In this document: piece after piece, positions 1 through 64,000 of the stretch
Layout: the number at the start of each line of letters is the position of its first letter
Numbering within the stretch: the stretch's first letter is position 1
From: Thermomicrobiaceae bacterium
Lineage (GTDB): Bacteria > Chloroflexota > Chloroflexia > Thermomicrobiales > Thermomicrobiaceae
Direction of reading: 5' to 3'
Assembly (NCBI GenBank): GCA_014874455.1
Contig: JADBJL010000001.1
Span: 1-64,000, forward strand
Length of the DNA stretch: 64,000 nt
The notes under the pieces: generated by a model
The model's input: only the letters and a program-made list of their open reading frames with translations
Databases searched by the model: none
Told to the model about the DNA's origin: nothing
Translations under genes and position numbers: made by a program

Positions 1-255
1 GAACTCTCCTCGCTGCAGCTCACCCAGGATGGTTCTCAGTCCCTCGACGATCGCCACCGCGTCGATTTCAGGGACGATGCCCTGGCGTGCGAGCATCTGG
101 ACGTGTGCCAGCGAACCCAGGATATCGTAGTAGGCCAGCCTGCGATCGAACGTGATCGACGCGTTCAGCTCCTCGACCAACCGGTCGGTCGCCTTGCTGA
201 ACCGTCCCCCCCAGAGCTTGGAAGACGGCGAGGGAAGATTCCATGACCCACTCAA
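1..255 (-). CDS. argH: argininosuccinate lyase, N-terminal fragment (cut by window edge)
   Basis: Argininosuccinate lyase cleaves argininosuccinate to arginine and fumarate, the last step of arginine biosynthesis in the cytoplasm. The minus-strand frame reads KLWGGRFSKATDRLVEELN, the characteristic N-terminus of the family, then SITFDRRLAYYDILGSLAHV. I chose the TTG at 255 as start because it lies about eight bases after a GAGGAGA Shine-Dalgarno and leaves a short N-terminal extension before KLWGGRF. An ATG at 244 is in a different frame and gives a nonsense peptide that stops at 68. Only 85 codons are in the window; the catalytic regions lie beyond base 1. The gene follows the DUF1385 gene by 63 bases on the same strand, so the two may be cotranscribed. 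Identity is confident from the N-terminal motif alone. Confidence 0.9.
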   Translation of the reverse strand, partial: MSGSWNLPSPSSKLWGGRFSKATDRLVEELNASITFDRRLAYYDILGSLAHVQMLARQGIVPEIDAVAIVEGLRTILGELQRGEF

Positions 256-318
256 AGTCCGCTCTCCTCGACCCTACCGTAAGGCGTGTTCTGTCAGACT
301 GTCCGTTCGCGAGCTGAG

Positions 319-1287
319 TCAGGTGACACCCACGAGGCGGCGCCCTGACTGGTCGACCGCAACGACTGGGGAGCGCGGCTCCGAGCCCACCGCCTCGTGC
401 CCTTCGGCCGCCAGCACACGGCGCAATGCGACGATTGCGACTTCCAACATGCCGTCGTCCGGCTCCCGGGTAGTCAGTCGCTGGAGTATCAGGCTGGGCC
501 AGGTCACGACTCGAACGATCCGGTAACGATAATGCGTCGCCGTCCAGCGGATGAACTCGTACGCCAGCGCGGCGATGACCGGTACCAGGACAACACGTGA
601 CAGCACGCGCCAGACCAGCGGCGGTCGACCGAGCAAAGCGAACACGAGAATCGAGATCACGACGACGATCAAGATGAAACCGGTACCGCAACGCGGGTGC
701 AGGAGACTATGAGGGCGAACGGCCTCGACCGTCAGCGGCGCCTCAGCTTCGTAGGCGTTGATCACCTTGTGCTCTGCGCCGTGATAGCCGAATACGCGCC
801 GGATATCCGGCATGCGGCCGATCAGCGCGAGGTACCCGAGCAGAATGCCGAGCCGCACACCTCCCTCGGCGAGATTACTCACGAGATCCCGGGTGATCCA
901 GCGATCGCCGAGGCTCACCAGCGCCAGCGGCGCAACGAAGAACAGGCCGATCGAAAAGAGCAGCGAGATCGCGACGGTCAACCAGAGCAGTCCGTCGGCT
1001 CGCGGGCTCGGAGCCAGCGGCTGGCTCTGCTCATCCACAGCCAGGCTCACATTGGCCGAGAAGACGAGCGCGCGCATGCCCAGCACGAGCGTGTCCCACA
1101 GCACGAAGACCCCCCGCAGGAGCGGCACATTCCGCACGCGCTGGCCGAACGTCGCGCGCTTCATCGGTTCGTGCCAGACCACGATCTCACCGCTCGGCAC
1201 GCGGACTGCGACAGCCATGTCGTGGCGACCACGCATCATCACCCCTTCCAGGACTGCCTGGCCGCCGTAGACACGTCGATCCGCCAT
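319..1287 (-). CDS. DUF1385 family membrane protein
   Basis: 322-aa protein of unknown function. The N-terminus RRVYGGQAVLEGVMMRGR is the hallmark of the DUF1385 family (annotated in some genomes as predicted metal-dependent enzymes). A central motif HGAEHKVINAYEAEAPLT, with conserved His and Glu, is also typical. Hydrophobic segments lie near residues 100-150 and 200-240, so it is probably an integral membrane protein. The ATG start at 1287 is preceded by an AGGAG. It sits upstream of argH on the same strand and diverges from gcvPB. No biochemical role can be assigned from the sequence. Length and motifs agree with an intact family member. Confidence 0.88.
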   Translation of the reverse strand: MADRRVYGGQAVLEGVMMRGRHDMAVAVRVPSGEIVVWHEPMKRATFGQRVRNVPLLRGVFVLWDTLVLGMRALVFSANVSLAVDEQSQPLAPSPRADGLLWLTVAISLLFSIGLFFVAPLALVSLGDRWITRDLVSNLAEGGVRLGILLGYLALIGRMPDIRRVFGYHGAEHKVINAYEAEAPLTVEAVRPHSLLHPRCGTGFILIVVVISILVFALLGRPPLVWRVLSRVVLVPVIAALAYEFIRWTATHYRYRIVRVVTWPSLILQRLTTREPDDGMLEVAIVALRRVLAAEGHEAVGSEPRSPVVAVDQSGRRLVGVT

Positions 1288-1344
1288 CGAACTCCTACTC
1301 TCGTTGCGCGCCTAGCGTGCTGCGGGCCGTCGCTCTGGCGAGCC

Positions 1345-1353
1345 ATTCTACCA
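1345..1353 (-). promoter_or_regulatory. extended -10 promoter for the DUF1385-argH unit
   Basis: The minus strand reads TGGTAGAAT: a -10 hexamer TAGAAT preceded by the TG dinucleotide of extended -10 promoters. No good -35 is visible 17 bases upstream. It lies about 58 bases before the DUF1385 ATG. Nearly the same element occurs before the lipoprotein gene at 50446-50454. Prediction only. Confidence 0.45.
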
Positions 1354-1447
1354 GACGAGCCGACGAGCGCGATGATTGCCCCACTTTCGAGGCGGTGATA
1401 CGCTAGGTGCGAACCGGAGTGGAGCTCCGCAGGGTGGAGGACTGTCG

Positions 1448-2923
1448 ATGCGTGTCGAACCGCTGATCTTCGAACTGAGCAAGAGTGGCCGCGAGGGCGT
1501 CTCCGTCCCCGAACTGGACGTCCCTGCAGCGGCTGTACCGGAGGGGCTCGTGCGTAGCGAGCTCCCGCTGCCCGAGGTCAGTGAGGTTGACGTCATCCGT
1601 CACTTTACCCGTCTATCGCAACTCAACCACGGCGTTGACATCGACATGTACCCGCTCGGCTCCTGCACCATGAAGTACAACCCGAAAATCAACGAGCTGG
1701 TGGCGCGGCTCCCAGGCTTCGCCCAGATCCATCCGTTGCAGGATCCGCGCACGGTGCAGGGGGCGCTCGAGCTGATGTACCGCCTCCAGTGCTATCTCGC
1801 CGAGATCGCCGGCTTCGATGCCGTCTCGCTGCAGCCCGCTGCCGGGGCCCATGGCGAGCTGACCGGGATCCTCATCGCCCGCGCCTACTTCGATAGCATC
1901 GGCGATCGCGGCCGGACGACCGTCCTTATCCCGGACTCCGCCCACGGCACCAACCCGGCCACGGCGGCCATGGCCGGCTTCAAGGTCGTCGAGGTCAAGT
2001 CGGACAAGCGCGGGAACGTCGATATCGATGAGCTGCGCCGCCTCGCCGGGCCTGATACCGCCGCCTTGATGATCACCAACCCGAACACGCTCGGCCTGTG
2101 GGATGAGCACATCGACGAGATCGTCCAGATCATCCACGGCGTCGGCGGTCTGGTGTACAACGACGGCGCCAACTTCAACGCTATCCTCGGCATCGCTCGT
2201 CCCGGCGACCTGGGCGTGGACATCATGCACTTCAACCTGCACAAGACTTTCTCCACTCCCCACGGCGGCGGCGGCCCCGGCTCTGGCCCATTAGGGGTCC
2301 AGGCGCACCTCGCGAAGTTCCTACCAGGCCCAGTCGTCGCCCGCAACGAGGAGGGCGACCCGGAGTACACCTGGGCCTGGCCGGAGGCCTCCATCGGCAA
2401 GATCCACTCGTTCCACGGTAACTTTGGCATGCATGTCCGCGCCTACACCTACATCCGGATGCACGGCGCGGCCGGCTTACGGCAGGTGAGCGAGGACGCC
2501 GTGCTGGCCGCCAACTACTTGCTCGCGCGTTTGCGAGCGCGCTACGAGTTACCGTACGACCGTACCTGCATGCACGAGTTCGTGCTCTCCGCGACGCGGC
2601 AGAAGCAGCACGGCGTGCGAGCGATGGACATCGCCAAGCGTCTCCTCGACTTCGGGTTCCACCCCCCGACGGTCTACTTCCCGTTGATTGTCCCCGAGGC
2701 GCTGATGATCGAGCCCACCGAGACCGAGAGCCTCGAAACGCTCGACGCCTTCGTCAACGCGATGATCCAGATCGCGGACGAAGCCGAGCGTGAACCCGAG
2801 GTTGTCCAGCAGGCGCCCCACCGTACGTTCTACAAGCGGTTGGACGAGGTGCGCGCGAACCGCGAACTCAACCTGCGCTGGGAACCAGCAGCGGGCACCC
2901 CGCTGCCGGCTGCCGCAGATTGA
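1448..2923 (+). CDS. gcvPB: glycine dehydrogenase (decarboxylating) subunit 2
   Basis: Subunit 2 of the two-subunit glycine decarboxylase (P-protein) of the glycine cleavage system. It binds pyridoxal phosphate and transfers the aminomethyl group of glycine to lipoylated GcvH, releasing CO2. The PLP lysine is about residue 266 in [20 protein letters not shown], a family signature. [11 protein letters not shown] and [12 protein letters not shown] are also family motifs. The ATG at 1448 gives 491 aa, the normal subunit size, and has GGAGG ten bases upstream; the frame stays open further 5' but lacks a ribosome site there. gcvPA, gcvH and gcvT are not adjacent, so the other subunits must be encoded elsewhere. 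Confidence 0.95.
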
Positions 2924-3106
2924 AGCTCGTCCCTCCTCACTCCGAGAGCTATCTCGCCCTCGGGTCTAGAGTTTGTCTTTCCCACTGAGGGATCGCCGGC
3001 TCGCTTACCGCATGGCGTCGCTGATGCGCTTTATGGCAAACTACCAGCCGGGTGAGGCGCGGCCTCGCCCTTGGATGGGAGAGCATACGGGAGGGAGCGC
3101 GTTCGG

Positions 3107-3523
3107 ATGGATAAGGCGGCGCTGATTGACGGGCTCAACCGGGATCTGGCAGGCGAGCTGCAAGCGATCGTCATGTATATTCACTACGCCGCGGCTGCGA
3201 CGGGTGTCGAGCGTCTGGAGCTCGCCGAGTTTTTTGAACGCGAGATCCAGGACGAGCTGCGGCACGCCCTCTTCCTCGCCAACAAGATCACCGCACTCGG
3301 CGGCACGCCGACTGACGAGCCTTTACCAGTACCGAAGGCGAGCAGCAACCGGGAGATGATCAAGAACGTCCTCGATGCCGAGGTGCGGACGATCGCTGCC
3401 TACAGCGAGCGCGTCAAGCAAGCGGAGGAGTTTGGCGACCTCGGTCTCGCCAACGACCTCCAGGACATCGTGTCGGACGAAACACGGCACAAAGAGGAAG
3501 CCGAGAAGCTGCTGCGCCCGTGA
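3107..3523 (+). CDS. ferritin-like domain protein (bacterioferritin/Dps-related)
   Basis: 138-aa four-helix protein of the ferritin-like superfamily. The helices carry the di-iron pattern: acidic and histidine residues in DLAGELQAIVMYIHYA, ERLELAEFFEREIQDELRHA (ExxxH) and LQDIVSDETRHKEEAEKLL (second ExxxH-like motif). Such proteins store or oxidise iron, or act in oxidative-stress defence. The two E/H helices make metal binding likely, but the subtype cannot be settled by eye. The ATG at 3107 has a GGGAGGG site about nine bases upstream; an upstream in-frame TTG is less convincing. It stands alone, convergent with the translin-family gene. Confidence 0.82.
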   Translation: MDKAALIDGLNRDLAGELQAIVMYIHYAAAATGVERLELAEFFEREIQDELRHALFLANKITALGGTPTDEPLPVPKASSNREMIKNVLDAEVRTIAAYSERVKQAEEFGDLGLANDLQDIVSDETRHKEEAEKLLRP

Positions 3524-3616
3524 AGGCAAGGTGATCGCGTCACCGGGCGTTTGCCGCGAGCTGAGGGCCTATCACAGTTCCCTACAGGTCGACGACCGGT
3601 GAGAATCGGGTTCCAG

Positions 3617-3673
3617 CGCTCGCGCGAGCGAGTCACTCACTTTCGGACAGCAAGCCCCTCGCTCGCGCGAGCG
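3617..3673. repeat. repeated 14-bp perfect palindrome
   Basis: The palindrome CGCTCGCGCGAGCG occurs at 3617-3630, in the gap between the convergent ferritin-like and translin genes, and again at 3660-3673 inside the 3' end of the translin gene. Each copy could form a hairpin. The first is placed to act as a weak bidirectional terminator but has no T-run. Confidence 0.5.
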
Positions 3674-4280
3674 CCTCGCTCAGTTTCTGGTGCTCCACCG
3701 CCAGCGTCAAGTCGCCTCGGGTGCGCTCGAGCACTCCCCGCACCATATCGGTCGTCCGGCGTAGAGCATAGGTGACGGCGTCGGGGTAGTCGACCTGTAC
3801 CAGCACGCCGTAGATCTCGTCCATCACGTCCAGCATCGCCTCACCGCGTGCGAGGTCACCGTGGCGGATCGCATCGAGCACATGGCGCCGCAATTCGCCG
3901 GCTGCTTCACCCAGCGCGTTGAGGTAGACGGCATCGTCGACCTGCAGCGTCTCCGGCCCCGGCAGCGGGTTGCCTCCGATGATGGCCCGGGTCAGGCAGG
4001 CTTCGGCGAACTCCTTGTGCGCATCCTGGACATAGCCTGACCAGTAAATGGCGGGGTACTGAGCCAGGTCTGCCGTCAACTGCTCCTTGATCTCCCGGGC
4101 CTGGGCCAGTAGCTCATCGGCCAAGGCATAGTCAGCCCGGTGAACGGCGCGGACAGCGTTGGCGCTGAGGCGTGTGAGCTGGCGCGTCTCGGACAGGGCA
4201 CGCTCCCGTGCGCTGTTCACGAGATCTAACCGGGCCAGAATCCGCTCCGTGACCCGCGAGATCTCGGACGATCGCTCCAT
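3633..4280 (-). CDS. translin family protein
   Basis: 215-aa, almost entirely alpha-helical protein resembling prokaryotic members of the translin family. In eukaryotes translin and TRAX form the RNA/DNA-binding C3PO nuclease; bacterial and archaeal homologues are poorly characterised and may bind or cut RNA. Family features include an N-terminal helix with SSEISRVTERILARLDLVNS, an acidic DAHKEFAEACLTRAIIG helix (EFxEA pattern), and DAVYLNALGEAAGELRRHVL followed by EAMLDVMDEIYGVLVQVDYP. The ATG at 4280 is used; a strong ribosome site is not obvious. It lies 66 bases after the 590-aa gene on the same strand, so the two are probably cotranscribed. That pairing suggests a nucleic-acid or nucleotide role, as inference. 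Confidence 0.75.
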   Translation of the reverse strand: MERSSEISRVTERILARLDLVNSARERALSETRQLTRLSANAVRAVHRADYALADELLAQAREIKEQLTADLAQYPAIYWSGYVQDAHKEFAEACLTRAIIGGNPLPGPETLQVDDAVYLNALGEAAGELRRHVLDAIRHGDLARGEAMLDVMDEIYGVLVQVDYPDAVTYALRRTTDMVRGVLERTRGDLTLAVEHQKLSEALARARGLLSESE

Positions 4281-4346
4281 CCCAGGTACCCCTTATAAGC
4301 AGCTTTTCACCGCACGCTTATGCTCGCTTGGTCGCAGCCTGCGAGC

Positions 4347-6119
4347 TTAGTGCCCGCCCTGGCTTCCGGCAACGGTCGCCGCGGGCTCGACGACGCCCGC
4401 ATGTTCGAAAATACGGCGCAAGATGACCAGCGTCGAAGCATAGGTCGAATCCATGCCGAAGTAGGATAAGCCGCGAGCGCCGAGCGTGTGCGCTCGGCTG
4501 TACGGCGTGTCGGACGCGTAGTGGATGATCCCGAGGTCGACCGGAATTTCGGTCAGGTTGACGTGCTCACCCTGCCCGTAGCGGGTCAGGAAGGTATCCT
4601 CGTAGAGTGCATTCAAGTAGGGCCCGGTCTCCATCTCGACGACCGTGTAGTTCTCTCTGTAGTACAGATCGAGGTAGTCACGGTTCTGCAGATAGGTACC
4701 GAGGACGGAGATCGTCCGCTGGTGATCGAGTGCCGAGCCGTAGATCAGGTATGGCCTCAGATCTTCGGCCCCGAAGCGGTTCCGGAACCAATAGGTATTG
4801 CCGCTGTGCTCGTCGTGGACGACGTCCGGCAGCATCACGTCGCCGATGCGCGCATTCAGCGTCGCCGCCTTACCGAGAATGTAGACACCTTTGAGCTGGT
4901 GAGTACTCGCAGCAACCAGTGAGAGCAAGTGATAGGCTCCAAGGCCCAGGGGGTAGTTGATATTGAGGATCACCGCATCCGAGGAGCGAAGGTCGAAGCG
5001 GCCGAGGCTTTGGAGCCGCGGGTCGAAGTCTTCTGGGCACAGCCGGTCGAGCTCGATGATCTGCACGCCCACGTCGACCGGCCCATCCGGTTCGATCGTC
5101 AGGATTCCCCGTTCACGTTCCTCGCGGTCGCGCTGTGCTCGTTCCTCTGGCCGACTGGCGTAGTACAGTCTGGCGGTGTAGTAGAGCCAGTTTTCCCAAC
5201 TGCTGCGTACCTGCCCGCTCTGGAGCTTGCGCAGCTCCGGTAGAAGCTCCGGATGCTGGGTCTCTTCGATGAAGCGCACCAGCGCGTCGCGTCGGCGACG
5301 AGCAGCGCCGGAGAGAATGTTGGCGATGCTGTGCATGTTCGACGAGACGAAGTAGAGCGGGCGATCCAGCAACCCACGCTCGCTCATGAAACGCTCGACC
5401 GGTGCCCACCATGCGCGCGCCGAGCGCACGTATCCGACGTAGCTGCCAGCCAGGAACTGGATCGTCAGCCGCTTCTTCACCTGCACGACCTTGCTCAGGT
5501 TCTCCCAGAAACGCTCGCTCCAGGCCTGGCGCAGGCGATGCCAGTCCGCCTCCCCGATCAGCAGGCCGGTTTGCACCCTCTCCTCTCTCTCAGGCGATGG
5601 TGGAGACGCGCGGAGCGCTTGGAATACCGCCTGGCGAAGCTCCTCGTCCTGCTGCGCGAGGGTATGCAGTTTGTTCCACTCGATCTGCCAGGCGACGACC
5701 GTCGGGATAACATCGTCGAGATCCGACGCCGAGGCGACGAAGGCGGCGAGGGTACCCTTCCCATCCCAGTACCAGCGGCGACGCCGCCCTGGAGCGGTCA
5801 CCGGCTGCCAGCGCGCCAGGTCGGCAAACCCGTGGCGCGCGAACACCGCCGCGGACTGACCCAGCACGATCCGCTCGGCGTCGACGATCGCCGCCGGCAG
5901 GCGCAGCGTGCTGTACATGAAGGCGTCCATATCAGGCGCGGGCTCGCGGGCTCCCTGATGGAGCAGCGACTCGACATTCAGATGGGCAGGTACCAGCGTC
6001 TCGACCGGCACCGGGCCGGAGCTACGCAGAAGCGTGTTGTAGGTCTTGACGTAGAGGTCGACCTCCCGCTTGCCGGCCTTGTGACGGTCGACGGCATCGG
6101 CGTGCGGCCTTGCTTCCAC
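4347..6119 (-). CDS. uncharacterised 590-aa protein with nucleoside-phosphorylase-like C-terminus
   Basis: I do not know an assigned function. From memory it resembles an uncharacterised bacterial family of about 570 aa (possibly DUF6909), unverified. The N-terminal half is helical, with a conserved-looking VPTVVAWQIEWNKLH segment. The C-terminal third (about residues 360-570) resembles the PNP/UDP phosphorylase fold: GKAATLNARIGDVMLPDVVH followed by VVEMETGPYLNALYE recalls the GD and VEMEs/a signatures of MTA/SAH nucleosidases and purine phosphorylases. It ends with a YSRAHTLGARGLSYFGMDST segment. The start is GTG at 6119 with GGAGGAGG just upstream. No signal peptide is seen. It sits upstream of the translin-family gene, apparently in one operon. 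A nucleotide or nucleoside substrate is plausible but not shown. Confidence 0.8.
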   Translation of the reverse strand: MEARPHADAVDRHKAGKREVDLYVKTYNTLLRSSGPVPVETLVPAHLNVESLLHQGAREPAPDMDAFMYSTLRLPAAIVDAERIVLGQSAAVFARHGFADLARWQPVTAPGRRRRWYWDGKGTLAAFVASASDLDDVIPTVVAWQIEWNKLHTLAQQDEELRQAVFQALRASPPSPEREERVQTGLLIGEADWHRLRQAWSERFWENLSKVVQVKKRLTIQFLAGSYVGYVRSARAWWAPVERFMSERGLLDRPLYFVSSNMHSIANILSGAARRRRDALVRFIEETQHPELLPELRKLQSGQVRSSWENWLYYTARLYYASRPEERAQRDREERERGILTIEPDGPVDVGVQIIELDRLCPEDFDPRLQSLGRFDLRSSDAVILNINYPLGLGAYHLLSLVAASTHQLKGVYILGKAATLNARIGDVMLPDVVHDEHSGNTYWFRNRFGAEDLRPYLIYGSALDHQRTISVLGTYLQNRDYLDLYYRENYTVVEMETGPYLNALYEDTFLTRYGQGEHVNLTEIPVDLGIIHYASDTPYSRAHTLGARGLSYFGMDSTYASTLVILRRIFEHAGVVEPAATVAGSQGGH

Positions 6120-6546
6120 AGTACCTCCTCCGGGTTTGCGCAGCTCTCCCTGCAGTATAGCGCTCGCTACCGGTGCCCAACTTGGGCCAGAAATAGCCAG
6201 GTGTTGCTAGAAGACAGCCGACGGGTTCTCCCGCGCCTTGTTCGACACCACACCGACGTGCGGCGCCTCAGATGGTCGGTCATCGCGGGCACTCACTCGT
6301 CATTTCGCCGCCGCCCTCCCCTGCCAGGCGCACCGAACCGAGCATAACGCCCGGGCATATTTATGTCCAGCTTGCGTCAGACCCGCGAGCGTCATGGCCT
6401 CCGCCTGCCGCACTGTGCCGGACACATTGTCCTATCCTTCGCTGTGCAGGCACTCGACACTGCTCGTACTGCACTATCCTGGGTAACGGCTGACACCTGC
6501 GGGCAGGCTTGCACCGACCCGCATCGATCACGGAAGGACTGGAAGC
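6120..6546. other. intergenic region between divergent genes
   Basis: 427 bases separating the 590-aa gene (minus) from the creatininase-family gene (plus). It should hold both promoters. I see a possible plus-strand -10 TATCCT near 6475 and a small hairpin CCTGC-GG-GCAGG near 6507, neither strong. A short open frame here has no ribosome site or recognisable product. Confidence 0.4.
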
Positions 6547-7281
6547 ATGCCGCTGGTTCAACACTTGACCTGGGTCGACTTCGACGCCCTGCGGCGCGAG
6601 ACCGATCTGGTCTTGATCCCGCTCGGCGCGGTGGAGGTCTACGGCCCACACCTGCCGATGGGCGCCGACGGCATCGCCACGCTGGCGCTGGCCCAGCGCG
6701 TGGCCGAGCAGGTGCCCGCCTTCGTGGCGCCCTTGATCCCGGTCGGCTTCTCGCGGTCACTGGCCGAGTTCCCTGGCACACTCTCGGTTCGCCCCCAGTC
6801 GCTCCTGGCCTACACCCGTGACGTGGCCGAGAGCTTCATCCGCTGGGGCTGCCGCCGTATCCTCTTCGTCAACGGTCACGCTGGTAACGTCCCCTACCTC
6901 AACGAGCTGGCACTGGAGCTGGAAGCGACCCATCCGGTACGCTGCGCACAGATCGACTGGTGGCGTTTCATCCAGCCCCTGGTGGAGGATCTGGTCGAGA
7001 GCGACGTGCTGCCACACGGGCACGCCGCCGAGTTCGGCACCAGTGTGATGCTGCATCTCGTGCCCGAGCACGTGCGCATGGAGCGGGCGGTGCGTACCGA
7101 GCCAGCGGTGACCGACAGCTTTGCCGATTTCCTTCGCCCGCGCAGCTACCGTGCCCAGACCGAGACCGGCGTGCTGGGAGACGCCACCAAGGGGACAGCC
7201 GAAAAAGGGGCCGAGGTACTGCGCCGGGCGGTGGAGCGCGTGGTCACTTTCATCCGGAGCGACGCCTTCCGCGCGCCCTGA
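6547..7281 (+). CDS. creatininase family protein
   Basis: 244-aa protein of the creatininase superfamily of metal-dependent amidohydrolases, which includes creatinine amidohydrolase and the mycofactocin peptidase MftE. Visible motifs: IPLGAVEVYGPHLPMGADGI (metal ligands E, H and D), RILFVNGHAGN (usually NGHGGN) and HGHAAEFGTSVML (usually HAGE.ETS). All ligand positions appear kept, so it is likely active. The substrate cannot be told; no mycofactocin genes are nearby. The ATG at 6547 is preceded by GGAAGGA. It stands alone upstream of ftsH, separated by 263 bases that contain an ftsH promoter. Confidence 0.88.
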   Translation: MPLVQHLTWVDFDALRRETDLVLIPLGAVEVYGPHLPMGADGIATLALAQRVAEQVPAFVAPLIPVGFSRSLAEFPGTLSVRPQSLLAYTRDVAESFIRWGCRRILFVNGHAGNVPYLNELALELEATHPVRCAQIDWWRFIQPLVEDLVESDVLPHGHAAEFGTSVMLHLVPEHVRMERAVRTEPAVTDSFADFLRPRSYRAQTETGVLGDATKGTAEKGAEVLRRAVERVVTFIRSDAFRAP

Positions 7282-7459
7282 AGGCCTCTCGCTTCTACCG
7301 GATCCCGGAAGCGGACGCCTGTGGACTCCGGCTCGAAGTGGAGAACGACGGCCGGATGCTGGTCTGGCTCGGTGCGTCTACGACGCGCGTCGCCTCTCTT
7401 TCGGGTCGAGCCAGCCCGAGAGGCACGAGGAGCCCTGAACTCGTATTCCACAACTCCGA

Positions 7460-7468
7460 TGTTATAAT
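7460..7468 (+). promoter_or_regulatory. extended -10 promoter of ftsH
   Basis: The sequence TGTTATAAT contains a perfect TATAAT with a TG one base before it. No -35 hexamer is present at the right distance, consistent with an extended -10 promoter. It lies about 76 bases upstream of the ftsH ATG. Confidence 0.6.
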
Positions 7469-7544
7469 CGAGGCGCCCTGGCGATCGCCGCGGAGTGCGG
7501 CCTGATTGTGGGGACGAGCGATCATCGCAGGCGGAGGACGCCCG

Positions 7545-9515
<1,971 letters not shown>

Positions 9516-9584
9516 GTCATGCCCGCAGTGGAACGAGCGGCGGCTCACAGTTCATAGGTAGCCGCACGTCGTCGACCCGGCAAA

Positions 9585-9619
9585 CGCCAGCGCCGGTGGG
9601 CTCACCACCGGCGCTGGCG
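9585..9619 (+). terminator. strong hairpin after ftsH, possibly bidirectional
   Basis: A perfect 14-bp stem (9585-9598 pairing with 9606-9619) around a 7-base loop, 70 bases after the ftsH stop and between convergent genes. No T-run follows directly, though a TTTTAA lies about 20 bases on. The position suggests transcription termination on both strands. Confidence 0.6.
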
Positions 9620-9650
9620 GAGGTCGCCTGTTAACGCAATTTTAACGCGC

Positions 9651-9920
9651 TCACGCCTCCGGTGTCAGCGCTCCGCTTTCCGGAGACAGCGATACAACGC
9701 AATCGATTGCCGCGACTTCATCGAAGCTGTACCACCCCGCGTCGAGAATGGGGCGGTAATCGTACTGCTGCCTGATCGCTTGGGCATCGCGAGCCGTTAT
9801 GCGAACGAGGCGGGCACCACAACCCGGGCGGATGTAGTAGCGCCCTTCCCGATCGCGAAAGAGGAGGCTCTGCGGATAGTCGCCCCGGCGTCCGATGAGC
9901 TGATAGCTGCGGCTATCCAT
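9651..9920 (-). CDS. small hypothetical protein, 89 aa
   Basis: Unrecognised 89-aa protein. It has a mixed alpha/beta look: LLFRDREGRYYIRPGCGARL suggests two beta strands, ARDAQAIRQQYDYRP a helix, and the C-terminus is acidic to neutral. One Cys pair (positions about 34 and 74) is not a CxxC motif. The ATG at 9920 has a GGAGGGAG site about four bases upstream, which supports translation. A promoter at 10009-10036 reads toward it, so it need not depend on the tRNA-Ala promoter. It converges with ftsH across a strong hairpin. Confidence 0.7.
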   Translation of the reverse strand: MDSRSYQLIGRRGDYPQSLLFRDREGRYYIRPGCGARLVRITARDAQAIRQQYDYRPILDAGWYSFDEVAAIDCVVSLSPESGALTPEA

Positions 9921-10008
9921 GGGCTCCCTCCTCCCTCGGGGTTCCGCACAGGCGCAGGGAACACGCTAAACGCCCACCCGCGCTGTGTACAGGGAAACCG
10001 CTCCGAGT

Positions 10009-10036
10009 AGCATATCCTGGTGGAAACACGGGCCAA
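10009..10036 (-). promoter_or_regulatory. promoter for the 89-aa gene
   Basis: Minus strand: -35 TTGGCC (10031-10036), 16-base spacer, -10 TATGCT (10009-10014). It begins eight bases after the 3' end of the tRNA-Ala gene and points to the 89-aa gene, leaving a leader of about 80 bases. Confidence 0.45.
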
Positions 10037-10043
10037 CGCAGGG

Positions 10044-10116
<73 letters not shown>

Positions 10117-10135
10117 ACGCGTTCGGCCGGTAACG

Positions 10136-10165
10136 AGTATACGCGAGGCACATACGCTTCGTCAA
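10136..10165 (-). promoter_or_regulatory. promoter of tRNA-Ala
   Basis: Minus strand: -35 TTGACG (10160-10165), 18-base spacer, -10 TATACT (10136-10141). The predicted start is about a dozen bases before the tRNA 5' end. Confidence 0.75.
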
Positions 10166-10360
10166 GGACGGGCGGGATGCCACACCGATCACGGTTCGGG
10201 AACCTTCACGATCGCCACCCCAGGTATTTACGAGATGGCCTGCGAGATCCCTAGCCACAGGGAGGCGGGTGGGGTCGGTGACCTCGTCGTCCGGTGAGCC
10301 GGGCTCCAACCTGTTGAGCGCCACCACACCCGGCACCGGTACCTCGCGGCGGAGAGGTGT

Positions 10361-10376
10361 CTCACAGGGCTGTGAG
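10361..10376 (-). terminator. possible hairpin after DUF1232 gene
   Basis: The inverted repeat CTCACAG-GG-CTGTGAG lies 27 bases past the DUF1232 stop on the minus strand. The stem is short and no T-run follows, so it is a weak terminator candidate. Confidence 0.3.
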
Positions 10377-10402
10377 GCGGTGGGTACCTGATCCAAGCGG
10401 TC

Positions 10403-10915
10403 TCAGCGAAAGGCCCTGGCGGCGAGCAGAGTCGCGAGCGCGGCGAGGCTCAGCCAACTGGCCACAACCAGGCCGACACCGACCAGACCGATGCCTGGCC
10501 CATCCGTAGCCCGGGCTTCCGCCGCCGCCTGGCACTCCGCCAGCACCCCCGCCGGGATCAGCCGGATCGCCAGCACCACCAGTAGCGGCACCAGGACGAG
10601 GTCATCCAGGTGCCCGAGCACCGGGATGACGTCTGGGATGAGATCGAGCGGGCTGAGAACGTAGGCGGCAATGCCCAGCGCGAAGAGCCGGGCATACCAC
10701 GGTACCCTCGGATCCCGATACGCCAGGTAGAGTGCCACGGCATCCACTCGCAGCCGACGTGCACGCTGCCGCCAGCGCTCGAGCCTGCTCCGACGCAGGC
10801 TTGTGCCTTCTCTCGGCTCAGGGCGCGCTGTCGAATCTCGTTGCCTCGGCCTCGCCAACTCCCGCCCTCCGTGAGGGACACCTCGGCAGCGTGAGTTCAC
10901 TACCTCGCACGTCAT
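10403..10915 (-). CDS. DUF1232 (YkvA-like) membrane protein
   Basis: 170-aa protein with the DUF1232/YkvA motif: [20 protein letters not shown] followed by [20 protein letters not shown], then two hydrophobic segments. The SPxDLIPD motif is the family hallmark; function is unknown. The N-terminal 45 residues are basic and of low complexity, so the true start could be internal. I keep the ATG at 10915 because it overlaps the TGA of the preceding MFS gene in an ATGA, which suggests translational coupling. It is the last gene of the marR-MFS-DUF1232 operon. Confidence 0.82.
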
Positions 10916-12621
10916 TCGTCCAGGATATCGCCTCGCGTCCGCGACCGTTCGCTTCCAGCCACTACCGGCTGAGCTGGCGACGGCCCAGCCTCGACGGCCA
11001 CGGCGGAGGCTGCGCCCACCCGCCGCGTCCGCCGGAGCGGGATCTCCGGGAGAGCGGCGGTAGCGACCAACGCCAGCAGCATGAAGGCTGCTCCAACCGC
11101 GAACAGGCCAGTAATGGCCGAGCTCAGGCTGAGGCGCAGCGCGAGCATCACCTGGTCGAAGAGCTGTTGACCCGCTGAGCCGAACTGCTCGAAGGCTTGC
11201 TGCATCCGCGCCATCGCCTCGGGTGACACCAGTGCCTGCGGGTTGCGGAGCAGACCAAGCTGCTCCGGGGAAACGTGCTGACGAATCGGCTCAGGCAAGT
11301 TCGCTGTGAAGGCGCTGGTAAAGCGATTCGTCAAGACAGACCCGAGAATGGCGGCTCCTAGTGTTCCTCCAATGGAGCGGAAGAAGACGAGACCAGAGGT
11401 CACTTCCCCCAGCACCTGTGGCGGAAACGCATTCTGTACCACGATGGTGAAGAGGCTCATGGTCGTGCCGATCCCCAGCCCGGTCACGACCATGTTCCGC
11501 ACCACCTCACTACCCGTACTCTGTGGCGTCATGCGCGACAGTAACACCATACCCAGGGCCGCGAGGGCCACGCTGCCGATCGCCAGCGCCTTGTAGCGGC
11601 CAGTGCGGGCCATGAGCTGCCCGCCGACGATGCTGCTGGTGACGAAGCCGAGCATCATCGGCGTCAACACCGCGCCGGAGTTCGTCGCTGTGCGTCCGAG
11701 CACGCCCTGGATGAAGAGCGGCAGGTACAGAATCGTCCCGAACATGCCGACAGCGATGAAGAAGCCGGCCAGAACCGAGAGGGTGTAGATCCGGTTGCGG
11801 AACAAGCGCGGGTTCACGATCGGCTCCGGTGCTCGCAGTTCGACCAGGAAGAAGACGCTGAGCATGACCGCGGCGAACGTGAGGAGCCCGACGATCTGCG
11901 GAGAACTCCACGGATACTCCGCACCCGCCCAGGACAGCGCAAGAAGCAAGGGAACGGTGCCGGCAATCAGCAACGCGGCACCCAGGTAGTCGATGGCGTG
12001 CTCTCGGCGACTCAGCCGCCCCGGGATAGTGAGACCGGCCGTCACCAGGGCCACAGCCCCGACCGGCATGTTCACGTAGAAGACCCAGCGCCATCCCCAG
12101 TGGTCGGTAATCCAGCCGCCGAGCGTCGGGCCGACGATCGCCGTCACTCCCCAGACCCCCGCAAAGACTCCCTGCCACTTCCCGCGCTCAGCCGGTGGAA
12201 GGAGGTCACCGACGAGCGCAAGGGAGATCGGGAAGAGCGCTCCGGCGCCCAGCCCCTGTACCGCGCGGAACACGATGAGCTGCGTCATCGTCTGAGCCAG
12301 TCCGGACAGCGCCGAACCGAGCAGGAAGACCCCCATCCCGAGGAGAAACAAGCCCCGCCGCCCATAGATATCGGAAAGCTTGCCGTAGATCGGCACCGTC
12401 ACCGTCGATGCGAGCATGTAGGCAGTAAACACCCACGCGTAGTGCTCGAGTCCTCGAAGCTCCGCGATAATCCGCGGCATTGCGGTACCGACGACCGTTT
12501 GGTCGAGCGCCCCCAGGAGCATCCCGAGCAGGACACCGGCCAGCACCAGCCAGACCCGCCTCTGTCCCACCCCCTCGTCCATCTCCGGTCGGCCAGCGCG
12601 GCCAATCGCGTGCGTGGTCAT
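10912..12621 (-). CDS. MFS drug exporter, DHA2 (14-helix) family
   Basis: 569-aa integral membrane transporter of the EmrB/QacA type (drug:proton antiporter), with about fourteen hydrophobic helices. Motif [18 protein letters not shown] follows TM2, and [13 protein letters not shown] in TM1 is the DHA2 signature. [19 protein letters not shown] is motif B, and [20 protein letters not shown] is motif C followed by the conserved Trp/Arg loop. Start ATG at 12621 overlaps the marR stop in an ATGA. Together with the MarR-type regulator this looks like a drug or solvent efflux operon, probably repressed by the MarR protein and induced by its ligand. The substrate is unknown. The C-terminal tail is cytoplasmic and Arg-rich. 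Confidence 0.92.
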
Positions 12622-13112
12622 GGAACCTCTCCCTTTGCCCCCGCCCGTCGTTGCTCGACAGGCTTGGTGCTCGCTAACGCCTCGGCGGCCCGTGCCAGGG
12701 CCGCGAGGCCCCGATCGAGTGCGTCCAGATCTTCCCGGCTGAGCTGCTCGAGGAGCGGGATCAGGGCTTCACGGTTCCCCTGGCGGAGTCGGCGGGTCAG
12801 CGATTCGCCTTCGGGCGTCAAGCGCACCAGGGTGCGCCGCCGATCGGCCGGATCCTCACTACGGACGACGAGCCCCACCTGCACGAGCTTGTCCACCAGG
12901 TGGCTCGCGGTCGGCGCGCTAATGCCCAACCACTCGGCCAGTTCCCCGACGGTGACCGGCTGGATGAAGGAAAGCGCAAACAGCGTCCTGAGCTGAGCCA
13001 TCGTCAGTTCCAGCTCCAGCCATCGGCGCATGCCCGCCATGTGGAGTGCCTGCATCACCACCCGCAGGTTGTCCAGCAGCCGCTCGATGGTGTCAGCCCG
13101 TGATGCCTCCAT
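12618..13112 (-). CDS. MarR family transcriptional regulator
   Basis: 164-aa winged-helix repressor. The helix-turn-helix is near residues 55-80 (TVGELAEWLGISAPTASHLV), followed by the wing with the family signature DPADRRRTLVRLTPEG. Helices at both ends would form the dimer interface. The ATG at 13112 has a GGAGG about seven bases upstream. Its stop overlaps the MFS start (ATGA), so it very likely controls its own operon. A candidate operator, ATCGA-T-TCGAT, lies between the -35 and -10 of its promoter. Confidence 0.92.
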   Translation of the reverse strand: MEASRADTIERLLDNLRVVMQALHMAGMRRWLELELTMAQLRTLFALSFIQPVTVGELAEWLGISAPTASHLVDKLVQVGLVVRSEDPADRRRTLVRLTPEGESLTRRLRQGNREALIPLLEQLSREDLDALDRGLAALARAAEALASTKPVEQRRAGAKGEVP

Positions 13113-13133
13113 AAGGAGCCCTCCATGCCCGGC

Positions 13134-13163
13134 AGTCTAGCACCATCGATTCGATGTTGTCAA
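13134..13163 (-). promoter_or_regulatory. promoter and likely operator of the marR-MFS operon
   Basis: Minus strand: -35 TTGACA (13158-13163), 18-base spacer, -10 TAGACT (13134-13139). The spacer contains the odd palindrome ATCGA-T-TCGAT (13145-13155), well placed for a MarR dimer to block RNA polymerase. The leader is about 15-20 bases and carries the ribosome site. Confidence 0.65.
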
Positions 13164-13436
13164 ATTGTTGCAGGAGTTCAATGCGTATTCCGCGGGCCGA
13201 AAGGTCGCAGTAACCCGGTGTACGCCAGTGGGTTGCCTTCCAGGCACGCGAGCGACCCGGCGCGCATTGTCCACCCGTTCACTATCCAGAGGGAACCAAA
13301 CCACCGCTTCGAGCGTATATGTGTATGGAGACGGTCGAGACCGGCTCCAGCCAGTCCTCCAACCGGAGCGAGAACCGCTCCACCCCTCCCCTTCCCGCGC
13401 ACGAGCCGGGTCATTTCGGCCCGGCTCTGCGTTCTG

Positions 13437-13453
13437 TGTGCCGCTGCGGCACA
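13437..13453. promoter_or_regulatory. 17-bp palindrome just upstream of dnaA promoter
   Basis: TGTGCCGCTGCGGCACA is a perfect inverted repeat with one central base, ending two bases before the dnaA -35. The position suits a regulator of dnaA. It does not match a DnaA box, and the cognate protein is unknown. Confidence 0.45.
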
Positions 13454-13455
13454 TC

Positions 13456-13484
13456 TTGCTGCACCCGTGTTCGCATGCTACGAT
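13456..13484 (+). promoter_or_regulatory. dnaA promoter
   Basis: -35 TTGCTG (13456-13461), 17-base spacer, -10 TACGAT (13479-13484). The predicted transcript would start near 13491, about 56 bases before the dnaA ATG. Confidence 0.6.
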
Positions 13485-13546
13485 CATGCCCACGGAAATG
13501 TACGTACACACGGACGAGCCGGCCAGGTGGCAGCGGAGGATCGGCG

Positions 13547-14932
13547 ATGCAGGCCAAGCAGATCTGGCAGGTAGCGCTCAGTGATCTAGAAGCGCGCGTC
13601 TCCCGGGCTAACTACGAGACCTGGCTCCGCAACACCGAGCTGATCTCGTTCGAAGAAGACTGCGCGACGATCGGCGCGCCCAGTAGCTTCGCGGCCGAAC
13701 AGTTGCGCAGCAAGTTCGCCGCGCCGATTCAGGAGATCCTTTCCCTGATCACCGGCCGGCCGGTCGCTGTACAGTTCACCGTGCTCAACAGCGACCGCCA
13801 GGCGCTCCGACCGGCGGCCCACCGGCAGGCCAAACGCAGCGCGGTGCTCGAGCTCGAGCAGCCCGCCGCGCCAGCCTCTCTCCAGCTCGAACTCGCCGTT
13901 ACTCCCGAGCACGGCCTGAACCCGCGTTACACGTTCGAGAAGTTTGTCGTCGGCGCTAACAACCGCCTCGCCCATGCCGCCGCGATGGCCGTCGCCGACC
14001 GGCCAGCCGACAAGTTCAACCCGCTCTTTATCTACGGTGGGGTGGGGCTCGGCAAGACTCACCTGCTCCACGCCATCGGTCACCGAGCGCTGGCCCGGCG
14101 ACCACAGCTCAAGGTGCGGTACGTCTCCTCCGAGACCTTTACCAACGACCTCATCCACGCCATCCGCCAGCAGCGTACCGACGATTTCCGTAACCGCTAC
14201 CGCACCATCGACATCCTGATGGTCGACGACATCCAGTTCATCGCCGGCAAGGAGAGTACCCAGGAGGAGTTCTTTCACACCTTCAACGCGCTCTACCAGG
14301 CCGGAAAGCAGATCGTCATCTCCAGCGACCGGCCCCCCAAGGCGATCCACAACCTCGCCGACCGCCTCCGCTCCCGCTTCGAGGGTGGACTCCTCGCCGA
14401 TATCCAGCCGCCTGACCTGGAGACGCGCCAGGCGATCCTGGCTGAGAAGGGCCGCGAACTGGGTGTCGATGTCCCCGACGACGTCCTCGAATACGTCGCC
14501 CGGAAGATCGAGAGCAACATCCGCGAGTTAGAAGGCGCGCTCAATCGGATCGTGGCGCTGGCGCAGCTCTATCACCGCTCGATCTCGCTCGACCTCGCTG
14601 TCCAGGCCTTGACCGACGCGCAGGCCGAATCGCGGCGGCAGCGGCTGACGCCCGACGCGGTGATCGATGCCGTGGGCCAGCACTTCCGGGTCTCGGTGCC
14701 GGAACTCGTCGGGCCAGGCCGGCGACGCGACGTCGTCGTCCCCCGCCAGGTGGCCATGTACCTGATGCGCGAGGAACTCGGACTCTCGCTTGTCGAGATC
14801 GGCCAGCGACTCGGGGGGCGCGACCACACGACAGTGCTGCACGGGATCGAGAAGATCGAGCAGCAGCTCCAGCACGACAGCCAGCTCCGCGGCGAGCTGC
14901 TGGCCGTCCGTGAGCGCCTGTACACCGGGTAA
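13547..14932 (+). CDS. dnaA: chromosomal replication initiator protein DnaA
   Basis: Initiator ATPase that binds DnaA boxes and opens the origin. Domain I begins [26 protein letters not shown]+ domain III begins [20 protein letters not shown], with Walker A GGVGLGKT (about residue 163), Walker [11 protein letters not shown] (about 225) and sensor motifs near [19 protein letters not shown]. Domain IV ends with the DnaA-box-binding signature [14 protein letters not shown] (about 424). The ATG at 13547 gives 461 aa, the usual size, with GCGGAGGA upstream; the longer open frame is not coding-like. dnaN, recF and gyrB are not adjacent. The next gene converges with only five bases between stops. 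Confidence 0.96.
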
Positions 14933-14937
14933 CCGGT

Positions 14938-15357
14938 TCAGCGCCGCCAGCTCAGGAAGTGGAGCACCAGCACTCCGGCCCAGGCAGCCAGGATCCCAGG
15001 CAGACCGGCAGTGAAGCCTCCGACTGCGGTCAAGGGAATCGCGAACAGCAGCAGCAAGATGAGTCGAGGCGTGGTGATCAGGGCCGCGCGATGGCGTCGC
15101 CGCTCGTACTCGGCCAGCCGTGCCTCGACGCGCGCGTCGATAGCCCGCTCGACCTGCTGGAGGAAACGCTCGACCACGAGCTCCTCGTAGTCGTCACCCA
15201 GCTCGCGCCGCGCTCCGAGCGCCGCCCGCAGCTCGATCGCGGTCTCCGGCCGGGCCAGGTCAGTCGAGCCCTCCGATGCTTCTGACCGCGCCAGCATCGC
15301 CCGTATGATTTGCCACGTCACCGAAGGCTTCGGTGGGATCGAGGGACGTGCCGACAT
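14938..15357 (-). CDS. small hypothetical membrane protein, 139 aa
   Basis: Unrecognised 139-aa protein. The first 95 residues are hydrophilic and helical, including a charged stretch LQQVERAIDARVEARLAEYE that could form a coiled coil. They are followed by two closely spaced hydrophobic helices (about residues 97-115 and 118-135) and a short basic tail. The ATG at 15357 lies 15 bases after the stop of the large FAD/Fe-S gene on the same strand, so it is probably cotranscribed with it. Whether it anchors or assists that oxidoreductase at the membrane is only a guess. Confidence 0.65.
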   Translation of the reverse strand: MSARPSIPPKPSVTWQIIRAMLARSEASEGSTDLARPETAIELRAALGARRELGDDYEELVVERFLQQVERAIDARVEARLAEYERRRHRAALITTPRLILLLLFAIPLTAVGGFTAGLPGILAAWAGVLVLHFLSWRR

Positions 15358-15372
15358 GGCTCACCACCGATC

Positions 15373-18336
15373 TCAATCAGCCGCAGCCTCGATCATCTCT
15401 CTCCGGTCGGACGTCACCTCGGCCAGGCGCGCGGCGAGTACCTCGACCAGGTGAACCGGTCGCCGCCGCGTAAAGTGGGCGATCTGCTCCCGGCAGGAGA
15501 CGCCCGCCACCGCGATGACGACGTCCGGCGGCTGCCCGTCCACCTTCGGGAACAGCCGCTCGGCTCCGATCTTGCGAGAGATCTCGTAGTGCTCCACCTC
15601 GTACCCGAAGGAGCCAGCCATTCCGCAGCAGCCAGCGCCGCTCTCCTCGACCGAGCAGCCCGACGCCTTCAGAACCGCAAGAGAGGGCTTGACGCCGATC
15701 AACGCCTTCTGGTGACAGTGCCCGTGGAACAGCACCTTCGGCCCCGGTTCCTCCCGCCAGCGGAGCGACAGCTCGCCCCGCTCGAGCTGCCTGGCCAGGA
15801 ACTCGTCGATCATGAAGCTGTTCTCGGCCACTAACCCTGCGTCGGGGTGGCCCGGCAGAAGATCCAGGTACTCGTCGCGCAGGGTCAGGATGCAGCTCGG
15901 CTCGGTGCCGACGATGGGGATGCCGGCCCGGGCGTACGGTGCCAGCAGCTCCACGTTGACCCGCGCCAGCCGCCGTGCCCGCTCGACCAGGCCCTTCGAC
16001 AGCAGCGGCCGGCCGCAGCAGGCGCGCCGCTCGACGATGGTGACGCTGTAGCCAGCGGCCTCGAGCACCGCGACCGCCGCGCGGCCGATTTCCGGGTAGT
16101 TGTAGGTCGTGAACGTATCGTGGAAGTACACCACGGGGCCGCGTACCCCGTCTCCACGGCTGCCGGATCGATGGCGGAACCAGCGGTCGAACGGCACCCG
16201 CGCGAAACGTGGCAGGTCGCGTGCTGGGTGTATCCCGAGCGCCCGCTTGCCCAGCCTCCCCAACGGGCTGCGGGCCGCGAGGTTCGCCACCGGAGCGAGC
16301 CTGCAGCCGAGGCGATTGAGCAGGTGGATGTGCCCGAACGCCTGCGCGCGGAGCGGCGTGCCGTGAGCACGGTAGTAGTGTGCGAGGAACTCGGCCTTGA
16401 TCTTGGCCATGTCGACACTGGACGGGCACTCGGTCTTGCAGGCCTTGCAGGACAGACAGAGATCGAGCACCTCATAGGTGCGGGGATCGGTGAAGTGCTC
16501 CGGCCGGAGAATCCGACCAGCCAGCGCTGCGCGCAGCGCATTCGCCCGCGCCCGTGTCGTATCCCGTTCGTCCCGCGTGGCCATGTAGGACGGGCACATG
16601 GTTCCGACGCCGAGCTTGCGACAGACGCCGGCCCCGTTGCACATCTCGATCGCCCGCGCGAAGCCACCGTCGCGCTCGAAGCTCAGGTGCGTCCGGATAT
16701 CTCTGGTGCGGTAGTCCGGCCCGTAGCGCAAGTTCTGATCGAGCGGCGGGCAATCGACGATCTTGCCCGGGTTCATCAGCCCGTCCGGGTCGAACGCGGC
16801 TTTGAGCTCCTTCATGCAGCGGTACAGCGTCGGGCCGAACAGTCGCTCGTTCAGCTCGCCGCGCGCCAGCCCATCGCCGTGCTCGCCGCTCATCACGCCG
16901 CCGAAGCGGAGAGCTAGCTCGAGCGCCCCCTCGGTCAGCGCCCGCAGGGTGCGGACACCGTCGGACGTCTTGAGGTTCACGAGTGGGCGGACGTGCAGGC
17001 ACCCAGCGCTCGCGTGCGCGTAGAAGGCCGCAGTCGTGCCGTTCTCGGCGACCAGCCGCAGCACTTCCCGCACGTACTCGGCGAGATGCTCGACCGGCAC
17101 CGAGACGTCTTCGATGCACGCGATCGGCTTGGCATCGCCGCGCATGCTCATCAGGAGACCCTGGCCCGCCTTGCGCACCGACCAGACGTCGGCCTGGCGC
17201 GCCGGGTCGAAGATCGAGATGGGATCCTGCACGACGCCATGGCGAGTCAGGTGCTGCTGGAGCCGCTCGACCTTCACTTTCAGCTCGGCCTCGGTCTCGC
17301 CGTAGAACTCGACTGTCAAGATCGCCTGAGGCTCGCCCTGGATGAAGGCGATCTGGGACGCGAAGCCCGGCTGCTTCCGCGTCAGCGAGAGTAGCAATCC
17401 GTCCATCAGCTCCACGGCCGATGGTTCGCACTCGAGGATCAACGGCACGGCTTCCATCGACCGTACCAGGTCGTCGAACTGGAGCAACACGAGCGCGGTA
17501 CGAGTGGGGCGAGGCACCAGGTTCAGCGTGTACTCCAGGCCGAAGGCGAGGGTGCCCTCGGAGCTGGCCAGCAGCCGTGCCACGTTGAAGTCCTCTCGGA
17601 GCAGCTCCTTGAGGCCATAGCCGCTGGCCCGGCGCCAGTGGCGCGGGTACTCGCGCTCGATCGCCTCCCCATAGCGTTCGCGGAGAGAGATGAGGTCACG
17701 GTAAAGCTGGCCTTCACGCGTCGAGCGTTGCGCCCGAGCCGCCAGCTCGTCCGGCCTGAGCGACTGGAAGATGATCTCGGTTCCGTCCGAGAGAATCGTG
17801 TGCGCCGCGATGACATGGTCAGCGGTCATACCGTAGAGGATCGAGTGGGAGCCCGAGGCATTGTTGCCGATCGCCCCGCCGATGGTGGCACGGTCGGCGC
17901 TGGCCGGATCCGGGCCGAACATCAGGCCGTACTTGCGCAGCTTGGCGTTGAGCTGGTTGACCACGATCCCCGGCTGGACGCGGGCGACACGCGCGACCGG
18001 GTCGACTTCGAGGAGCTGGTTCAGATACTTCGAGGTATCGATGACGAGAGCACGTCCGACCGATTGGCCAGCGAGACTGCTCCCACCACCGCGTGGCAGG
18101 ATCGGGATCTGGTGCTTGGCCGCGAGCTCGATTGTCCAGCGGACGTCGTCGTAGGTCTTCGGGATAACCACGCCCAGCGGCTCGATCTGGTAGTTCGAGG
18201 CGTCGGTGCTGTAGAGCATGCGGCTGTACAGGTCGAACCGCACCTCACCCTCGAGGCGCCAGCGCAGCTCCCGCTCTAGCTCCTGGAGCGTTGCAGCGTC
18301 GCGCACGTCACCTTCGGTTCCTCGCCTTCTCGCCAT
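15373..18336 (-). CDS. FAD-linked oxidase fused to (Fe-S)-binding glycolate/lactate oxidase-type subunit
   Basis: 987-aa fusion of a GlcD-like and a GlcF-like protein, as in D-2-hydroxyacid (lactate or glycolate) dehydrogenases of the Dld-II/YdiJ type. The N-terminal PCMH FAD domain contains IPILPRGGGSSLAGQSVG (about residue 85), followed by the FAD-oxidase C domain ending SGEHGDGLARGELNERLFG. Two 4Fe-4S motifs follow: CNGAGVCRKLGVGTMCPSY and CLSCKACKTECPSSVDM. Two CCG domains follow (ERRACCGRPLLSKGL and GHCHQKALIG...GAGCCGMAGSFGYE). I chose ATG 18336 over an earlier in-frame start because AAGGGG precedes it and a predicted promoter (18417-18425) lies between the two. Electrons probably go to quinone; the exact substrate is unknown. 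Confidence 0.9.
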   Translation of the reverse strand: MARRRGTEGDVRDAATLQELERELRWRLEGEVRFDLYSRMLYSTDASNYQIEPLGVVIPKTYDDVRWTIELAAKHQIPILPRGGGSSLAGQSVGRALVIDTSKYLNQLLEVDPVARVARVQPGIVVNQLNAKLRKYGLMFGPDPASADRATIGGAIGNNASGSHSILYGMTADHVIAAHTILSDGTEIIFQSLRPDELAARAQRSTREGQLYRDLISLRERYGEAIEREYPRHWRRASGYGLKELLREDFNVARLLASSEGTLAFGLEYTLNLVPRPTRTALVLLQFDDLVRSMEAVPLILECEPSAVELMDGLLLSLTRKQPGFASQIAFIQGEPQAILTVEFYGETEAELKVKVERLQQHLTRHGVVQDPISIFDPARQADVWSVRKAGQGLLMSMRGDAKPIACIEDVSVPVEHLAEYVREVLRLVAENGTTAAFYAHASAGCLHVRPLVNLKTSDGVRTLRALTEGALELALRFGGVMSGEHGDGLARGELNERLFGPTLYRCMKELKAAFDPDGLMNPGKIVDCPPLDQNLRYGPDYRTRDIRTHLSFERDGGFARAIEMCNGAGVCRKLGVGTMCPSYMATRDERDTTRARANALRAALAGRILRPEHFTDPRTYEVLDLCLSCKACKTECPSSVDMAKIKAEFLAHYYRAHGTPLRAQAFGHIHLLNRLGCRLAPVANLAARSPLGRLGKRALGIHPARDLPRFARVPFDRWFRHRSGSRGDGVRGPVVYFHDTFTTYNYPEIGRAAVAVLEAAGYSVTIVERRACCGRPLLSKGLVERARRLARVNVELLAPYARAGIPIVGTEPSCILTLRDEYLDLLPGHPDAGLVAENSFMIDEFLARQLERGELSLRWREEPGPKVLFHGHCHQKALIGVKPSLAVLKASGCSVEESGAGCCGMAGSFGYEVEHYEISRKIGAERLFPKVDGQPPDVVIAVAGVSCREQIAHFTRRRPVHLVEVLAARLAEVTSDRREMIEAAAD

Positions 18337-18416
18337 CCAACGCACCCCTTCTGCCAGCCCGACCCGGTGTGCCCAACACGCGACGTTGCCCCTCGACAGC
18401 TTGCCATCACGCCAAG

Positions 18417-18425
18417 AGTCTACCA
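18417..18425 (-). promoter_or_regulatory. extended -10 promoter of the FAD/Fe-S oxidoreductase gene
   Basis: Minus strand TGGTAGACT: -10 TAGACT with the upstream TG. The predicted start near 18410 gives a leader of about 75 bases to the ATG at 18336 and excludes the longer reading frame. Confidence 0.45.
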
Positions 18426-18495
18426 CCGGATCTACGCGACACCGGCTCGCTCAACACAACGGGGCGGATCGGCACCCGAAACAGGGGATGACCGA

Positions 18496-18530
18496 AGAGG
18501 GTGGCCCGCGCTGCCTCGAGGCCACCCTCT
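18496..18530 (-). terminator. hairpin downstream of tetR
   Basis: An 11-bp perfect stem (18496-18506 with 18520-18530) around a 13-base loop, about 180 bases past the TetR stop on the minus strand and before the promoter of the next gene. Only a short TT follows on that strand. A terminator or attenuator is likely. Confidence 0.5.
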
Positions 18531-18708
18531 CGTCACTGTCTCTGCCTTGCGTGAACGACCGCGAACGGGCTCAACCGTTCACTGGCACGATGTCATGTCG
18601 GCGTGCGACCACTGCGGTCCGAGCGCAGACAGTGACCCTCGGCACCGCCCTGTGTACCGCACGCAGGCGAGCCTGACACCGCGACTGACTGGACGAAGCG
18701 CAGTCAGG

Positions 18709-19287
18709 CTAACGCCGGAGACCGTTAAGCAGGATCGTGAGCGCCTCGTCGACCAGCTCACTCGGATCACGGTTCGTAAGCCGCGCGGTGGCAAGGACTC
18801 CCTCAGCCGTCGACAGAACCAGCGCCGCGGCCAGACGCTCGTTTCCAACGCGCGCTTCGCTCCGCTCGCGAGCCGCGGCGATCATCGACTCGATCGGCTG
18901 GACGAGCGAGTCGACGGCGAGCTGGGTCAAGCGCCGGGCATGCTCCTCGGACACCGCCGGGAAATCGGCCAGAAGCATACGAGCGAGATCGACCGGCGGA
19001 TGTGTGACCAACCAGTGGAGCACTGCCCGGAGCTGCGCCTCGAGGTGCGGGCCCGCGTCGCGGATCGCTTGAGTCAGCCCTTCGGCATGCGCGCGCAGCC
19101 CCCGCTCCGTCACCGTGACGTACAGCTCTTCCTTCCCACCGGGGAAGTGATAGTACAGCGACGCCTGGCGGATCCCCAGTTCCTGGGCGATGTCGCGCAG
19201 CGTCACCGCCTTGTACCCACGCTCTGCGAACAACCGCTCCGCCACCGCATTGACGCGTTCCCGCGCCGAACTCTGTACGACAGCCAC
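18709..19287 (-). CDS. TetR family transcriptional regulator
   Basis: 192-aa repressor. The N-terminal HTH reads RERVNAVAERLFAERGYKAV then TLRDIAQELGIRQASLYYHF, the standard TetR pattern, followed by GGKEELYVTVTERG. The C-terminal ligand-binding domain is divergent, as usual. The ATG at 19287 follows a good promoter at 19326-19354. It diverges from the MFS gene across about 350 bases containing an 18-base direct repeat pair, one copy over its own -35. It therefore probably represses itself and the exporter. Confidence 0.92.
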   Translation of the reverse strand: MAVVQSSARERVNAVAERLFAERGYKAVTLRDIAQELGIRQASLYYHFPGGKEELYVTVTERGLRAHAEGLTQAIRDAGPHLEAQLRAVLHWLVTHPPVDLARMLLADFPAVSEEHARRLTQLAVDSLVQPIESMIAAARERSEARVGNERLAAALVLSTAEGVLATARLTNRDPSELVDEALTILLNGLRR

Positions 19288-19325
19288 GGCTTCCTCCTAC
19301 CCTACGTCTCCCCACCTATATCCCG

Positions 19326-19354
19326 ATCATAGCGGAAAGTTCGGGTGTCGTCAA
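19326..19354 (-). promoter_or_regulatory. tetR promoter
   Basis: Minus strand: -35 TTGACG (19349-19354), 17-base spacer, -10 TATGAT (19326-19331). The -35 is overlapped by the first copy of the 18-base repeat, as expected for repression. Confidence 0.65.
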
Positions 19355-19484
19355 CTGGCCGTTTGGTCACGTGATTTCCGATCTCCGTTGCCGGTTCCGG
19401 TTGTACGGTCACGTCACGTTGCCTCGAACGACAGTCGAGCGGCCCTCCTTCATACCGCACGTTCGCTCAACTGAGTGTTTGGTC
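19351..19484. repeat. paired 18-bp direct repeats (candidate TetR operators)
   Basis: TCAACTGGCCGTTTGGTC at 19351-19368 and TCAACTGAGTGTTTGGTC at 19467-19484 agree at 15 of 18 positions; all three differences fall in the central spacer. They start 116 bases apart, about eleven helical turns, which would suit cooperative binding. Confidence 0.55.
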
Positions 19485-19636
19485 TATCGTACCACAGCCG
19501 TGACGATACGGATACCGCCACTGTCAACTCGCTTCGACTGCTCGATGCCCGGGTATGATAGGCATGGGCGCTGCTGCTCATGGCACATCACGTGCCCTCA
19601 CGCCCACAGGCACATGCATCGAGTCGGAGACGGTTC

Positions 19637-20866
19637 GTGGCTGGGAAGCCTGGTTCCGGGATGCTCATCCAGTCGGAAGTCGCGAGAGCGTGGACGAGCC
19701 TGATCGCCCGGCTGGTCGTCTTCGTTGCCTTCTTCGACCTCTTCGTCCAGTATCCCCTCGCTGCCCCGTACGCCGAGTCGCTGGGTGCGAGCCCTGCCCT
19801 CGCCGGCCTGGTCGTCGCGAGCTACTCCATCGCGAATCTGGCCGGAAACATCGGCGCCGGCCCACTGCTCGACCGCTTCGGCCGCATCTGGCCGTTGCTG
19901 GTTGGCCTGAGCGCGACCGCTGTCGCCCTCACGGCTTACACGATCGTCACCAGCGCCTTCCAGTTACTCGCCGTGCGCGTCGTACACGGGTTGGTGGTGG
20001 CGACCCTCGCGCCCGGGGCCTTCGCCTTGATTGGCGACATCGCACCGCCCGAGCAGCGCGCCCGGGCGATGGGTTTCAACGGCACGCTCATCGCCGTCGC
20101 GGCGGTGGCGGCGCCACCACTGGCAGGCATCGTCCAGGATCGCGCTGGCTACGCACCGGTCTTTCTCGCTGACGCCGCGCTGATGGCGCTGGCGGCCGTC
20201 GTCGCCTTCATGAGCCTCCGGCGCTTACCGAACTGGAGACCGCCCTCGTCCCCTGACACCGATTCCCCCGCTCTCGGACGATATCTTCGCCTGGCCCGCC
20301 GGGCGCGGCTGAGGCTGGCATATACCGCGATCCTCGCGTTTGCTCTGAGTTTGGGGTTCCTGGTTACCCATCTTCCGCTGGCGCTGGTGGCAGACGGCAG
20401 GAGCGCCGCGCTGCGCGGCTTCGCGTTCAGCGTCTACGCTCTTGTGGCCGCAGCGGTCATGGTGAGCCCGATGAGCCGCGCCAGCGACCGGCGCGGTCGC
20501 CTGACGCCGATCGGCGGCGGCCTGCTGTTCGTCGGCCTCGGCTTGGTTATCCTCGCGCTGAGCCTCGCGCGCTCACCAGTAGCGCTGGGCATGGGGATCT
20601 TCGGGTTGGGCTTCGGCCTGCTGTTCCCGGCGACGAGCGCCCTGGTGGTCGAGGCGAGCGCGCCTGAGGAGCGAGGCTCGGCCTTCGGTCTCTTCTACGC
20701 GCTCTACTCGGTCGGGGTCATCCTCGGCGCACTGCTCAGCGGGTTTCTGGCCGAGCTGGTCGGAACAAGCTCTGGCCTGCCCTTTCTGGTCAGCGGACTG
20801 CTGGCTGTCGCCGCGGGTTGCGCCGTCTTGCGGAACCAACCCCAAACTGGTCGACGTGAGGTCTAG
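19637..20866 (+). CDS. MFS transporter, 12-helix type
   Basis: 409-aa major facilitator transporter with about twelve hydrophobic helices. The first half reads LVVFVAFFDLFVQYPLAAPY (TM1) and GNIGAGPLLDRFGRIWPLLV (motif A region: loop 2-3 with D-R-G-R). The second half repeats it with SPMSRASDRRGRLTPIGGGL. GFNGTLIAVAAVAAPPLAGI matches the TM5 antiporter motif. Start choice: GTG at 19637 has GGAG eight bases upstream; ATG at 19661 is the alternative and lacks a clear site. It diverges from tetR, so it is likely a TetR-repressed exporter. Its stop overlaps that of the convergent MarR gene. Substrate unknown. Confidence 0.87.
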   Translation: MAGKPGSGMLIQSEVARAWTSLIARLVVFVAFFDLFVQYPLAAPYAESLGASPALAGLVVASYSIANLAGNIGAGPLLDRFGRIWPLLVGLSATAVALTAYTIVTSAFQLLAVRVVHGLVVATLAPGAFALIGDIAPPEQRARAMGFNGTLIAVAAVAAPPLAGIVQDRAGYAPVFLADAALMALAAVVAFMSLRRLPNWRPPSSPDTDSPALGRYLRLARRARLRLAYTAILAFALSLGFLVTHLPLALVADGRSAALRGFAFSVYALVAAAVMVSPMSRASDRRGRLTPIGGGLLFVGLGLVILALSLARSPVALGMGIFGLGFGLLFPATSALVVEASAPEERGSAFGLFYALYSVGVILGALLSGFLAELVGTSSGLPFLVSGLLAVAAGCAVLRNQPQTGRREV

Positions 20867-21399
20867 CGATGGTGTTTCGGCCTAAGCTCCAGCCTCGGGC
20901 GGCCGACCAGTTGGGTCGAAAGCGCGCCGACGAGTAATCGGAGGCCGCGGGCAACGTCGGCGCGCTCAGCCTCGCTCAGACGCTCGAGGGCCCGAGAGAG
21001 GTGGGAAAGGGGGGTCGTCTCACGGGTGATCAGCTCTTCCCCTGCTGGAGTCGCGCGAACCACCGTGACCCGGCGATCTCGTTGGTCACGCTCCCGAACC
21101 AGGAGGCCGCGCGCCTCCAGTCGATCCAGGATACCGGTCATCGTGGGATTCGAAACCCCGATCTGCCTGGCGAGATCGGACACCCGCATCGGCCCTCCGG
21201 CGACCAGCAACTGGAGCGTGACGCGCTGGCGCGGCGGCAGCTCTTCCACCCCCCGGTGGGTGATAGCCGCAAGCAGTTGCAGTGAAGTGCAAAGGGTCAC
21301 GACGTCCTGCACGAGGTCTGCTGACCCCGCCGTCTCCCCTGGATGCTCGGCAAGCATCGCTTGGTCTACCCCCGTGGTGATCGCGACCGTGATCCTCAT
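20863..21399 (-). CDS. MarR family transcriptional regulator
   Basis: 178-aa winged-helix regulator. The HTH reads MRVSDLARQIGVSNPTMTGI, followed by LDRLEARGLLVRERDQRDRR and the wing TVVRATPAGEEL. The ATG at 21399 is only eight bases from a -10-like TATAGT (21408-21413) and has no ribosome site, so the message may be leaderless; a TTG three codons earlier would be within the same short space. The gene is convergent with the MFS gene, and their stop codons overlap. No obvious target operon other than the MFS neighbour or itself. Likely complete. Confidence 0.88.
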   Translation of the reverse strand: MRITVAITTGVDQAMLAEHPGETAGSADLVQDVVTLCTSLQLLAAITHRGVEELPPRQRVTLQLLVAGGPMRVSDLARQIGVSNPTMTGILDRLEARGLLVRERDQRDRRVTVVRATPAGEELITRETTPLSHLSRALERLSEAERADVARGLRLLVGALSTQLVGRPRLELRPKHHR

Positions 21400-21733
21400 T
21401 GCCGCCAACTATAAGCGTTCGCGCCGGGGCGATACCGTACCGCCAGGCCACTCAGCCTGGTAAATTCTTCCTATGCACCAGGTTGTGGTTTCGAGCGTCT
21501 CGCCTTCCTCCCGCTCGAGGCTCCAGCCGTCGTCAAGCGCCCGTGCCTCGAGCCGGCTTCACTCCCTCCAGGGCACCCTTTGTGCATCGGAACTGGCTCG
21601 TGCTAGGCTTGCAGGATGGCAGTCCGACTCACACCGGAGTCGGGCACTGGCGTTACTGCCGGAGAGCGCGGATTCGACGACGAATGTGCGCGCCGTGGTA
21701 GTGAGAAGCCGACAACTCGCGAAGGAGGAAACC
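21400..21733. other. intergenic region between marR and rplY
   Basis: 334 bases between divergent genes. It contains the marR -10 (21408-21413), the small inverted repeat CCAGGC-CACTCA-GCCTGG (about 21444-21461), and the likely rplY promoter (21579-21608). The open frame that extends from 21473 into rplY has no ribosome site and is not taken as coding. Confidence 0.45.
21579..21608 (+). promoter_or_regulatory. probable rplY promoter
   Basis: -35 TTGTGC (21579-21584), 18-base spacer, -10 TAGGCT (21603-21608). The leader to the ATG would be about 118 bases. Confidence 0.35.
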
Positions 21734-22387
21734 ATGTCGCAACATCCGACGCTGAAGGGAGCGCGCCGCTCGGTCATCGGCAAGCAGGTCAAGCGCTTGC
21801 GGCGCGAGGGATTGACTCCAGGGGTCATCTATGGCCCGGTCGTCGATGCCCCATTGCCGGTCAGTGTCGAGGCGCAGGAGTTCGAACGAGTCTTTCAGCG
21901 TGCTGGCTCGACGACACTGGTCGACCTGCAGGTGAACGGGCTCACGTACCCTGTCTTCATCCGAGAGGTCGAGCGACACCCGGTGAGCAACCAGCTCTTG
22001 AACGTCGAGTTCTATGCCCCGGATCTTCGGAGGCCGGTCACTGCCCTCGTGCCGATCGTCGCCGTGGGTGAGTTGCCAGCCGGCGTCGACGGAGTCGTAA
22101 CCTACGCGAAGCCCGAGATCGAAGTGCGCTCGCTGCCGGAACGGATTCCCCACCAGGTCGAGGTCGACCTCGGTCTCCTGAGCCCGGAGCGACTGACGGT
22201 CTACGCCGGTGACTTGCTGCTACCTGAGGGGGTGGAATTGGTCACGCCAGCGGAGGATGTGGTACTCGTCGTCGAGACCGCAATGGTTGCCGAGGAAGTG
22301 AAGGCGCCTGAGCACGTGCTGGCGGAAGAGATCGGCGACCGGCCCGCTGCCGTGGAAGAGGGCGCGAGCCCGGTGGAAGAAGAGTGA
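21734..22387 (+). CDS. rplY: 50S ribosomal protein bL25 (Ctc-type, long form)
   Basis: 217-aa 5S rRNA-binding ribosomal protein of the CTC type (bL25 domain plus TL5/CTC C-terminal beta domain). The start reads PTLKGARRSVIGKQVKRLRR followed by GLTPGVIYGP, close to family signatures, and the middle contains FIREVERHPVSNQLLNVEFY. The second domain begins near PVTALVPIVAVGELPAGVDG. The tail is acidic, with many Glu. The ATG at 21734 has AAGGAGG seven bases upstream. It appears monocistronic, followed by a convergent hypothetical gene. Confidence 0.93.
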   Translation: MSQHPTLKGARRSVIGKQVKRLRREGLTPGVIYGPVVDAPLPVSVEAQEFERVFQRAGSTTLVDLQVNGLTYPVFIREVERHPVSNQLLNVEFYAPDLRRPVTALVPIVAVGELPAGVDGVVTYAKPEIEVRSLPERIPHQVEVDLGLLSPERLTVYAGDLLLPEGVELVTPAEDVVLVVETAMVAEEVKAPEHVLAEEIGDRPAAVEEGASPVEEE

Positions 22388-22409
22388 CCGGGCACCCGAT
22401 CTACCGTGC

Positions 22410-22868
22410 CTACTCGGCAGGATGTCGCAGTGACGGGAGCCGGGCCCACTCCCAGCGAGTCAGGATCCGATACAGCAGCAAGGCTCCCGCCACGCCTGCC
22501 AGGCCGAGGCCGATTTGGCGCGCTGCCGGGCCGCGCGGTGACGCTTCCATTACGGGCATGCTCCAGGTGCTGGTCTGGTGGACAACAACACGCCGGGAGG
22601 GAGTGGCCACACGAACGTGCACTTCCGTGTACGTGAACTCGGCCTCCGAGAGCAACCCCTGCGCTTCTTGCCGGTGTCTCGGGCGACGTTTGGCATCCCA
22701 GGCGCGACGCGCTAACCCGAGCAACTCAGGCGAGAACTCAGCGGCCGTCGCGGCCAGCGCCTGGACTGCGGGATGAAGCCCTCGTTCTCGATGGATCCCC
22801 CGAGCTGCATCTCGGACTCGAGGAAAGGCGGGTCGGCTCGCGACGACAGGCAGGCGAGACTCAGCCAT
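22410..22868 (-). CDS. hypothetical protein with C-terminal membrane helix
   Basis: 152-aa protein I do not recognise. It has an N-terminal hydrophilic helical part (GLHPAVQALAATAAEFSPEL), a beta-rich middle (AEFTYTEVHVRVATPSRRVV) and one membrane helix near the end (GLGLAGVAGALLLYRIL), followed by a basic tail. The ATG at 22868 is chosen over an upstream in-frame one because GAGGAGG lies a few bases before it. It follows the CpXC-type gene by 38 bases on the same strand, so the two are probably one operon. It converges with rplY. Confidence 0.62.
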   Translation of the reverse strand: MAESRLPVVASRPAFPRVRDAARGIHRERGLHPAVQALAATAAEFSPELLGLARRAWDAKRRPRHRQEAQGLLSEAEFTYTEVHVRVATPSRRVVVHQTSTWSMPVMEASPRGPAARQIGLGLAGVAGALLLYRILTRWEWARLPSLRHPAE

Positions 22869-22906
22869 TCGTCCTCCTCGATCTCTCACGGCCCAACAGC
22901 AACCGC

Positions 22907-23431
22907 TCAGACCTTCCGCACCTCTTCGGTTCCCGGGCCTTCTACTCCTTCAACTGAAGCATCGCCAACCGATGTCTGGCGGCGTGCTTCCCACTCCCTC
23001 CGGGCAGCAGCGACCGCTTCCTGCCCGCCCAGGTACTTCTCGATCATCTCGTCGAAACCGAAGACGACATCGACCCGCACATCGTACGTCGCGTACTTCA
23101 AGACCAGATCCTCGTAGCGCGCCCAGTACCAGTCTTCCCCGCCACCGGCTCTGATCTCCCATGCCGGACGTACTTGCACGACGAGCTTGCGTTCGGGATC
23201 GTAGTAGTCGAAGATCGTCTCGATCTCACGCGGCTTCTTGCAGAGGGGACAGGCAGTCCGGTGCATCGTCTTCAGCAAAATCCCGAGTCGAGCATCTGGA
23301 TGGGTTGCCACATTGACGCGTCGTACCACCGGGGCACTCCACGACGCATTACACGGTACGCACCGCATCTCGATCTCGGTGAACTCTGTCATGATCTCCG
23401 GCGTAGTCTCGACCCTCGTGCCGTCAGCCAT
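22907..23431 (-). CDS. CpXC-like zinc-binding protein
   Basis: 174-aa protein with two CxxC pairs: C24/C27 in EMRCVPCNASW and C61/C64 in RTACPLCKKPREI, probably one zinc site. The pattern, with TEFTEIEMRCVPC at the N-terminus, resembles the CpXC domain family, whose function is unknown. The remainder looks alpha/beta with a charged C-terminal tail (VEGVEGPGTEEVRKV). The ATG at 23431 has AAGGAG six bases upstream; an ATG 15 codons earlier lacks one. Upstream gene of a two-gene unit with the membrane-anchored hypothetical protein. Family call is moderate. Confidence 0.7.
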   Translation of the reverse strand: MADGTRVETTPEIMTEFTEIEMRCVPCNASWSAPVVRRVNVATHPDARLGILLKTMHRTACPLCKKPREIETIFDYYDPERKLVVQVRPAWEIRAGGGEDWYWARYEDLVLKYATYDVRVDVVFGFDEMIEKYLGGQEAVAAARREWEARRQTSVGDASVEGVEGPGTEEVRKV

Positions 23432-23715
23432 ACCGGCTCCTTCGCATCGTCCAATATGCGCCTCTCCCGGAACCATTCACCTCCTGCCTTCATCCGCCGG
23501 GATGAAGCACACCACGGCCGATCGCTCGCTACTCGCATATCATTGTAGCGTCTAGCGTCGTCCTGTCTCGGGTGGCTGTCCAGGAGGGAGAGCAGCGCGA
23601 CCAAGGCGGCGCAGCAAGCTGTCCTGGCAGCGGTCTGTCGCGACCCTTTCCGTGCTCTCCCACCAGAGCGAAACGAGATTCTCCTCGGGAGAGAAGAGAT
23701 CGAAGGGGGCCACCG

Positions 23716-23967
23716 ATGGACGGCACGCACGAAGAGATCGTGCAGGCGTTCCGCGTGCGAGGCTTCCGTCCTGCATACGAGTCGTCAGCGATCGCCATCT
23801 TGACGCACCCTGATTGCCCCGGAACCGAGGTCAGAGTCGGTACGGTGTATGTGGTGCTCGAACGCGACGGACAGGAGATCTACCGCACCCGTCACGACGA
23901 GTTCGACATCGCTGAGGCCCTACGGCGGCTGTCCTCCGCCATCTCCTCGGCGACCGAAACAACATAA
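23716..23967 (+). CDS. small hypothetical protein, 83 aa
   Basis: Unrecognised 83-aa protein with an alpha-beta-beta-alpha look: THEEIVQAFRVRGFRPAYES, then short strands IAILTHPDC and RVGTVYVVLERDG, and a C-terminal helix FDIAEALRRLSSAIS. The ATG at 23716 has GAAGGGGG upstream, and codon usage looks like its neighbours. It diverges from the CpXC-type gene across about 280 bases. The open frame continues upstream of the ATG but without a ribosome site. Confidence 0.65.
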   Translation: MDGTHEEIVQAFRVRGFRPAYESSAIAILTHPDCPGTEVRVGTVYVVLERDGQEIYRTRHDEFDIAEALRRLSSAISSATETT

Positions 23968-24125
23968 TTGCTTCAGTACACTTGCGCGGTAGAGGTTCGA
24001 GCATGTCACCCGAGCAGTGGACAGCGTTTGGTCGAGTGACCTTGTAGCCCGCCACGTCCGGCTGGCTCCGGGTGGCGAGAGCGCCTCGATGGCCACGTCG
24101 GTGCTGTCGGTAGGAGAGTGTGGCT

Positions 24126-24944
24126 GTGTCGCTATTGGAGCGGTATGACGTCTATCCGATCGGGGTTGTCCACTCGCGTATCGCTGACCGGCGGATGATG
24201 CCGGCCCAGGGAATTACCGCTGAGATCGAGGTCTTCCCGGAGTTCCAGGATGGCCTGCTGAGGATCGAGGAGAACTCGCACATCTGGGTGATCGGCTGGT
24301 TGCACGAAGGCGATCGCCACCGGCTGCAGCTCGTCCGGCCGGAGTACGAGCCGGCTCGGCGCCGGCGTGGCGTCTTCGGTTTACGCTCGGTGGCTCGGCC
24401 CAACCTGCTTTCGCTGAGCGCCTGCCGCCTCCTCGCTGTCGAGGGCAACCGCCTCGTCGTCGATCCGCTGGAGCTGATCGATGGGACTCCAGTGCTCGAC
24501 ATCAAGCGCTACTCCGTGAGCTGGGACTGCATCTTCTCGGCCCGCAGCTCGCGCGACCGCTACCTCATCGACCTGACCGGCCCTGAACGACTGGCCGAGT
24601 TCGAGCGCGAAGCCGCCAACTTTCACGGCGAGCGGTGTGCGTGGGTGGTCGCTGGCGCGCGGTTGATCCAGCACCTTTACGAACTCTGGGGCGTGCGTCC
24701 GAAGGACGAAGAGCTCGTCCTCACCGTCGGCCTCGATCCGGAGGTTCTCCACCTCGCCGACGCGCTGCAAGCGCTCACCGGCGCGACGCTCGGTACCGGC
24801 CGCCTCTGGGCTCGCCCAGGCAAGTTCGTGGCCTTCGAATATGGCGAGCGGCACCTAGCCCTGACGCCGAACCGGTTGCCCGCAGATCTCGACGAGATCA
24901 GAAAGCGACCGATCACCGACCTGTTCACGCCGGTCGAGGACTGA
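24126..24944 (+). CDS. TrmO/TsaA-like domain fused to FmdE-like domain
   Basis: 272-aa two-domain protein. Residues about 8-140 resemble TrmO (YaeB/TsaA), the SAM-dependent methyltransferase that makes m6t6A37 in tRNA-Thr: YPIGVVHSRI, RRGVFGLRSVARPNLLSLSA and LIDGTPVLDIKRY match its motifs, but the usual RSPxRPNPIGLS is altered. Residues about 163-270 resemble FmdE: FHGERCAWVVAGARLIQHLY and ADALQALTGATLGTGRLWAR. The second FmdE cysteine position (TGC) is Ala here. Start GTG 24126 is preferred to GTG 24120 because the AGGAG at 24112-24116 is nine rather than three bases away. The fusion is unusual and its substrate uncertain. Confidence 0.75.
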   Translation: MSLLERYDVYPIGVVHSRIADRRMMPAQGITAEIEVFPEFQDGLLRIEENSHIWVIGWLHEGDRHRLQLVRPEYEPARRRRGVFGLRSVARPNLLSLSACRLLAVEGNRLVVDPLELIDGTPVLDIKRYSVSWDCIFSARSSRDRYLIDLTGPERLAEFEREAANFHGERCAWVVAGARLIQHLYELWGVRPKDEELVLTVGLDPEVLHLADALQALTGATLGTGRLWARPGKFVAFEYGERHLALTPNRLPADLDEIRKRPITDLFTPVED

Positions 24945-25091
24945 CGCGCGCAAGCGGCCTCGCTCGACGAAGCGCCGGGGAGAAGCGCTCGAGTGTTCAT
25001 CCCCAACCGGCAGGCGCCACCGGCCGCGAAAGGTAGGCGAGCACGTCGCGTGCCACTCGCTCCGCGTCGTCGCCGAGCTCGGGAGGTCTCC

Positions 25092-25508
25092 GTGGACGCT
25101 CCCCTGCACGTGTCAGCGGAGACGCGCACGACTGCCGGGCTGATCCTGCTGACGATCGTTACCCTCGAGTCAGGTGGGTTGCTCCTGCTGCGCGTCCGGC
25201 ACGCGCTATCGCATGACCTCGTTGCACCAGGCGTTCGCCAGGGCTGGGCATGCCCACGCTGGCGTGCTCGTGACGCTGGACTAGTCGGCCAGATCCTGGC
25301 CGATGAAGCTGAACTGAGCGGGCTGCTGGCCGTCATCGCCCGCAACGGCATCCGGGTCGCCGCCATCCTGATGCCCGACGGGTTTTTCCTGTCCTCGGCC
25401 GGTCGCGATGTCACCGCGCCGAACCGGCTTATCGCCCCGGTCTACGCGGGCGCGGTCTCGCTGGCCCTCGGCGTCGTCTCGCTCGGGATCGGCCTGCTCT
25501 CCGCCTGA
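25092..25508 (+). CDS. hypothetical membrane protein with an apparent out-of-frame segment
   Basis: 138-aa protein with GTG start at 25092 and a GGAGG just upstream. The N-terminus has one membrane helix (TAGLILLTIVTLESGGLLLL), and the C-terminus another (IAPVYAGAVSLALGVVSLGI). Between about residues 42 and 64 the reading frame gives an odd, Arg/Trp-rich stretch. The +1 frame of the same DNA (25213-25281) gives AFARAGHAHAGVLVTL, which looks far more like a membrane protein and resembles a motif I recall from homologues. Two nearby compensating single-base shifts, natural or from sequencing, would explain this. Function unknown. Confidence 0.6.
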   Translation: MDAPLHVSAETRTTAGLILLTIVTLESGGLLLLRVRHALSHDLVAPGVRQGWACPRWRARDAGLVGQILADEAELSGLLAVIARNGIRVAAILMPDGFFLSSAGRDVTAPNRLIAPVYAGAVSLALGVVSLGIGLLSA

Positions 25509-25539
25509 CGCGGCGTCGCGTCGGCCACCTCGCGGCCGC

Positions 25540-26265
25540 TCACTCCCAGCGGAACGTGCGCGAGGCCACCATCAGGGCAGCAACGAACCAGAGCGCGAGA
25601 GCGAGGATCTGGGCCAGTGGAACCCCTGGCTGCTGGCCGAGGCTCAGCCTGAGGCCTTCTGCCAGCGCGTTGGATGGTAGGAGCAGTCCGACAATGGCCA
25701 GCGGGCCAGGGAGCCGCTCGACTGGCCACACGATGCCGCCCAGCAGGAGCAGCAAGAGGTAGAGGGCGTTGGCGGCGGCCAGCGTGGTCTCCGCCCGCAG
25801 GGTGCCGGCCAGGAGCAGCCCGATGCTGGAGAACGCGGCTGTGCCCGAGGCCAGCGCCAGAAGTGCCCAGAGGAGGGAGCCGCCTGGTCGCCAGCCGTAG
25901 CCGACGACCGCGATCCCGAGCAGCAGGGCGATCTCGGCGGCCACGACGGCCACGACTGATATGACCTTCGCCCCCAGCAGCCGTCCCCGGCCCAATGGCG
26001 TGCTGCCGAGCCGCTTGAGCACGCCGTAGCTCCGTTCATAGGCGGTGCGGATGCCCAGGCTGACCAGGCCGGTAGACATCACCGCCAGCGCCAGCATCCC
26101 AGGCAGCAGGAAGTCGACCGGCCGCGCGTACCCTGGCGGCGCGATACCGAGTGAGGCGAAGAACACGAGCAGCACCGCCGGAACCACCAGCGTAATCAGC
26201 ACGCCCTCAGCGCGGCGCAACGTCAACACCAGTTCCATTCGAGCCTGCGCCAGCAGCGCCTCCAC
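25540..26265 (-). CDS. ABC-2 type transporter permease
   Basis: 241-aa membrane protein with about six hydrophobic helices, typical of ABC-2 permeases that pair with DrrA/CcmA-type ATPases. The N-terminal cytoplasmic helix MELVLTLRRAEGVLITLVVP precedes TM1, and IRTAYERSYGVLKRLGSTPL is the usual loop contacting the ATPase. It ends ALMVASRTFRWE. ATG at 26265; 64 bases after the stop of the ATPase gene on the same strand. It probably exports a drug, lipid or other hydrophobic compound; the substrate is not evident. Confidence 0.87.
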   Translation of the reverse strand: MEALLAQARMELVLTLRRAEGVLITLVVPAVLLVFFASLGIAPPGYARPVDFLLPGMLALAVMSTGLVSLGIRTAYERSYGVLKRLGSTPLGRGRLLGAKVISVVAVVAAEIALLLGIAVVGYGWRPGGSLLWALLALASGTAAFSSIGLLLAGTLRAETTLAAANALYLLLLLLGGIVWPVERLPGPLAIVGLLLPSNALAEGLRLSLGQQPGVPLAQILALALWFVAALMVASRTFRWE

Positions 26266-26329
26266 TGTCCCCTACCTTCTCATGAACGTAACCGCCGCCG
26301 CGCAAGCCGCGGCGGGCTCGCGCGGCAGG

Positions 26330-27337
26330 TCACTCCCGGAGCTCGTGGCCGGTCAGCCGCAGGAAGACCTCCTCCAGCGACTCGTGGCCAACGCGGATCG
26401 TCTGCAGAAGCACGCCAGCATCGCGCGCCCAGGCCGTCAGTTCCGCTAGCAGATCGGCCGGCCGCTTGGTGCGGATGACATACTGCCCGGGCTGGGTCTC
26501 CCGCGCATCGAGCGCACAGGGGAGCGCGCGCAGCGCGACGAGATCCAACCCCGCTGGAGCGGTGAACTGCACCTCGTCGGTCTCGGCCTGCGTCAGCTCT
26601 CGTGGCGATGCGAGCGCGACGAGCCGGCCGTTGTCGATGATCGCCACGCGGTCAGCAAGCCGCTCCGCTTCTTCCATGAAGTGCGTGGTCAGCAGCACGG
26701 TGATGCCGCGCTCGCGCAACGACGAGATCAACGACCAGGTGAGCCGCCGCGCCTGTGGATCCATGCCGGTGGTCGGCTCGTCGAGGAACAACAGCTCCGG
26801 CTTCCCCACCAGGGCAGCAGCCAGAGCTAGGCGTCGCTGCTGCCCGCCGGAGAGCTGGCGGTAGCGCACCCGCGCGACGTCGTCCAACCCGACCAAGTGG
26901 ATCAACTCCCGCGGATCCTCGGAATCCTCGTAAAAGTGGCTCAGAAGATCGAGGAACTCGATCGGCGTTACCGTCGGGTAGATGCCCCCGCTCTGGAGCA
27001 TCACCCCGATACGCGTCCTGAGCTCGGCGCCGTCCCGCTGTGGATCCAGCCCCAGCACGCGTACCTCACCGCCGTCGGCCTTCCGGTATCCTTCGAGGAT
27101 CTCGATCGTCGTCGTCTTGCCTGCGCCGTTCGGCCCCAGGAGCGCGAAGATCTCCTTGTGCTGGATGGCGAAGCTGAGCCCGTCGACTGCCACACGCTCA
27201 CCGTACCGCTTCACCAGGTCGCGGACGACGACAGCCTCACCGTTCGGCTCACGCTCCCCATCGCGGAACGCCCTGCGCGTGGCAGCTCTCGCTGCTCGAT
27301 CCACCGCTGGGCTAGGCTGGCGGCCTTGTATGCCCAT
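26330..27337 (-). CDS. ABC transporter ATP-binding protein
   Basis: 335-aa ATPase of the DrrA/CcmA type. Walker A GPNGAGKTTT (about residue 69), Q-loop VMLQSGGIYP, signature LSGGQQRRLALA, Walker B LLFLDEPTTGMDP and the H-loop TTHFMEEAERLADRV are all present. A C-terminal extension of about 90 residues after residue 245 is typical of export ATPases. The ATG at 27337 shares its A with the TGA of the upstream hydrolase gene (TGATG), so the genes are translationally coupled. The first 30 residues are basic and poorly conserved, so an internal start is possible. Works with the downstream permease. Confidence 0.92.
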   Translation of the reverse strand: MGIQGRQPSPAVDRAARAATRRAFRDGEREPNGEAVVVRDLVKRYGERVAVDGLSFAIQHKEIFALLGPNGAGKTTTIEILEGYRKADGGEVRVLGLDPQRDGAELRTRIGVMLQSGGIYPTVTPIEFLDLLSHFYEDSEDPRELIHLVGLDDVARVRYRQLSGGQQRRLALAAALVGKPELLFLDEPTTGMDPQARRLTWSLISSLRERGITVLLTTHFMEEAERLADRVAIIDNGRLVALASPRELTQAETDEVQFTAPAGLDLVALRALPCALDARETQPGQYVIRTKRPADLLAELTAWARDAGVLLQTIRVGHESLEEVFLRLTGHELRE

Positions 27338-28473
27338 CACTTCTGCACCCTGTCTTCGGATCCCGGCTCTGGTTCCGGCACCTCGAGCGACCTCACGAGA
27401 TCGAGGTGCCAGCGCAGCCGCTCTACCGGTATCTCCGCACGGTATCCCCAGATGGGGACTCGGGCCTCGTGCAGCCCACCGTGCGACCGTAGCCGCACCG
27501 GCGCTCTGCTCGACTCGATCGTCCCCGGCTCGGCAAACACTGTATCCGCAGCGGCCAGAACGAACACGTCTCCGATACGGTCAGCGGGGAGCCGGAAGCG
27601 CTCGACCGCCTCTGAGCGAGTATAGACCGCCTCGATCCCCGTCGTTTCGCGCAGCACGCCGGCGGCTTCGTCAATCCGCTCAGGCGCAAGGTAAAGGTAT
27701 CCGGCGCCGCCCATGTTGTGGTGATGGGCCACATAGCGATCCTTGATCGGCGGGACGAAAGTCGCGGCAATCCCGTGCGCGCTCAGAAGTGCCACCAGGT
27801 CGATCGCGACTGACTTCTCGCGCATCCCGTGGTCAGCCGTGATCAACATCTGATAGCCGTCGCTGGCCTCGATCACTTCGCCCAACAGGGCATCGAGACG
27901 CTCGACGTGCGAAATTGCCTCAGGCGACTCTGGGCCGAACATGTGCATCACGTAGTCGGTCGTACTGCAGTAGACGAGATCGGGGTCGAAGGTGCGGAGC
28001 ACCCAGCGCAAGGCACGGAGCTGCCAGTAGTCGATCTCGGCTGAATAGATGCTGGCGGGCTCACCCACTGCACTGATCGCCTCGGCGGGCGGCCGCTCCG
28101 CCGAGAAGGCGATGGCTGCACCGCGACCGAGAAAATGCAGCAACTTCTCCTTCGTCACGAGAAGCGCCGAGCGCAGACCGGCCTTCGATGCTCGCTCGAG
28201 CGCCGTCGGTCGGCGCAAGTAGTCTGCCGTCTCGATGAAACGCCCCTGCCTGGTAACCGGATCGTACCAGTAGTTGCTTGCGATCCCGTGCGCTTGGGGG
28301 AACTCGCCAGTCAGGATGGAGGCGTTGTTGACGTTGGTGACCGTAGGTAGTACCGCCTGGCCAAGAGTGAAGAAGCCCGCGCGGGTGACCGAGTCCAAAG
28401 TGGGAGTGCGGGCCGCCTCCACGTAGTCCGGATCCAGGCCATCGATGCACAGGAGAATGGTCTTTCGCCGCAC
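27337..28473 (-). CDS. alkaline phosphatase superfamily hydrolase, phosphonoacetate hydrolase-like
   Basis: 378-aa protein of the nucleotide pyrophosphatase/phosphodiesterase branch. It looks closest to phosphonoacetate hydrolase PhnA, which splits phosphonoacetate to acetate and phosphate. Evidence: metal ligand D11 in LLCIDGLDPDYVE; nucleophile Thr46 in PTVTNVNNASILTG (PhnA has TNPNN); HGIASNYWYDP; LRRPTALERASKAG; KEKLLHFLGRGAAIAFSAE; ligands in STTDYVMHMFG, ITADHGM and RSHGGLHE. All two-zinc ligands appear present. It is not secreted (no signal peptide). The gene sits between the DUF420 gene and an ABC exporter. No other phosphonate genes are nearby, so the substrate remains uncertain. Confidence 0.82.
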   Translation of the reverse strand: MRRKTILLCIDGLDPDYVEAARTPTLDSVTRAGFFTLGQAVLPTVTNVNNASILTGEFPQAHGIASNYWYDPVTRQGRFIETADYLRRPTALERASKAGLRSALLVTKEKLLHFLGRGAAIAFSAERPPAEAISAVGEPASIYSAEIDYWQLRALRWVLRTFDPDLVYCSTTDYVMHMFGPESPEAISHVERLDALLGEVIEASDGYQMLITADHGMREKSVAIDLVALLSAHGIAATFVPPIKDRYVAHHHNMGGAGYLYLAPERIDEAAGVLRETTGIEAVYTRSEAVERFRLPADRIGDVFVLAAADTVFAEPGTIESSRAPVRLRSHGGLHEARVPIWGYRAEIPVERLRWHLDLVRSLEVPEPEPGSEDRVQK

Positions 28474-28486
28474 CCTTCTCGACTCC

Positions 28487-28897
28487 TCAGAGCGCGTAGA
28501 GCATCACATAGATCACCCAGCCGCTCACCGCCACATAGAGCCACATCGGCAGCGTCACCCGGGCAATGCGCTGATGGCGTCGAAACTGCCGGGTAAGCGC
28601 CCGATAGAGCGTCACCAGCACCATCGGCCCGAGGATCGCCGCGAGGACAGTGTGCGAGATAAGCACCGCGAAGTAGAGGACGCGGACGGCTCCCTCACCG
28701 GTATAGAGCTTGCTGCCCAAGAGGACGTAGCGGGCGATGTAGACGACGAGGAATAGCGCCGCAAGGGCTGCTGCCGTCAGCATCGACCACTTGTGAGCCT
28801 CGACCTTACGCTGGCGAATACAGAGATAGCCAGTCGCAGCAGCGACGCCACTCCCAGCGATCAGACCAGTGTTGACGATCGGCAGCCAGGTCTCCAC
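28487..28897 (-). CDS. DUF420 membrane protein (possible cytochrome oxidase assembly factor)
   Basis: 136-aa protein with four membrane helices. The conserved His pattern of DUF420 is visible: QRKVEAHKWSMLTAAALAAL, YFAVLISHTVLAAILGPMVL and RRHQRIARVTLPMWLYVAVS, ending GWVIYVMLY. Family members include CtaM of Staphylococcus, which is needed for heme-copper oxidase assembly. The ATG at 28897 begins an apparent four-gene operon; the next gene starts 13 bases after its stop. No oxidase genes occur in this window. Confidence 0.87.
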   Translation of the reverse strand: METWLPIVNTGLIAGSGVAAATGYLCIRQRKVEAHKWSMLTAAALAALFLVVYIARYVLLGSKLYTGEGAVRVLYFAVLISHTVLAAILGPMVLVTLYRALTRQFRRHQRIARVTLPMWLYVAVSGWVIYVMLYAL

Positions 28898-28922
28898 GGT
28901 CTACCGTGCTCCTCCTCGCTAA

Positions 28923-28946
28923 CCTGGCGCTCGATCGAGCGCCAGG
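28923..28946 (-). terminator. perfect 10-bp stem hairpin downstream of the Ldh-family gene
   Basis: CCTGGCGCTC pairs with GAGCGCCAGG around GATC, a 24-base perfect palindrome. It is the second of two hairpins between the Ldh-family stop (29027) and the DUF420 start (28897). No T-run follows. Confidence 0.5.
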
Positions 28947-28987
28947 GCGAACGCTTCATAATGATAGGACAGCAGGACGACCCGTTC

Positions 28988-29006
28988 GGTCAGGAAATCC
29001 CTGACC
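28988..29006 (-). terminator. 7-bp stem hairpin after the Ldh-family gene
   Basis: GGTCAGG-AAATC-CCTGACC lies about 20 bases past the stop codon at 29027 on the minus strand. It could terminate the pentose phosphate operon together with the stronger hairpin 42 bases further on. Confidence 0.4.
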
Positions 29007-29026
29007 TCAGCAGGTGAACGCATGCC

Positions 29027-30082
29027 TCAGGTGCTGAAAGCCTCTGGCAGTGCCACTCCATAGCGCGCAGCGGTGGCCAGGAGCTGGCTCCAGGTCGAGT
29101 CCTCGATCAGGATGCCGGCCCGGCGACGTTGCTGCTCGGCCTGGTACTCAGGCTCTCCGGGGTACAGCACCTCGCTGAAGCCCTCGGCCGGCGGCGTCGC
29201 CTTGAGGTAGCGAACGAAGGCGGCGACCTCGGCCTTGAACTCGACGAGCGGCCGGAAGGCGCTCGGGTCAATGACCAGCATGAAGGCGCCGTCGTTGTGC
29301 CGGCCCTGCGGATCGACACCGAAGCCCAGGCCCGGCAGCAGGGCAGCGAGGATCTCGACGGCGACTGAGAGCGCGTACCCCTTGTGCCCCTCCGAGCCGC
29401 CGAGCGGCAGCATAACGCCGCCGGCGTAGAAGTCGTCGGGGTCGGTCGTGGGACGGCCGTCACGGTCAAGGATCCAGCCCGGTGGGATGGCCTGCCCGCG
29501 GGCACGGGCCAGGTCGAGCTTGCCGAGCGCGACGGCGCTCGTCGCCATGTCGACCACCAGCGGGGCTTCCAGGTCGCTGGGGAAGGCGATCGAGATCGGG
29601 TTCGTGCCCAGCCGCGCCTCGCGGCCGCCGAAGGGGACAACCTGCTTGGGGGCCTGCCCGGAGTCGCAGAGCATGATGCCGATGAAGCCGGCACGAGCTG
29701 CCATCAGCGGGTAGTCGGCCAGCCGGCCGACATGCCCCTGCTCGCGCACTGCCGCAGCCGCCAGCCTGGTGTCGAGCGCCTTCGCGATGCAGCGCTCCAT
29801 TGCCCATTCGGAGACCACCTGCCCGAAGCCCCAGTTGCCGCGCACGAACAGGGCAGCCCCAGTCTCGCCGATCACGGACGGCCGGGCCGCCGGGTCGAGG
29901 TGCCCACGCTCGATCGCGGCGACGTAGCTGGGGAGCAGGCGCACCCCATGCGAGTCGTGGCCGGCCAGGTTCGCGCTGACCTGATGGCGCGCGACGATCG
30001 CGGCGTGCTCCGGCGGCGCACCAGCGGCCTGGTAGATTGCGGCGGCGAAGGCAAAGAGGCGCTCGTGACTCACAACCGGCAT
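29027..30082 (-). CDS. malate/lactate dehydrogenase (Ldh/YlbC-YiaK family) oxidoreductase
   Basis: 351-aa NAD(P)-dependent 2-hydroxyacid dehydrogenase of the type-2 malate/L-lactate family, a fold distinct from classical LDH. Family motifs are NLAGHDSHGVRLLPSYVAAI near residue 40, AAVREQGHVGRLADYPLMAA (catalytic His), GGREARLGTNPISIAFPSDL, and GGSEGHKGYALSVAVEILAA. The ATG at 30082 has GGAGGGA upstream, better than the longer open frame. It is the last gene of the pentose phosphate operon, 91 bases after pgl. Substrate could be malate, lactate, sulfolactate or a sugar-derived 2-keto acid; the context does not decide. Confidence 0.88.
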   Translation of the reverse strand: MPVVSHERLFAFAAAIYQAAGAPPEHAAIVARHQVSANLAGHDSHGVRLLPSYVAAIERGHLDPAARPSVIGETGAALFVRGNWGFGQVVSEWAMERCIAKALDTRLAAAAVREQGHVGRLADYPLMAARAGFIGIMLCDSGQAPKQVVPFGGREARLGTNPISIAFPSDLEAPLVVDMATSAVALGKLDLARARGQAIPPGWILDRDGRPTTDPDDFYAGGVMLPLGGSEGHKGYALSVAVEILAALLPGLGFGVDPQGRHNDGAFMLVIDPSAFRPLVEFKAEVAAFVRYLKATPPAEGFSEVLYPGEPEYQAEQQRRRAGILIEDSTWSQLLATAARYGVALPEAFST

Positions 30083-30173
30083 CGGCTTCCCTCCGCAGCG
30101 ACAACGATTTCTCTCTGCCGGCCCAGCCAGTCGGCACACCGGTAGCCCTTGCGGCTGCGCTCGCCCTTCCACG

Positions 30174-30923
30174 CTATCCAGCGCTCACCAGTCGGCTGCC
30201 GGCCGCGCGGTCGAGTAGCCACACCACGCGGCCCTGTGCGCATCGCAAAAGCTGGGCCGGTGTCTCCTCCACGTCTTTCGGGCCTTCGATCGCACGCGCC
30301 ACAGCCTCGGCCTTGTCCAGTCCGGTCGCCAGCACCAGCACCCACCGGGCTGCCTGGAGCACCGGTACGGTGAGCGTGATGCGGGCCGCGCCGATCTGTG
30401 GCACCTCGTTGGCCACCACGAGCCGGTCGCGGACGGCCACCGCCGCAGTGTGAGGGAACAACGAGGCGGTGTGCCCGTCGGCCCCGATGCCGAGCAGAAT
30501 GAGGTCGAAGACCGGAACTTCACCGGGGGTGACGCCGAAGATCTGTCGTAGCTCCGTCTCGTATTGCTCGGCAGCTGCGTCAGCACCTCGTTCGGTAGGG
30601 ATGCGATGCACGTTTGCGGGCGGGATCGGAACGTGATCTAGCAGGGTCTCCTTCGCCATCCGGTAGTTGCTCTCCGGATGATCGGGCGGCACCGCACGCT
30701 CATCGCCCCAGAACAGACGAACACGGCGCCAGTCGATTTCCTCGCGCACGGGCGACTGGGCCAGCCGGCGATAGAGCGCGCGTGGCGTCGAACCGCCGGA
30801 GAGGGCCACGGCACTCCAGCCACGCTGGGCGATCGCGCTGCGCACGGCCTCGACGAAGAGGCGGGTGGCGGTCTCGGTTACTGCTGCCGCGTCAGGCAAC
30901 ATGACGATCTCGGGTCGTCTCAT
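30174..30923 (-). CDS. pgl: 6-phosphogluconolactonase
   Basis: 249-aa enzyme that hydrolyses 6-phosphogluconolactone to 6-phosphogluconate, step two of the oxidative pentose phosphate pathway. Motifs: AVALSGGSTPRALYRRLAQS (phosphate-binding), LFWGDERAVPPDHPESNYRM and LILLGIGADGHTASLFPHTA, all diagnostic of the DevB/SOL type. ATG at 30923. It lies 53 bases after opcA in the operon. Complete and of normal length. Confidence 0.94.
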   Translation of the reverse strand: MRRPEIVMLPDAAAVTETATRLFVEAVRSAIAQRGWSAVALSGGSTPRALYRRLAQSPVREEIDWRRVRLFWGDERAVPPDHPESNYRMAKETLLDHVPIPPANVHRIPTERGADAAAEQYETELRQIFGVTPGEVPVFDLILLGIGADGHTASLFPHTAAVAVRDRLVVANEVPQIGAARITLTVPVLQAARWVLVLATGLDKAEAVARAIEGPKDVEETPAQLLRCAQGRVVWLLDRAAGSRLVSAG

Positions 30924-30976
30924 CTGTCCCCGTTCCTCAACCAGCAGCTAGACCGTCTTCCACACGCGCAGCCGAG

Positions 30977-32164
30977 TCACTCGAGCCACTGCTTGGCGAC
31001 GCTGGCGAGTCCTTCAGCCTCACGCAGGGCTGCCTCGTAGAGCGGATCGGCCGCAAGTGTCTGCAGCTCGCGTACGAGCAGCCGGCGAAGGTCGAAGAGC
31101 GAATGGTGAAATGCGTATTCGAGGAGCACCTGCTGCTCGTTCTGCGCGCGCAGCTTGACCGTTCCGCGCTCCACGCCTCCACGGGCAATCGTGAAAGTCG
31201 CCTGCTCGCTACCCTGGCGAGCCTGAAATCGCACGGAGAGAAGGTGGCCGTGCAGGCGAGCAGCATACGGCTCAAAGCAGATGTTCCATTCGATCCGCTG
31301 CCCGGCGGCATCCTTCATACACAGGCAGCAGCCCTCCGGGCGCGACATCGCGTCGTCGAACTCCCAGCCTAGCCGGCTACCCATCCATCCCAGATACAGC
31401 AGCGCCTGCGAGGGGTTCAATGGCCGGTGCTCGAACCGACCGCTGACCACCCAGACATCGGTCAGTGCGTCCAGCGCCCAGCGGCTCTGCGGGACCTCGA
31501 AGATACGGGCGGTCATCTCCTGCCAGGGCGCGATTCTAGCCCAGTTGAGATCTGAGAGGATGGTGTCCTGTGTCCTGAGCTGGTCGTACAGCCGCCGGGT
31601 CAGCACCAGGTCGTGTACCGGCCGGGCAAAGTCGAGCGAGTCGACGATCACACGGTCGACGGCCCACGCTACCCGGAGAAAGCGCCGATCGTCGAGCGGC
31701 GGGGGGCCCATCCACCAGAGGAAGGACGGCAGATCAGGTAAGGCGAGTGGAATCAGGAGGCTGGGCAGGAGATCGAGCGCGTTCGTGGGCATGCCGATGG
31801 TAATCTGCTCGTAACACGGCGCATAGCGCTCTGCCACACCCAGTTTGCACTGGATACTGACCTCGGCAGCGGGCTGCTCCTGGCCAGGAGCCTTCTGGTC
31901 CATGGCGGTCAGCAACACGACCCGCGAGGGATGCTCGCCCGAGAGCTGGTCGATCAGCTCCTTCGCCTGCTCGGCGCGCTCCGAATCGATCGCGTACACG
32001 AAGAGCGTGAGTACGCTCGTTCGGCTCAGGGCGACCTCGACGCCGCGTGCATCGAAGCGGCCGGAGCTACGCCACAGGTCAGCCAGCTCCCGCTCGATCG
32101 CATCGACATCGATCGTTGTACCCTCCACACGCGGAAGCAGTCTCCTGGTCTGGAGCTCAGCCAT
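30977..32164 (-). CDS. opcA: glucose-6-phosphate dehydrogenase assembly protein OpcA
   Basis: 395-aa OpcA-type protein. In cyanobacteria OpcA binds Zwf and activates it under redox control; in actinobacteria and relatives it is encoded beside zwf as here. Motifs typical of the family: RTSVLTLFVYAIDSE, PSRVVLLTAMD, SIQCKLGVAERYAPCYEQIT, LLIPLALPDLPSFLWWMGPP and DRVIVDSLDF. The cysteines in the cyanobacterial redox switch cannot be aligned with confidence by eye. The ATG at 32164 has a purine-rich AAAGGGGG site; the frame extends upstream into the zwf end but without one. Gap of 67 bases from zwf. Confidence 0.9.
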   Translation of the reverse strand: MAELQTRRLLPRVEGTTIDVDAIERELADLWRSSGRFDARGVEVALSRTSVLTLFVYAIDSERAEQAKELIDQLSGEHPSRVVLLTAMDQKAPGQEQPAAEVSIQCKLGVAERYAPCYEQITIGMPTNALDLLPSLLIPLALPDLPSFLWWMGPPPLDDRRFLRVAWAVDRVIVDSLDFARPVHDLVLTRRLYDQLRTQDTILSDLNWARIAPWQEMTARIFEVPQSRWALDALTDVWVVSGRFEHRPLNPSQALLYLGWMGSRLGWEFDDAMSRPEGCCLCMKDAAGQRIEWNICFEPYAARLHGHLLSVRFQARQGSEQATFTIARGGVERGTVKLRAQNEQQVLLEYAFHHSLFDLRRLLVRELQTLAADPLYEAALREAEGLASVAKQWLE

Positions 32165-32231
32165 ACGAGGCCCCCTTTCCTCCCTGCGCGGCAGCCTGTG
32201 CTCCCCGAACGCGCGTCCGGGAGACTGCAGC

Positions 32232-33779
32232 CTACGGTCGCCGCCACCGGCGCCCGTCACGGGCAATGAAGTCGTCCGCCTCGGCCGGCCCCCAGGTGCC
32301 GGCATCATAGTTCGGGAAGCGAGGCGGTGGTTGCTCGGCCCAACCCTGCAGGATCTTCGTGATCGGCAACCACGCCGCTTCCGTCTCGTCGCGGCGGGTG
32401 AACAGGGTCGAATCGCCCAGCATGCAGTCGAGCAGCAACCGCTCGTACGCGTCGGGCGCCTGGACGAGGAAGGACGTGCCGTAGAGAAAACCCATGCTCA
32501 CCGTGCGCAGCCGAACTCGCGGCCCAGGCGCTTTCGCCGCGATGTTGAGCGAGACACCCTCGTCCGGTTGGATCCGGATCACCAGCGCGTTGGGCTCGAG
32601 CCCGGCGGCGGCTGGCCCGGTAAAGAGCCGGTGAGGCACCTGCTTGAACTGCAGGGCGATCTCGGTCACCCGCCGCGGCAGCCGCTTGCCCGTACGCAAG
32701 TAGAACGGGACATCGGCCCAGCGCCAGTTGTCGATGAAAAGCTTGAGCGCCACGTAGGTTTCGGTCTGCGAGTTCGGATCGACTTTCGGCTCCTGCCGGT
32801 ACCCCGGAACCGGCTGGCCTCCGATGAAGCCCGGCCCGTACTGCCCGCGAACTGCGATCTCATCGACCTCCTCCGGCCGGATCGGCCGGATGGCTCGCAG
32901 CGCCTTGACCTTCTCGTCGCGTACCGGGTCGGCTTCGAAGGCGATCGGGGGCTCCATGGCGATGACGCTCAGGAGCTGCAGCATATGGTTCTGCACCATA
33001 TCTCGTAGTGCGCCGGCCCGGTCATAGTAGCCCCCGCGCTCTTCGATCCCGATGCTCTCGGCCACGGTGATCTGCACATGGTCGATGTAGTTGCGGTTCC
33101 AAATCGGTTCGAAGATCGTATTGGCGAACCGGAGCGCCAGGATGTTCTGGACGGTCTCTTTCCCCAGGTAGTGGTCGATCCGGTAGATCTGCTCCTCCCG
33201 GAAGAAGCGGAGCAGGTGCTCGTTGAGCTCGATCGCGCTCTGGAGATCCCGCCCGAACGGCTTTTCGACGATCAGGCGAACCCAGGACTCCCGGTCGGCA
33301 GGGTGTGAGAGACCAGCCTCCCCCAGGCGTTGGACGATGAGTTCATAGGCATCAGGCGGCGTGGCGAGGTAAAAGATCCGGTTGCCCCCTGTCCCGCGCT
33401 CGCGGTCGATGCGCTCGAGGAGCTCGCCCAGCCGATCGTACGCGCCCACCTCGCCGAAATCGGCTTCGAGGTAGAAGAGGCCGCGAGCGAAGGTGTGCCA
33501 GACGTCCTCGTCGATCGGCTGGCGCCGGGAAAACCGCTCGACCGCCTTCCGCATGCTGGCCCGGAACTCGTCGTCGGTCATCGGACGACGCGCATAGCCG
33601 ACGATCGAGAAGCCGGGCGGTAGCAATCCGTCGTAGGCGAGGTTGTAGAGCGCCGGTATCAGCTTGCGCCGCGTGAGATCGCCTGAAGCACCGAAGATCA
33701 CCATCACACAGGGGTCTGGTATCCGTTCGAGGCGCAGCCCCTCGCGCAGGGGGTTCAGGAGTGTCGTCGCGCGCGTCAT
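32232..33779 (-). CDS. zwf: glucose-6-phosphate dehydrogenase
   Basis: 515-aa enzyme oxidising glucose-6-phosphate to 6-phosphogluconolactone with NAD(P)+. The Rossmann motif is GASGDLTRRK (residues 30-39), the substrate and catalytic site RIDHYLGKE (200-208, with His as general base), and the dimer region includes RGGYYDRAGALRDMVQNHML. The ATG at 33779 has GGAGG five bases upstream; that site lies right at the end of gnd, so the two genes are tightly coupled (12 bases between them). Third gene of the operon tal-pgi, gnd, zwf, opcA, pgl. Confidence 0.96.
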   Translation of the reverse strand: MTRATTLLNPLREGLRLERIPDPCVMVIFGASGDLTRRKLIPALYNLAYDGLLPPGFSIVGYARRPMTDDEFRASMRKAVERFSRRQPIDEDVWHTFARGLFYLEADFGEVGAYDRLGELLERIDRERGTGGNRIFYLATPPDAYELIVQRLGEAGLSHPADRESWVRLIVEKPFGRDLQSAIELNEHLLRFFREEQIYRIDHYLGKETVQNILALRFANTIFEPIWNRNYIDHVQITVAESIGIEERGGYYDRAGALRDMVQNHMLQLLSVIAMEPPIAFEADPVRDEKVKALRAIRPIRPEEVDEIAVRGQYGPGFIGGQPVPGYRQEPKVDPNSQTETYVALKLFIDNWRWADVPFYLRTGKRLPRRVTEIALQFKQVPHRLFTGPAAAGLEPNALVIRIQPDEGVSLNIAAKAPGPRVRLRTVSMGFLYGTSFLVQAPDAYERLLLDCMLGDSTLFTRRDETEAAWLPITKILQGWAEQPPPRFPNYDAGTWGPAEADDFIARDGRRWRRP

Positions 33780-33791
33780 GCGCACCTCCGG

Positions 33792-34712
33792 TCACGTGTC
33801 CTCTCCGTGCGGCGTCTCGACCGGCAGGACTGCGTGCCCGCCGAACTCATGGCGGAGTGCGGCTGCGACCTTGGCAGCGAAAGAGTCCGCCTGGCGAGAG
33901 CGGAAGCGCATCTGCAGCGAGAGCGTGATGACCGGAGCCGGCACGTCCTCTTCGATGGCGGTCAACACCGTCCAGCGGCCCTCTCCCGAGTCTTCGACGT
34001 AGCCCCGAATGGACTCCAACCGGGGATCGCGCCGAAATGCTCGCTCCGCCAGCTCCAGCAGCCAGGAGCGGATCACGCTGCCGTGGTTCCAGAGGTTGGC
34101 CAGCCCGGCCAGGTCGTAGTCGTAGGGAGACGCCTGCAAGATCTCGAAGCCTTCAGCATAGGCCTGCATCAGGCCATACTCGATCCCGTTGTGCACCATC
34201 TTGGCGAAGTGGCCCGCACCGCTCGGGCCAACGTGACGGTAACCGTCCTCGGGCGCGAGCGTGCGGAATGCTGGTTCTACCAGCCGGAAGGCCGCCTCGT
34301 CGCCACCGACCATCAGGCAGTAGCCGACTTCCAGTCCCCAGATGCCGCCGCTCGTACCGACATCGAGGAACGCGATGCCACGCTCGCGCAGGCGCTCGGC
34401 TCGCCGCACCGAGTCCTTCCAGTACGAGTTACCACCGTCCACGAGAACGTCTCCGGGTGCCAACAGCTCAGCGAACTTCTCGACCATCTGTTCAGTCGGG
34501 TCACCGGCTGGTACCATCAGCCAGACGACTCGAGGGGCGCTTAGCTGCTCGATGACCGCTTCCAAGCTGTAGGCGCCGACCGCCCCAGCCGCCTCAGCCT
34601 CGCGTACCGGCTCTGGGCTGCGGTTGTAGGCCACCACGCGATGGCCGCCCCGCAGCAGCCGCTTCACCATGTTGCTGCCCATTCGGCCAAGGCCGACGAT
34701 TGCCAAATCCAT
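33792..34712 (-). CDS. gnd: 6-phosphogluconate dehydrogenase, short (YqeC-like) form
   Basis: 306-aa oxidative decarboxylase giving ribulose-5-phosphate, CO2 and NAD(P)H. The N-terminal Rossmann motif is IVGLGRMGSNMVKRL; NRSPEP follows the second strand (cofactor specificity not decided). DGGNSYWKDSVRRAERL and VGTSGGIWGLEVGYCLMVGG are diagnostic. The catalytic K171 and N175 lie in GHFAKMVHNGIEYGLMQAY. At about 300 aa it is the short, often NAD+-using form, not the 470-aa GndA. ATG at 34712; 32 bases after tal-pgi. Confidence 0.94.
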   Translation of the reverse strand: MDLAIVGLGRMGSNMVKRLLRGGHRVVAYNRSPEPVREAEAAGAVGAYSLEAVIEQLSAPRVVWLMVPAGDPTEQMVEKFAELLAPGDVLVDGGNSYWKDSVRRAERLRERGIAFLDVGTSGGIWGLEVGYCLMVGGDEAAFRLVEPAFRTLAPEDGYRHVGPSGAGHFAKMVHNGIEYGLMQAYAEGFEILQASPYDYDLAGLANLWNHGSVIRSWLLELAERAFRRDPRLESIRGYVEDSGEGRWTVLTAIEEDVPAPVITLSLQMRFRSRQADSFAAKVAAALRHEFGGHAVLPVETPHGEDT

Positions 34713-34744
34713 TGACTTCCCGCTCCCTGCTCGCGTCTCAACGC

Positions 34745-37576
34745 CTAGCGCGTCGCTACGGTGACCAGATGCTGCAAGAGCCAGTCCAGTCCACGGACAG
34801 GATCCTCACGCATCCGAAGGAGCAGCACCGGCTTGCCTCGCTCGGCGAGCGCCTGGAAGTCGCCGAACGCCTGCGCCAGAAAGAGCGTACGGAATGTGTA
34901 GGGTTCTCCCGGGATCGGCAGATCGCTCTGCGCTTCTGCGACGAGCATGAGAAAAACCCCACCTGCCGGCCCACCCTTGTAGAGCTGCCCGATGGAGTGC
35001 AGATAACGCGGCCCGTAGCCGAGCGTCGTCGCCACGCCGAGTCGTTCGAGGAGCAACCGGCGAGCTTCCCGCAGCCGGCGATCTACCTCCTGCGTCGGGT
35101 CGGCGAAAGCGAGGAGTGAGAGGTAACTGCCGACCCGCGCCTCCGAGAGCACGCCCTCGATCGCTTCCGGCACGCTGGTCGCGGCGACACCGCTCGCGAG
35201 CATGACTTCGTTTGCGACCGTCACCGCCGGTGCCACCAGCTCACCGGTCGCTGCAAACTCCTCGAGCAGCCGGGCGGTGCGGTCTTTGCTCTCCTGCACG
35301 TTGGGCTCGTCGAACGGATTGACTCCTAGCAGCGCCCCGGCGATCGCCGTCGCCACCTCCCAGCGGAGGAACTCGGCTCCGAGATCCCAGGAGTTCCACA
35401 GCCGCGAGCGTAGCACCGGGTGGCCACTCGCCGCCAGCGCCTCGAGCAATGCTTCAGTCTGCGGATGTGGCTGCAGCGCCAATTCGATCCCGACGAAGAC
35501 ACGGTCAGCGCCATACGCCTCCGGCGCCAGGCGCGGCTCACCGACGATCGGCACCAGCCCGGTCTCCTGTTTGCCGGTGCTCTCGGCCAGGAGCTGTTCC
35601 AGCCAGTCGCCCAGGCTCGCCAGCGCTGGCTCGGTGATGAAGGTGACCTTGTCACGGCCGGCCTCGGCGAGCCGGGCCAGCCCCGCCCCGAGCCAGAGGC
35701 CGGGGTTATCGATGCGCTGGGCACGCAGGCGCTGCGCCATCCGTTCAGCAGGATCGAGCAGTGCCCGCACCGGCAGGCCGATCACCGCGGCCGGCACCAG
35801 GCCGAAATAGGAGAGCGCCGAGTAGCGCCCGCCGATGTCCGTTGGGTTCAAGAACACGTGCCGAAACCCACGCTCCTGAGCTTCCTGGGCGAGCGGCGTG
35901 CCAGGATCGGTAATGGCGATGAAACGGCTCGCCGCAGCGTGCCCCAGACGCTCGCTGAGCTTGGCCCACCAGTAACGGTACAAGCTCCGCGTCTCGATCG
36001 TCGTGCCGGACTTGGAGCTGACGATGAAGAGCGTCCGGTCGAGATCGAGTTCCCGCTCCAGGCGCGCGATGGTATCCGGGTTGGTCGTATCGAGGACGAT
36101 CAACTCGGGCGAGCGGGCCTCGTTGCCGAATACCCGTTGGAACACTTCGGGGGCCAGGCTGCTGCCGCCCATACCGAGCAGCACGGCGTGCCGGTACCCC
36201 TCCTGGCGCACCTCCTCGGTCAGCGCCTCCAGTTCCCCTACCCGCTCGAGCATCGCCTCGTGGATCGTCAGCCAGCCCAGCCGGTCAGCGATCGCTCGCT
36301 GCACCGCCGGGTTTTGACTCCAGATGCTCGGGTCTCGGGCCCACAGCCGCTCGACGACCCGTTCGCGAACGAGCCGCTCGGCGGTAGCCCGGACATCGGG
36401 ATCAAAAGGGCCGAGGTGGCTCGCCCTCCCTTCGATCATGACCGCGAGCTGGCGGCGCTTCTCGTCGATCCTACGCACCACGCTCCGGTACGACTCGGCG
36501 AAGAGCTCCACACCCTGCCGCTGCAGCAACTCAGTCACCTCGTCGTAGCTGATGCCGACCTCAGCGAGGGCAGCCAGCGTCCGCTCCGCCTCCTCCAGGC
36601 CTTCCTGGACCGTGTTCGGTCGCGGCTGACCGTGGTCGCGGTAGGCCTCGACCGTGACCGGCGCCATCGTCTGCACGGTGTAGGGGCCGATCAGGTGCTC
36701 GACGTACATGACGTCGCTGTAGGCTGGGTTCTTGGTGCTGGTGCTGGCCCAGAGCGGGCGCTGGATGCGGGCACCGTACCGCTCCTGCAGCCGCTTGAAG
36801 CGCTCGTCCTCGAGGAACACGCGCTTGAAGCGCTGGTACGCGATCTTGGCGTTGGCGATCGCGACCTTTCCCTTGAGCCCCTCCAGCCGCGCCCGCTGCT
36901 CTGCGCTCGCGGCGCGAGCGATCAGCTCGTCGAGGCGACGGTCGACCTCGGTATCGACGCGGCTGACGAAGAAGCTGGCGACCGACGCGATCCGATCGAC
37001 CGCCAGCCCGCGCTCGGCCCGCCGCTCGATCCCCCGGAGATATGCCTCGATCACCTGCTCGTAGTTCTGGATCGAGAAGAGCAGGGTGATGTTGACGTTG
37101 ACGCCGTCAGCGATGAGCTGCTCGATGGCCGGGATGCCCTGAGGGGTACCGGGTACCTTGATCATCGCGTTGGGGCGGTCGATCAGCGCGAAGAGCCGCC
37201 GGGCTTCGCGGATCGACCCCTCGGTGTCGTACGCCAGGTCGGGTGGCAGTTCGAGCGAGACGAAGCCGTCCTGGCCGTCGGCGGCCTCGTAGACCAGCCG
37301 GAGCAGGTCGCAGGCCTTCTGCACGTCATGGACAGCGACGGCCTCGAAGATGGCTTCGCTCGACAGGCCGCGGGCTGCCAGCTCCGCGATCTCCTCGTCG
37401 TATTCGTCGGTGCTGGCGATCGCCTTATCGAAGATCGTCGGGTTCGAGGTGACGCCGCGCAGGCCATCCTCTTCGATGAGGCGATTCAGTTCGCCAGACG
37501 TGATCATGGCCCGGCTCAAAAAGTCCAGCCAGAAGCTCTGGCCGTACGCGCCGAGCTGCCTGAGTGGATTCGTCAT
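34745..37576 (-). CDS. tal-pgi: bifunctional transaldolase / glucose-6-phosphate isomerase
   Basis: 943-aa fusion joining two pentose phosphate and glycolytic steps. Residues 1-370 are transaldolase: GVTSNPTIFDKAI, the Schiff-base Lys140 in NAMIKVPGTPQGIPAIEQLI, NVNITLLFS and WASTSTKNPAYSDV. From about residue 380 onward is phosphoglucose isomerase: LLGMGGSSLAPEVFQ, IVSSKSGTTIETRSL (sugar-phosphate site) and GGRYSALSYFGLVPAAV. Such tal-pgi fusions are known in several bacterial phyla. The ATG at 37576 has a GGAGGGAG upstream. It heads the operon followed by gnd, zwf, opcA and pgl. The fusion would channel fructose-6-phosphate back to glucose-6-phosphate. Confidence 0.95.
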   Translation of the reverse strand: MTNPLRQLGAYGQSFWLDFLSRAMITSGELNRLIEEDGLRGVTSNPTIFDKAIASTDEYDEEIAELAARGLSSEAIFEAVAVHDVQKACDLLRLVYEAADGQDGFVSLELPPDLAYDTEGSIREARRLFALIDRPNAMIKVPGTPQGIPAIEQLIADGVNVNITLLFSIQNYEQVIEAYLRGIERRAERGLAVDRIASVASFFVSRVDTEVDRRLDELIARAASAEQRARLEGLKGKVAIANAKIAYQRFKRVFLEDERFKRLQERYGARIQRPLWASTSTKNPAYSDVMYVEHLIGPYTVQTMAPVTVEAYRDHGQPRPNTVQEGLEEAERTLAALAEVGISYDEVTELLQRQGVELFAESYRSVVRRIDEKRRQLAVMIEGRASHLGPFDPDVRATAERLVRERVVERLWARDPSIWSQNPAVQRAIADRLGWLTIHEAMLERVGELEALTEEVRQEGYRHAVLLGMGGSSLAPEVFQRVFGNEARSPELIVLDTTNPDTIARLERELDLDRTLFIVSSKSGTTIETRSLYRYWWAKLSERLGHAAASRFIAITDPGTPLAQEAQERGFRHVFLNPTDIGGRYSALSYFGLVPAAVIGLPVRALLDPAERMAQRLRAQRIDNPGLWLGAGLARLAEAGRDKVTFITEPALASLGDWLEQLLAESTGKQETGLVPIVGEPRLAPEAYGADRVFVGIELALQPHPQTEALLEALAASGHPVLRSRLWNSWDLGAEFLRWEVATAIAGALLGVNPFDEPNVQESKDRTARLLEEFAATGELVAPAVTVANEVMLASGVAATSVPEAIEGVLSEARVGSYLSLLAFADPTQEVDRRLREARRLLLERLGVATTLGYGPRYLHSIGQLYKGGPAGGVFLMLVAEAQSDLPIPGEPYTFRTLFLAQAFGDFQALAERGKPVLLLRMREDPVRGLDWLLQHLVTVATR

Positions 37577-37717
37577 TGTCTCCCTCCAGTCGAGTGGCTT
37601 GACGGGTCGCGTTCACCTTGTGTGCGCTCGCTGTCAACGGTACAGGGCCAGTGCGATGGAGCCGGCTTTCAATGATACTCCAGTGACCACGTCAGGATTT
37701 GTGCCACGGCGAAGCGC

Positions 37718-38227
37718 TCAGAGCGGGGTATGGGGAACGATCTCGACGACGGGTAGCTCCTCAGCGTGGGCGACTGCGAGGGCGATCTCGGCGTCGTAGT
37801 CGAAGAGGCGTAGCGCCCGCAGCACCGGCCGCAGGGCGACCGGCGGCCCGCAGCGCCGCGAGTAGTCGCGCATGCGGAGCATCAGCTCGCGCCGGCGCGC
37901 GGGATCCTCCACCACGTGGGCGGTGGCGCGCCAGCGCCGGTTGCCGATCCGGACGGTCACCTCCGGGTTAGCCAGGAGATTGCGATACCAGTTGGAGTGG
38001 ATGCCGAAGCCGCTGAAGACGATCCAGCGATCCTCCAGCGGCATGAAGCTGACCGCGGTCGTCCGTGGCAGCCCGGTCCTCCGGCCGGTGGTGGTGAGGA
38101 GCATCACGCAGCGCCAGGCGAGCAGGCGGGCGAATGGGCCACGGTACAGCTTCGGCGGCACGGCCAGGAAGAGCCGCAGCATGCCGCGTGGGCGCTCGCG
38201 GACGAAGGTGGGCGGTCGGGCAGTCAT
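37718..38227 (-). CDS. DUF385 / F420H2-dependent (Ddn-type) quinone reductase-like protein
   Basis: 169-aa protein of the nitroreductase/quinone reductase family related to mycobacterial Ddn, a split-barrel flavin/F420-binding fold. Motifs: WRCVMLLTTTGRRTGLPRTT (cofactor phosphate region), FGIHSNWYRNLLANPEVTVR and GNRRWRATAHVVEDPARRRE, all characteristic. Members reduce quinones or nitro compounds with F420H2, or bind heme or FAD. The ATG at 38227 has GGAGG upstream, chosen over an earlier in-frame start. Its promoter region carries tandem 17-base repeats. Presence hints that the organism makes F420, an inference. Confidence 0.88.
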   Translation of the reverse strand: MTARPPTFVRERPRGMLRLFLAVPPKLYRGPFARLLAWRCVMLLTTTGRRTGLPRTTAVSFMPLEDRWIVFSGFGIHSNWYRNLLANPEVTVRIGNRRWRATAHVVEDPARRRELMLRMRDYSRRCGPPVALRPVLRALRLFDYDAEIALAVAHAEELPVVEIVPHTPL

Positions 38228-38266
38228 CCGGCAGACCTCCAATCTCCCCATACTGACGCTGCGGCC

Positions 38267-38272
38267 AGTATA
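38267..38272 (-). promoter_or_regulatory. -10 element of the DUF385 gene
   Basis: Minus strand TATACT about 40 bases before the ATG at 38227. No -35 match is found; the tandem repeats begin where a -35 or activator site would lie. Confidence 0.45.
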
Positions 38273-38282
38273 GTGAGGACAT

Positions 38283-38316
38283 AGCTTGATCGGTGAGTCA
38301 GCTTGATCAGTAAGTC
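38283..38316. repeat. tandem 17-bp direct repeat upstream of DUF385 gene
   Basis: AGCTTGATCGGTGAGTC (38283-38299) is followed directly by AGCTTGATCAGTAAGTC (38300-38316), 15 of 17 identical. With the -10 at 38267-38272 they span roughly -23 to -56 of the predicted start, a position typical of activator or repressor sites. Confidence 0.6.
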
Positions 38317-38404
38317 GCGGGTTCCGAAGCGTGGAGCGCTCGTTGCCTGTCTACAGTGCTGGCACGACAGAGATGCGCCTGAGCCCGGCGGCAAGGCGGG
38401 TCAA

Positions 38405-38555
38405 TCTCGTCTCCATGCGCACGAGACTGAACTGTCGGTGAAGCCCAGCAGCTCGGCCCCTGCGACCTCGTCTCCACGCGCACGAGGCTGAACTCCCTGG
38501 ATCACGTCCCAGGCGCCCTGGAGGATCCTCGTCTCCACGCGCACGAGGCTGAACT
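38405..38555 (+). CRISPR. short CRISPR array, three type I-E-like repeats and two spacers
   Basis: Three 29-base repeats at 38405-38433, 38466-38494 and 38527-38555 are separated by two 32-base spacers (38434-38465, 38495-38526), giving an exact 61-base period. That is the geometry of type I-E arrays. Repeats 2 and 3 are identical; repeat 1 differs at three positions. Each repeat has a CCTCGT...ACGAGG stem (first base changed in repeat 1) and ends GGCTGAACT or close, comparable to the ...ATGAACC ends of I-E repeats, which suggests plus-strand crRNA. The two spacers are unlike each other. There are no cas genes in the window and no clear AT-rich leader. Probably an orphan or remnant array, or one served by distant cas genes. 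Confidence 0.82.
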
Positions 38556-38744
38556 ACCGTAATGCAGCCGTACCAGCCTGGGATCGTATGCCGGCACGTA
38601 GAGAGCGACTCGAAGGGTATCCCGCGCCGAGCGGTCACCTCGCGGTCGCCTCGCCGAGCCCCTGCTTGGGGATCGAGTCATGCCGGGGACGAGACTCTGC
38701 CGCACGGACATGGGCCGCTTGGCCCTGGCCACTGACCACCTGAG

Positions 38745-38774
38745 TTGACGCTCTCTGCTAGGAGATGCTACACT
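38745..38774 (+). promoter_or_regulatory. promoter of the CAU-anticodon tRNA
   Basis: -35 TTGACG (38745-38750), 18-base spacer, -10 TACACT (38769-38774). The predicted start is about 10 bases before the tRNA. The same transcript could run on into tilS-hpt. Confidence 0.65.
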
Positions 38775-38791
38775 TTGTGTCCGGAAACTGG

Positions 38792-38863
38792 GCCGGTGTA
38801 GCTCAATGGCAGAGCAGGGGACTCATAAGCCCTTGGTTGGTGGTTCGAATCCGCCCACCGGCA
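38792..38863 (+). tRNA. tRNA with CAU anticodon (Met, or Ile2 before lysidine modification)
   Basis: A 72-base cloverleaf: acceptor GCCGGTG/CACCGGC, D stem GCTC/GAGC, anticodon arm GGGGA-CTCATAA-GCCCT with anticodon CAT (one A-G mismatch next to the loop), T arm GGTGG-TTCGAAT-CCGCC, discriminator A, CCA not encoded. Elongator tRNA-Met and tRNA-Ile2 share this anticodon. The mismatch at 1-72 that marks initiator tRNA is absent. The next gene is tilS, whose product converts C34 of tRNA-Ile2 to lysidine, so Ile2 deserves consideration, but sequence alone does not decide. Confidence 0.95.
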
Positions 38864-38964
38864 CCGGACGGGCGCAGGACGCGAGTGGCCGGCAACGCCG
38901 GCCACAGATCATTTATGGCAGAACGCACTCTTGGTGCATCGGCTTGCCCACAGGAGCAGCACGT

Positions 38965-40959
38965 ATGACCGATCTCCCGCTTGCTGCCAGCCGGCTGCTC
39001 GAAGAGGTCGCTGCCCGGCTGAACGAGGCCGGCCTAGGCCCGGGTGAGACGCTCGTCGCTGGCTTCTCCGGTGGGCCGGACTCGCTGGCGCTGGTGTGGG
39101 CATTAGGCACGCTGGAGCGGCAGGGACGAGGGCCGCACGTCATCGCCCTGCACGTCGATCACCAGTTACGGCCTGACTCCGCCCGCGACGCCGAGCGGGC
39201 GCTGGCGCTGGGTCAGGAGCTCGGGGTAACGGTCGAAGTCGAGCGGGTCGACGTGACTGCCTGGCCGGAGTACTCCAGTGAAGGAACAGAAGCCGCAGCC
39301 CGTGCGGCCCGCTATGCCGCGCTCGGCCGGCTGGCCTGGAGGCTGGGCACGTCCTGGATCGCGGTCGCCCATACCCGCAACGACCAGGCAGAGACGGTGC
39401 TGCTCCGCCTGCTGCGCGGTGCCAGCCTGGAGGGGCTGGCCGGCATGCGACCGGTCGCCCGGCGCCGGGTACGACTCGACCCAGCCGGCTCAGAGGTGGT
39501 CGAGCTCACCATCCTGCGCCCGCTCCTCGGGCTGGGACGCGAGTCGGTCAGCGCGTGCCTGGCAGCGCTCGGCCTCACACCGATCGAAGACCCCTCGAAC
39601 CTGGAACTCCAGTACCGGCGCAACCGGATACGCCATCAGGTCATGCCCCTGCTCGAAGCGATCGCACCTGGGGCTAGCGAGGTGATAGCGCGCGTAGCCG
39701 ACCTGCTCCAGGACGACGTGGCATATCTCGAGACCGTCGCAGCGCGTCATGTAGCGGAGCTCGTCAGGCAGGAAGACAGTGTGGTACGGGTCGACCGGGC
39801 CAGACTTGTCGGCCTACCGGTCGCTCTCCAGCGACGAGTGCTGCTGGCGGGCGTGTTGCGAGCGAGCGGCGAGCAGCTCGTGCCGACAGCGGAGCGACTC
39901 GAGGCAGTGCGAGTGGCTGCGCTCGAGGGTAAGGTCGGAACCCGGCTCGAGCTGGGCGGTGGATGGGAAGCGCTCGTCGAGTACAATGCCGTCACGATCG
40001 GCCCAGGAGGAGGAACGGAAGCCGTCCTCCGCCGCTGGTCGGGATTACCACTGCTCGATCCGGGAACTCGGATCGAAGTCGCTGGCGAGATGGAGATCGA
40101 GCTCGGTAATCGCTGGCGACTGCGCTGCCGGTCTGTCCCGCCAGGCCGCTGGGTGCTACGAACCCGGCGACCTGGCGATCGGGTGCGGCCGGGGCCAGGT
40201 CGGCCGCTCGTTCGCTTGCAGGATTGGCTCGTGAACCGAAAGGTGCCAGCCTACGTACGTGACTGGCTGCCACTCCTGGCCGATAACGGAACCGTCTGGT
40301 GGGTCGGCGGGCTCATGGGCACGTCGTTCTCGCATCCCGATGGCCTGCTCGAGGCCGAGCTGGTGCGAGAACCGGCGACGGGAACAGTAGAGGAGATGGG
40401 AACCATCGTGGCTGAGGAGCAGGTGCTGGCTGAGCAGCTTGGCCTCGAACGAGTCTTGATCGACGAGGAGACTCTCCAGCGGCGCGTGGCGCAGCTCGGA
40501 GCCGAGATCTCGGCCTACTACCAGGGGAAGCGTCCGCTCCTGGTCGGCGTGTTGACGGGGGCATTCGTCTTTATGGCCGATCTCGTCCGCCACATGCCGA
40601 TCCCGCTCGGAATCGACTTTATCGCTGTCTCCAGTTACGGCCAGGCGACTGTCACATCGGGTGTCGTGCGGATCCTCAAAGATCTCGACCGGCCTGTCGA
40701 GGGCGAGCATATCCTCCTGGTGGAAGATATCGTCGATAGTGGGTTGACGCTCAAGTACCTGAGCGACCTGTTGAGGCGACGCAACCCGGCGAGCCTGAAA
40801 GTCGTCGCCCTGCTCCGCAAGCAGAAGGAGGGTGCGCTCGAGGTGCCGATCGACTGGGTCGGCTTCGAGATCCCCGACGAGTTCGTCGTCGGCTACGGCC
40901 TCGACGTCGGCGGCCGGTTCCGGAACCTGCCCTTCGTCGCCGTGTACCGCAGCCGGTAG
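38965..40959 (+). CDS. tilS-hpt: TilS-Hpt fusion: tRNA(Ile)-lysidine synthase and hypoxanthine phosphoribosyltransferase
   Basis: 664-aa single open frame. Residues 1 to about 470 are TilS: PP-loop ATPase motif SGGPDS (35-40), HVDHQLRPDSARDAE, VAHTRNDQAETVLLRLLRGA, DPSNLELQYRRNRIRH, and the C-terminal substrate-binding domain with LRTRRPGDRVRP. From about Met478 on it is a hypoxanthine phosphoribosyltransferase: LLVGVLTGAFVFMADLVRHM, IAVSSYG, and the PRPP loop LLVEDIVDSGLTLKYL (about 585). TilS makes lysidine in tRNA-Ile2; Hpt salvages hypoxanthine and guanine. ATG 38965 has AGGAG nine bases upstream. The genes are separate but adjacent in many bacteria; a fusion is known in Listeria. An internal start near 40396-40408 could also yield free Hpt. 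Confidence 0.93.
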   Translation: MTDLPLAASRLLEEVAARLNEAGLGPGETLVAGFSGGPDSLALVWALGTLERQGRGPHVIALHVDHQLRPDSARDAERALALGQELGVTVEVERVDVTAWPEYSSEGTEAAARAARYAALGRLAWRLGTSWIAVAHTRNDQAETVLLRLLRGASLEGLAGMRPVARRRVRLDPAGSEVVELTILRPLLGLGRESVSACLAALGLTPIEDPSNLELQYRRNRIRHQVMPLLEAIAPGASEVIARVADLLQDDVAYLETVAARHVAELVRQEDSVVRVDRARLVGLPVALQRRVLLAGVLRASGEQLVPTAERLEAVRVAALEGKVGTRLELGGGWEALVEYNAVTIGPGGGTEAVLRRWSGLPLLDPGTRIEVAGEMEIELGNRWRLRCRSVPPGRWVLRTRRPGDRVRPGPGRPLVRLQDWLVNRKVPAYVRDWLPLLADNGTVWWVGGLMGTSFSHPDGLLEAELVREPATGTVEEMGTIVAEEQVLAEQLGLERVLIDEETLQRRVAQLGAEISAYYQGKRPLLVGVLTGAFVFMADLVRHMPIPLGIDFIAVSSYGQATVTSGVVRILKDLDRPVEGEHILLVEDIVDSGLTLKYLSDLLRRRNPASLKVVALLRKQKEGALEVPIDWVGFEIPDEFVVGYGLDVGGRFRNLPFVAVYRSR

Positions 40960-41034
40960 CTCTGCTCGAGGCATCCGGCTGGCTTGGCGTGCGGCCGCTC
41001 CGAGCGGCGCCGTCGGGCTCGATGGAGGATCTCG

Positions 41035-42675
41035 CTACCGGTCGCCGACTCGCCGGAAGATCACCGCGCCGGGCCCGTCGTAGACGACTTCATACCGTGG
41101 ATCGCTGCGAAGCGACGCCTGGATGGCCGCTGTCCTGTCGATCAACACCCCTTCGATGTTGGCCGGCCGCCTGGTCACGTACACGTAACTGAACCTGATA
41201 CCGTGCTCGCTCGCCCAGTTCTCGAGACAGCCGCTGTTCTGCGTCGCACAGGCCTGGAGCTGCTCGTGCCTGGCGATCCGCTCCACGAATCCACCGACCC
41301 ATTCATACCCCTGCACGACGTCCATGCTGACCCGCTGAGCCAGCGCCGGGAACCATTCCGACGCCTTGTCCTGGCCGAACCAGGGCTCACCGGTAATGAC
41401 GATGAACGAGCTGGTCGGGGGCGTGCTGCTGGCGGCCCAGTCCATCGCGGCGCGCTCATCGGCCGACAGACCGGTCAGGAGCGGATTGTAACCGTAGGCC
41501 GTCGACGCTGCGGATTGTACCGCCATCGACACGAGCAGGATCTGCAGCAGCCAGGGGCCGCGTACGAGCGCGGCAACTCTCCTTACGGAGAAGCCGTCGG
41601 TAGACGACGGCGACGGCCATCCGACGTCGAGCATTCGCTCGATCAATGGGAGGATCACGCTCACCAGCCCGATACCCGCGAGCATCGCCAGCGGGATAAC
41701 TGCCCGCTGGTCACCTGCCCGCGGCTGTAGCACGTGGATGACCACCACCCATGCCGGGAGCAGGTACTCCCGCCGCGCCAGGCAGACGAATGCCCCGAGC
41801 AGCGCGAGACCGCCCAGCATCGTGAATGTCGGCTCCCGGGTAACGTCCAGATGCAGAAGCTGAACGACTCCAGAGTAGAGGGGCCACCCTGGATCGTGTG
41901 CCGGCTTCAGCGCCGAAAGGCCATGCCGTTGCAGCACTGTCACCCACCAGGGAGCGGTCAGCACGAGGGCGCCGCACCCAGCAAGAAGCGAGTGAATGAG
42001 ACCCCGCCGATCACGAGCGAGGAACAGGTAGAACAACGGCAGGCTGTAGGCCAGAAACCACGCGGCTTCCGGGTGGCTCATGACAGTCAGCCCGACCAGT
42101 ACGGCCAACGAGACCGCGTATCGAAGGTCGCCACGAGTGTAGAGCTGGTAGGCCTGCCAGAGCGCCAAAATGGAGAAGAGCTGGCCGAGCGAGCGGGTGA
42201 TTCCCCCACCCATGATCTGCCAGACGAACGCCATTGGCAGCAGCGCGAACGCGAAGGTCGCCGGGGCAATCGCGGCTCTCGGCCGAAGCATGGCCTGGCA
42301 GAGCAGCACGAAAGCACCGAGCGCCAGAACCGTGACCGCGACCGGGAAAAAGCGCATGACCCCGGCCAGGCTCCAGGGGCCGAGGTCGTCGATGATCCCG
42401 ACGAGATAGAAGGCAAGCGGCGGATAAGCGAACGGGATCCCATCGAGGTTGTAGGACGTGTAGGTCGGCAGACGGTAATGCGCATTCTGGAGATCCCGTA
42501 CCATGCTGTAGAAGAGGCCGCCATCGTTCAGCGGGAAATCGCTTCGGAGAACGAAATACAGGCGGAGCGCTGCGGCGAGCAGAATAGCTTCTGCGGCCAT
42601 CGGGATGCCACGAAGCGTGCGTCGTCCCGCGCGACGTGGTTGCTCGGTCTCGATGGCCCGCTCTCGGACTGCCAC
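41035..42675 (-). CDS. polytopic membrane protein, possible GT-C type glycosyltransferase
   Basis: 546-aa protein with about ten to eleven hydrophobic helices and a soluble C-terminal domain of about 140 residues. The first external loop, LRSDFPLNDGGLFYSMVRDL, has an acidic residue after TM1, and TYTSYNLDGIPFAYPPLAFY follows; both resemble GT-C mannosyltransferase or oligosaccharyltransferase-like membrane enzymes. This is inference. The C-terminal domain contains FIVITGEPWFGQDKASEWFP and SYVYVTRRPANIEGVLIDRT, alpha/beta in character. Start: GTG at 42675 with a GAGGAGGGG site. Last gene of the strand run that begins with acyl-CoA dehydrogenase; 110 bases after the CvpA-like gene. Substrate unknown. 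Confidence 0.7.
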   Translation of the reverse strand: MAVRERAIETEQPRRAGRRTLRGIPMAAEAILLAAALRLYFVLRSDFPLNDGGLFYSMVRDLQNAHYRLPTYTSYNLDGIPFAYPPLAFYLVGIIDDLGPWSLAGVMRFFPVAVTVLALGAFVLLCQAMLRPRAAIAPATFAFALLPMAFVWQIMGGGITRSLGQLFSILALWQAYQLYTRGDLRYAVSLAVLVGLTVMSHPEAAWFLAYSLPLFYLFLARDRRGLIHSLLAGCGALVLTAPWWVTVLQRHGLSALKPAHDPGWPLYSGVVQLLHLDVTREPTFTMLGGLALLGAFVCLARREYLLPAWVVVIHVLQPRAGDQRAVIPLAMLAGIGLVSVILPLIERMLDVGWPSPSSTDGFSVRRVAALVRGPWLLQILLVSMAVQSAASTAYGYNPLLTGLSADERAAMDWAASSTPPTSSFIVITGEPWFGQDKASEWFPALAQRVSMDVVQGYEWVGGFVERIARHEQLQACATQNSGCLENWASEHGIRFSYVYVTRRPANIEGVLIDRTAAIQASLRSDPRYEVVYDGPGAVIFRRVGDR

Positions 42676-42785
42676 GGCTCCCCTCCTCAGTTCTGCACAC
42701 TCCCCCTTTCCCATTGGAGTGGCGATCCCGCTACCTGGCTAGCGACGATCCTTGAAGCCATGCAGGACGAGAATCGCCGCGCAAA

Positions 42786-43649
42786 CTACAGGACACGACC
42801 GCAACGCGGGCAGAAGACGTCCTCCTCCCGCACGGGCGCATGACAGTATGGGCACGTACCGGCAACAGGCGGAGTGGCAGCCTGTTGCCTCCGCTGGCGC
42901 GCGACGACGGCGGTGTCCATCGCCGAGATGTCGGCAGGACGCCCTGGTAAGTCCGCCTGCTGTGTCGTCTCCGCGACACGGATCGGTCTGGTCTGCTCCG
43001 TTTCCGGTCGCCGCGGCTCCGTCTTGTATGCGACCGGCGACTGCCCGGCGCTGGCCGGAGCACGCGGTGGATACCGTCGAGTCGGCGTCTCCTGGCGTTG
43101 AAACCCTTCGTCGAGCGGCTCGTACTCGACGAGGGGCGCCTGTCCGAACAGCGCGAGGTACATGATGATGGGGAGAAACGCGGCTGCTCCACCCAGCAGC
43201 AGCCACCCCAGGCTCTCGCTGAGCAGCCCCGCCACCACGGCGCGTTCGAACAGGCCGAGCTCGTTCTGAAGCAGGAAGATGCGGATGTTGCGCAATGAGA
43301 AACCGAGCAAGAGCGCGCCGTTCCCCGCGGCCACCAGCGCCCCGGCCAATCGCCCAGCGAGACCTGGGGCTGGCAGGACGAGCGCCGCGCCCAGCCCGTA
43401 CCCGATCAGAAATGTGCTCCCGACCAGCAAGAGCATGGCAACGAGAAAGACAGCGCCGTTTTCGCTCAGTCCGCTCCGCGCCGCCAGATCCCGCCCCCAC
43501 GGCCCTGCCCAGAACTCACCGAGCACCACGCCCAGCAGCACCCCGAACGAGACCAGTACCTCGCGCTGGGCTCCTCGCCAGAAGCCGATCGGCACGAAGA
43601 GCGCGAGGAGGATCAATAGCAGCACATCGAGTAGGAGATAGGGATTCAC
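42786..43649 (-). CDS. CvpA-like membrane protein with C-terminal zinc ribbon
   Basis: 287-aa protein. The N-terminal half has about five hydrophobic helices with a CvpA-like look (LLLDVLLLILLALFVPIGFW then RGAQREVLVSFGVLLGVVLG). A Pro/Arg/Thr-rich linker of about 75 residues follows, and the end is a zinc ribbon, CPYCHAPVREEDVFCPRCGR. Start GTG at 43649 is supported by GGGAGGAG just upstream. It follows fixC by 65 bases. CvpA-family proteins are membrane proteins with loosely defined roles in colicin production and envelope stress; I do not assign a function here. Confidence 0.68.
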   Translation of the reverse strand: MNPYLLLDVLLLILLALFVPIGFWRGAQREVLVSFGVLLGVVLGEFWAGPWGRDLAARSGLSENGAVFLVAMLLLVGSTFLIGYGLGAALVLPAPGLAGRLAGALVAAGNGALLLGFSLRNIRIFLLQNELGLFERAVVAGLLSESLGWLLLGGAAAFLPIIMYLALFGQAPLVEYEPLDEGFQRQETPTRRYPPRAPASAGQSPVAYKTEPRRPETEQTRPIRVAETTQQADLPGRPADISAMDTAVVARQRRQQAATPPVAGTCPYCHAPVREEDVFCPRCGRVL

Positions 43650-43714
43650 GATGCTCCTCCCGGCTATCGGGCCTGACGCGGCACACACGACACCGGGCAA
43701 AGCGTACCACGCCC

Positions 43715-45013
43715 CTAGCGCAGTAACCTCGCTGCTGCTACGACGTCGCGGAGCGTTCGGCCAGGCGGCAGCGCTGTGCGGAGCTGGCCAGCGATCTTCG
43801 CGTACTTACGCGCTTTCGGCGTCCCGTCGACCGTAAGGTAATCGCGGAGTGCGCTCGCCAGCGCCTCAGGAACCTGCCGGAGCAAATAGGGCCGCCGATG
43901 CACGAATGACGTGACGTTTCGGATAGTGTAGAGATCCTGGAGGACGAAACTGTCCTCCAGCAGTTCCTGGTAGCGACTCAAACCAGCAGCCGAGAAGTCG
44001 CCGCTCTGTTTGGCTTCGATGATAGCCTGCGCGGCCAACTTGCCGGAGATCATGGCGAAGTTCGATCCCTCGCGGCTGATCGGATTCACGAACCCCGCAG
44101 CGTCCCCCACCACCAGCGCCCCATCGATGAACAGTTTCGGTAGCGCATACCAGCCACCTTCAGGGATGAGGTGCGCCGAGTATTCGACCAGTTCACCGCC
44201 CTCCAGCAGGGGGGCAATCGCCGGGTGCCGCTTGAAACGCTCGAGCATGTCGCTCACGTTGATCCCACTCTCGATTAGGTCTGAAAGCAGTGCGCCGGTT
44301 CCGACGGAGAGCGTCTCGCGATTCGTGTAGATGAAGCCGTAGCCGAGCAGTCCTGCGGTCGACTCGCCGAACACCTCCATCGCCACCCCGAGACCGGCTG
44401 GCACGCCGAACCGCTCGTTGATCACGTCTTCGGACAGGCGGATCATCTCCTTGGCCACCAGCGCTTGTTCGCTCGGCTGCCATTCCCGATGCATGCCCGC
44501 CTTCTGCGCCAGCAACGAATTCGCCCCGTCTGCCAGCACCACCACGTCAGCGAGCAACTCGTCGCCCTCGTCTCCTGCCCGCACACCGGCGACCGCACCG
44601 TCGCGCCACACCACGTCGTCGACGGTCATACCGGTGGCAATGTACGCGCCGGCTGCCTCGGCCTGTGAGGCGAACCACTGATCCCACGCGGCTCGCATGA
44701 CGCTGAAGGCGTTGTACGGCTCCTGTGCGAACGCTGGTGTCCGGTAACTCAAGCTGATCGCGCTGTCCTGGGTGAGCAGTACGTAGCGCTGCTCGATGAT
44801 CGCCCGCTCCAAGGGGGCCTCGCGCCAGAAGCCGGGAACCAGCTCCTCCGTCGGCTGGCGATATAGGATCCCGCCCATGACGTTCTTGGCGCCGGGGTAG
44901 CCGCCACGCTCGAGGATCACGACCTCAAGACCCGCTCGCGCCAGTGTCAACCCAGCGGCCACCCCTGCCGGCCCGGCGCCAACCACGATGACATCGACCT
45001 TCTCCTGGCTCAT
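43715..45013 (-). CDS. fixC: FixC-type electron-transfer flavoprotein:quinone oxidoreductase
   Basis: 432-aa FAD protein passing electrons from EtfAB to quinone. The N-terminal dinucleotide motif is DVIVVGAGPAGVAAGLTLAR, then ILERGGYPGAKNVMGGILY (FixC/ETF-QO hallmark). The FAD-binding motif near residue 300 is FIDGALVVGDAAGFVNPISR, followed by EGSNFAMISGKLAAQAI. The ATG at 45013 lies 25 bases after etfA. The usual partner, the small ferredoxin-like FixX with CxxC clusters, is not encoded directly downstream or elsewhere in the window. The ETF-QO Fe-S domain is not fused here, so an electron carrier is missing from the locus. Confidence 0.92.
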   Translation of the reverse strand: MSQEKVDVIVVGAGPAGVAAGLTLARAGLEVVILERGGYPGAKNVMGGILYRQPTEELVPGFWREAPLERAIIEQRYVLLTQDSAISLSYRTPAFAQEPYNAFSVMRAAWDQWFASQAEAAGAYIATGMTVDDVVWRDGAVAGVRAGDEGDELLADVVVLADGANSLLAQKAGMHREWQPSEQALVAKEMIRLSEDVINERFGVPAGLGVAMEVFGESTAGLLGYGFIYTNRETLSVGTGALLSDLIESGINVSDMLERFKRHPAIAPLLEGGELVEYSAHLIPEGGWYALPKLFIDGALVVGDAAGFVNPISREGSNFAMISGKLAAQAIIEAKQSGDFSAAGLSRYQELLEDSFVLQDLYTIRNVTSFVHRRPYLLRQVPEALASALRDYLTVDGTPKARKYAKIAGQLRTALPPGRTLRDVVAAARLLR

Positions 45014-45038
45014 CCGACCTCCGTGCCAGGCAGCGCGC

Positions 45039-46034
45039 TCACGCTGTCCCGCGGAGTTCGCGCAACCGCTTCGTCAGCCTGGGGACAATCTCGAACAGGT
45101 CACCGACGATCGCGAAGTCCGCCATCTTGACCAGCGGCGCGTTGGGATCGCGGTTGATGACCACGATCGTGTCCGAACTCCGCATCCCCACCGTATGCTG
45201 TACGGCGCCGGAGACCCCGACGCCGAGGTACAGCTTGGGCCGGATGTTCTTGCCGGTCTGGCCGATCTGCTCGTAGTGGGGCCGCCAGCCCAGATCGCTC
45301 ACCGCCCGCGTGCAGCCGACAGCACCGTCGAGCGCCGCCGCTAGTTCCTCCACCAGGCGGAAGTTCTCCGCCGACCCGACCCCACGCCCACCGACAACGA
45401 CGATCGGCGCATTCTCCAGGTTGGTCATTCCCTTGGGTTTCTCGACGAGCTGCGTGACGACTACCGCTCGGTCAGCATCGGTCAACGAGACGGCAAGCTG
45501 CTCGATCGGAACCTGCAGGCCCGGCTGCGCCTCAGGCACGGCGAATGCGCCTGAACGCACGGTGACGAACACCCGCTGGCTCCGAGCGGCGCGCACGGTG
45601 GTGAGCAGTTTGTCCTGGTAGACCGGGCGCGTGGCAGTCACCGTCTCGTCATCCACCTCGATCCGGACACAGTTGACCAGGTGGGCGGCCCGAAACGTCG
45701 CGGCCAAGAGCGGTGCGACGTCGCGCCCCAAGGTGGTTGCTGGCAGGAGGATCAGGGCTGGATCGGATGCCGCGATCGCCGCCTCGACAGCCCGCGCGGC
45801 GCGCGCCGCAACCGGTTCACCGAGTGCCGGGTCATCTGCGAGTAGCACACGATCCGCACCCAAATGGCCCGCCAGCTCCGCGACCCTCTGGACTCCACTC
45901 CCGATCACCAACCCGACGAGCTCGCCCCCGAGCCGATCGGCAAGCGGCCGGCCGGCACCGAAGAGCTCGAGCGAGGCTGGCCTCGCCTCACTTCCGACCG
46001 TCTCCACGACGACTAACACGCGTTCTTGCGCCAC
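45039..46034 (-). CDS. etfA: electron transfer flavoprotein subunit alpha (FixB-like)
   Basis: 331-aa alpha subunit carrying the functional FAD of ETF. The C-terminal FAD domain is diagnostic: IVVVGGRGVGSAENFRLVEE, GCTRAVSDLGWRPHYEQIGQ, TGKNIRPKLYLGVGVSGAVQ and INRDPNAPLVKMADFAIVGD. The N-terminal domain forms the contact with the beta subunit. ATG at 46034, 29 bases after etfB. Receives electrons from the acyl-CoA dehydrogenase at the head of the operon and delivers them to FixC. Confidence 0.95.
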   Translation of the reverse strand: MAQERVLVVVETVGSEARPASLELFGAGRPLADRLGGELVGLVIGSGVQRVAELAGHLGADRVLLADDPALGEPVAARAARAVEAAIAASDPALILLPATTLGRDVAPLLAATFRAAHLVNCVRIEVDDETVTATRPVYQDKLLTTVRAARSQRVFVTVRSGAFAVPEAQPGLQVPIEQLAVSLTDADRAVVVTQLVEKPKGMTNLENAPIVVVGGRGVGSAENFRLVEELAAALDGAVGCTRAVSDLGWRPHYEQIGQTGKNIRPKLYLGVGVSGAVQHTVGMRSSDTIVVINRDPNAPLVKMADFAIVGDLFEIVPRLTKRLRELRGTA

Positions 46035-46063
46035 CGCGTCATCCTTTCGGTGCTTCGGCGCGG

Positions 46064-46828
46064 TTAGATCAACCGGCGCTCTTGCAGGAACGCGACCAAC
46101 TGCTCCACCGCCTGATCCGGGTCGACGTCCCGCAACACGATCCCAGCCGCCTTTTCCTCTTCGAGAAAGAGTCCGCCCCAGCTCACGACCGGCGTTAGGT
46201 CTTCCTCTGTCAGGCCGAGGTCGACCGGCGAGAGACGCTCGCTCGGCTTGCGGCGGGCTTCCATAATCCCTCTCAGCGTCGGCAGTCGCGGCTCATCCAG
46301 GGCCGACAGCGCGCAGAGAAGCGCTGGCGGCTGAACCTGCTGGAACTGGTGCCCGTCCTCGATCTCTCGTTCCAGCGTCAGGACGCCGTCCCGGTACTCC
46401 CAGCCGACGACGTTGCTCACGAGCGGGATTCCGAGCAACGCTGCGACCTGCGGGCCCACGTTGCCCGTGCCGGCATCGCTCGTCTCCTGCCCGGCCCAGA
46501 TGAGATCCGGAGCCTCGCGTCGTAGCCAGGCGGCGAGTGCTCTGGCCGTCGCCAGGCTATCGCCCGGCAGGCCAGGCCCCTCGATCGCCACCGCCCGGTC
46601 GGCTCCCATTGCGAGGCAGCGGTTCAAGGTCTCCCGGGCGGTTCCGACGCTGGCCACCACGACTTCAGCGCCGCTGACCTGCTCCTTCATTCGCAATGCG
46701 GCCTCGACGGCATACAGGTCGTACTCGTTGGTCGCCTGCGGCGTCCCGGGAACGAGGTCGCCAAGCCGCGGATCGAACCGGATCGCGTTGGGGTCGGGCA
46801 CCTGCTTCACCAGCACCGCGATCTTCAC
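46064..46828 (-). CDS. etfB: electron transfer flavoprotein subunit beta (FixA-like)
   Basis: 254-aa beta subunit. Signature motifs: MKIAVLVKQVPDPNAIRFDP at the N-terminus, TNEYDLYAVEAALRMKE, CLAMGADRAVAIEGP, and IWAGQETSDAGTGNVGPQVA followed by ALLGIPLVSNVVGWEY. In ordinary ETF this subunit binds AMP; in bifurcating FixAB it binds a second FAD. The DAGTGNVGPQVA loop resembles both, and I cannot decide which by eye. ATG at 46828. Operon with etfA and fixC downstream. Confidence 0.95.
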   Translation of the reverse strand: MKIAVLVKQVPDPNAIRFDPRLGDLVPGTPQATNEYDLYAVEAALRMKEQVSGAEVVVASVGTARETLNRCLAMGADRAVAIEGPGLPGDSLATARALAAWLRREAPDLIWAGQETSDAGTGNVGPQVAALLGIPLVSNVVGWEYRDGVLTLEREIEDGHQFQQVQPPALLCALSALDEPRLPTLRGIMEARRKPSERLSPVDLGLTEEDLTPVVSWGGLFLEEEKAAGIVLRDVDPDQAVEQLVAFLQERRLI

Positions 46829-46957
46829 CGTCTCGCTCCACTTCGTTCAGCCCTTCTGCCGCTAGGGGGTACACGACAGGCAAACCGGAGCAGTGCCTCG
46901 AATCCACCGCCGAAGCGGGCCCGCCCGGTGAAACCGCGTGCGTCGTACAGCGAGAGG

Positions 46958-47731
46958 TTACAGGCCGCGGAACACCGGAGCGCGCTTTTCGAGGAAGGCG
47001 CTCATCCCCTCCCGCTGATCGGCTGTGCTGAACGCCAGCGCAAAGGCCTGAGCTTCCAGCGCCAGCCCGGCTTCCAGATCCACGTCCAGGCCTCGCCGGA
47101 TAGCCTCCTTGGCGAGGCGAACCGCCACCGGCCCGTTGCGCGCGACGTCGGCAGCCAACGCTCGAGCACGCTCGAGTAGCTCGCTGGGTGGATAGACCGC
47201 GTTAACGAGCCCGGTCCGCAGGGCTTCCTCCGCGGCCACCCGTCGGCCCGTGAAGATCAGTTCCCGCGCCAGCCCGGGGCCGACCAGGCGTGGCAACCGC
47301 TGGGTTCCTCCCCAGCCTGGCGGCACGCCGAGCGTCACCTCGGGCTGGCCCAGCACGGCCTTCTCACTTGCCAGCCGGATATCGCAGGCCAGGGCGATCT
47401 CGCAGCCACCTCCGAGCGCGTAACCGTTGATCGCCGCGATCACCGGTTGGGGTGCCGACTCGATCGCCGAGCACACGGCCTGGCCTAACCGCGCGAACGT
47501 GAGCGCCTCTGCCGGCCCTTTGTCCTTCATCTCAGCGATGTCGGCGCCAGCGATGAAAGCCCGGTCGCCCGCTCCTGTCAGGACGATAGCCCGCACGGAG
47601 GGATCCTGCGCCAGCTCGTCGAACCTTGCCAGCAACTCTCGCAGCGTCTCGGTATCGAGAGCATTCAGTCGCTCGGGGCGGTCGACCGTGACGGTGGCGA
47701 CGTGGCCTTCGCGAGTCACTCGGATCGGCAT
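46958..47731 (-). CDS. enoyl-CoA hydratase
   Basis: 257-aa crotonase-fold enzyme hydrating trans-2-enoyl-CoA in beta-oxidation. Oxyanion-hole segments are [10 protein letters not shown] and [13 protein letters not shown]. Both catalytic glutamates are present: E111 in GGGCE and E131 in LGQPEVTLG, followed by [13 protein letters not shown]. The presence of both makes a true hydratase likely rather than an isomerase or other crotonase. ATG at 47731. It lies between acyl-CoA dehydrogenase and etfB on the same strand, with gaps of about 130-140 bases. It acts on the product of the preceding enzyme. Confidence 0.92.
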
Positions 47732-47871
47732 CGGTCTCCCCTTTCATTGCTCCACGCGCCATCCACGATCCGGCGCAGCTCGGCAGCGAAGATCCGAGAG
47801 CGGAACCGGCTCGCGTTCTGGCAAGCGCAGTTCCTCACCTGCCAGGCCAGACGCCGGTATCGCCCTCGGGC

Positions 47872-49083
47872 TCAGGCACGCGCGGCCTGCTCCTCGAATG
47901 CCTGAGCCGGTGGCTGCGGGCAACGCAGCGGCCGGTCGATCCGATAACCGAGCGCGTACTCCGCCTGGAGGATTTGGTGGATCTCCCTGGTGCCCTCGTA
48001 GATGACCGCACCGCGAGAGTTCCGCAGGTAGCGCTCCACCGGATATTCGTTCGAGAAGCCGTACGCGCCGTGAATCTGGACGGCGTCGTTGGCCGCCTCG
48101 AAGGCCGCATCGCAGGCGACCCACTTGGCCAGCGAGGTCTCGCGGGTGTTGCGGATACCGCGGTTCTTGAGCTCCGCCGCTCGGAACACGAGCAGCCGCG
48201 ATGTCTCGTAGCCTTTCACCATTTTGGCGATCATCTGCTGTACGAGCTGGAACCGGCCAATCTCCTGACCGAACGCCTGCCGCTCGTGGCAGTACTTGAT
48301 GCTGGCTTCCAGGCACGCCCGGATCAGCCCGCACGCTCCAGCGGCGACCGTAAAGCGCCCCTGGTCGATAGCGCTCATCGCGATCTTGAACCCCTCGCCC
48401 GGCTCACCGATCATGTTCTCCGCCGGAACCCGCACACCCTGCATCGAGATCCAGCCCGTATCGCCAGCCCGAATACCCAGCTTGCCGTGGATCGAGCCGG
48501 TCGTCAGTCCGTCCATGCCCCGCTCGAGCATGAACGCCACCAGGCCACGGTGCTTCTGCGCGGGGTCGAGCGTCGCGAAGACGAGAAAGTGATCGGCCGT
48601 ATTGGCGAGCGAGATCCACATCTTCTCGCCGTTGAGGACGTAGAAATCGCCGTCTTTCACGGCTCGGGTCTGGATGTTTCCAGCATCCGAGCCAGCGCCT
48701 GGCTCCGTCAAGGCGAAGGTAGCGAGCTTTTCTCCCCTCGCCTGTGGCACCAGCCAGCGCTGCTTCTGCTCCTCGGTCGCCCATTGGTGCAGAGTGAGAC
48801 TGTTCAGCCCGACATGGACGCTGATCACCACTCGGAGAAAGGTATCGACCGCTTCTAGCTCCTCGCAGGCGAGCGCCAGGCTGACGTAGTCGAAGCCACC
48901 ACCGCCGTAACGCTCCGGTATGGGTAGGCCCAGGATGCCCAGCTCGCCCATCTTGCGGAAGACCTCGGGGTGGTATTCACCCTTGGCGTCCCAGTCACGG
49001 ATGTACGGGGCCACCTCGCGCTGGGCGAACTCACGCACCATATCGCGCACCTGGATCTGCTCAGGAGTCAGTTCGAAGTCCAT
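47872..49083 (-). CDS. acyl-CoA dehydrogenase
   Basis: 403-aa flavoenzyme introducing the 2,3 double bond into acyl-CoA, with ETF as electron acceptor. Motifs: ALTEPGAGSDAGNIQTRA (FAD/substrate), the C-terminal QIHGAYGFSNEYPVERYLRN, and catalytic E363 in AVIYEGTREIHQ. The chain-length specificity (short, medium or branched) cannot be told. ATG at 49083 has GGAGG upstream; the much longer open frame continues upstream antisense to the divergent gene and is not used. Head of the run acd, ech, etfB, etfA, fixC, a self-contained acyl-CoA oxidation module. Confidence 0.94.
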   Translation of the reverse strand: MDFELTPEQIQVRDMVREFAQREVAPYIRDWDAKGEYHPEVFRKMGELGILGLPIPERYGGGGFDYVSLALACEELEAVDTFLRVVISVHVGLNSLTLHQWATEEQKQRWLVPQARGEKLATFALTEPGAGSDAGNIQTRAVKDGDFYVLNGEKMWISLANTADHFLVFATLDPAQKHRGLVAFMLERGMDGLTTGSIHGKLGIRAGDTGWISMQGVRVPAENMIGEPGEGFKIAMSAIDQGRFTVAAGACGLIRACLEASIKYCHERQAFGQEIGRFQLVQQMIAKMVKGYETSRLLVFRAAELKNRGIRNTRETSLAKWVACDAAFEAANDAVQIHGAYGFSNEYPVERYLRNSRGAVIYEGTREIHQILQAEYALGYRIDRPLRCPQPPAQAFEEQAARA

Positions 49084-49399
49084 CCCGGCCCTCCAGGAAC
49101 TCGGACGGCACCGGCGCGCGGTTCTCCACACTGAACCGCGCCGCTGGCGGCAGTATAGGCTAGGCTCGGAGGCCGGGCAAGCCACAGCGCGGCGCGAGTC
49201 TCGACGATTCGACCACGCCATGGGCGAACCGCTCGATGCCGGTAACAGGACGAGAGACCGACCAACAGCCAGCGTGAATCCGTACCAAACTCCCATGCAC
49301 ACGCGTAGAGGAGCGACGACTATGCAGTGAGGGAGTGCCCGTCTCCGCGTCGGCCTCTGCACGCTCGCGGAGCAACACGGCGCTGTGGAAGCGAACGCG
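49084..49399. other. intergenic region between acyl-CoA dehydrogenase and the duplicated helical protein
   Basis: 316 bases between divergent genes. I see no clear promoter pair, repeat or hairpin in it. Confidence 0.4.
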
Positions 49400-50356
49400 A
49401 TGCAGCACATGGTATCGCGCCTCGTCCTGGAGGCGCGCAACGACACGCTCGGTTCCGCGCTCGGCGTGATCCGCCAGGGGGCAGCCGAGCTGAGCCAGCC
49501 ACGACCCGACTTCACCCTTGTCGACGGCGCCAGCAACGCGCTGGAGCGGATCATCGAGGCCTGTGGCCTGACGGAGGCGCTCCGGCTCGCAGAGCTCATC
49601 CGTCTCGTCGAGCACGCGCTCGGGCTGGTGCGAGAAAGTCAAGGCCGTGTGCTCCTGGCGCCGTATGTGCAGGCGATGGTGCTCGACCTGGAACGCGCCG
49701 TCGTGGCCTTCACCACCGGCTCATCCGTCGAGCGCCTCCTGGAGCATGCTCGCGGGTTGAACGAGTTGATCGAGCGGTGGCAACCTGAACAACTCATCCT
49801 CTTGGATGCCTACGAACGTTCCGGTTCCGACGGAGGAGAAGAGTCTGAATCTCGTGAGAGCCCGGTTCTAAAAGTGACGAGCCGGCTCACGTTGAGTGCC
49901 GCAAGCTCTTCACACAGGGGTACCGGCTGGTTAGCCGGTGGCCTCCACAGCCATGATGCCCACCTCGATCAAACAGGAGAGGGAAAGCCGGATCCGCACG
50001 CGACCATCGGCGAAATCCTCTCCACGGCCGATATGCTCCTGACAGCGCTGAGCGCCATGCCGACTCGACTCGAACTGCTCGACGCACTGTATGTTTGTGC
50101 CAACACAATCGTGGATATGGCGACCGGATTGCCCGGGCCACTTCCACGGCTCGCTGCAGCAGCAGCCGAACTCCTCTCCTCCTGCCGGGCCCACCTGGTC
50201 GTGCCCGACGATCAAGCTCGCGAGTACCTGCGCACCCTCTGGTTGATGTCGAGCTTGCTTCTCGCAACGTCCGATCCACCACGAGCACTGCTGAGCGCCA
50301 TCGACAACCTGCTCGCCGAACCACCGCCACCGCCTCGCGCAGACAGTCGCGAGTGA
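49400..50356 (+). CDS. uncharacterised helical protein with internal duplication
   Basis: 318-aa, mostly alpha-helical protein that I do not recognise. Two halves look related: residues about 20-130 (LVDGASNALERIIEACGLTE then ALRLAELIRLVEHALGLVRE) and 203-308 (LLDALYVCANTIVDMATGLP then LPRLAAAAAELLSSCRAH). They are separated by a Ser/Glu-rich linker of about 65 residues. The helical rhythm recalls Hpt or CheA P1 domains, but neither half has the phospho-accepting His. The ATG at 49400 has GGAAG eight bases upstream; a GTG at 49385 is possible. It is followed by the lipoprotein gene with its own promoter. Hpt relation is speculative. Confidence 0.65.
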   Translation: MQHMVSRLVLEARNDTLGSALGVIRQGAAELSQPRPDFTLVDGASNALERIIEACGLTEALRLAELIRLVEHALGLVRESQGRVLLAPYVQAMVLDLERAVVAFTTGSSVERLLEHARGLNELIERWQPEQLILLDAYERSGSDGGEESESRESPVLKVTSRLTLSAASSSHRGTGWLAGGLHSHDAHLDQTGEGKPDPHATIGEILSTADMLLTALSAMPTRLELLDALYVCANTIVDMATGLPGPLPRLAAAAAELLSSCRAHLVVPDDQAREYLRTLWLMSSLLLATSDPPRALLSAIDNLLAEPPPPPRADSRE

Positions 50357-50445
50357 TGCCAGCACCCGGCTGTCGAAGCCATTGGCCCTTTCCCCGTGGC
50401 CTGTCCGGTCACGCGAACCGCCGGCCGGTCATGTGGCGGAGCGGC

Positions 50446-50454
50446 TGGTAGAAT
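50446..50454 (+). promoter_or_regulatory. extended -10 promoter of the lipoprotein gene
   Basis: TGGTAGAAT, identical to the element before the DUF1385 gene, lies about 54 bases before the lipoprotein ATG. No matching -35 is seen. Confidence 0.45.
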
Positions 50455-50507
50455 TGGCCGCCGGCTGGTTCGTGTGTCTGGAGAGCAGCGGAAGGAAACA
50501 GAAAGGG

Positions 50508-51008
50508 ATGCGCGAGGTCAGACCAGTGGCTCTAGCGATCGCCATCCTGCTGCTCATCACGAGCGTCCTCAGCGCGTGCGCCCGTGGGAAAGAGGGCGAG
50601 GCCCGGCCGACCGCGCCACCGCAAGAGGCTCGAACGGAGCAAGCGCCTACTTCGACCAGCACAGCCGAAGCCGCGCCTCAGCCGGCACGCGTTTCCGCCG
50701 GTGAGCTGCAGATGATTGAGGAGTGGCAGAGCAGCCAGGTGCCTGCCTACCCTGGCGCGACGCGCGTGCACTTCGAGACGTTTCCGACTCAGGTCGAAAA
50801 CGGCGGGATGATGGTCTTCCGCACTGCCGACACGCCTGAACGAGTCATCGCCTTCTACCGCGGAGCACTGAGAGCCCTAGGCTGGCAGGAACTACGGGCG
50901 GCCGCCGACAAGGTGGTCGCCGCACGAGGCGAGGCGGCCCTGACCGTCAACGTGAACCATGAGCAAGGGGCGACGGCGATTCTCCTGATGTTAACCGACG
51001 CCCCGTAG
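50508..51008 (+). CDS. predicted lipoprotein, 166 aa
   Basis: The N-terminus is a lipoprotein signal peptide: basic MREVRPVA, hydrophobic LAIAILLLITSVLSAC, with lipobox LSAC and the lipid-carrying Cys at about residue 23. A disordered Thr/Pro/Glu-rich tether of about 45 residues follows, then a folded domain with VPAYPGATRVHFETFPTQV, GGMMVFRTADTPERVIAFY and RGALRALGWQE. This domain resembles periplasmic DUF-type modules in which a helix binds a short beta sheet, but no name is certain. ATG 50508 is chosen to start directly before the signal peptide; purine-rich GAAGGA and GAAAGGG lie upstream. Exported and anchored to the membrane. Confidence 0.77.
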   Translation: MREVRPVALAIAILLLITSVLSACARGKEGEARPTAPPQEARTEQAPTSTSTAEAAPQPARVSAGELQMIEEWQSSQVPAYPGATRVHFETFPTQVENGGMMVFRTADTPERVIAFYRGALRALGWQELRAAADKVVAARGEAALTVNVNHEQGATAILLMLTDAP

Positions 51009-51074
51009 AGCCACTCCGCGCTGCAACTCCAGGGAGCGAGCTCTGGGCCCCTCGCCCATCCGCTGGCGGCTTCC

Positions 51075-51515
51075 TCACCGGCGCGCGACCAGCCGGTAGA
51101 GCGTGCCCAGGAAGAGCCCACAGAGCAAACCAAGAAAGAGTCCCAGGCGCGAGACGTCAGCCGGCTGCGTGGGCAAGGCGAGCACGGCTCGGAACGCCTG
51201 CGCCAGAGGCCCTGGGAGGAACAGCCAGCCGGCGACCGCCCCGACGAGTCCAGCGACGGCGATCAGGGCGAGGCTCTCCAGTAGCGGATCGCCGCTTCGC
51301 AAACTGCCCCGTTCCTGCTCCGGCGTACTCGCAGGGGAAACCGCGGGGGTTGCCAGCAGACCCAAGGCGAGGTCGGAAAATGAGGGATCGCGCTCGGCAT
51401 CCGGACGAGGAACAGCCGCGCCACACGCCTGACAACGCTCGGCTCCAGGTAGTAACGGCGCCCGGCACCATTGACAATAGTCGCGCGTCGAAGGCGGCGG
51501 AACATCGCTTTCCAT
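51075..51515 (-). CDS. zinc-ribbon protein with two membrane helices
   Basis: 146-aa protein. The N-terminus has a short zinc ribbon, CQWCRAPLLPGAERCQACGA, followed by a flexible linker. Two C-terminal membrane helices follow (ALIAVAGLVGAVAGWLFL and LGLFLGLLCGLFLGTLYRLV). The same general design, zinc ribbon with membrane helices, is seen in the CvpA-like protein at 42786-43649. ATG at 51515. It converges with the lipoprotein gene. Function unknown. Confidence 0.7.
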   Translation of the reverse strand: MESDVPPPSTRDYCQWCRAPLLPGAERCQACGAAVPRPDAERDPSFSDLALGLLATPAVSPASTPEQERGSLRSGDPLLESLALIAVAGLVGAVAGWLFLPGPLAQAFRAVLALPTQPADVSRLGLFLGLLCGLFLGTLYRLVARR

Positions 51516-51731
51516 AAGCGACGCCTCCCGTGAAGCCCTGAAGACGACAGTCAGTTCGATCTCGCTCTACCCCGAATGTATGCTCGTCGTCGGTGCGAAT
51601 CTAGTGGACTCCAGTACCGGAAATCCGATGTGACAACCCGGTCGACGATCGCCTCTCCTCGGTAGCACCCATCAGCGCGACCGGCCGCGTCGCCTGGCCG
51701 GCTGCGCGTCCCTGCTCCTGTGCCTCGCGCC

Positions 51732-53117
51732 TCACGACACCTGCTCGAATAGCCCCTCGTCCCGCATTCGGCGCACGGAGCGATCGAACGCCTCGATCGT
51801 CCGGTCGATGTCCTCGGGTGTGTGAGCGACGCTCAGCAGCCCGCCACCGTGGAAGAGGTCCACGCCCTCGTTGATCATTGCCTGCTGGAGCGCGAGCCCG
51901 AGGCGGGGGCTCATGCCTGCCTTGAGCACTTCTGGAGCCACTCCTTCCGGCACGCGGATGTCTTCGCCGCGCTGGTTGGAACACGTATAGCCGAGAGCGA
52001 CATGGAAGACCGAGCTCTCGCCCCAGACGAATCCAGGCACGCCCTGCTGCACCAGAACCTGGTTGAATCCCCGCCGCAGGCGTGCCGCCATGGCGTCGGC
52101 GTGCTGTTGGACGCCAGGATCAGCAACGAGCTGGAGACACGCGCAACCAGCGGCTGCTGACAATGGATTAGCATTGAACGTACCCGGGTGACTGACCCGG
52201 CGTCGCGCGTTCCACTCGGGGTCGTCGCGGAACTCGAGGAGACTCATGATGTCGGTTCGGCCGCCGAGGGCGCCACCCGGTAGCCCACCAGCCACGATCT
52301 TGGCCATGGTCGTCAGGTCGGGTGTGACACCCACGAGGCGCTGAACCCCACCTGGTGACCAGCGGAACCCGGTGATGACTTCGTCGAAGATCAACAGCGT
52401 GTCGTGTCGCCGCGTAATCTCGCGCAGGCGCTGCAGGAAGCCCTCAGGCAGCGGGATCGAGGCCCAGGAAGCGCCGCTCGGTTCGAGGATGACCGCGGCG
52501 ATATCGCCCTCGGCCAGGCGGCGGTCGACGAACTCGAGGTCGTTGACCGGCGCCACGACGACGGTATCGAAGACCGCCTTCGGGATGCCGGGCGACTCCC
52601 GCTGGTCGAACGGCAGCCTCTCCCCCGGGATCGCGTAGTCGTGCCAGCCGTGGAAGTGCCCGGCGAACTTGAGGATCTTCTCGCGTCCGGTATAGGCCCG
52701 GGCAAGCCGCATGGCCATCAGCGTGGCTTCGGTGCCGGAAGCGGTGAACTTCACTCGCTCGCAAGAGGGTTTGAGTTCCCGAATGCGCTCGGCCCATTCG
52801 AGCTCGAGGTCATGGCCCGCCCCGTAGTGCGTTCCGCGACGAACCTGAGCCGCAACCGCCTCGATGACCTGTGGGTGAGCGTGACCCAGGAGCAGCGCGC
52901 CATGCCCCATCGTGTAGTCGATCAACTCATGGCCGTCGAGATCCCACTTCTTCGATCCGGCGGCTCGCTCGATATAGATGGGAAACGGCTTGAGATAGCG
53001 TACATCGTGGGTAACACCGCTCGGAAAGTCCTTCAGGGCGCGCTCGTAGCGAGCGCGCGACGCCGGATGCTTCTCGATATATTCCTGCTCGATCGTCATC
53101 GTATGCTGCCGGGCCAT
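51732..53117 (-). CDS. class III aminotransferase, glutamate-1-semialdehyde aminomutase-like
   Basis: 461-aa PLP enzyme of the class III (GSA-AM-like) group. Motifs: GHGALLLGHAHPQVIEAV, TASGTEATLMAMRLARAYTG (127 onward), FAGHFHGWHDY, IFDEVITGFRW (Asp245 binds the PLP ring nitrogen) and the PLP Lys273 in TTMAKIVAGGLPGGALGGR. True HemL has a similar core but is usually beside heme genes; here the neighbours are amino-acid and acid-metabolism genes, so it is more likely an amine or amino-acid transaminase of unknown substrate. ATG 53117 has AAGGAGGG upstream. It diverges from the D-cysteine desulfhydrase-like gene. Confidence 0.88.
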   Translation of the reverse strand: MARQHTMTIEQEYIEKHPASRARYERALKDFPSGVTHDVRYLKPFPIYIERAAGSKKWDLDGHELIDYTMGHGALLLGHAHPQVIEAVAAQVRRGTHYGAGHDLELEWAERIRELKPSCERVKFTASGTEATLMAMRLARAYTGREKILKFAGHFHGWHDYAIPGERLPFDQRESPGIPKAVFDTVVVAPVNDLEFVDRRLAEGDIAAVILEPSGASWASIPLPEGFLQRLREITRRHDTLLIFDEVITGFRWSPGGVQRLVGVTPDLTTMAKIVAGGLPGGALGGRTDIMSLLEFRDDPEWNARRRVSHPGTFNANPLSAAAGCACLQLVADPGVQQHADAMAARLRRGFNQVLVQQGVPGFVWGESSVFHVALGYTCSNQRGEDIRVPEGVAPEVLKAGMSPRLGLALQQAMINEGVDLFHGGGLLSVAHTPEDIDRTIEAFDRSVRRMRDEGLFEQVS

Positions 53118-53166
53118 TACGCGTCCCTCCTTGCACTCGCAACGATCGGCCTGCCGGCCGGTGCGC

Positions 53167-53196
53167 ATTATCTGTTATCTAAGCTCCGCCTGTCCA
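53167..53196 (-). promoter_or_regulatory. promoter of the class III aminotransferase
   Basis: Minus strand: -35 TGGACA (53191-53196), 18-base spacer, -10 GATAAT (53167-53172), about 50 bases before the ATG. Confidence 0.5.
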
Positions 53197-53345
53197 GCCG
53201 CGACGATGACTCCTGCTCATCTGGAAGCCCGTGTGCCTGCGGGTGGCAGAGAGGGAGTGAGCGCAACAGGACAGGTTGACAGCGGCTCCGGCGGGTGCTA
53301 CCACAGGGCGACGCTGTACGGCTCGGACCGAGGAGAGGGATAACC

Positions 53346-54347
53346 ATGCGTTTGCCCTCACTACCCCGCTGGCCGCTGGCCCACCTGCCGACGCCCTTGG
53401 AGGACGCACGCAACCTGAGCGCGGCGCTCGACGGCCCGCGCATCCTCATCAAGCGCGACGACCTGACCGGTCTGGCACTCGGCGGAAACAAGACGCGCAA
53501 GCTCGAGTACCTGATCGCCGATGCGTGGGAACAGGGCGCGACGGTTGTCATTACCACTGGGGCTGCCCAGTCCAACCACTGTCGCCAGACGGCCGCGGCT
53601 GCGCGCATTGCAGGCATGCGCTGCATCCTGGTGTTGAGCAGCGCCGATCACGAGCCACCGGTGCAGGGCAACCTCCTGCTCGACTACCTGCTCGGCGCCG
53701 AGGTGCACTTCGTCCGTGACCGCAGCGAGCGCATGCCGGCTATGGAGCGGATCGCCGAGGAACTGCGCCGGCAGGGCGAGCGACCGTATATCATCCCCAC
53801 CGGCGGCTCAACCCCGCTCGGAGCATCCGCTTACGTAGCCGCCGCCTTCGAGCTGACCCAGCAGCTCATCGCCAACGGCTGGGGGGTCTCTCGGGTCTAC
53901 GTCACCAGCAGCACCTCGGGCGGCACGCACGCCGGCCTGGCGCTCGGCGCGCGGTTGTGCGGGAACCCGTTTCAGGTCGTCGGCATCGGGATCGAAGCAG
54001 ACGCTGGAGCCATTAGAGACGTGGTGCTTCCGCTGGCTAACGCCACTGCGGAGTTCCTCGATGTCGACGTCCGGCTGGAGCCGGATGACCTCAACATCGA
54101 CGACCGGTATGTCGGCCCTGGCTACGGCGTGCCGACAGCAGAGTGTCTCGAAGCGATCCGCCTCGCCGCTCAGACCGAAGGGCTGCTGCTCGACCCGGTG
54201 TACACCGGCAAGACGCTCGCCGGCCTGATCGACCATATCCGACGGGGAGAGATCGGGCACGACGAGACGGTAGTGTTTATCCACACCGGCGGCGCTCCGG
54301 CACTCTTCGCTCAGGCAGAAACGATCGCGGCCTCGGTGAGGCCGTGA
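53346..54347 (+). CDS. D-cysteine desulfhydrase / ACC deaminase family PLP enzyme
   Basis: 333-aa tryptophan-synthase-beta-fold enzyme. The PLP lysine is Lys49 in LALGGNKTRKLEYL, the family signature. TTGAAQSNHCRQTAAAA, PTGGSTPLGASAYV and TSSTSGGTHAGLALGAR (phosphate-binding loop) follow. The family breaks D-cysteine to pyruvate, sulfide and ammonia (DcyD) or deaminates 1-aminocyclopropane carboxylate. I favour a D-cysteine desulfhydrase-like role, though the residues that separate the two were not checked. ATG 53346 has GAGGAGAGG upstream. It diverges from the aminotransferase and converges with the PrpD-family gene. Confidence 0.88.
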   Translation: MRLPSLPRWPLAHLPTPLEDARNLSAALDGPRILIKRDDLTGLALGGNKTRKLEYLIADAWEQGATVVITTGAAQSNHCRQTAAAARIAGMRCILVLSSADHEPPVQGNLLLDYLLGAEVHFVRDRSERMPAMERIAEELRRQGERPYIIPTGGSTPLGASAYVAAAFELTQQLIANGWGVSRVYVTSSTSGGTHAGLALGARLCGNPFQVVGIGIEADAGAIRDVVLPLANATAEFLDVDVRLEPDDLNIDDRYVGPGYGVPTAECLEAIRLAAQTEGLLLDPVYTGKTLAGLIDHIRRGEIGHDETVVFIHTGGAPALFAQAETIAASVRP

Positions 54348-54388
54348 GGTCTGTCGACGAAGCCCGCTCGTCTGGTTGCCGCCATGGA

Positions 54389-55750
54389 TCACCGCTGCGA
54401 CGACCGGGGCACGCACGCCCGCACCAGCTCGGATATCGAGCCCCCGGCACCGAGTCGGCTCACAGCAGCGTCGAGCCGCTCCACGCCCTCTGAGCCTAGC
54501 ACTGGAACCAGCATCGCGTGGAACTTCTCCCGGAGCTCGTCGTCGCTCATCGGATTGCCCACCATGCCGCGCGGCACGGTGACGGTCTCCTCCATCACCT
54601 CACGCCCGGAGAGCGTGACCCGGACGCGTGCTGGCCACAGGCGCGGGTAGACGGCGGTGAACTCCGGCACTGCCCGCGCCGTGACCCGAGAGCGCAGCTT
54701 GACCACTTCGGGATCGACGAGGCGCGGAGGACGAAACTGCTCGAGGCCGGCCACGCCGTCAAGCAGCGCGATGGCTACAGCGTGCTGCAGACTGAACTTC
54801 GCGGCGGTCTCCGTCCGCGGCATCGGGTTATCAGTGATCTCGAGAGCGACCTGGTACGTTTCGACTTCGACCTGCTCGATAGCGCGCCCGGCGAGCCTCT
54901 GGCGCAGGGAAAGTGCGGCGTCGACAGCCGTGTGGGTATGGCCACAGCACGCGTGCCGCTTGTAGCCGTTTTCCAGGATCTTGAAGTACTTTCCCAGGCC
55001 ATCGGTAACCCGCGACACATCGACTGCGTCGGCCGTAGCGGCAAAGAAGCCGCGTCGGCCTTCCAGAATCGCGTGAGCGCCTGTCAGCCCTGCCCTCGCC
55101 AGCTCCGCAGCCAGCAGACCGTCGTGGGCCGCTTTACCCGCGTGCAACGGCTTCGACATCGCTCCCTCGTCGAGGAACTGCCACAACCCGCCGGCCATCG
55201 TACCGGCGCTCCCTAGCGCATCAGCAAGCTCGTGGTAGGAGAGGCCGAGCACCGCTCCGGCTGCGGCAGCCGCCCCGAAGACACCACAGGTCGCGGTCGG
55301 GTGCCAGAAACGATAGTGCGAGGGGTTGACCGCTTCCGCGAGCCGGATCCCGACCTCGTATCCCGCGACGACCGCCCGCAAGAACGCCTCCCCGCTCGCA
55401 CCAGCTCGCTCCGCGGCCGCCAGCGCGGCAGGGAGGATCGGTGCCGCGGGGTGAAACGTCGAAGCCTGGTGGAGATCGTCCAGCTCGAGGACGTGCGAGG
55501 CGGCGCCGTTGGCGAAGGCCGCGCCTAAAGCCGAGAGCCGCTCTCCGCTCGCCAGCACTGTCGCCTCGTGTCCGGGCATCGTGCGGCGGGCCACCTCGAG
55601 GACGGCTTGCGCCGGGAGAGCTTCACCACCCCGGATGGTCGAGGCGAGCCAGTCGAGCACCGCTCGCTTCGCTTCGCGTTCTACCTCCTCCGGGAGCGGT
55701 CGAGTTGCCATGGACACGACGAACTCGGCGAGCTGTTCCGTCAGTGTCAC
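54389..55750 (-). CDS. MmgE/PrpD family protein
   Basis: 453-aa protein of the MmgE/PrpD family, which includes 2-methylcitrate dehydratase and cis-aconitate decarboxylase. Motifs: AKRAVLDWLASTIRGGEALP, ANGAASHVLELDDLHQASTF followed by HPAAPILPAALAAAE, GYEVGIRLAEAVNPSHYRFW then HPTATCGVFGAAAAAG, and KYFKILENGYKRHACCGHTH. Catalytic His and Asp residues typical of the family appear in ELDDLHQASTFHP. Start is GTG at 55750. prpB and prpC are absent from the window, so a methylcitrate role is not established. Substrate unknown; probably a hydroxy-tricarboxylic or related acid. Confidence 0.9.
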   Translation of the reverse strand: MTLTEQLAEFVVSMATRPLPEEVEREAKRAVLDWLASTIRGGEALPAQAVLEVARRTMPGHEATVLASGERLSALGAAFANGAASHVLELDDLHQASTFHPAAPILPAALAAAERAGASGEAFLRAVVAGYEVGIRLAEAVNPSHYRFWHPTATCGVFGAAAAAGAVLGLSYHELADALGSAGTMAGGLWQFLDEGAMSKPLHAGKAAHDGLLAAELARAGLTGAHAILEGRRGFFAATADAVDVSRVTDGLGKYFKILENGYKRHACCGHTHTAVDAALSLRQRLAGRAIEQVEVETYQVALEITDNPMPRTETAAKFSLQHAVAIALLDGVAGLEQFRPPRLVDPEVVKLRSRVTARAVPEFTAVYPRLWPARVRVTLSGREVMEETVTVPRGMVGNPMSDDELREKFHAMLVPVLGSEGVERLDAAVSRLGAGGSISELVRACVPRSSQR

Positions 55751-55864
55751 TGCTCCCGAACCCCCCGGTGATGACAGAGCCAGCGGCTGCGACGTCCCGC
55801 CGCACAGGCCAGTAGGTTACGAGCGTGGATAATACGTAGTGAGGCAATAGCAGCGGCGCGCGAC

Positions 55865-56146
55865 TTACGATGTCCAGACGCCGGCCGCGTACCGCGCCGT
55901 AACCGCGCCACAAACCGAGCAGCGGGCCTCGATCCCCTGCGTCGTCCGTCTCAGCCGTACCCGGCTCGTATCAGGGTGATCTTCACCACACTGGGAACAG
56001 ACGACCGGCTCCCAGGCAGCGCGGGCGTCGTCAATGCTCTCGTGTCGCGGGCGACCCCTCCGAGCGCGAACGGGCTCGTGCTCCTCTTCTTCATACTCCT
56101 CTTCTTCGAACACGACGTCGAGCCTGTATCCACGCTGACGCTTCAT
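55865..56146 (-). CDS. small zinc-ribbon protein, 93 aa
   Basis: 93-aa protein with an acidic stretch near the N-terminus (FEEEEYEEEEHEPV), a basic RARRGRPRHE segment and a C-terminal zinc ribbon built from CSQCGEDHP and CSVCGAVTARY. The ATG at 56146 has purine-rich upstream sequence and sits about 113 bases after a good promoter (56266-56294), so it is expressed as its own unit. Function unknown; could bind nucleic acid or a protein partner. Confidence 0.72.
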   Translation of the reverse strand: MKRQRGYRLDVVFEEEEYEEEEHEPVRARRGRPRHESIDDARAAWEPVVCSQCGEDHPDTSRVRLRRTTQGIEARCSVCGAVTARYAAGVWTS

Positions 56147-56575
56147 GCCCTCGCCTCGTCCTCCGTGTCAGCACACCTCGACCGGTCACCCTGTAGGGCG
56201 ATGCCTGGCAGGTCTACTGCAGGTTGCTCTGCTTCGTGCTCCGTTCGCCAGTTCCTGATGCTTGGTGTATAGCATCCTTAGAACGGTCGGTCAAGATGTC
56301 CGATCGAAATGCCTGGCACGAAGCCTCGGACGGACTGTCGCAGCCCCGCTCACCCCGGAGCTGCTGACCGACGTCGGCCTCCTCGCCACCGAGCTTGCCG
56401 CGCCGCCCGTATCCTGCAGGCCGCCGCCATCGTTCCTCCCCCTGGCCGGACGCGCTGGGGCTCACTTCCCCTCTGCCACGCGATGCTGAAGAGGGGAAAG
56501 GTGGTGAGGGCGGGAAAAACGGTCGGCGCCTCGGCCACGCGGCAGGTGGTCAGCGTGGAAACGTACAATTCGGGT
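56147..56575. other. divergent intergenic region
   Basis: 429 bases between the zinc-ribbon gene (minus) and the HEAT-like gene (plus). It holds the zinc-ribbon promoter (56266-56294) and, at its right end, a -10-like TACAAT (56564-56569) six bases before the HEAT-like ATG. The rest shows no gene; the open frames across it lack ribosome sites. Confidence 0.5.
56266..56294 (-). promoter_or_regulatory. promoter of the 93-aa zinc-ribbon gene
   Basis: Minus strand: -35 TTGACC (56289-56294), 17-base spacer, -10 TATACA (56266-56271). A long leader of about 113 bases follows. Confidence 0.65.
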
Positions 56576-57712
56576 ATGAATGACGACACGATCCACCTGC
56601 TCGCCCAGCGCATCCAGGCCGGTGACCCGCTCGATCGGGATGAAATCACCGCGATCTCCGGCTGGCAAGCTGAGGCCAGACGACGATTCATCGACATCTT
56701 GCTTCTGTGGCCCGCGGGCCGCCGCTGGCTCCGCGCCCGGTTGCTCAGTGTCCTGCCCGCCCCGGAGCGTGCTGCCCTCGCCGAACGGCTACTCGACTGG
56801 CCCGAGGACTTCGACCCGCTCCACCGCGACGTGTCGATCCGCGACCTGGTGTGGGCTCTGCCGGAGGAGACATTCGACCGTGCGCTCGTCTGGCTCGCGG
56901 GCACCAATGCTGCCGGGGCAGTCTGGGAAAGGGTCGCTCGCACCAGCCGTGCGGCGCTCCGCGATGCTGCTCTGCACGTGCTCCGCCACGGGACAGCTCT
57001 CGCTCGCGAGACGATGATCTACCTGCTCCTCCTCGATCCCGAGCATCCTGACCCGCTTTCGACCGAGGATCGCACCATGCTGCTCGCCGAGATGCTCGTC
57101 GATCCCGACCCGGAAGTGCGCGGCCACGCAGCCGAACTGGCTGCAGAGTCGGATCCTGAGCTGCTCCTGGCGGAGCTCGACACCTTCCTCTACGACGAGA
57201 GCGAGCGGGTACGTGCCGCCGCCTGGGCAACCGCTTTCGCCGCCGATCACGGAGCCGCCGCCGAACGTGCGGCAACTCTTGTCGCCGATGAGGGTGCTCC
57301 CCTTCCCGTGCGGCGGAGCGCGCTCTGCGCCCTCGGTGAGCGTCTCTCGACCGAACAGATCGCGCCGCTCCTCGCGCTCCTGGTCACGAACCCCGAGCGC
57401 ACGCTGGCCGAGGACGCCGCCGAGCTGCTGTGGCGCCGACACCGCCACCCGCTACCAGCCCAGGCCGCAGTCCAGAGTCCGCATCCGGGGGTGCGTGAGA
57501 TCGGCGAGCGGTTGCTCCACCCCGCGCGCGGCTCACCGGCCGCTGGTGGTGACCGCCCCGGTGCGCCCACGTCCGCGTTCTACCGCCACCTGCTGGGGGT
57601 TGGGCAAAAGCCGAATGGGAGCAAAGATCAGCAGCGCGACCGCCCCCACGAGGATGACCGCAACCGCAATGAGTATAACTCCGGAGGGCTCGACGCTCAG
57701 CCCCTGGTATGA
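56576..57712 (+). CDS. HEAT-repeat-like helical protein
   Basis: 378-aa protein made of repeated helical pairs in the style of HEAT repeats: DPDPEVRGHAAELAAESDPE, DESERVRAAAWATAFAADHG, EGAPLPVRRSALCALGERLS and NPERTLAEDAAELLWRRHRH. Such proteins scaffold protein complexes. The ATG at 56576 lacks a ribosome site but lies six bases after TACAAT, so the transcript may be leaderless. The last 60 residues (from about GERLLHPARGSPAAGG) are polar and of low complexity and overlap the opposite small reading frame at 57533-57700; the true C-terminus is thus uncertain. No partner is identifiable. Confidence 0.65.
   Translation: MNDDTIHLLAQRIQAGDPLDRDEITAISGWQAEARRRFIDILLLWPAGRRWLRARLLSVLPAPERAALAERLLDWPEDFDPLHRDVSIRDLVWALPEETFDRALVWLAGTNAAGAVWERVARTSRAALRDAALHVLRHGTALARETMIYLLLLDPEHPDPLSTEDRTMLLAEMLVDPDPEVRGHAAELAAESDPELLLAELDTFLYDESERVRAAAWATAFAADHGAAAERAATLVADEGAPLPVRRSALCALGERLSTEQIAPLLALLVTNPERTLAEDAAELLWRRHRHPLPAQAAVQSPHPGVREIGERLLHPARGSPAAGGDRPGAPTSAFYRHLLGVGQKPNGSKDQQRDRPHEDDRNRNEYNSGGLDAQPLV
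57533..57700 (-). CDS. candidate small membrane protein ORF after the aldolase (uncertain)
   Basis: A minus-strand frame of 55 residues with one strong membrane helix, GVILIAVAVILVGAVALL, followed by IFAPIRLLPNPQQVAVERGR. There is no ATG, GTG or TTG in a useful place; the only candidate is a CTG at 57700 whose last two bases are the first two of the aldolase TGA (CTGA). It is antisense to the low-complexity 3' end of the HEAT-like gene. It may be a real translationally coupled protein or a chance frame. Confidence 0.3.
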   Translation of the reverse strand: MSVEPSGVILIAVAVILVGAVALLIFAPIRLLPNPQQVAVERGRGRTGAVTTSGR

Positions 57713-58341
57713 TAGACGCTCCGTCGCAGCTCCGCCACCGCCTGCTGGCCTATCCCGTGCAGCGGTAGACCAGCGGCGCGCGCTGTGACCACCATCCGGC
57801 ACAAGAACTCGAGCGTTTCCATCCGGCGAAAGGCCGTCAAGGACGAGTCGCCGACCGTCACTGCCCCGTGGTTAGTCATGATCGCGACGTACCGGTCATC
57901 CCCGAGTGCCTCGGCCACCGCTCGCGCCAGGTCGTCGGTGCCGGGTCTGATGTATGGCACGCGGGCGATCTGACCGAGGTACAGCGCTGCCTCCGGCACG
58001 AGATCGGTGGGCAGCTCCAGATCGCTACACGCGATCAGCGTGGTGTAGAGCGGTGACAGGTGGATGACGCAGTGCACGTCAGGTCGGCGCTGGTAGATGC
58101 GCCGGTGAAGCTGAACTTCGCTCGAGGCTTGCGGCGGCTGGCCGGCTTCACCGAGAAGCGGGCACAACACCAGGTTTTGCGCCTCCAGTTGGTCGAGCCT
58201 CGTACCACGTTCGGTGATCAGAAAGTCTGCTTCGCTGTAGCGCGCGCTGAGGTTGCCGCCGGTGCCCCACAGCAGGCCGCGGTATCCTGCCAGACGGTCC
58301 AACGCGATCAAGTCTTCACCGGGTGCCGGATCGTTCGGCAT
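57697..58341 (-). CDS. class II aldolase/adducin family protein
   Basis: 214-aa protein of the class II aldolase (fuculose-1-phosphate aldolase/AraD) family. Visible features: [20 protein letters not shown] (substrate phosphate-binding), [14 protein letters not shown], the acidic [17 protein letters not shown], and [13 protein letters not shown]. In the usual zinc motif HxH, here [14 protein letters not shown], the second His appears replaced by Ser, while the first His and the His of NHG remain. Start ATG 58341, with the longer frame rejected for lack of a site and for overlap with sucD. It follows sucD by 71 bases. Substrate unknown. Confidence 0.85.
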
Positions 58342-58412
58342 GGTTCGGTTACCCCATCCGCTCGTCGGCCGCACCTCGCGATCCACGCTGCGTGTCGCTG
58401 GCTGCCGCGAAC

Positions 58413-59282
58413 TCACCCGAGAACGTTGCGAATCAGCTCTGCCACCTGTGCCGGCCGCTCGGCCACCGGGACGCCCGCTGCCTCCAGTGCCGCGATCTTT
58501 TCGGCCGCTGTACCCTGGCCACCTGAGATGATGGCGCCAGCGTGGCCCATCCGCTTCCCCGGGGGAGCGGTACGGCCGGCGATAAACCCGACGACCGGCT
58601 TGGTGACATGCTCCTTGATGTACGCGGCCGCAGCCTCCTCGTCGGTGCCGCCGATCTCCCCGATCAGCACGATCGCCTTGGTTTCGGGATCGGCCTGGAA
58701 CATCTCGAGGACGTCGATGAACGACGTCCCGATGATTGGATCCCCACCGATGCCGACGGCGGTCGACTGCCCGATGCCCGCCCGCGTTAACGCCCACACG
58801 ACTTCGTACGTCAGCGTGCCGCTTCGCGAAACGATCCCGACCGGGCCAGGGTGATGGATGTAGCCGGGCATAATGCCGACCTTCGCCTGCCCAGGCGTGA
58901 TCAGCCCGGGGCAGTTGGGGCCGATGAGCCGGCAGCCACGTGACCGTACGTGTTCGTACACCTTCACCATCTCTAGCGTCGGGATGCCCTCGGTGATACA
59001 GACCACCAGTGGGATCCCAGCGTCGACTGCCTCGTAGATCGCGTCGGGCGCATACGGCGCAGGCACGTAGATGATCGACGCATTGGGCGAGGTCGCCTCG
59101 ACCGCGGCGGCCACTGTATTGAAGACAGGTACGCCGTGCACGTCCCTGCCACCGGCACCCGGCGTCACACCGGCCACCACCTTGGTGCCGTACTCGAGCA
59201 TCTGCGCAGTATGGAATGAGCCTTCGCGCCCCGTAATCCCCTGCACCAGCAGTCGTGTCTCCAGGCCGACCAGTACGCTCAT
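58413..59282 (-). CDS. sucD: succinyl-CoA synthetase (ADP-forming) alpha subunit
   Basis: 289-aa alpha subunit of succinate-CoA ligase, a TCA-cycle enzyme making ATP or GTP. It holds the CoA-binding Rossmann part with [39 protein letters not shown] and [20 protein letters not shown], and the active-site His in [20 protein letters not shown], which is phosphorylated. ATG at 59282 overlaps the sucC stop (ATGA), with GGGAGG upstream inside sucC. Complete. Confidence 0.96.
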
Positions 59283-60427
59283 GCCCGTGCCTCCCGGCCC
59301 TGCGCAGCCGCGACCGCCCGTTGCGCTGCCTCTTCCATGGTGTCCACGACGGTCAACCCCGCCTCGGCCAGCATCCGCCGCCCTTCCTCTTGCCTCGTGC
59401 CCACCAGCCGGATAACGACGGGCACTCGTACCTCGACAGTCTTCAGCGCCTCAAGTAACCCCTCGGCCACGACGTCGCAGCGGGTAATGCCTCCAAAGAT
59501 GTTGATCAGGACGACCCGGACATTCGGGTCGGACAAGACGAGCCGGAGTGCGGTCGCCACCTGCTGGCTACTCGCACCCCCACCGACGTCGAGGAAGTTC
59601 GCTGGGGAGCCGCCATACAGCTTGACCGCGTCCATCGTCGCCATGGAGAGGCCGGCACCATTGACGACACAGCCGATCGTGCCGTCCAGCCGGACGAAGC
59701 TGATGCCGGCCGCACGCGCCTCGCGCTCCAAGGGGTCTTCGGCCTCCGGGTCGCGCAGCGCCTCGTGCTCCGGGTGCCGGAACAGGGCGTTATCGTCGAG
59801 CACTACCTTGGAGTCGAGCGCTAGCCACGTCCCGCCAGACGTCAACGCCAGGGGATTGATCTCCGCGAGTGACGCGTCGACCGCCGTATACGCGGCGAAG
59901 AGCTGGCGCGCGATCGCCGCGAACGGCCGCACGAGCGCTGGCTCGAGTCCGAGGGCGAACCCCAGCCGACGAGCTTGGTAGTCATGCAGGCCGAGCAGCG
60001 GGTCAGCATGTTCCCGGACGATCTTCTCCGGCGTTTCCCGCGCTACTTCCTCGATGTCGATACCGCCGGCCGCGCTGGCCATCACGGTGATACGGCGCCT
60101 GGCACGGTCGAGCACGACGCCGAGATAGTATTCATGGGCGATGTCGACTGCCGGTGCGACCAGCACCTTGTGTACTGTCGCGCCGCGGATGCTCATGCCC
60201 AGGATCTGGCGAGCAGCCTGTGCAGCCTCGCCCGGGTTCGCGGCCAGCCGGATTCCGCCGGCCTTCCCTCTCCCCCCGACGTGAACCTGCGCTTTGATCA
60301 CGACCGGCACCCCGAGCTCATCTGCTGCCGCTCGCGCCTCTTCCGGGGTCGCGCAGACCTTTCCCTTGTTGACCGGGATACCGAAGCGGCTGAAGATCTC
60401 AGCCGCCTGATACTCGTGGATGTTCAT
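59279..60427 (-). CDS. sucC: succinyl-CoA synthetase beta subunit
   Basis: 382-aa ATP-grasp subunit. N-terminal [72 protein letters not shown] and [20 protein letters not shown] are all family signatures. Succinate binds at the interface with SucD, and nucleotide binds the ATP-grasp fold. Start ATG 60427. The sucC-sucD pair is translationally coupled, and the aldolase gene may extend the operon. Confidence 0.96.
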
Positions 60428-60607
60428 CCGGCGTCCCTATCGCTCGACCACAGCAACCGAACGCTGCGCCCGATCATAGCATAGCCGTCACGGCGCCCTT
60501 GCCGGCACGTCGGACAACCGATCCGGGCCGCACTCACTACGATCCGTACGCTCGCTCGCCAGTGCTGAGCGACTCCACAGGGGTTTCGAGCACAGCTCCG
60601 GACGCCG

Positions 60608-60626
60608 GGCCGGTGTCACGCCGGCC
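60608..60626 (-). terminator. possible hairpin after hutU
   Basis: GGCCGG-TGTCACG-CCGGCC lies 18 bases past the hutU stop on the minus strand. The stem is six bases and no T-run follows, so it is a weak terminator candidate. Confidence 0.35.
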
Positions 60627-60643
60627 GTCCTGGCGATCGGCCG

Positions 60644-62317
60644 CTAGCCGGTCTCTTTCGGCCAGATAGGCACCTTCATCCGGTGCGCCCGGGCGTGCTG
60701 TACCGCTCGCTCGTAGCCAGCGTCGACGTGGCGAAGCACCCCGATCGCGGGGTCGTTCGTCAGCACCCGCTCCAGCCGGTCTGCGGCTTGGGGCGTGCCA
60801 TCGGCGACGATGACCATACCGGCATGGATCGAGAGCCCGATGCCGACACCGCCGCCGTGATGCACGGCGACCCAGGTGGCCCCCGAGGCGGTGTTCAACA
60901 GCGCGTTCAGGATCGGCCAGTCAGCGACCGCGTCGGAACCGTCGCGCATCCCCTCCGTCTCCCGATAGGGCGAGGCCACCGAACCGGCGTCCAGATGGTC
61001 ACGTCCGATCACGATCGGTGCCTTGACCTTGCCGGCACGGACGAGCTCGTTGAAACGCAGGCCAGCCAGATGGCGCTCACCGTGGCCCAACCAGCAGATA
61101 CGGGCCGGCAGCCCCTGGAACTTAACGCGGTCTTCGGCCATCGAGAGCCAGCGGCGCAGCGACTCGTTCTCTGGGAACAGCTCTATCAGTGCCCGGTCGG
61201 TGACCAGGATATCTTCCGGATCGCCGGAGAGCGCGACCCAGCGGAAGGGGCCCTTCCCTTCGCAGAACAGCGGGCGGATGTACGCCGGAACGAACCCGGG
61301 GTAAGCGAAGGCGTCCTCGACCCCGGCCAGGTAGGCTTGCCCGCGCAGGTTGTTGCCGTAGTCGAACACCACCGCGCCGGCCCGCTGGAACGCGAGCATC
61401 GCGCGCACGTGCTCGGCCATTGCCCAGCGCGCGCGCTTGACGTACGTCTCCGGATCCCGCTGGCGCAGCAGCCGGGCGTCCTCCAGCGTCATCTCGGGCA
61501 CGACGTACCCGTCGAGCGGGTCGTGCGCCGCCGTCTGGTCGGTGACAACGTCCGGCTGGAAGCCCCGCTTGACCAACTCGGGCAGCACCTCGGCCGCATT
61601 GCCCAGCAGGCCGATCGAACGCGCCTCCTGGCGACGCGCGTAGTCGCGGGCGCGTGCCAGCGCCTCGTCGAGCGAGGCCGTCGCCTCGTCGAGATAGCCG
61701 GTCTCCAGCCGCCGCTGGATCCGTTCGGGATCGACCTCGACGACCAGGCAGACGCCACCGTTCATCGTGACGGCGAGAGGCTGGGCACCACCCATCCCGC
61801 CCAAGCCGGCAGTGAGGACGATCTTCCCCGACAGGGAACCGCCGAAGTGCTGGCGGGCCACTTCCGCGAACGTCTCGTACGTGCCTTGCAGGATGCCCTG
61901 AGTGCCGATATAGATCCAGGAACCGGCAGTCATCTGCCCGTACATCGTCAGGCCGAGCCCCTCGAGCCGCCAGAACTCTTCCCAGGTTGCCCACTTCGGC
62001 ACGAGGAGCGCGTTCGCGATCAGCACGCGCGGTGCGTCGGGAAACGTGCGCACGATGCCCACCGGCTTCCCCGATTGCACGAGCAGCGTCTCGTCGTTCT
62101 CGAGCTCGCGGAGGCACCGCACCAGGGCATCGAACGCTTCCCAGTTGCGTGCCGCCTTGCCCGTCCCGCCGTAGACGATCAGTTCCTCAGGGCGCTCGGC
62201 CACCTCGGGGTCGAGGTTGTTCATCAGCATCCGTAGAGCTGCTTCCTGCCCCCACCCTTTGCAGGAGAGCGTCGAGCCGCGGGGGGCACGGATCAGTCGA
62301 GGTTGTGCGGTGCTCAT
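60644..62317 (-). CDS. hutU: urocanate hydratase
   Basis: 557-aa NAD+-dependent urocanase, second step of histidine breakdown (urocanate to imidazolone propionate). Motifs: [94 protein letters not shown] and [20 protein letters not shown], the last near the conserved active-site region. ATG at 62317 has AAAGGAG upstream; an earlier GTG is inside that site. It follows hutH by 59 bases. hutI, hutF and hutG are not in the window. Confidence 0.95.
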
Positions 62318-62376
62318 CGCTGCCACTCCTTTCTCGCCGCGTGGTCGCGGTGCGCGGTTAGAGTTCCTTGCTCAAC

Positions 62377-63948
62377 TCAACCCTCCGATGTCTCCACCAC
62401 CATCCCACCCTCGCGCAGCAGCGCCAGCAGGGTCGAGATGTCGTCCGCGACGACATGGTCATCCCGTTCGCGAAAGGGCACGCGCTCGCGGATACGCTCG
62501 TAGAGCGCCCGCAGCGGGCTGCCGGGGGGAGGCACGCGCCCGGCGAGGTCGCAGGCCTGCGCGGCGCAGAGTGCCTCGACGGCGACGATCGTCTCGACGT
62601 TCTCCACCACCTTGCGGAAGGCCCGTGCCGCCGTCGCTCCCATGCTGTTGTAGTCCTCCACGTTCGCCGAGGTCGGGATCGAGTCGACGCTGCTGGGATG
62701 AGCGAGCACGCGGTTCTCGGCAACTAGCGATGCGGCCAGGTAGTGCGCGATCATGGTGCCGCTGTTGAGGCCCGGCTCGGCTACGAGAAAGGGAGGCAGA
62801 CCGTAGTCCTCAGCATCGACGAGCAGGGCGACTCGGCGCTCCACCATCGCGCCCAGCGAGGCGATCGCAATCTTGGTGGCGTCACAGCCCAGTGCCAGCG
62901 GGTGTCCATGGAAGTTGCCACCCGACAGCACCACCGCGTCACCAATCGCATCCCCGGTGAAGACCAGGGGATTGTCGGTCGCGGAGTTCACTTCGATCTC
63001 GAGCGTCGTACGGAGCGGCACGAGGGCGTCGTGGACGGCCCCGTAGACCTGCGGGACGCAGCGGATCGAGTAGGGATCCTGCACGCGCCCGCCAGACCTC
63101 GGCTGCTCCGGCACCGGTTCGAGCAGCGTCCGGACACGCTCCGCGACTCGCCGCTGGCCAGGATGCGGGCGAACCGCGTGCAGGCGCGGATCGAAGGGCG
63201 AACGCCGGGCTGCTAGAGCGCAGGCTGACAGCGCCGCCACGGCGATCGCGGAGTCGAGCAGCCGCTCGGCGTCGAGCAGTGCCAACGTGGCGAGGGCGGC
63301 CGTTATCTGCGTGCCGTTGATGAGCGCAACCGCCTCTTTGGGCTCCAGTTCGAGCGGCTGGATCCCTCGCATTTCGAGTGCCCGGGCTGCCGGAACGATC
63401 GTCCCGTCCAGCTCGACCTGCCCCAGGCCGACCAGCGGCAGGGCCAGATGGGCGAGCGGTGCGAGGTCACCACTCGCACCCAGCGAGCCCTGGCTCGGAA
63501 CAACTGGATGGATGCGGGCGTTCAGCAGCGCAAGGAGCGTCTCGATCACGACCGGACGGACGCCGGAGTGGCCGGTGGCCAGGGCATTGGCGCGGAGCAG
63601 CAGCGCGGCGCGGACGACCTCCGAAGGCAACGGCTCGCCAGCACCGGCTGCATGGCTGCGGAGCACGTTGAGCTGGAGGTCGCGTACCTGCTCGCGAGAA
63701 AGCAGCCGATCGGACAGCGAGCCGACGCCCGTCGTCACCCCGTACACCGGCTGACCGGATTGGGCCATACGCGCGACCGCCGCGCTCGAGGCTTCGACAC
63801 GGCCCCGCGCAGCGTCGCTCAGACGCGCTGGCGTCCCGTACCGGGCAGCTCGCACCACATCCTCCAGCCGCAGGCTCGCCCCATCCACGAGGACGACTCC
63901 CGGTACCGACGAAGCCTGGTAACCAGGCTTCGATTCTGCTTTCGGCAT
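62377..63948 (-). CDS. hutH: histidine ammonia-lyase
   Basis: 523-aa MIO-dependent lyase converting histidine to urocanate and ammonia. The MIO prosthetic group forms from A158-S159-G160 in SQGSLGASGDLAPLAHLA. Other family motifs: VYGVTTGVGSLSDRLLS, LQLNVLRSHAAGAGEPLP, QDPYSIRCVPQVYGAVHDAL, EVNSATDNPLVF and SGGNFHGHPLALGCDATKIA. ATG 63948 is chosen because two GGAG sites lie upstream; an ATG eight codons earlier is inside the same purine-rich run. It is the first visible gene of the hutH-hutU pair; its promoter lies in the last 52 bases or beyond the window. Confidence 0.96.
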   Translation of the reverse strand: MPKAESKPGYQASSVPGVVLVDGASLRLEDVVRAARYGTPARLSDAARGRVEASSAAVARMAQSGQPVYGVTTGVGSLSDRLLSREQVRDLQLNVLRSHAAGAGEPLPSEVVRAALLLRANALATGHSGVRPVVIETLLALLNARIHPVVPSQGSLGASGDLAPLAHLALPLVGLGQVELDGTIVPAARALEMRGIQPLELEPKEAVALINGTQITAALATLALLDAERLLDSAIAVAALSACALAARRSPFDPRLHAVRPHPGQRRVAERVRTLLEPVPEQPRSGGRVQDPYSIRCVPQVYGAVHDALVPLRTTLEIEVNSATDNPLVFTGDAIGDAVVLSGGNFHGHPLALGCDATKIAIASLGAMVERRVALLVDAEDYGLPPFLVAEPGLNSGTMIAHYLAASLVAENRVLAHPSSVDSIPTSANVEDYNSMGATAARAFRKVVENVETIVAVEALCAAQACDLAGRVPPPGSPLRALYERIRERVPFRERDDHVVADDISTLLALLREGGMVVETSEG

Positions 63949-64000
63949 GCTTCTCCGCTCCATCTCTGCCATCCAGGCTGTCGACCCTCGGCACGTTGTT

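Follow-up and report, generated by a model that had tools for sequence, protein, structure and literature searches.

In archaea, TRAX forms an operon with SepRS, according to the available portion of PMC5424206. That paper was the sole match when the literature was searched for translin together with Chloroflexi; searches for 'translin family' with Dehalococcoides, and for work joining translin, nucleoside phosphorylase, operon and bacteria, found nothing. The available sections of a study of Chloroflexota uric-acid degradation (PMC12507026) name only a putative F420 enzyme, and the term DUF has no match in its main text. Our literature search likewise found no mention of DUF6909 or PF21850. 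Here we compare with these systems a Trax/translin-like gene and a DUF6909 gene that lie side by side in a 64,000-nucleotide stretch of a Thermomicrobiaceae genome (the whole of which we call the window):

3633..4280, minus strand: Trax/translin-like gene, 215 aa, ATG start
4281..4346, minus strand: intergenic gap between the two genes, 66 bases, both genes on one strand
4347..6119, minus strand: DUF6909 gene, 590 aa, GTG start; PF21850 at E 8e-221; AlphaFold2 model with mean pLDDT 85.2

The initial annotation had placed two cotranscribed reading frames here, and both are real, at these positions and with this gap. In the window genus the two genes probably share one transcript, judging from their spacing. 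The stretch GGAGGAGG lies just before the GTG start of the 590-aa frame, and the single promoter-like match on the minus strand is upstream of the same gene, where 0.6 matches are expected by chance. The pair is flanked on the opposite strand by genes for a ferritin-like protein (3107-3523; 1e-25) and a creatininase-family amidohydrolase (6547-7281; 7.6e-65). A known defence system was considered as an identity for the pair and rejected (best PADLOC value 0.011).

The assignment of the 215-aa protein to the translin family holds. Its residues 14-204 match AfTrax (3zc1) with a phmmer E-value of 4e-23, and Nanoarchaeum NEQ131 (5jr9) is matched at 2.2e-11. The Pfam Translin model gives E 0.0062 and 17 bits, its cut-off being 25.9, and the NCBIfam models PRK14562.1-5 match at up to 9.5e-76, under their model cut-offs. 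The description attached to PRK14562, 'haloacid dehalogenase superfamily protein', looks misleading for bacterial translin-family proteins. Residues E90, E93, E125 and E129 are invariant in 43/43 aligned translins. The catalytic tetrad of the Trax RNase is E, E, D, E, with the D backed by the difference between 3zc0 and 3zc1. Like AfTrax and archaeal C3PO, the window protein keeps the E..E and GEL motif residues. Unlike AfTrax, in which the place of residue 125 is held by an Asp that is Ala in 3zc0, the window protein and its relatives have Glu there throughout the same 43 sequences. By homology and by these conserved acidic residues, it is likely a Trax-like RNase.

Bacterial translins had been described as scarce, which is wrong for Chloroflexota: a translin of the window kind is present in 243 of 399 genomes. 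Across 43 loci the neighbours of the translin gene vary, with ThiD2/TMP-TENI and an H+-PPase, UbiA and SUI1, or DUF3467 beside it according to lineage, and with DUF6909 nearby in five. Unlike the archaeal TRAX-SepRS operon, as far as the available portion of PMC5424206 describes it, the window translin gene sits in another neighbourhood.

The 590-aa protein matches PF21850 (DUF6909) over its whole length (residues 39-572, model positions 1-535 of 535, 734.5 bits against a cut-off of 27), a described family of unknown function, and is therefore not an orphan. It had been called uncharacterised, which is true of the family's function but overlooks that Pfam already describes it. DUF6909 was found in 116 of the 399 Chloroflexota genomes, and the relatives of the 590-aa protein assign the window to the Thermomicrobia lineage of this phylum. 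An AlphaFold2 model was built from an alignment of 42 sequences, namely the window protein and 41 taken from the best 80 of 188 loci, and reached a pTM of 0.86; the low-confidence stretches 421-424 and 536-550 lie at or beside motifs. Residue numbers in the model are protein numbers minus one. The features that emerge from the model and the alignment, in order along the window, are:

4395..5420, minus strand: nucleoside-phosphorylase-like (NP-I) domain, model residues 233-574, from VIA and Foldseek
4509..4511, minus strand: Asp 537 of SDTP, invariant 42/42; by analogy, equivalent to the Asp with which purine NP-I enzymes protonate the base
4629..4637, minus strand: EME motif, residues 495-497, invariant 42/42; corresponding to VEME of E. 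coli Mtn
4839..4844, minus strand: GD motif, residues 426-427 (NARIGDVML), invariant 42/42
4854..4874, minus strand: GKAATLN motif, residues 416-422, every residue invariant 42/42; located where NP-I enzymes have their glycine-rich turn
5778..5786, minus strand: Arg-Arg-Arg, residues 112-114, in the N-terminal half, invariant 42/42

With VIA-align, model residues 233-572 superpose on the Thermus purine nucleoside phosphorylase (PNP) 1odi_A with a Z of 18.5 and an rmsd of 3.0 over 212 of 234 residues, at 11% identity, and all 50 VIA rows are NP-I enzymes (Z 17.2-18.5). The best Foldseek matches are MTA/AdoHcy nucleosidases, with the E. coli enzyme at 2.8e-05, followed by PNPs, uridine phosphorylases and AMP nucleosidases. 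The order of the motifs, GKAATLN...GD, EME, SDT, is that of E. coli Mtn; this matching, and the correspondence of GKAATLN to the NP-I turn, were made by hand from motif order. Purine-type NP-I enzymes protonate the base with the Asp of the SD motif, a role that we assume by analogy for Asp 537. Sequence comparison, on the other hand, was null. PF01048 did not match the protein at any E-value up to 10, hhalign of DUF6909 against PNP/MTAP, Mtn, DeoD and Amn stayed under a probability of 3 throughout (the PNP set looks, by eye, to be of the trimeric MTAP/PNP kind), and no PDB sequence match of note was found. The case for NP-I is therefore built on the modelled fold and on the motifs. DUF6909 resembles DeoD-type PNP, uridine phosphorylase and MTA/AdoHcy nucleosidase in fold (Z 17-18.5) and in GD/EME/SD order, but differs in having no detectable sequence similarity to them and in carrying an additional N-terminal half as well as a helical insert. 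Nor are the phosphate-site Arg positions of NP-I enzymes evident in it. We conclude that the C-terminal part has, as modelled, an NP-I fold and may work like an NP-I enzyme, and we do not claim membership of PF01048.

Much of what the initial annotation had read from the letters thus survives: the GD and VEMET motifs are both present, inside the NP-I fold, and structure prediction relates the C-terminal domain to the nucleoside phosphorylases. The fold itself is borne out by the model, although it starts at about residue 234 rather than 360. Profile searches, which had been proposed for both proteins, identified PF21850 and the Trax homology, but the NP-I domain is invisible to them.

The N-terminal half is harder to place. 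Modelled alone it reached a pLDDT of 89.5; its best Foldseek match, at 0.27, was far above the 0.001 limit, and a profile comparison of the N-terminal with the C-terminal half was null. Its best VIA rows are mostly uridine phosphorylases, of which the first 90 to 140 residues align, with Z up to 3.9; this likeness may be only a common arrangement and is at most suggestive. The half bears on whether DUF6909 could replace AMP nucleosidase in Chloroflexota, as a two-part protein hydrolysing AMP. Amn and DUF6909 are both long proteins with a C-terminal NP-I domain, Amn (2guw) is among the structural matches of the C-terminal part (Z 17.5, 238 aligned), and a search of 101 Chloroflexota genomes for the N-terminal domain of Amn found none. 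The N-terminal half does not agree with that of Amn: a Pfam search of the 590-aa protein with AMNp_N (PF10423) gave no match and the model of the N-terminal half aligns to 2guw only weakly (Z 3.5, 100 aligned, chain residues 173-381). We consider this replacement highly unlikely.

The two genes had been put forward as an undescribed two-gene system. Among the 399 Chloroflexota genomes, 75 have both genes, 41 DUF6909 only, 168 translin only and 115 neither, which is no co-occurrence beyond expectation (odds ratio 1.25, p 0.37, kinship ignored). Translin lies within the fetched flanks of 7/140 DUF6909 loci, and in a set of 110 loci it is nearby only in the window genus, in G005 and in L095; both sets include some genomes more than once. 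Among the matches listed, 13 genomes could be compared on one contig, and the genes lie next to each other in two of them, G005 and the window genome; distances of 81 kb to 977 kb separate them in the other 11. An obligate translin/DUF6909 pair was thus rejected, on the lack of co-occurrence and the 7/140 loci, and on the same grounds the pair is not a conserved system.

Four genomes of the window genus keep the pair, as does G005, of a neighbouring genus, where the translin and DUF6909 open frames overlap (L282). It also recurs elsewhere. The order of G139 has DUF6909 in 5/7 genomes, and in its family f44 translin is directly upstream of DUF6909 at 5/5 loci, the reverse of the window order. 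When 60 DUF6909 proteins were placed in a tree, each of the two paired groups formed a clade of its own with support of 100/100, and therefore at least two origins of the pairing are probable. In two f44 genomes a Cas4-like nuclease gene lies directly downstream of the pair (L263:8835-9392 and L264:8885-9442). The gene-neighbourhood survey thus gave no general conservation, but did give independent recurrence in one other family, in reversed order.

Could the two genes be mere neighbours, each with an unrelated function of its own, and adjacent in these lineages by coincidence? The lack of co-occurrence, the large distances in 11 of the 13 genomes compared and the change of translin neighbours with lineage all fit such an explanation. 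Adjacency in two well-separated clades in opposite order does not, nor do the overlapping frames in L282, nor the Anaerolineae locus L095, in which translin is 2.2 kb upstream of DUF6909 on the same strand. We regard the explanation as possible, if somewhat doubtful. Because of the independent recurrence, the reversed order and the 5/5 f44 loci, the pairing looks more than chance, though lineage-specific; we read it as a probable operon of particular lineages rather than a dedicated conserved system.

A different context for DUF6909 is found in the relatives, where it accompanies the genes of a molybdenum hydroxylase. In L095 a same-strand run (7081-14013) comprises translin, a Cas4-like nuclease, a fused FAD/2Fe-2S subunit, DUF6909 and a Mo subunit; the nuclease, of the PD-(D/E)XK kind, is split and reads in two overlapping frames. 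Two further orders were scanned with 1.5 kb flanks, taking the best 30 of 50 matching genomes (81 searched) in the order of G389 and the best 30 of 36 (48 searched) in that of G233. Genes for the small and large subunits of a xanthine-dehydrogenase (XDH)-type hydroxylase flank DUF6909 at 41/60 of these loci, in both orders. The order of G389 has both subunits at 21/30 and none at 9/30, and that of G233 both at 20/30, one adjacent at 7/30 and none at 3/30; subunits beyond a contig end are missed by such scans, and several loci of the latter order are on short contigs. In the tree, 15 XDH-linked loci form one supported group (95/92), with Anaerolineaceae that do not have the link nested inside it. 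The link was seen in 0/30 Thermomicrobia DUF6909 loci.

Twenty wider DUF6909/XDH loci hold further genes: a YqeC-MocA fusion (10), a canonical PNP of PF01048 (9), CofC (8), CofD (7), an F420-type luciferase-family oxidoreductase (8), a metallophosphoesterase (8), XdhC (6), YqeB (3) and, from searches with E. coli proteins, SsnA (3), with YgeW, YgeY and YqeA in L377 alone. The same kind of query found no XdhD-like or SsnA gene at 137 other DUF6909 loci. These clusters resemble the reductive uric-acid cluster, as the available sections of PMC12507026 present it, in having an XDH homologue, an F420-type luciferase-family gene and YqeB/YqeC/MocA and, at some loci, SsnA or Yge genes. The window locus differs from that cluster, so far as those sections describe it, in having none of its genes. 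DUF6909 most likely belongs to purine/uric-acid clusters in the XDH clade. Two other components of these loci had no assignment: a small protein (about 120-160 aa, no Pfam match) lies between the XDH small subunit and DUF6909 at many loci (for example L270:6582-6962 and L365:11126-11560), and an 835-aa protein that matches neither Pfam nor NCBIfam (L365:14670-17174) is present in six F420/XDH cluster loci.

For the Mo subunit the best NCBIfam model is pucD (1.1e-190 in L095 and 4.6e-165 in L270, under its cut-off), and among solved structures the subunit comes closest to 4-hydroxybenzoyl-CoA reductase, nicotinate dehydrogenase, aldehyde oxidoreductase and xanthine oxidase. The purine-binding Glu and Arg of XDH are residues 802 and 880 of the bovine enzyme. 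The GG[KR]ED stretch, Glu included, is kept wherever it was read. The place aligned by hand with the Arg holds Asn, and therefore the substrate of the hydroxylase is uncertain; 'xanthine-dehydrogenase-type' names its family, not its substrate. A profile of the linked type scored at best 326 bits in the window genome, as against 621 in G005, and so the window genome has no close relative of the linked hydroxylase.

Outside the XDH clade the neighbours of DUF6909 vary by lineage and include Ppx-GppA, AMP-ligase and methyltransferase genes (from Pfam) and thioesterase-like and glyoxalase-like genes (by eye). In Ktedonobacteria (L056-L069) an N6_N4_Mtase DNA-methylase-like gene is often just upstream of DUF6909 (a cluster in 10 loci).

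On balance, though with little to spare, we think it probable that DUF6909 is a purine N-glycosidic-bond enzyme of purine/uric-acid catabolism which, in the window, is joined in a lineage-specific operon with a Trax-like RNase. The proposal is based on the predicted fold, the invariant motifs and the gene order in relatives, and catalysis is inferred from them. The C-terminal NP-I fold appears to keep the purine-type catalytic residues; the enzyme would cleave the N-glycosidic bond of a purine nucleoside or nucleotide, by hydrolysis or phosphorolysis, and would supply purine to, or act beside, the XDH-type hydroxylase. In the window genus, the Trax-like RNase might release RNA-derived nucleotides for it. 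Since the window has no XDH or uric-acid genes (SsnA, XDH homologue, F420-type gene), the role of its DUF6909 protein is proposed by orthology only, across a deep split and with the same invariant residues. The nucleotide or RNA turnover pathway that had been suggested for the pair accordingly fares unevenly: the 590-aa protein does gain a link to purine turnover, by way of other genomes, but the pair does not stand as a conserved system. Several findings count against the proposal: the null sequence comparison with NP-I families, the confinement of the XDH link to one DUF6909 clade, the lack of a close relative of the linked hydroxylase in the window genome, the Asn in that hydroxylase, a canonical PNP already present in 9/20 clusters, the missing co-occurrence with translin and the Glu at residue 125 of the translin. 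The canonical PNP, which would make another nucleosidase redundant, suits a maturation or accessory factor for the molybdenum hydroxylase, in which the NP-I fold would bind a nucleotide or cytidine dinucleotide cofactor and have no catabolic task. So does the location of DUF6909, with subunit genes on both sides and XdhC, YqeB and YqeC-MocA close by, as well as L269, in which a gene of the YqeC-MocA fusion family directly follows DUF6909 and the hydroxylase is absent. Against such a factor speak the invariant purine-type catalytic motifs, the many genomes that have DUF6909 and no linked hydroxylase, and the SsnA, F420 and Yge genes, which indicate a catabolic cluster; we believe it unlikely.

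A bolder form of the purine-enzyme proposal, which we offer as speculation and hold to be decidedly unlikely, is that DUF6909 is an unrecognised enzyme of the Chloroflexota F420-linked reductive purine/uric-acid pathway, a '1.5-copy' NP-I protein that in some lineages is wired to the Trax RNase. The first half would be a degenerate copy, similar to the beginning of uridine phosphorylase (Z no higher than 3.9), and its invariant Arg triplet would reach into the active site that the complete C-terminal copy forms, much as a neighbouring subunit contributes in classical phosphorylases, and the link to the Trax RNase would let RNA be broken down directly into the purine pathway.

The reportable result is the fold, likely active site and purine-catabolic context of DUF6909, and not the translin pair as a conserved system; the purine/uric-acid cluster context is a stronger lead than the pairing. 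Trax-like proteins are common in Chloroflexota and could be studied in this bacterial phylum. A widespread family of unknown function gains a fold, a likely active site and a pathway, and with them a testable job, and DUF6909 points to an unrecognised component of Chloroflexota uric-acid degradation.

What the first reader, a model, noticed from the sequence alone, without database searches (positions are those of the whole stretch)
38405..38555. Orphan type I-E-like CRISPR mini-array with exact 61-bp period
Three 29-base repeats and two 32-base spacers sit between a DUF385 gene and a tRNA, with no cas genes in 64 kb. Repeats 2 and 3 are identical while the first differs at three sites. If the plus strand is the crRNA strand, the altered repeat is at the leader end, the reverse of the usual pattern. 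It could be a remnant or an array served by distant I-E cas genes. Two spacers of this geometry are unlikely by chance.
Basis: partly seen in the sequence, partly recalled or inferred. Interest (0 to 1): 0.7.

Follow-up and report, generated by a model that had tools for sequence, protein, structure and literature searches.

The report
Orphan type I-E-like mini CRISPR array
A tiny two-spacer CRISPR array, built like type I-E arrays and with one spacer that resembles phage tail genes, sits alone in a genome that has no type I-E machinery to use it, so it is most likely a left-over fragment of an immune memory and an ordinary find.

Summary
Three 29-bp repeats sit at an exact 61-bp period with sharp edges and unrelated 32-bp spacers (8/32 identical); nothing like it arose in 30 shuffles. 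The plus strand of the repeat matches, without internal gaps, type I-E repeats of a congener and a family member (19 of 28 columns; 0 of 2000 shuffles score as high), much better than the minus strand. The genome (3.37 Mb, 99.89% complete) holds no other copy of the repeat, no Cas6e, no Cas7e, and no Cas1 beyond those of its I-B-type and type III-like loci, whose repeats are unrelated. Two congeners carry Cas6e and ordinary 61-bp-period arrays. The array lies in a ~465-bp stretch unique to this genome. Spacer 2 resembles an in-frame motif of phage tape-measure genes (19 of 20 phage hits), but at only 24-26/32; spacer 1 has no consistent target. Best reading: a true but orphan I-E-like mini-array, probably a relic, with no cognate effector here. 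The repeat is a distinct variant whose canonical I-E hairpin is broken; since repeats 2 and 3 are identical, it differed before the array was built. Orphan arrays are a known kind; interest is low to moderate.

The parts
38405..38433 (+). Repeat 1, TCTCGTCTCCATGCGCACGAGACTGAACT
   Evidence: 26/29 identical to repeats 2 and 3
38434..38465 (+). Spacer 1 (32 bp); reverse complement reads AGAELLGFTD; no consistent target
38466..38494 (+). Repeat 2, CCTCGTCTCCACGCGCACGAGGCTGAACT
   Evidence: identical to repeat 3
38495..38526 (+). Spacer 2 (32 bp); reverse complement reads ILQGAWDVIQ, a motif like those in phage tape-measure proteins
38527..38555 (+). Repeat 3, identical to repeat 2
38279..38744 (.). 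Stretch found only in this genome, which holds the array; congeners have 2.3 and 5.1 kb of other sequence here
   Evidence: right edge set by the conserved tRNA promoter

Best explanation
It is a genuine but orphan CRISPR mini-array of type I-E geometry, read on the plus strand, lying in a ~465-bp lineage-specific stretch and now without its cognate machinery. Shown: the repeat-spacer anatomy, the similarity of the repeat to relatives' I-E repeats, and the absence from this assembly of Cas6e, Cas7e and a further Cas1. Inferred: the spacers were once taken up from mobile DNA (spacer 2 perhaps from a tailed phage's tape-measure gene); the array was made with this repeat variant by an I-E adaptation module no longer present; it is now inert or nearly so, since the repeats of both resident systems (I-B type, type III-like) are unrelated to it. 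If an I-E system like those of its congeners entered the cell, crRNAs might be made again, but that is doubtful because the usual I-E hairpin is broken in this repeat.
For: Exact 61-bp period, sharp repeats, unrelated spacers, beyond chance. Plus-strand repeat scores 23.5 against the G001 and G117 repeats with 0/2000 shuffles as high; minus strand 13.5 and 10.0. Congeners G001 and G003 have Cas6e and arrays of the same 61-bp period; in G003 Cas3, Cas7e, Cas5 and Cas1 lie in the same locus. Own genome: no Cas6e, no Cas7e, Cas1 only at C99 and C104, which are an I-B-type and a type III-like locus with unrelated repeats. Repeat unique in the genome and not found as an array in 158 class and 400 phylum genomes. 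Spacer 2: 19 of 20 phage hits are tape-measure genes of Gordonia, Arthrobacter and Streptomyces phages, in one reading frame in all six examined; the reversed spacer and two host 32-mers gave 1, 15 and 5 hits with no such concentration. No promoter found upstream of the array.
Against: No near-identical protospacer for either spacer, so no PAM could be tested. The canonical I-E stem is broken, and the alternative 6-bp stem is no stabler than shuffles (z about -0.8). The base after the conserved 28 varies (G, C, A), whereas it is mostly G in the relatives' arrays. The assembly has 114 contigs, so a small I-E locus could in principle be missing. Transcription is unknown.
Confidence: 0.68

Rival explanations
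1. A working array served in trans: crRNAs are processed by the Cas6 of the resident type III-like or I-B-type locus, or by I-E genes missed in the assembly, and still guide immunity.
For: The genome has a Cas6-like protein at C104 and I-B-type cas genes at C99. Repeats 2 and 3 are identical, and two of the three changes in repeat 1 keep the alternative stem (C-G to T-A at positions 1 and 22).
Against: The repeat is no closer to the I-B-type or type III-like repeats than shuffles are (432/2000 and 1525/2000 shuffles as good). No Cas6e or Cas7e at 99.89% completeness. No promoter found upstream. One paired change is weak evidence, and position 1 may lie outside the repeat.
Confidence: 0.1
2. 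A mini-array that came in on a phage or other mobile element, whose remnant is the ~465-bp stretch, and that once borrowed a host's I-E machinery against competing phages.
For: One to two spacers and no cas genes is the anatomy of virus-borne mini-arrays (PMC6858448). The stretch is unique to this genome and spacer 2 resembles phage genes.
Against: No viral or plasmid match to the stretch beyond weak pieces; neighbours are conserved chromosomal genes; such arrays mostly carry their host's repeat (PMC8616872), and no resident repeat matches.
Confidence: 0.12
3. Not CRISPR: three spaced copies of a hairpin or of a protein-binding site, for example operator sites.
For: Only three copies, no cas genes nearby, inverted ends YCTCGT/ACGAGR that could be a dimer site, canonical I-E hairpin missing.
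Against: Similarity of the plus strand to relatives' I-E repeats (0/2000 shuffles), the same 61-bp period as their arrays, and the concentration of spacer 2 hits in phage tape-measure genes.
Confidence: 0.1

Closest known systems
Type I-E CRISPR arrays of congeners G001 and G003 and family member G117
   Same: 61-bp period, 29/32 geometry, same repeat backbone on the plus strand (19 of 28 columns with G001), TGAAC near the 3' end
   Different: No cas genes, only two spacers, canonical hairpin broken, last base not fixed, upstream region not alike
Orphan CRISPR arrays, such as the I-F remnant arrays of E. coli (PMC8616872)
   Same: A short array without cognate cas genes while related lineages keep the system
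   Different: The E. coli arrays carry spacers against cas genes; these two do not match the I-E, I-B or III loci fetched here. The repeat also differs from the relatives' repeats
Virus-borne mini-CRISPR arrays (PMC6858448)
   Same: Two spacers, no cas genes, one spacer that may match viral genes
   Different: In a chromosomal setting without viral genes, no leader found, repeat does not match a resident system

Membership tests
CRISPR array | Near-identical direct repeats at constant spacing with unrelated spacers | tested here: met
   26/29 or better, period 61 and 61, spacers 8/32 identical; at most 19/29 in 30 shuffles
CRISPR array | Spacers derived from mobile elements | tested here: inconclusive
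   Spacer 2 resembles tape-measure genes at 24-26/32; spacer 1 has no consistent target
CRISPR array | Leader with promoter | tested here: not met
   No sigma-70-like promoter upstream of the array and no similarity to congeners' upstream regions; the scan covers only one promoter type
Type I-E array | 61-bp period of about 29-bp repeats and 32-bp spacers | tested here: met
   Same period as the arrays of G001, G003 and G117
Type I-E array | Repeat sequence of the I-E kind | tested here: met
   19 of 28 columns with the G001 repeat, 0/2000 shuffles as good for G001 and G117, 10/2000 for G003
Type I-E array | Stable central hairpin of the repeat | tested here: not met
   MFE -5.5 and -6.8 against -14 and -12.9 kcal/mol in relatives; another, weaker stem instead
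Type I-E CRISPR-Cas system | I-E cas genes (Cas6e, Cas7e, Cas1) in the genome | tested here: not met
   No PF08798 or PF09344 match; Cas1 only in the I-B-type and type III-like loci
Type I-E CRISPR-Cas system | Protospacers with an AAG-type PAM | not testable with these tools
   No near-identical protospacer was found
Virus-borne mini-CRISPR array | Located in a virus or provirus | tested here: not met
   Only weak short phage matches; neighbours are conserved chromosomal genes

The most novel reading that the evidence does not exclude
The array uses a distinct I-E-derived repeat with a re-drawn hairpin (6-bp outer stem, 10-nt loop, kept by a paired change in repeat 1) and is processed in trans by the resident type III-like or I-B-type machinery: a cross-type guide cassette.
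Probability: 0.04. Interest if true: 0.55.

Novelty: new member of a known kind. Interest (0 to 1): 0.22.

Why it matters
It documents an orphan I-E-like array with an unusual repeat in a lineage whose sister species carry I-E systems, a small case of CRISPR gain and loss between close relatives. If it were transcribed and processed by another system, it would bear on how far Cas6 enzymes and effectors share guides; nothing here shows that.

Tried and rejected
Chance triplet: rejected by shuffles. Repeat family spread over the genome: only these three copies at up to 3 mismatches. Extension of the array: I saw no further repeat unit on either side; the stretch after repeat 3, tried as a third spacer, gave no consistent phage target. 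Anti-cas or self-targeting spacers: best matches in the I-E, I-B-type and type III-like loci and the window are no better than those of reversed spacers. Relatives of the repeat elsewhere: none in viral contigs; one in genome contigs, a lone match at the end of an apparent coding frame with no array around it; one 3-mismatch single copy in the phylum, not examined further. Protospacer searches in viral contigs: strict ones found nothing; looser ones gave a terminase-like frame at 22/32 for spacer 2, rejected, and a recombinase-like frame at 28/32 for spacer 1. Rhizobium phage RHEph10 hit for spacer 1: gapped and in another reading frame, rejected as target. Leader comparison with congeners: no similarity.

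Full report
What is there. Three 29-bp units lie at 38405-38433, 38466-38494 and 38527-38555 with start-to-start distances of 61 and 61. R2 and R3 are identical; R1 differs at positions 1, 12 and 22. Outside the units conservation drops at once, and the two 32-bp spacers agree at 8 of 32 positions. In 30 Markov shuffles of the window no equally spaced triplet passed 19/29 (observed 26/29), and the only such triplet in the window is this one.

Boundaries and strand. The plus-strand repeat aligns without internal gaps, shifted by one base, with the type I-E repeats of a congener (G001: ATCATCCCCACGCACGTGGGGGTGAACCG) and of a family member (G117), sharing 19 of 28 columns with G001; no shuffle of 2000 scored as high, and the minus strand scored far lower. 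So the plus strand is the likely crRNA strand, and the unit may start at 38406 (28 conserved bases plus 33; the period is unchanged). Positions 1 and 22 change together (C-G in R2 and R3, T-A in R1), which keeps an outer stem YCTCGT/ACGAGR; this is a single paired change, position 1 may belong to the spacer, and the fold is no stabler than shuffles, so I give it little weight. The central I-E stem of the relatives is broken here (and by inspection of the alignment).

Machinery. The window is part of contig C68 (99,060 bp) of a 3.37-Mb, 114-contig, 99.89% complete assembly. The genome has Cas1 at C99 and C104 only. C99 holds Cas2-, Cas1-, Cas4- and Cas3-like frames and a Cas5b-like fragment beside a 13-repeat array; its Cas1 is called type I-B (the Cas2, Cas4 and Cas3 labels are mine from reading the frames). 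C104 holds two similar long frames, one with a CARF-protein match, a Cas6-like protein, Cas1 and a Cas2-like frame beside a 10-repeat array; I call it type III-like. Both loci's repeats are unrelated to the mini-array. There is no Cas6e and no Cas7e. Congeners G001 and G003 do have Cas6e and 61-bp-period arrays; in G003 Cas3, Cas7e, Cas5 and Cas1 lie in the same locus.

Place. The neighbours on both sides are syntenic in G001 and G003 (86-93% identity on the left, 77-89% on the right), but the stretch between them differs: about 2.3 kb and 5.1 kb in the congeners, with a TetR-like gene among others, against under 0.5 kb here (gene names from reading the sequences). The stretch 38285-38744 has no match in the other genomes of 158 searched in the class. 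The tRNA promoter at 38745-38774 looks conserved. No promoter or terminator was found near the array itself, and the region upstream of it does not resemble the congeners' regions upstream of their arrays. Whether the stretch is an insertion or what a deletion left cannot be told from one genome.

Spacers. Spacer 2 against 50,697 phage records: 20 records hit, 19 of them in tape-measure genes of Gordonia, Arthrobacter and Streptomyces phages. In all six checked the match lies in the same reading frame, at 24-26 of 32 bases, and encodes variants of ILQGAWDVIQ. The reversed spacer gave one hit, in a minor tail protein gene, and two host 32-mers gave 15 and 5 scattered hits, two of them in tape-measure genes. 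E-values are 0.3 to 3, and tape-measure genes are long and share such motifs, so this is suggestive, not proof. In plasmids the hits are scattered. Spacer 1 gives scattered hits; the best, 28/32, is in a recombinase-like frame of a 4-kb viral contig found by a search shaped to the spacer's own translation, so its weight is limited. No near-identical protospacer was found, hence no PAM test. Neither spacer matches the cas loci fetched here, or the window, better than reversed spacers do.

Reading. Repeats 2 and 3 are identical, so the differences from the relatives' repeat arose before this array was built, not by decay in place; the source was an I-E module with its own repeat variant (inference). 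No such module is found in this genome. The most economical account is an orphan relic. Use in trans by the resident systems, a virus-borne origin, and a non-CRISPR repeat remain as less likely rivals. Orphan arrays and remnants are well described (PMC8616872), so this is a new member of a known kind.

Noticed in passing
G000:C99 (L009:1-6223): An I-B-type CRISPR locus with 13 copies of the repeat GTTTCAAGCCCTCATAGGTACTGTCGGAAC, cut off by the contig end inside a Cas5b-like gene.
   Followed up: partly
G000:C104 (L010:1-6021): A type III-like locus with a CARF-protein match, a Cas6-like protein, a Cas2-like frame and 10 repeats; its Cas1 match is split over two reading frames (3789-4064 and 4063-4638), a frameshift or an assembly error.
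   Followed up: partly
window 38283-38316: A 17-bp imperfect tandem pair (AGCTTGATCGGTGAGTC / AGCTTGATCAGTAAGTC) at the left edge of the lineage-specific stretch.
   Followed up: no
L018 and L020 (arrays in G117 and G001): Some spacers recur in the same order within one array, as if blocks of the array had been duplicated.
   Followed up: no
L022:9854-11740: In the G003 I-E locus the frame right after cas3, where Cas8e would be expected, matches no Pfam or NCBIfam model at E 0.001.
   Followed up: no
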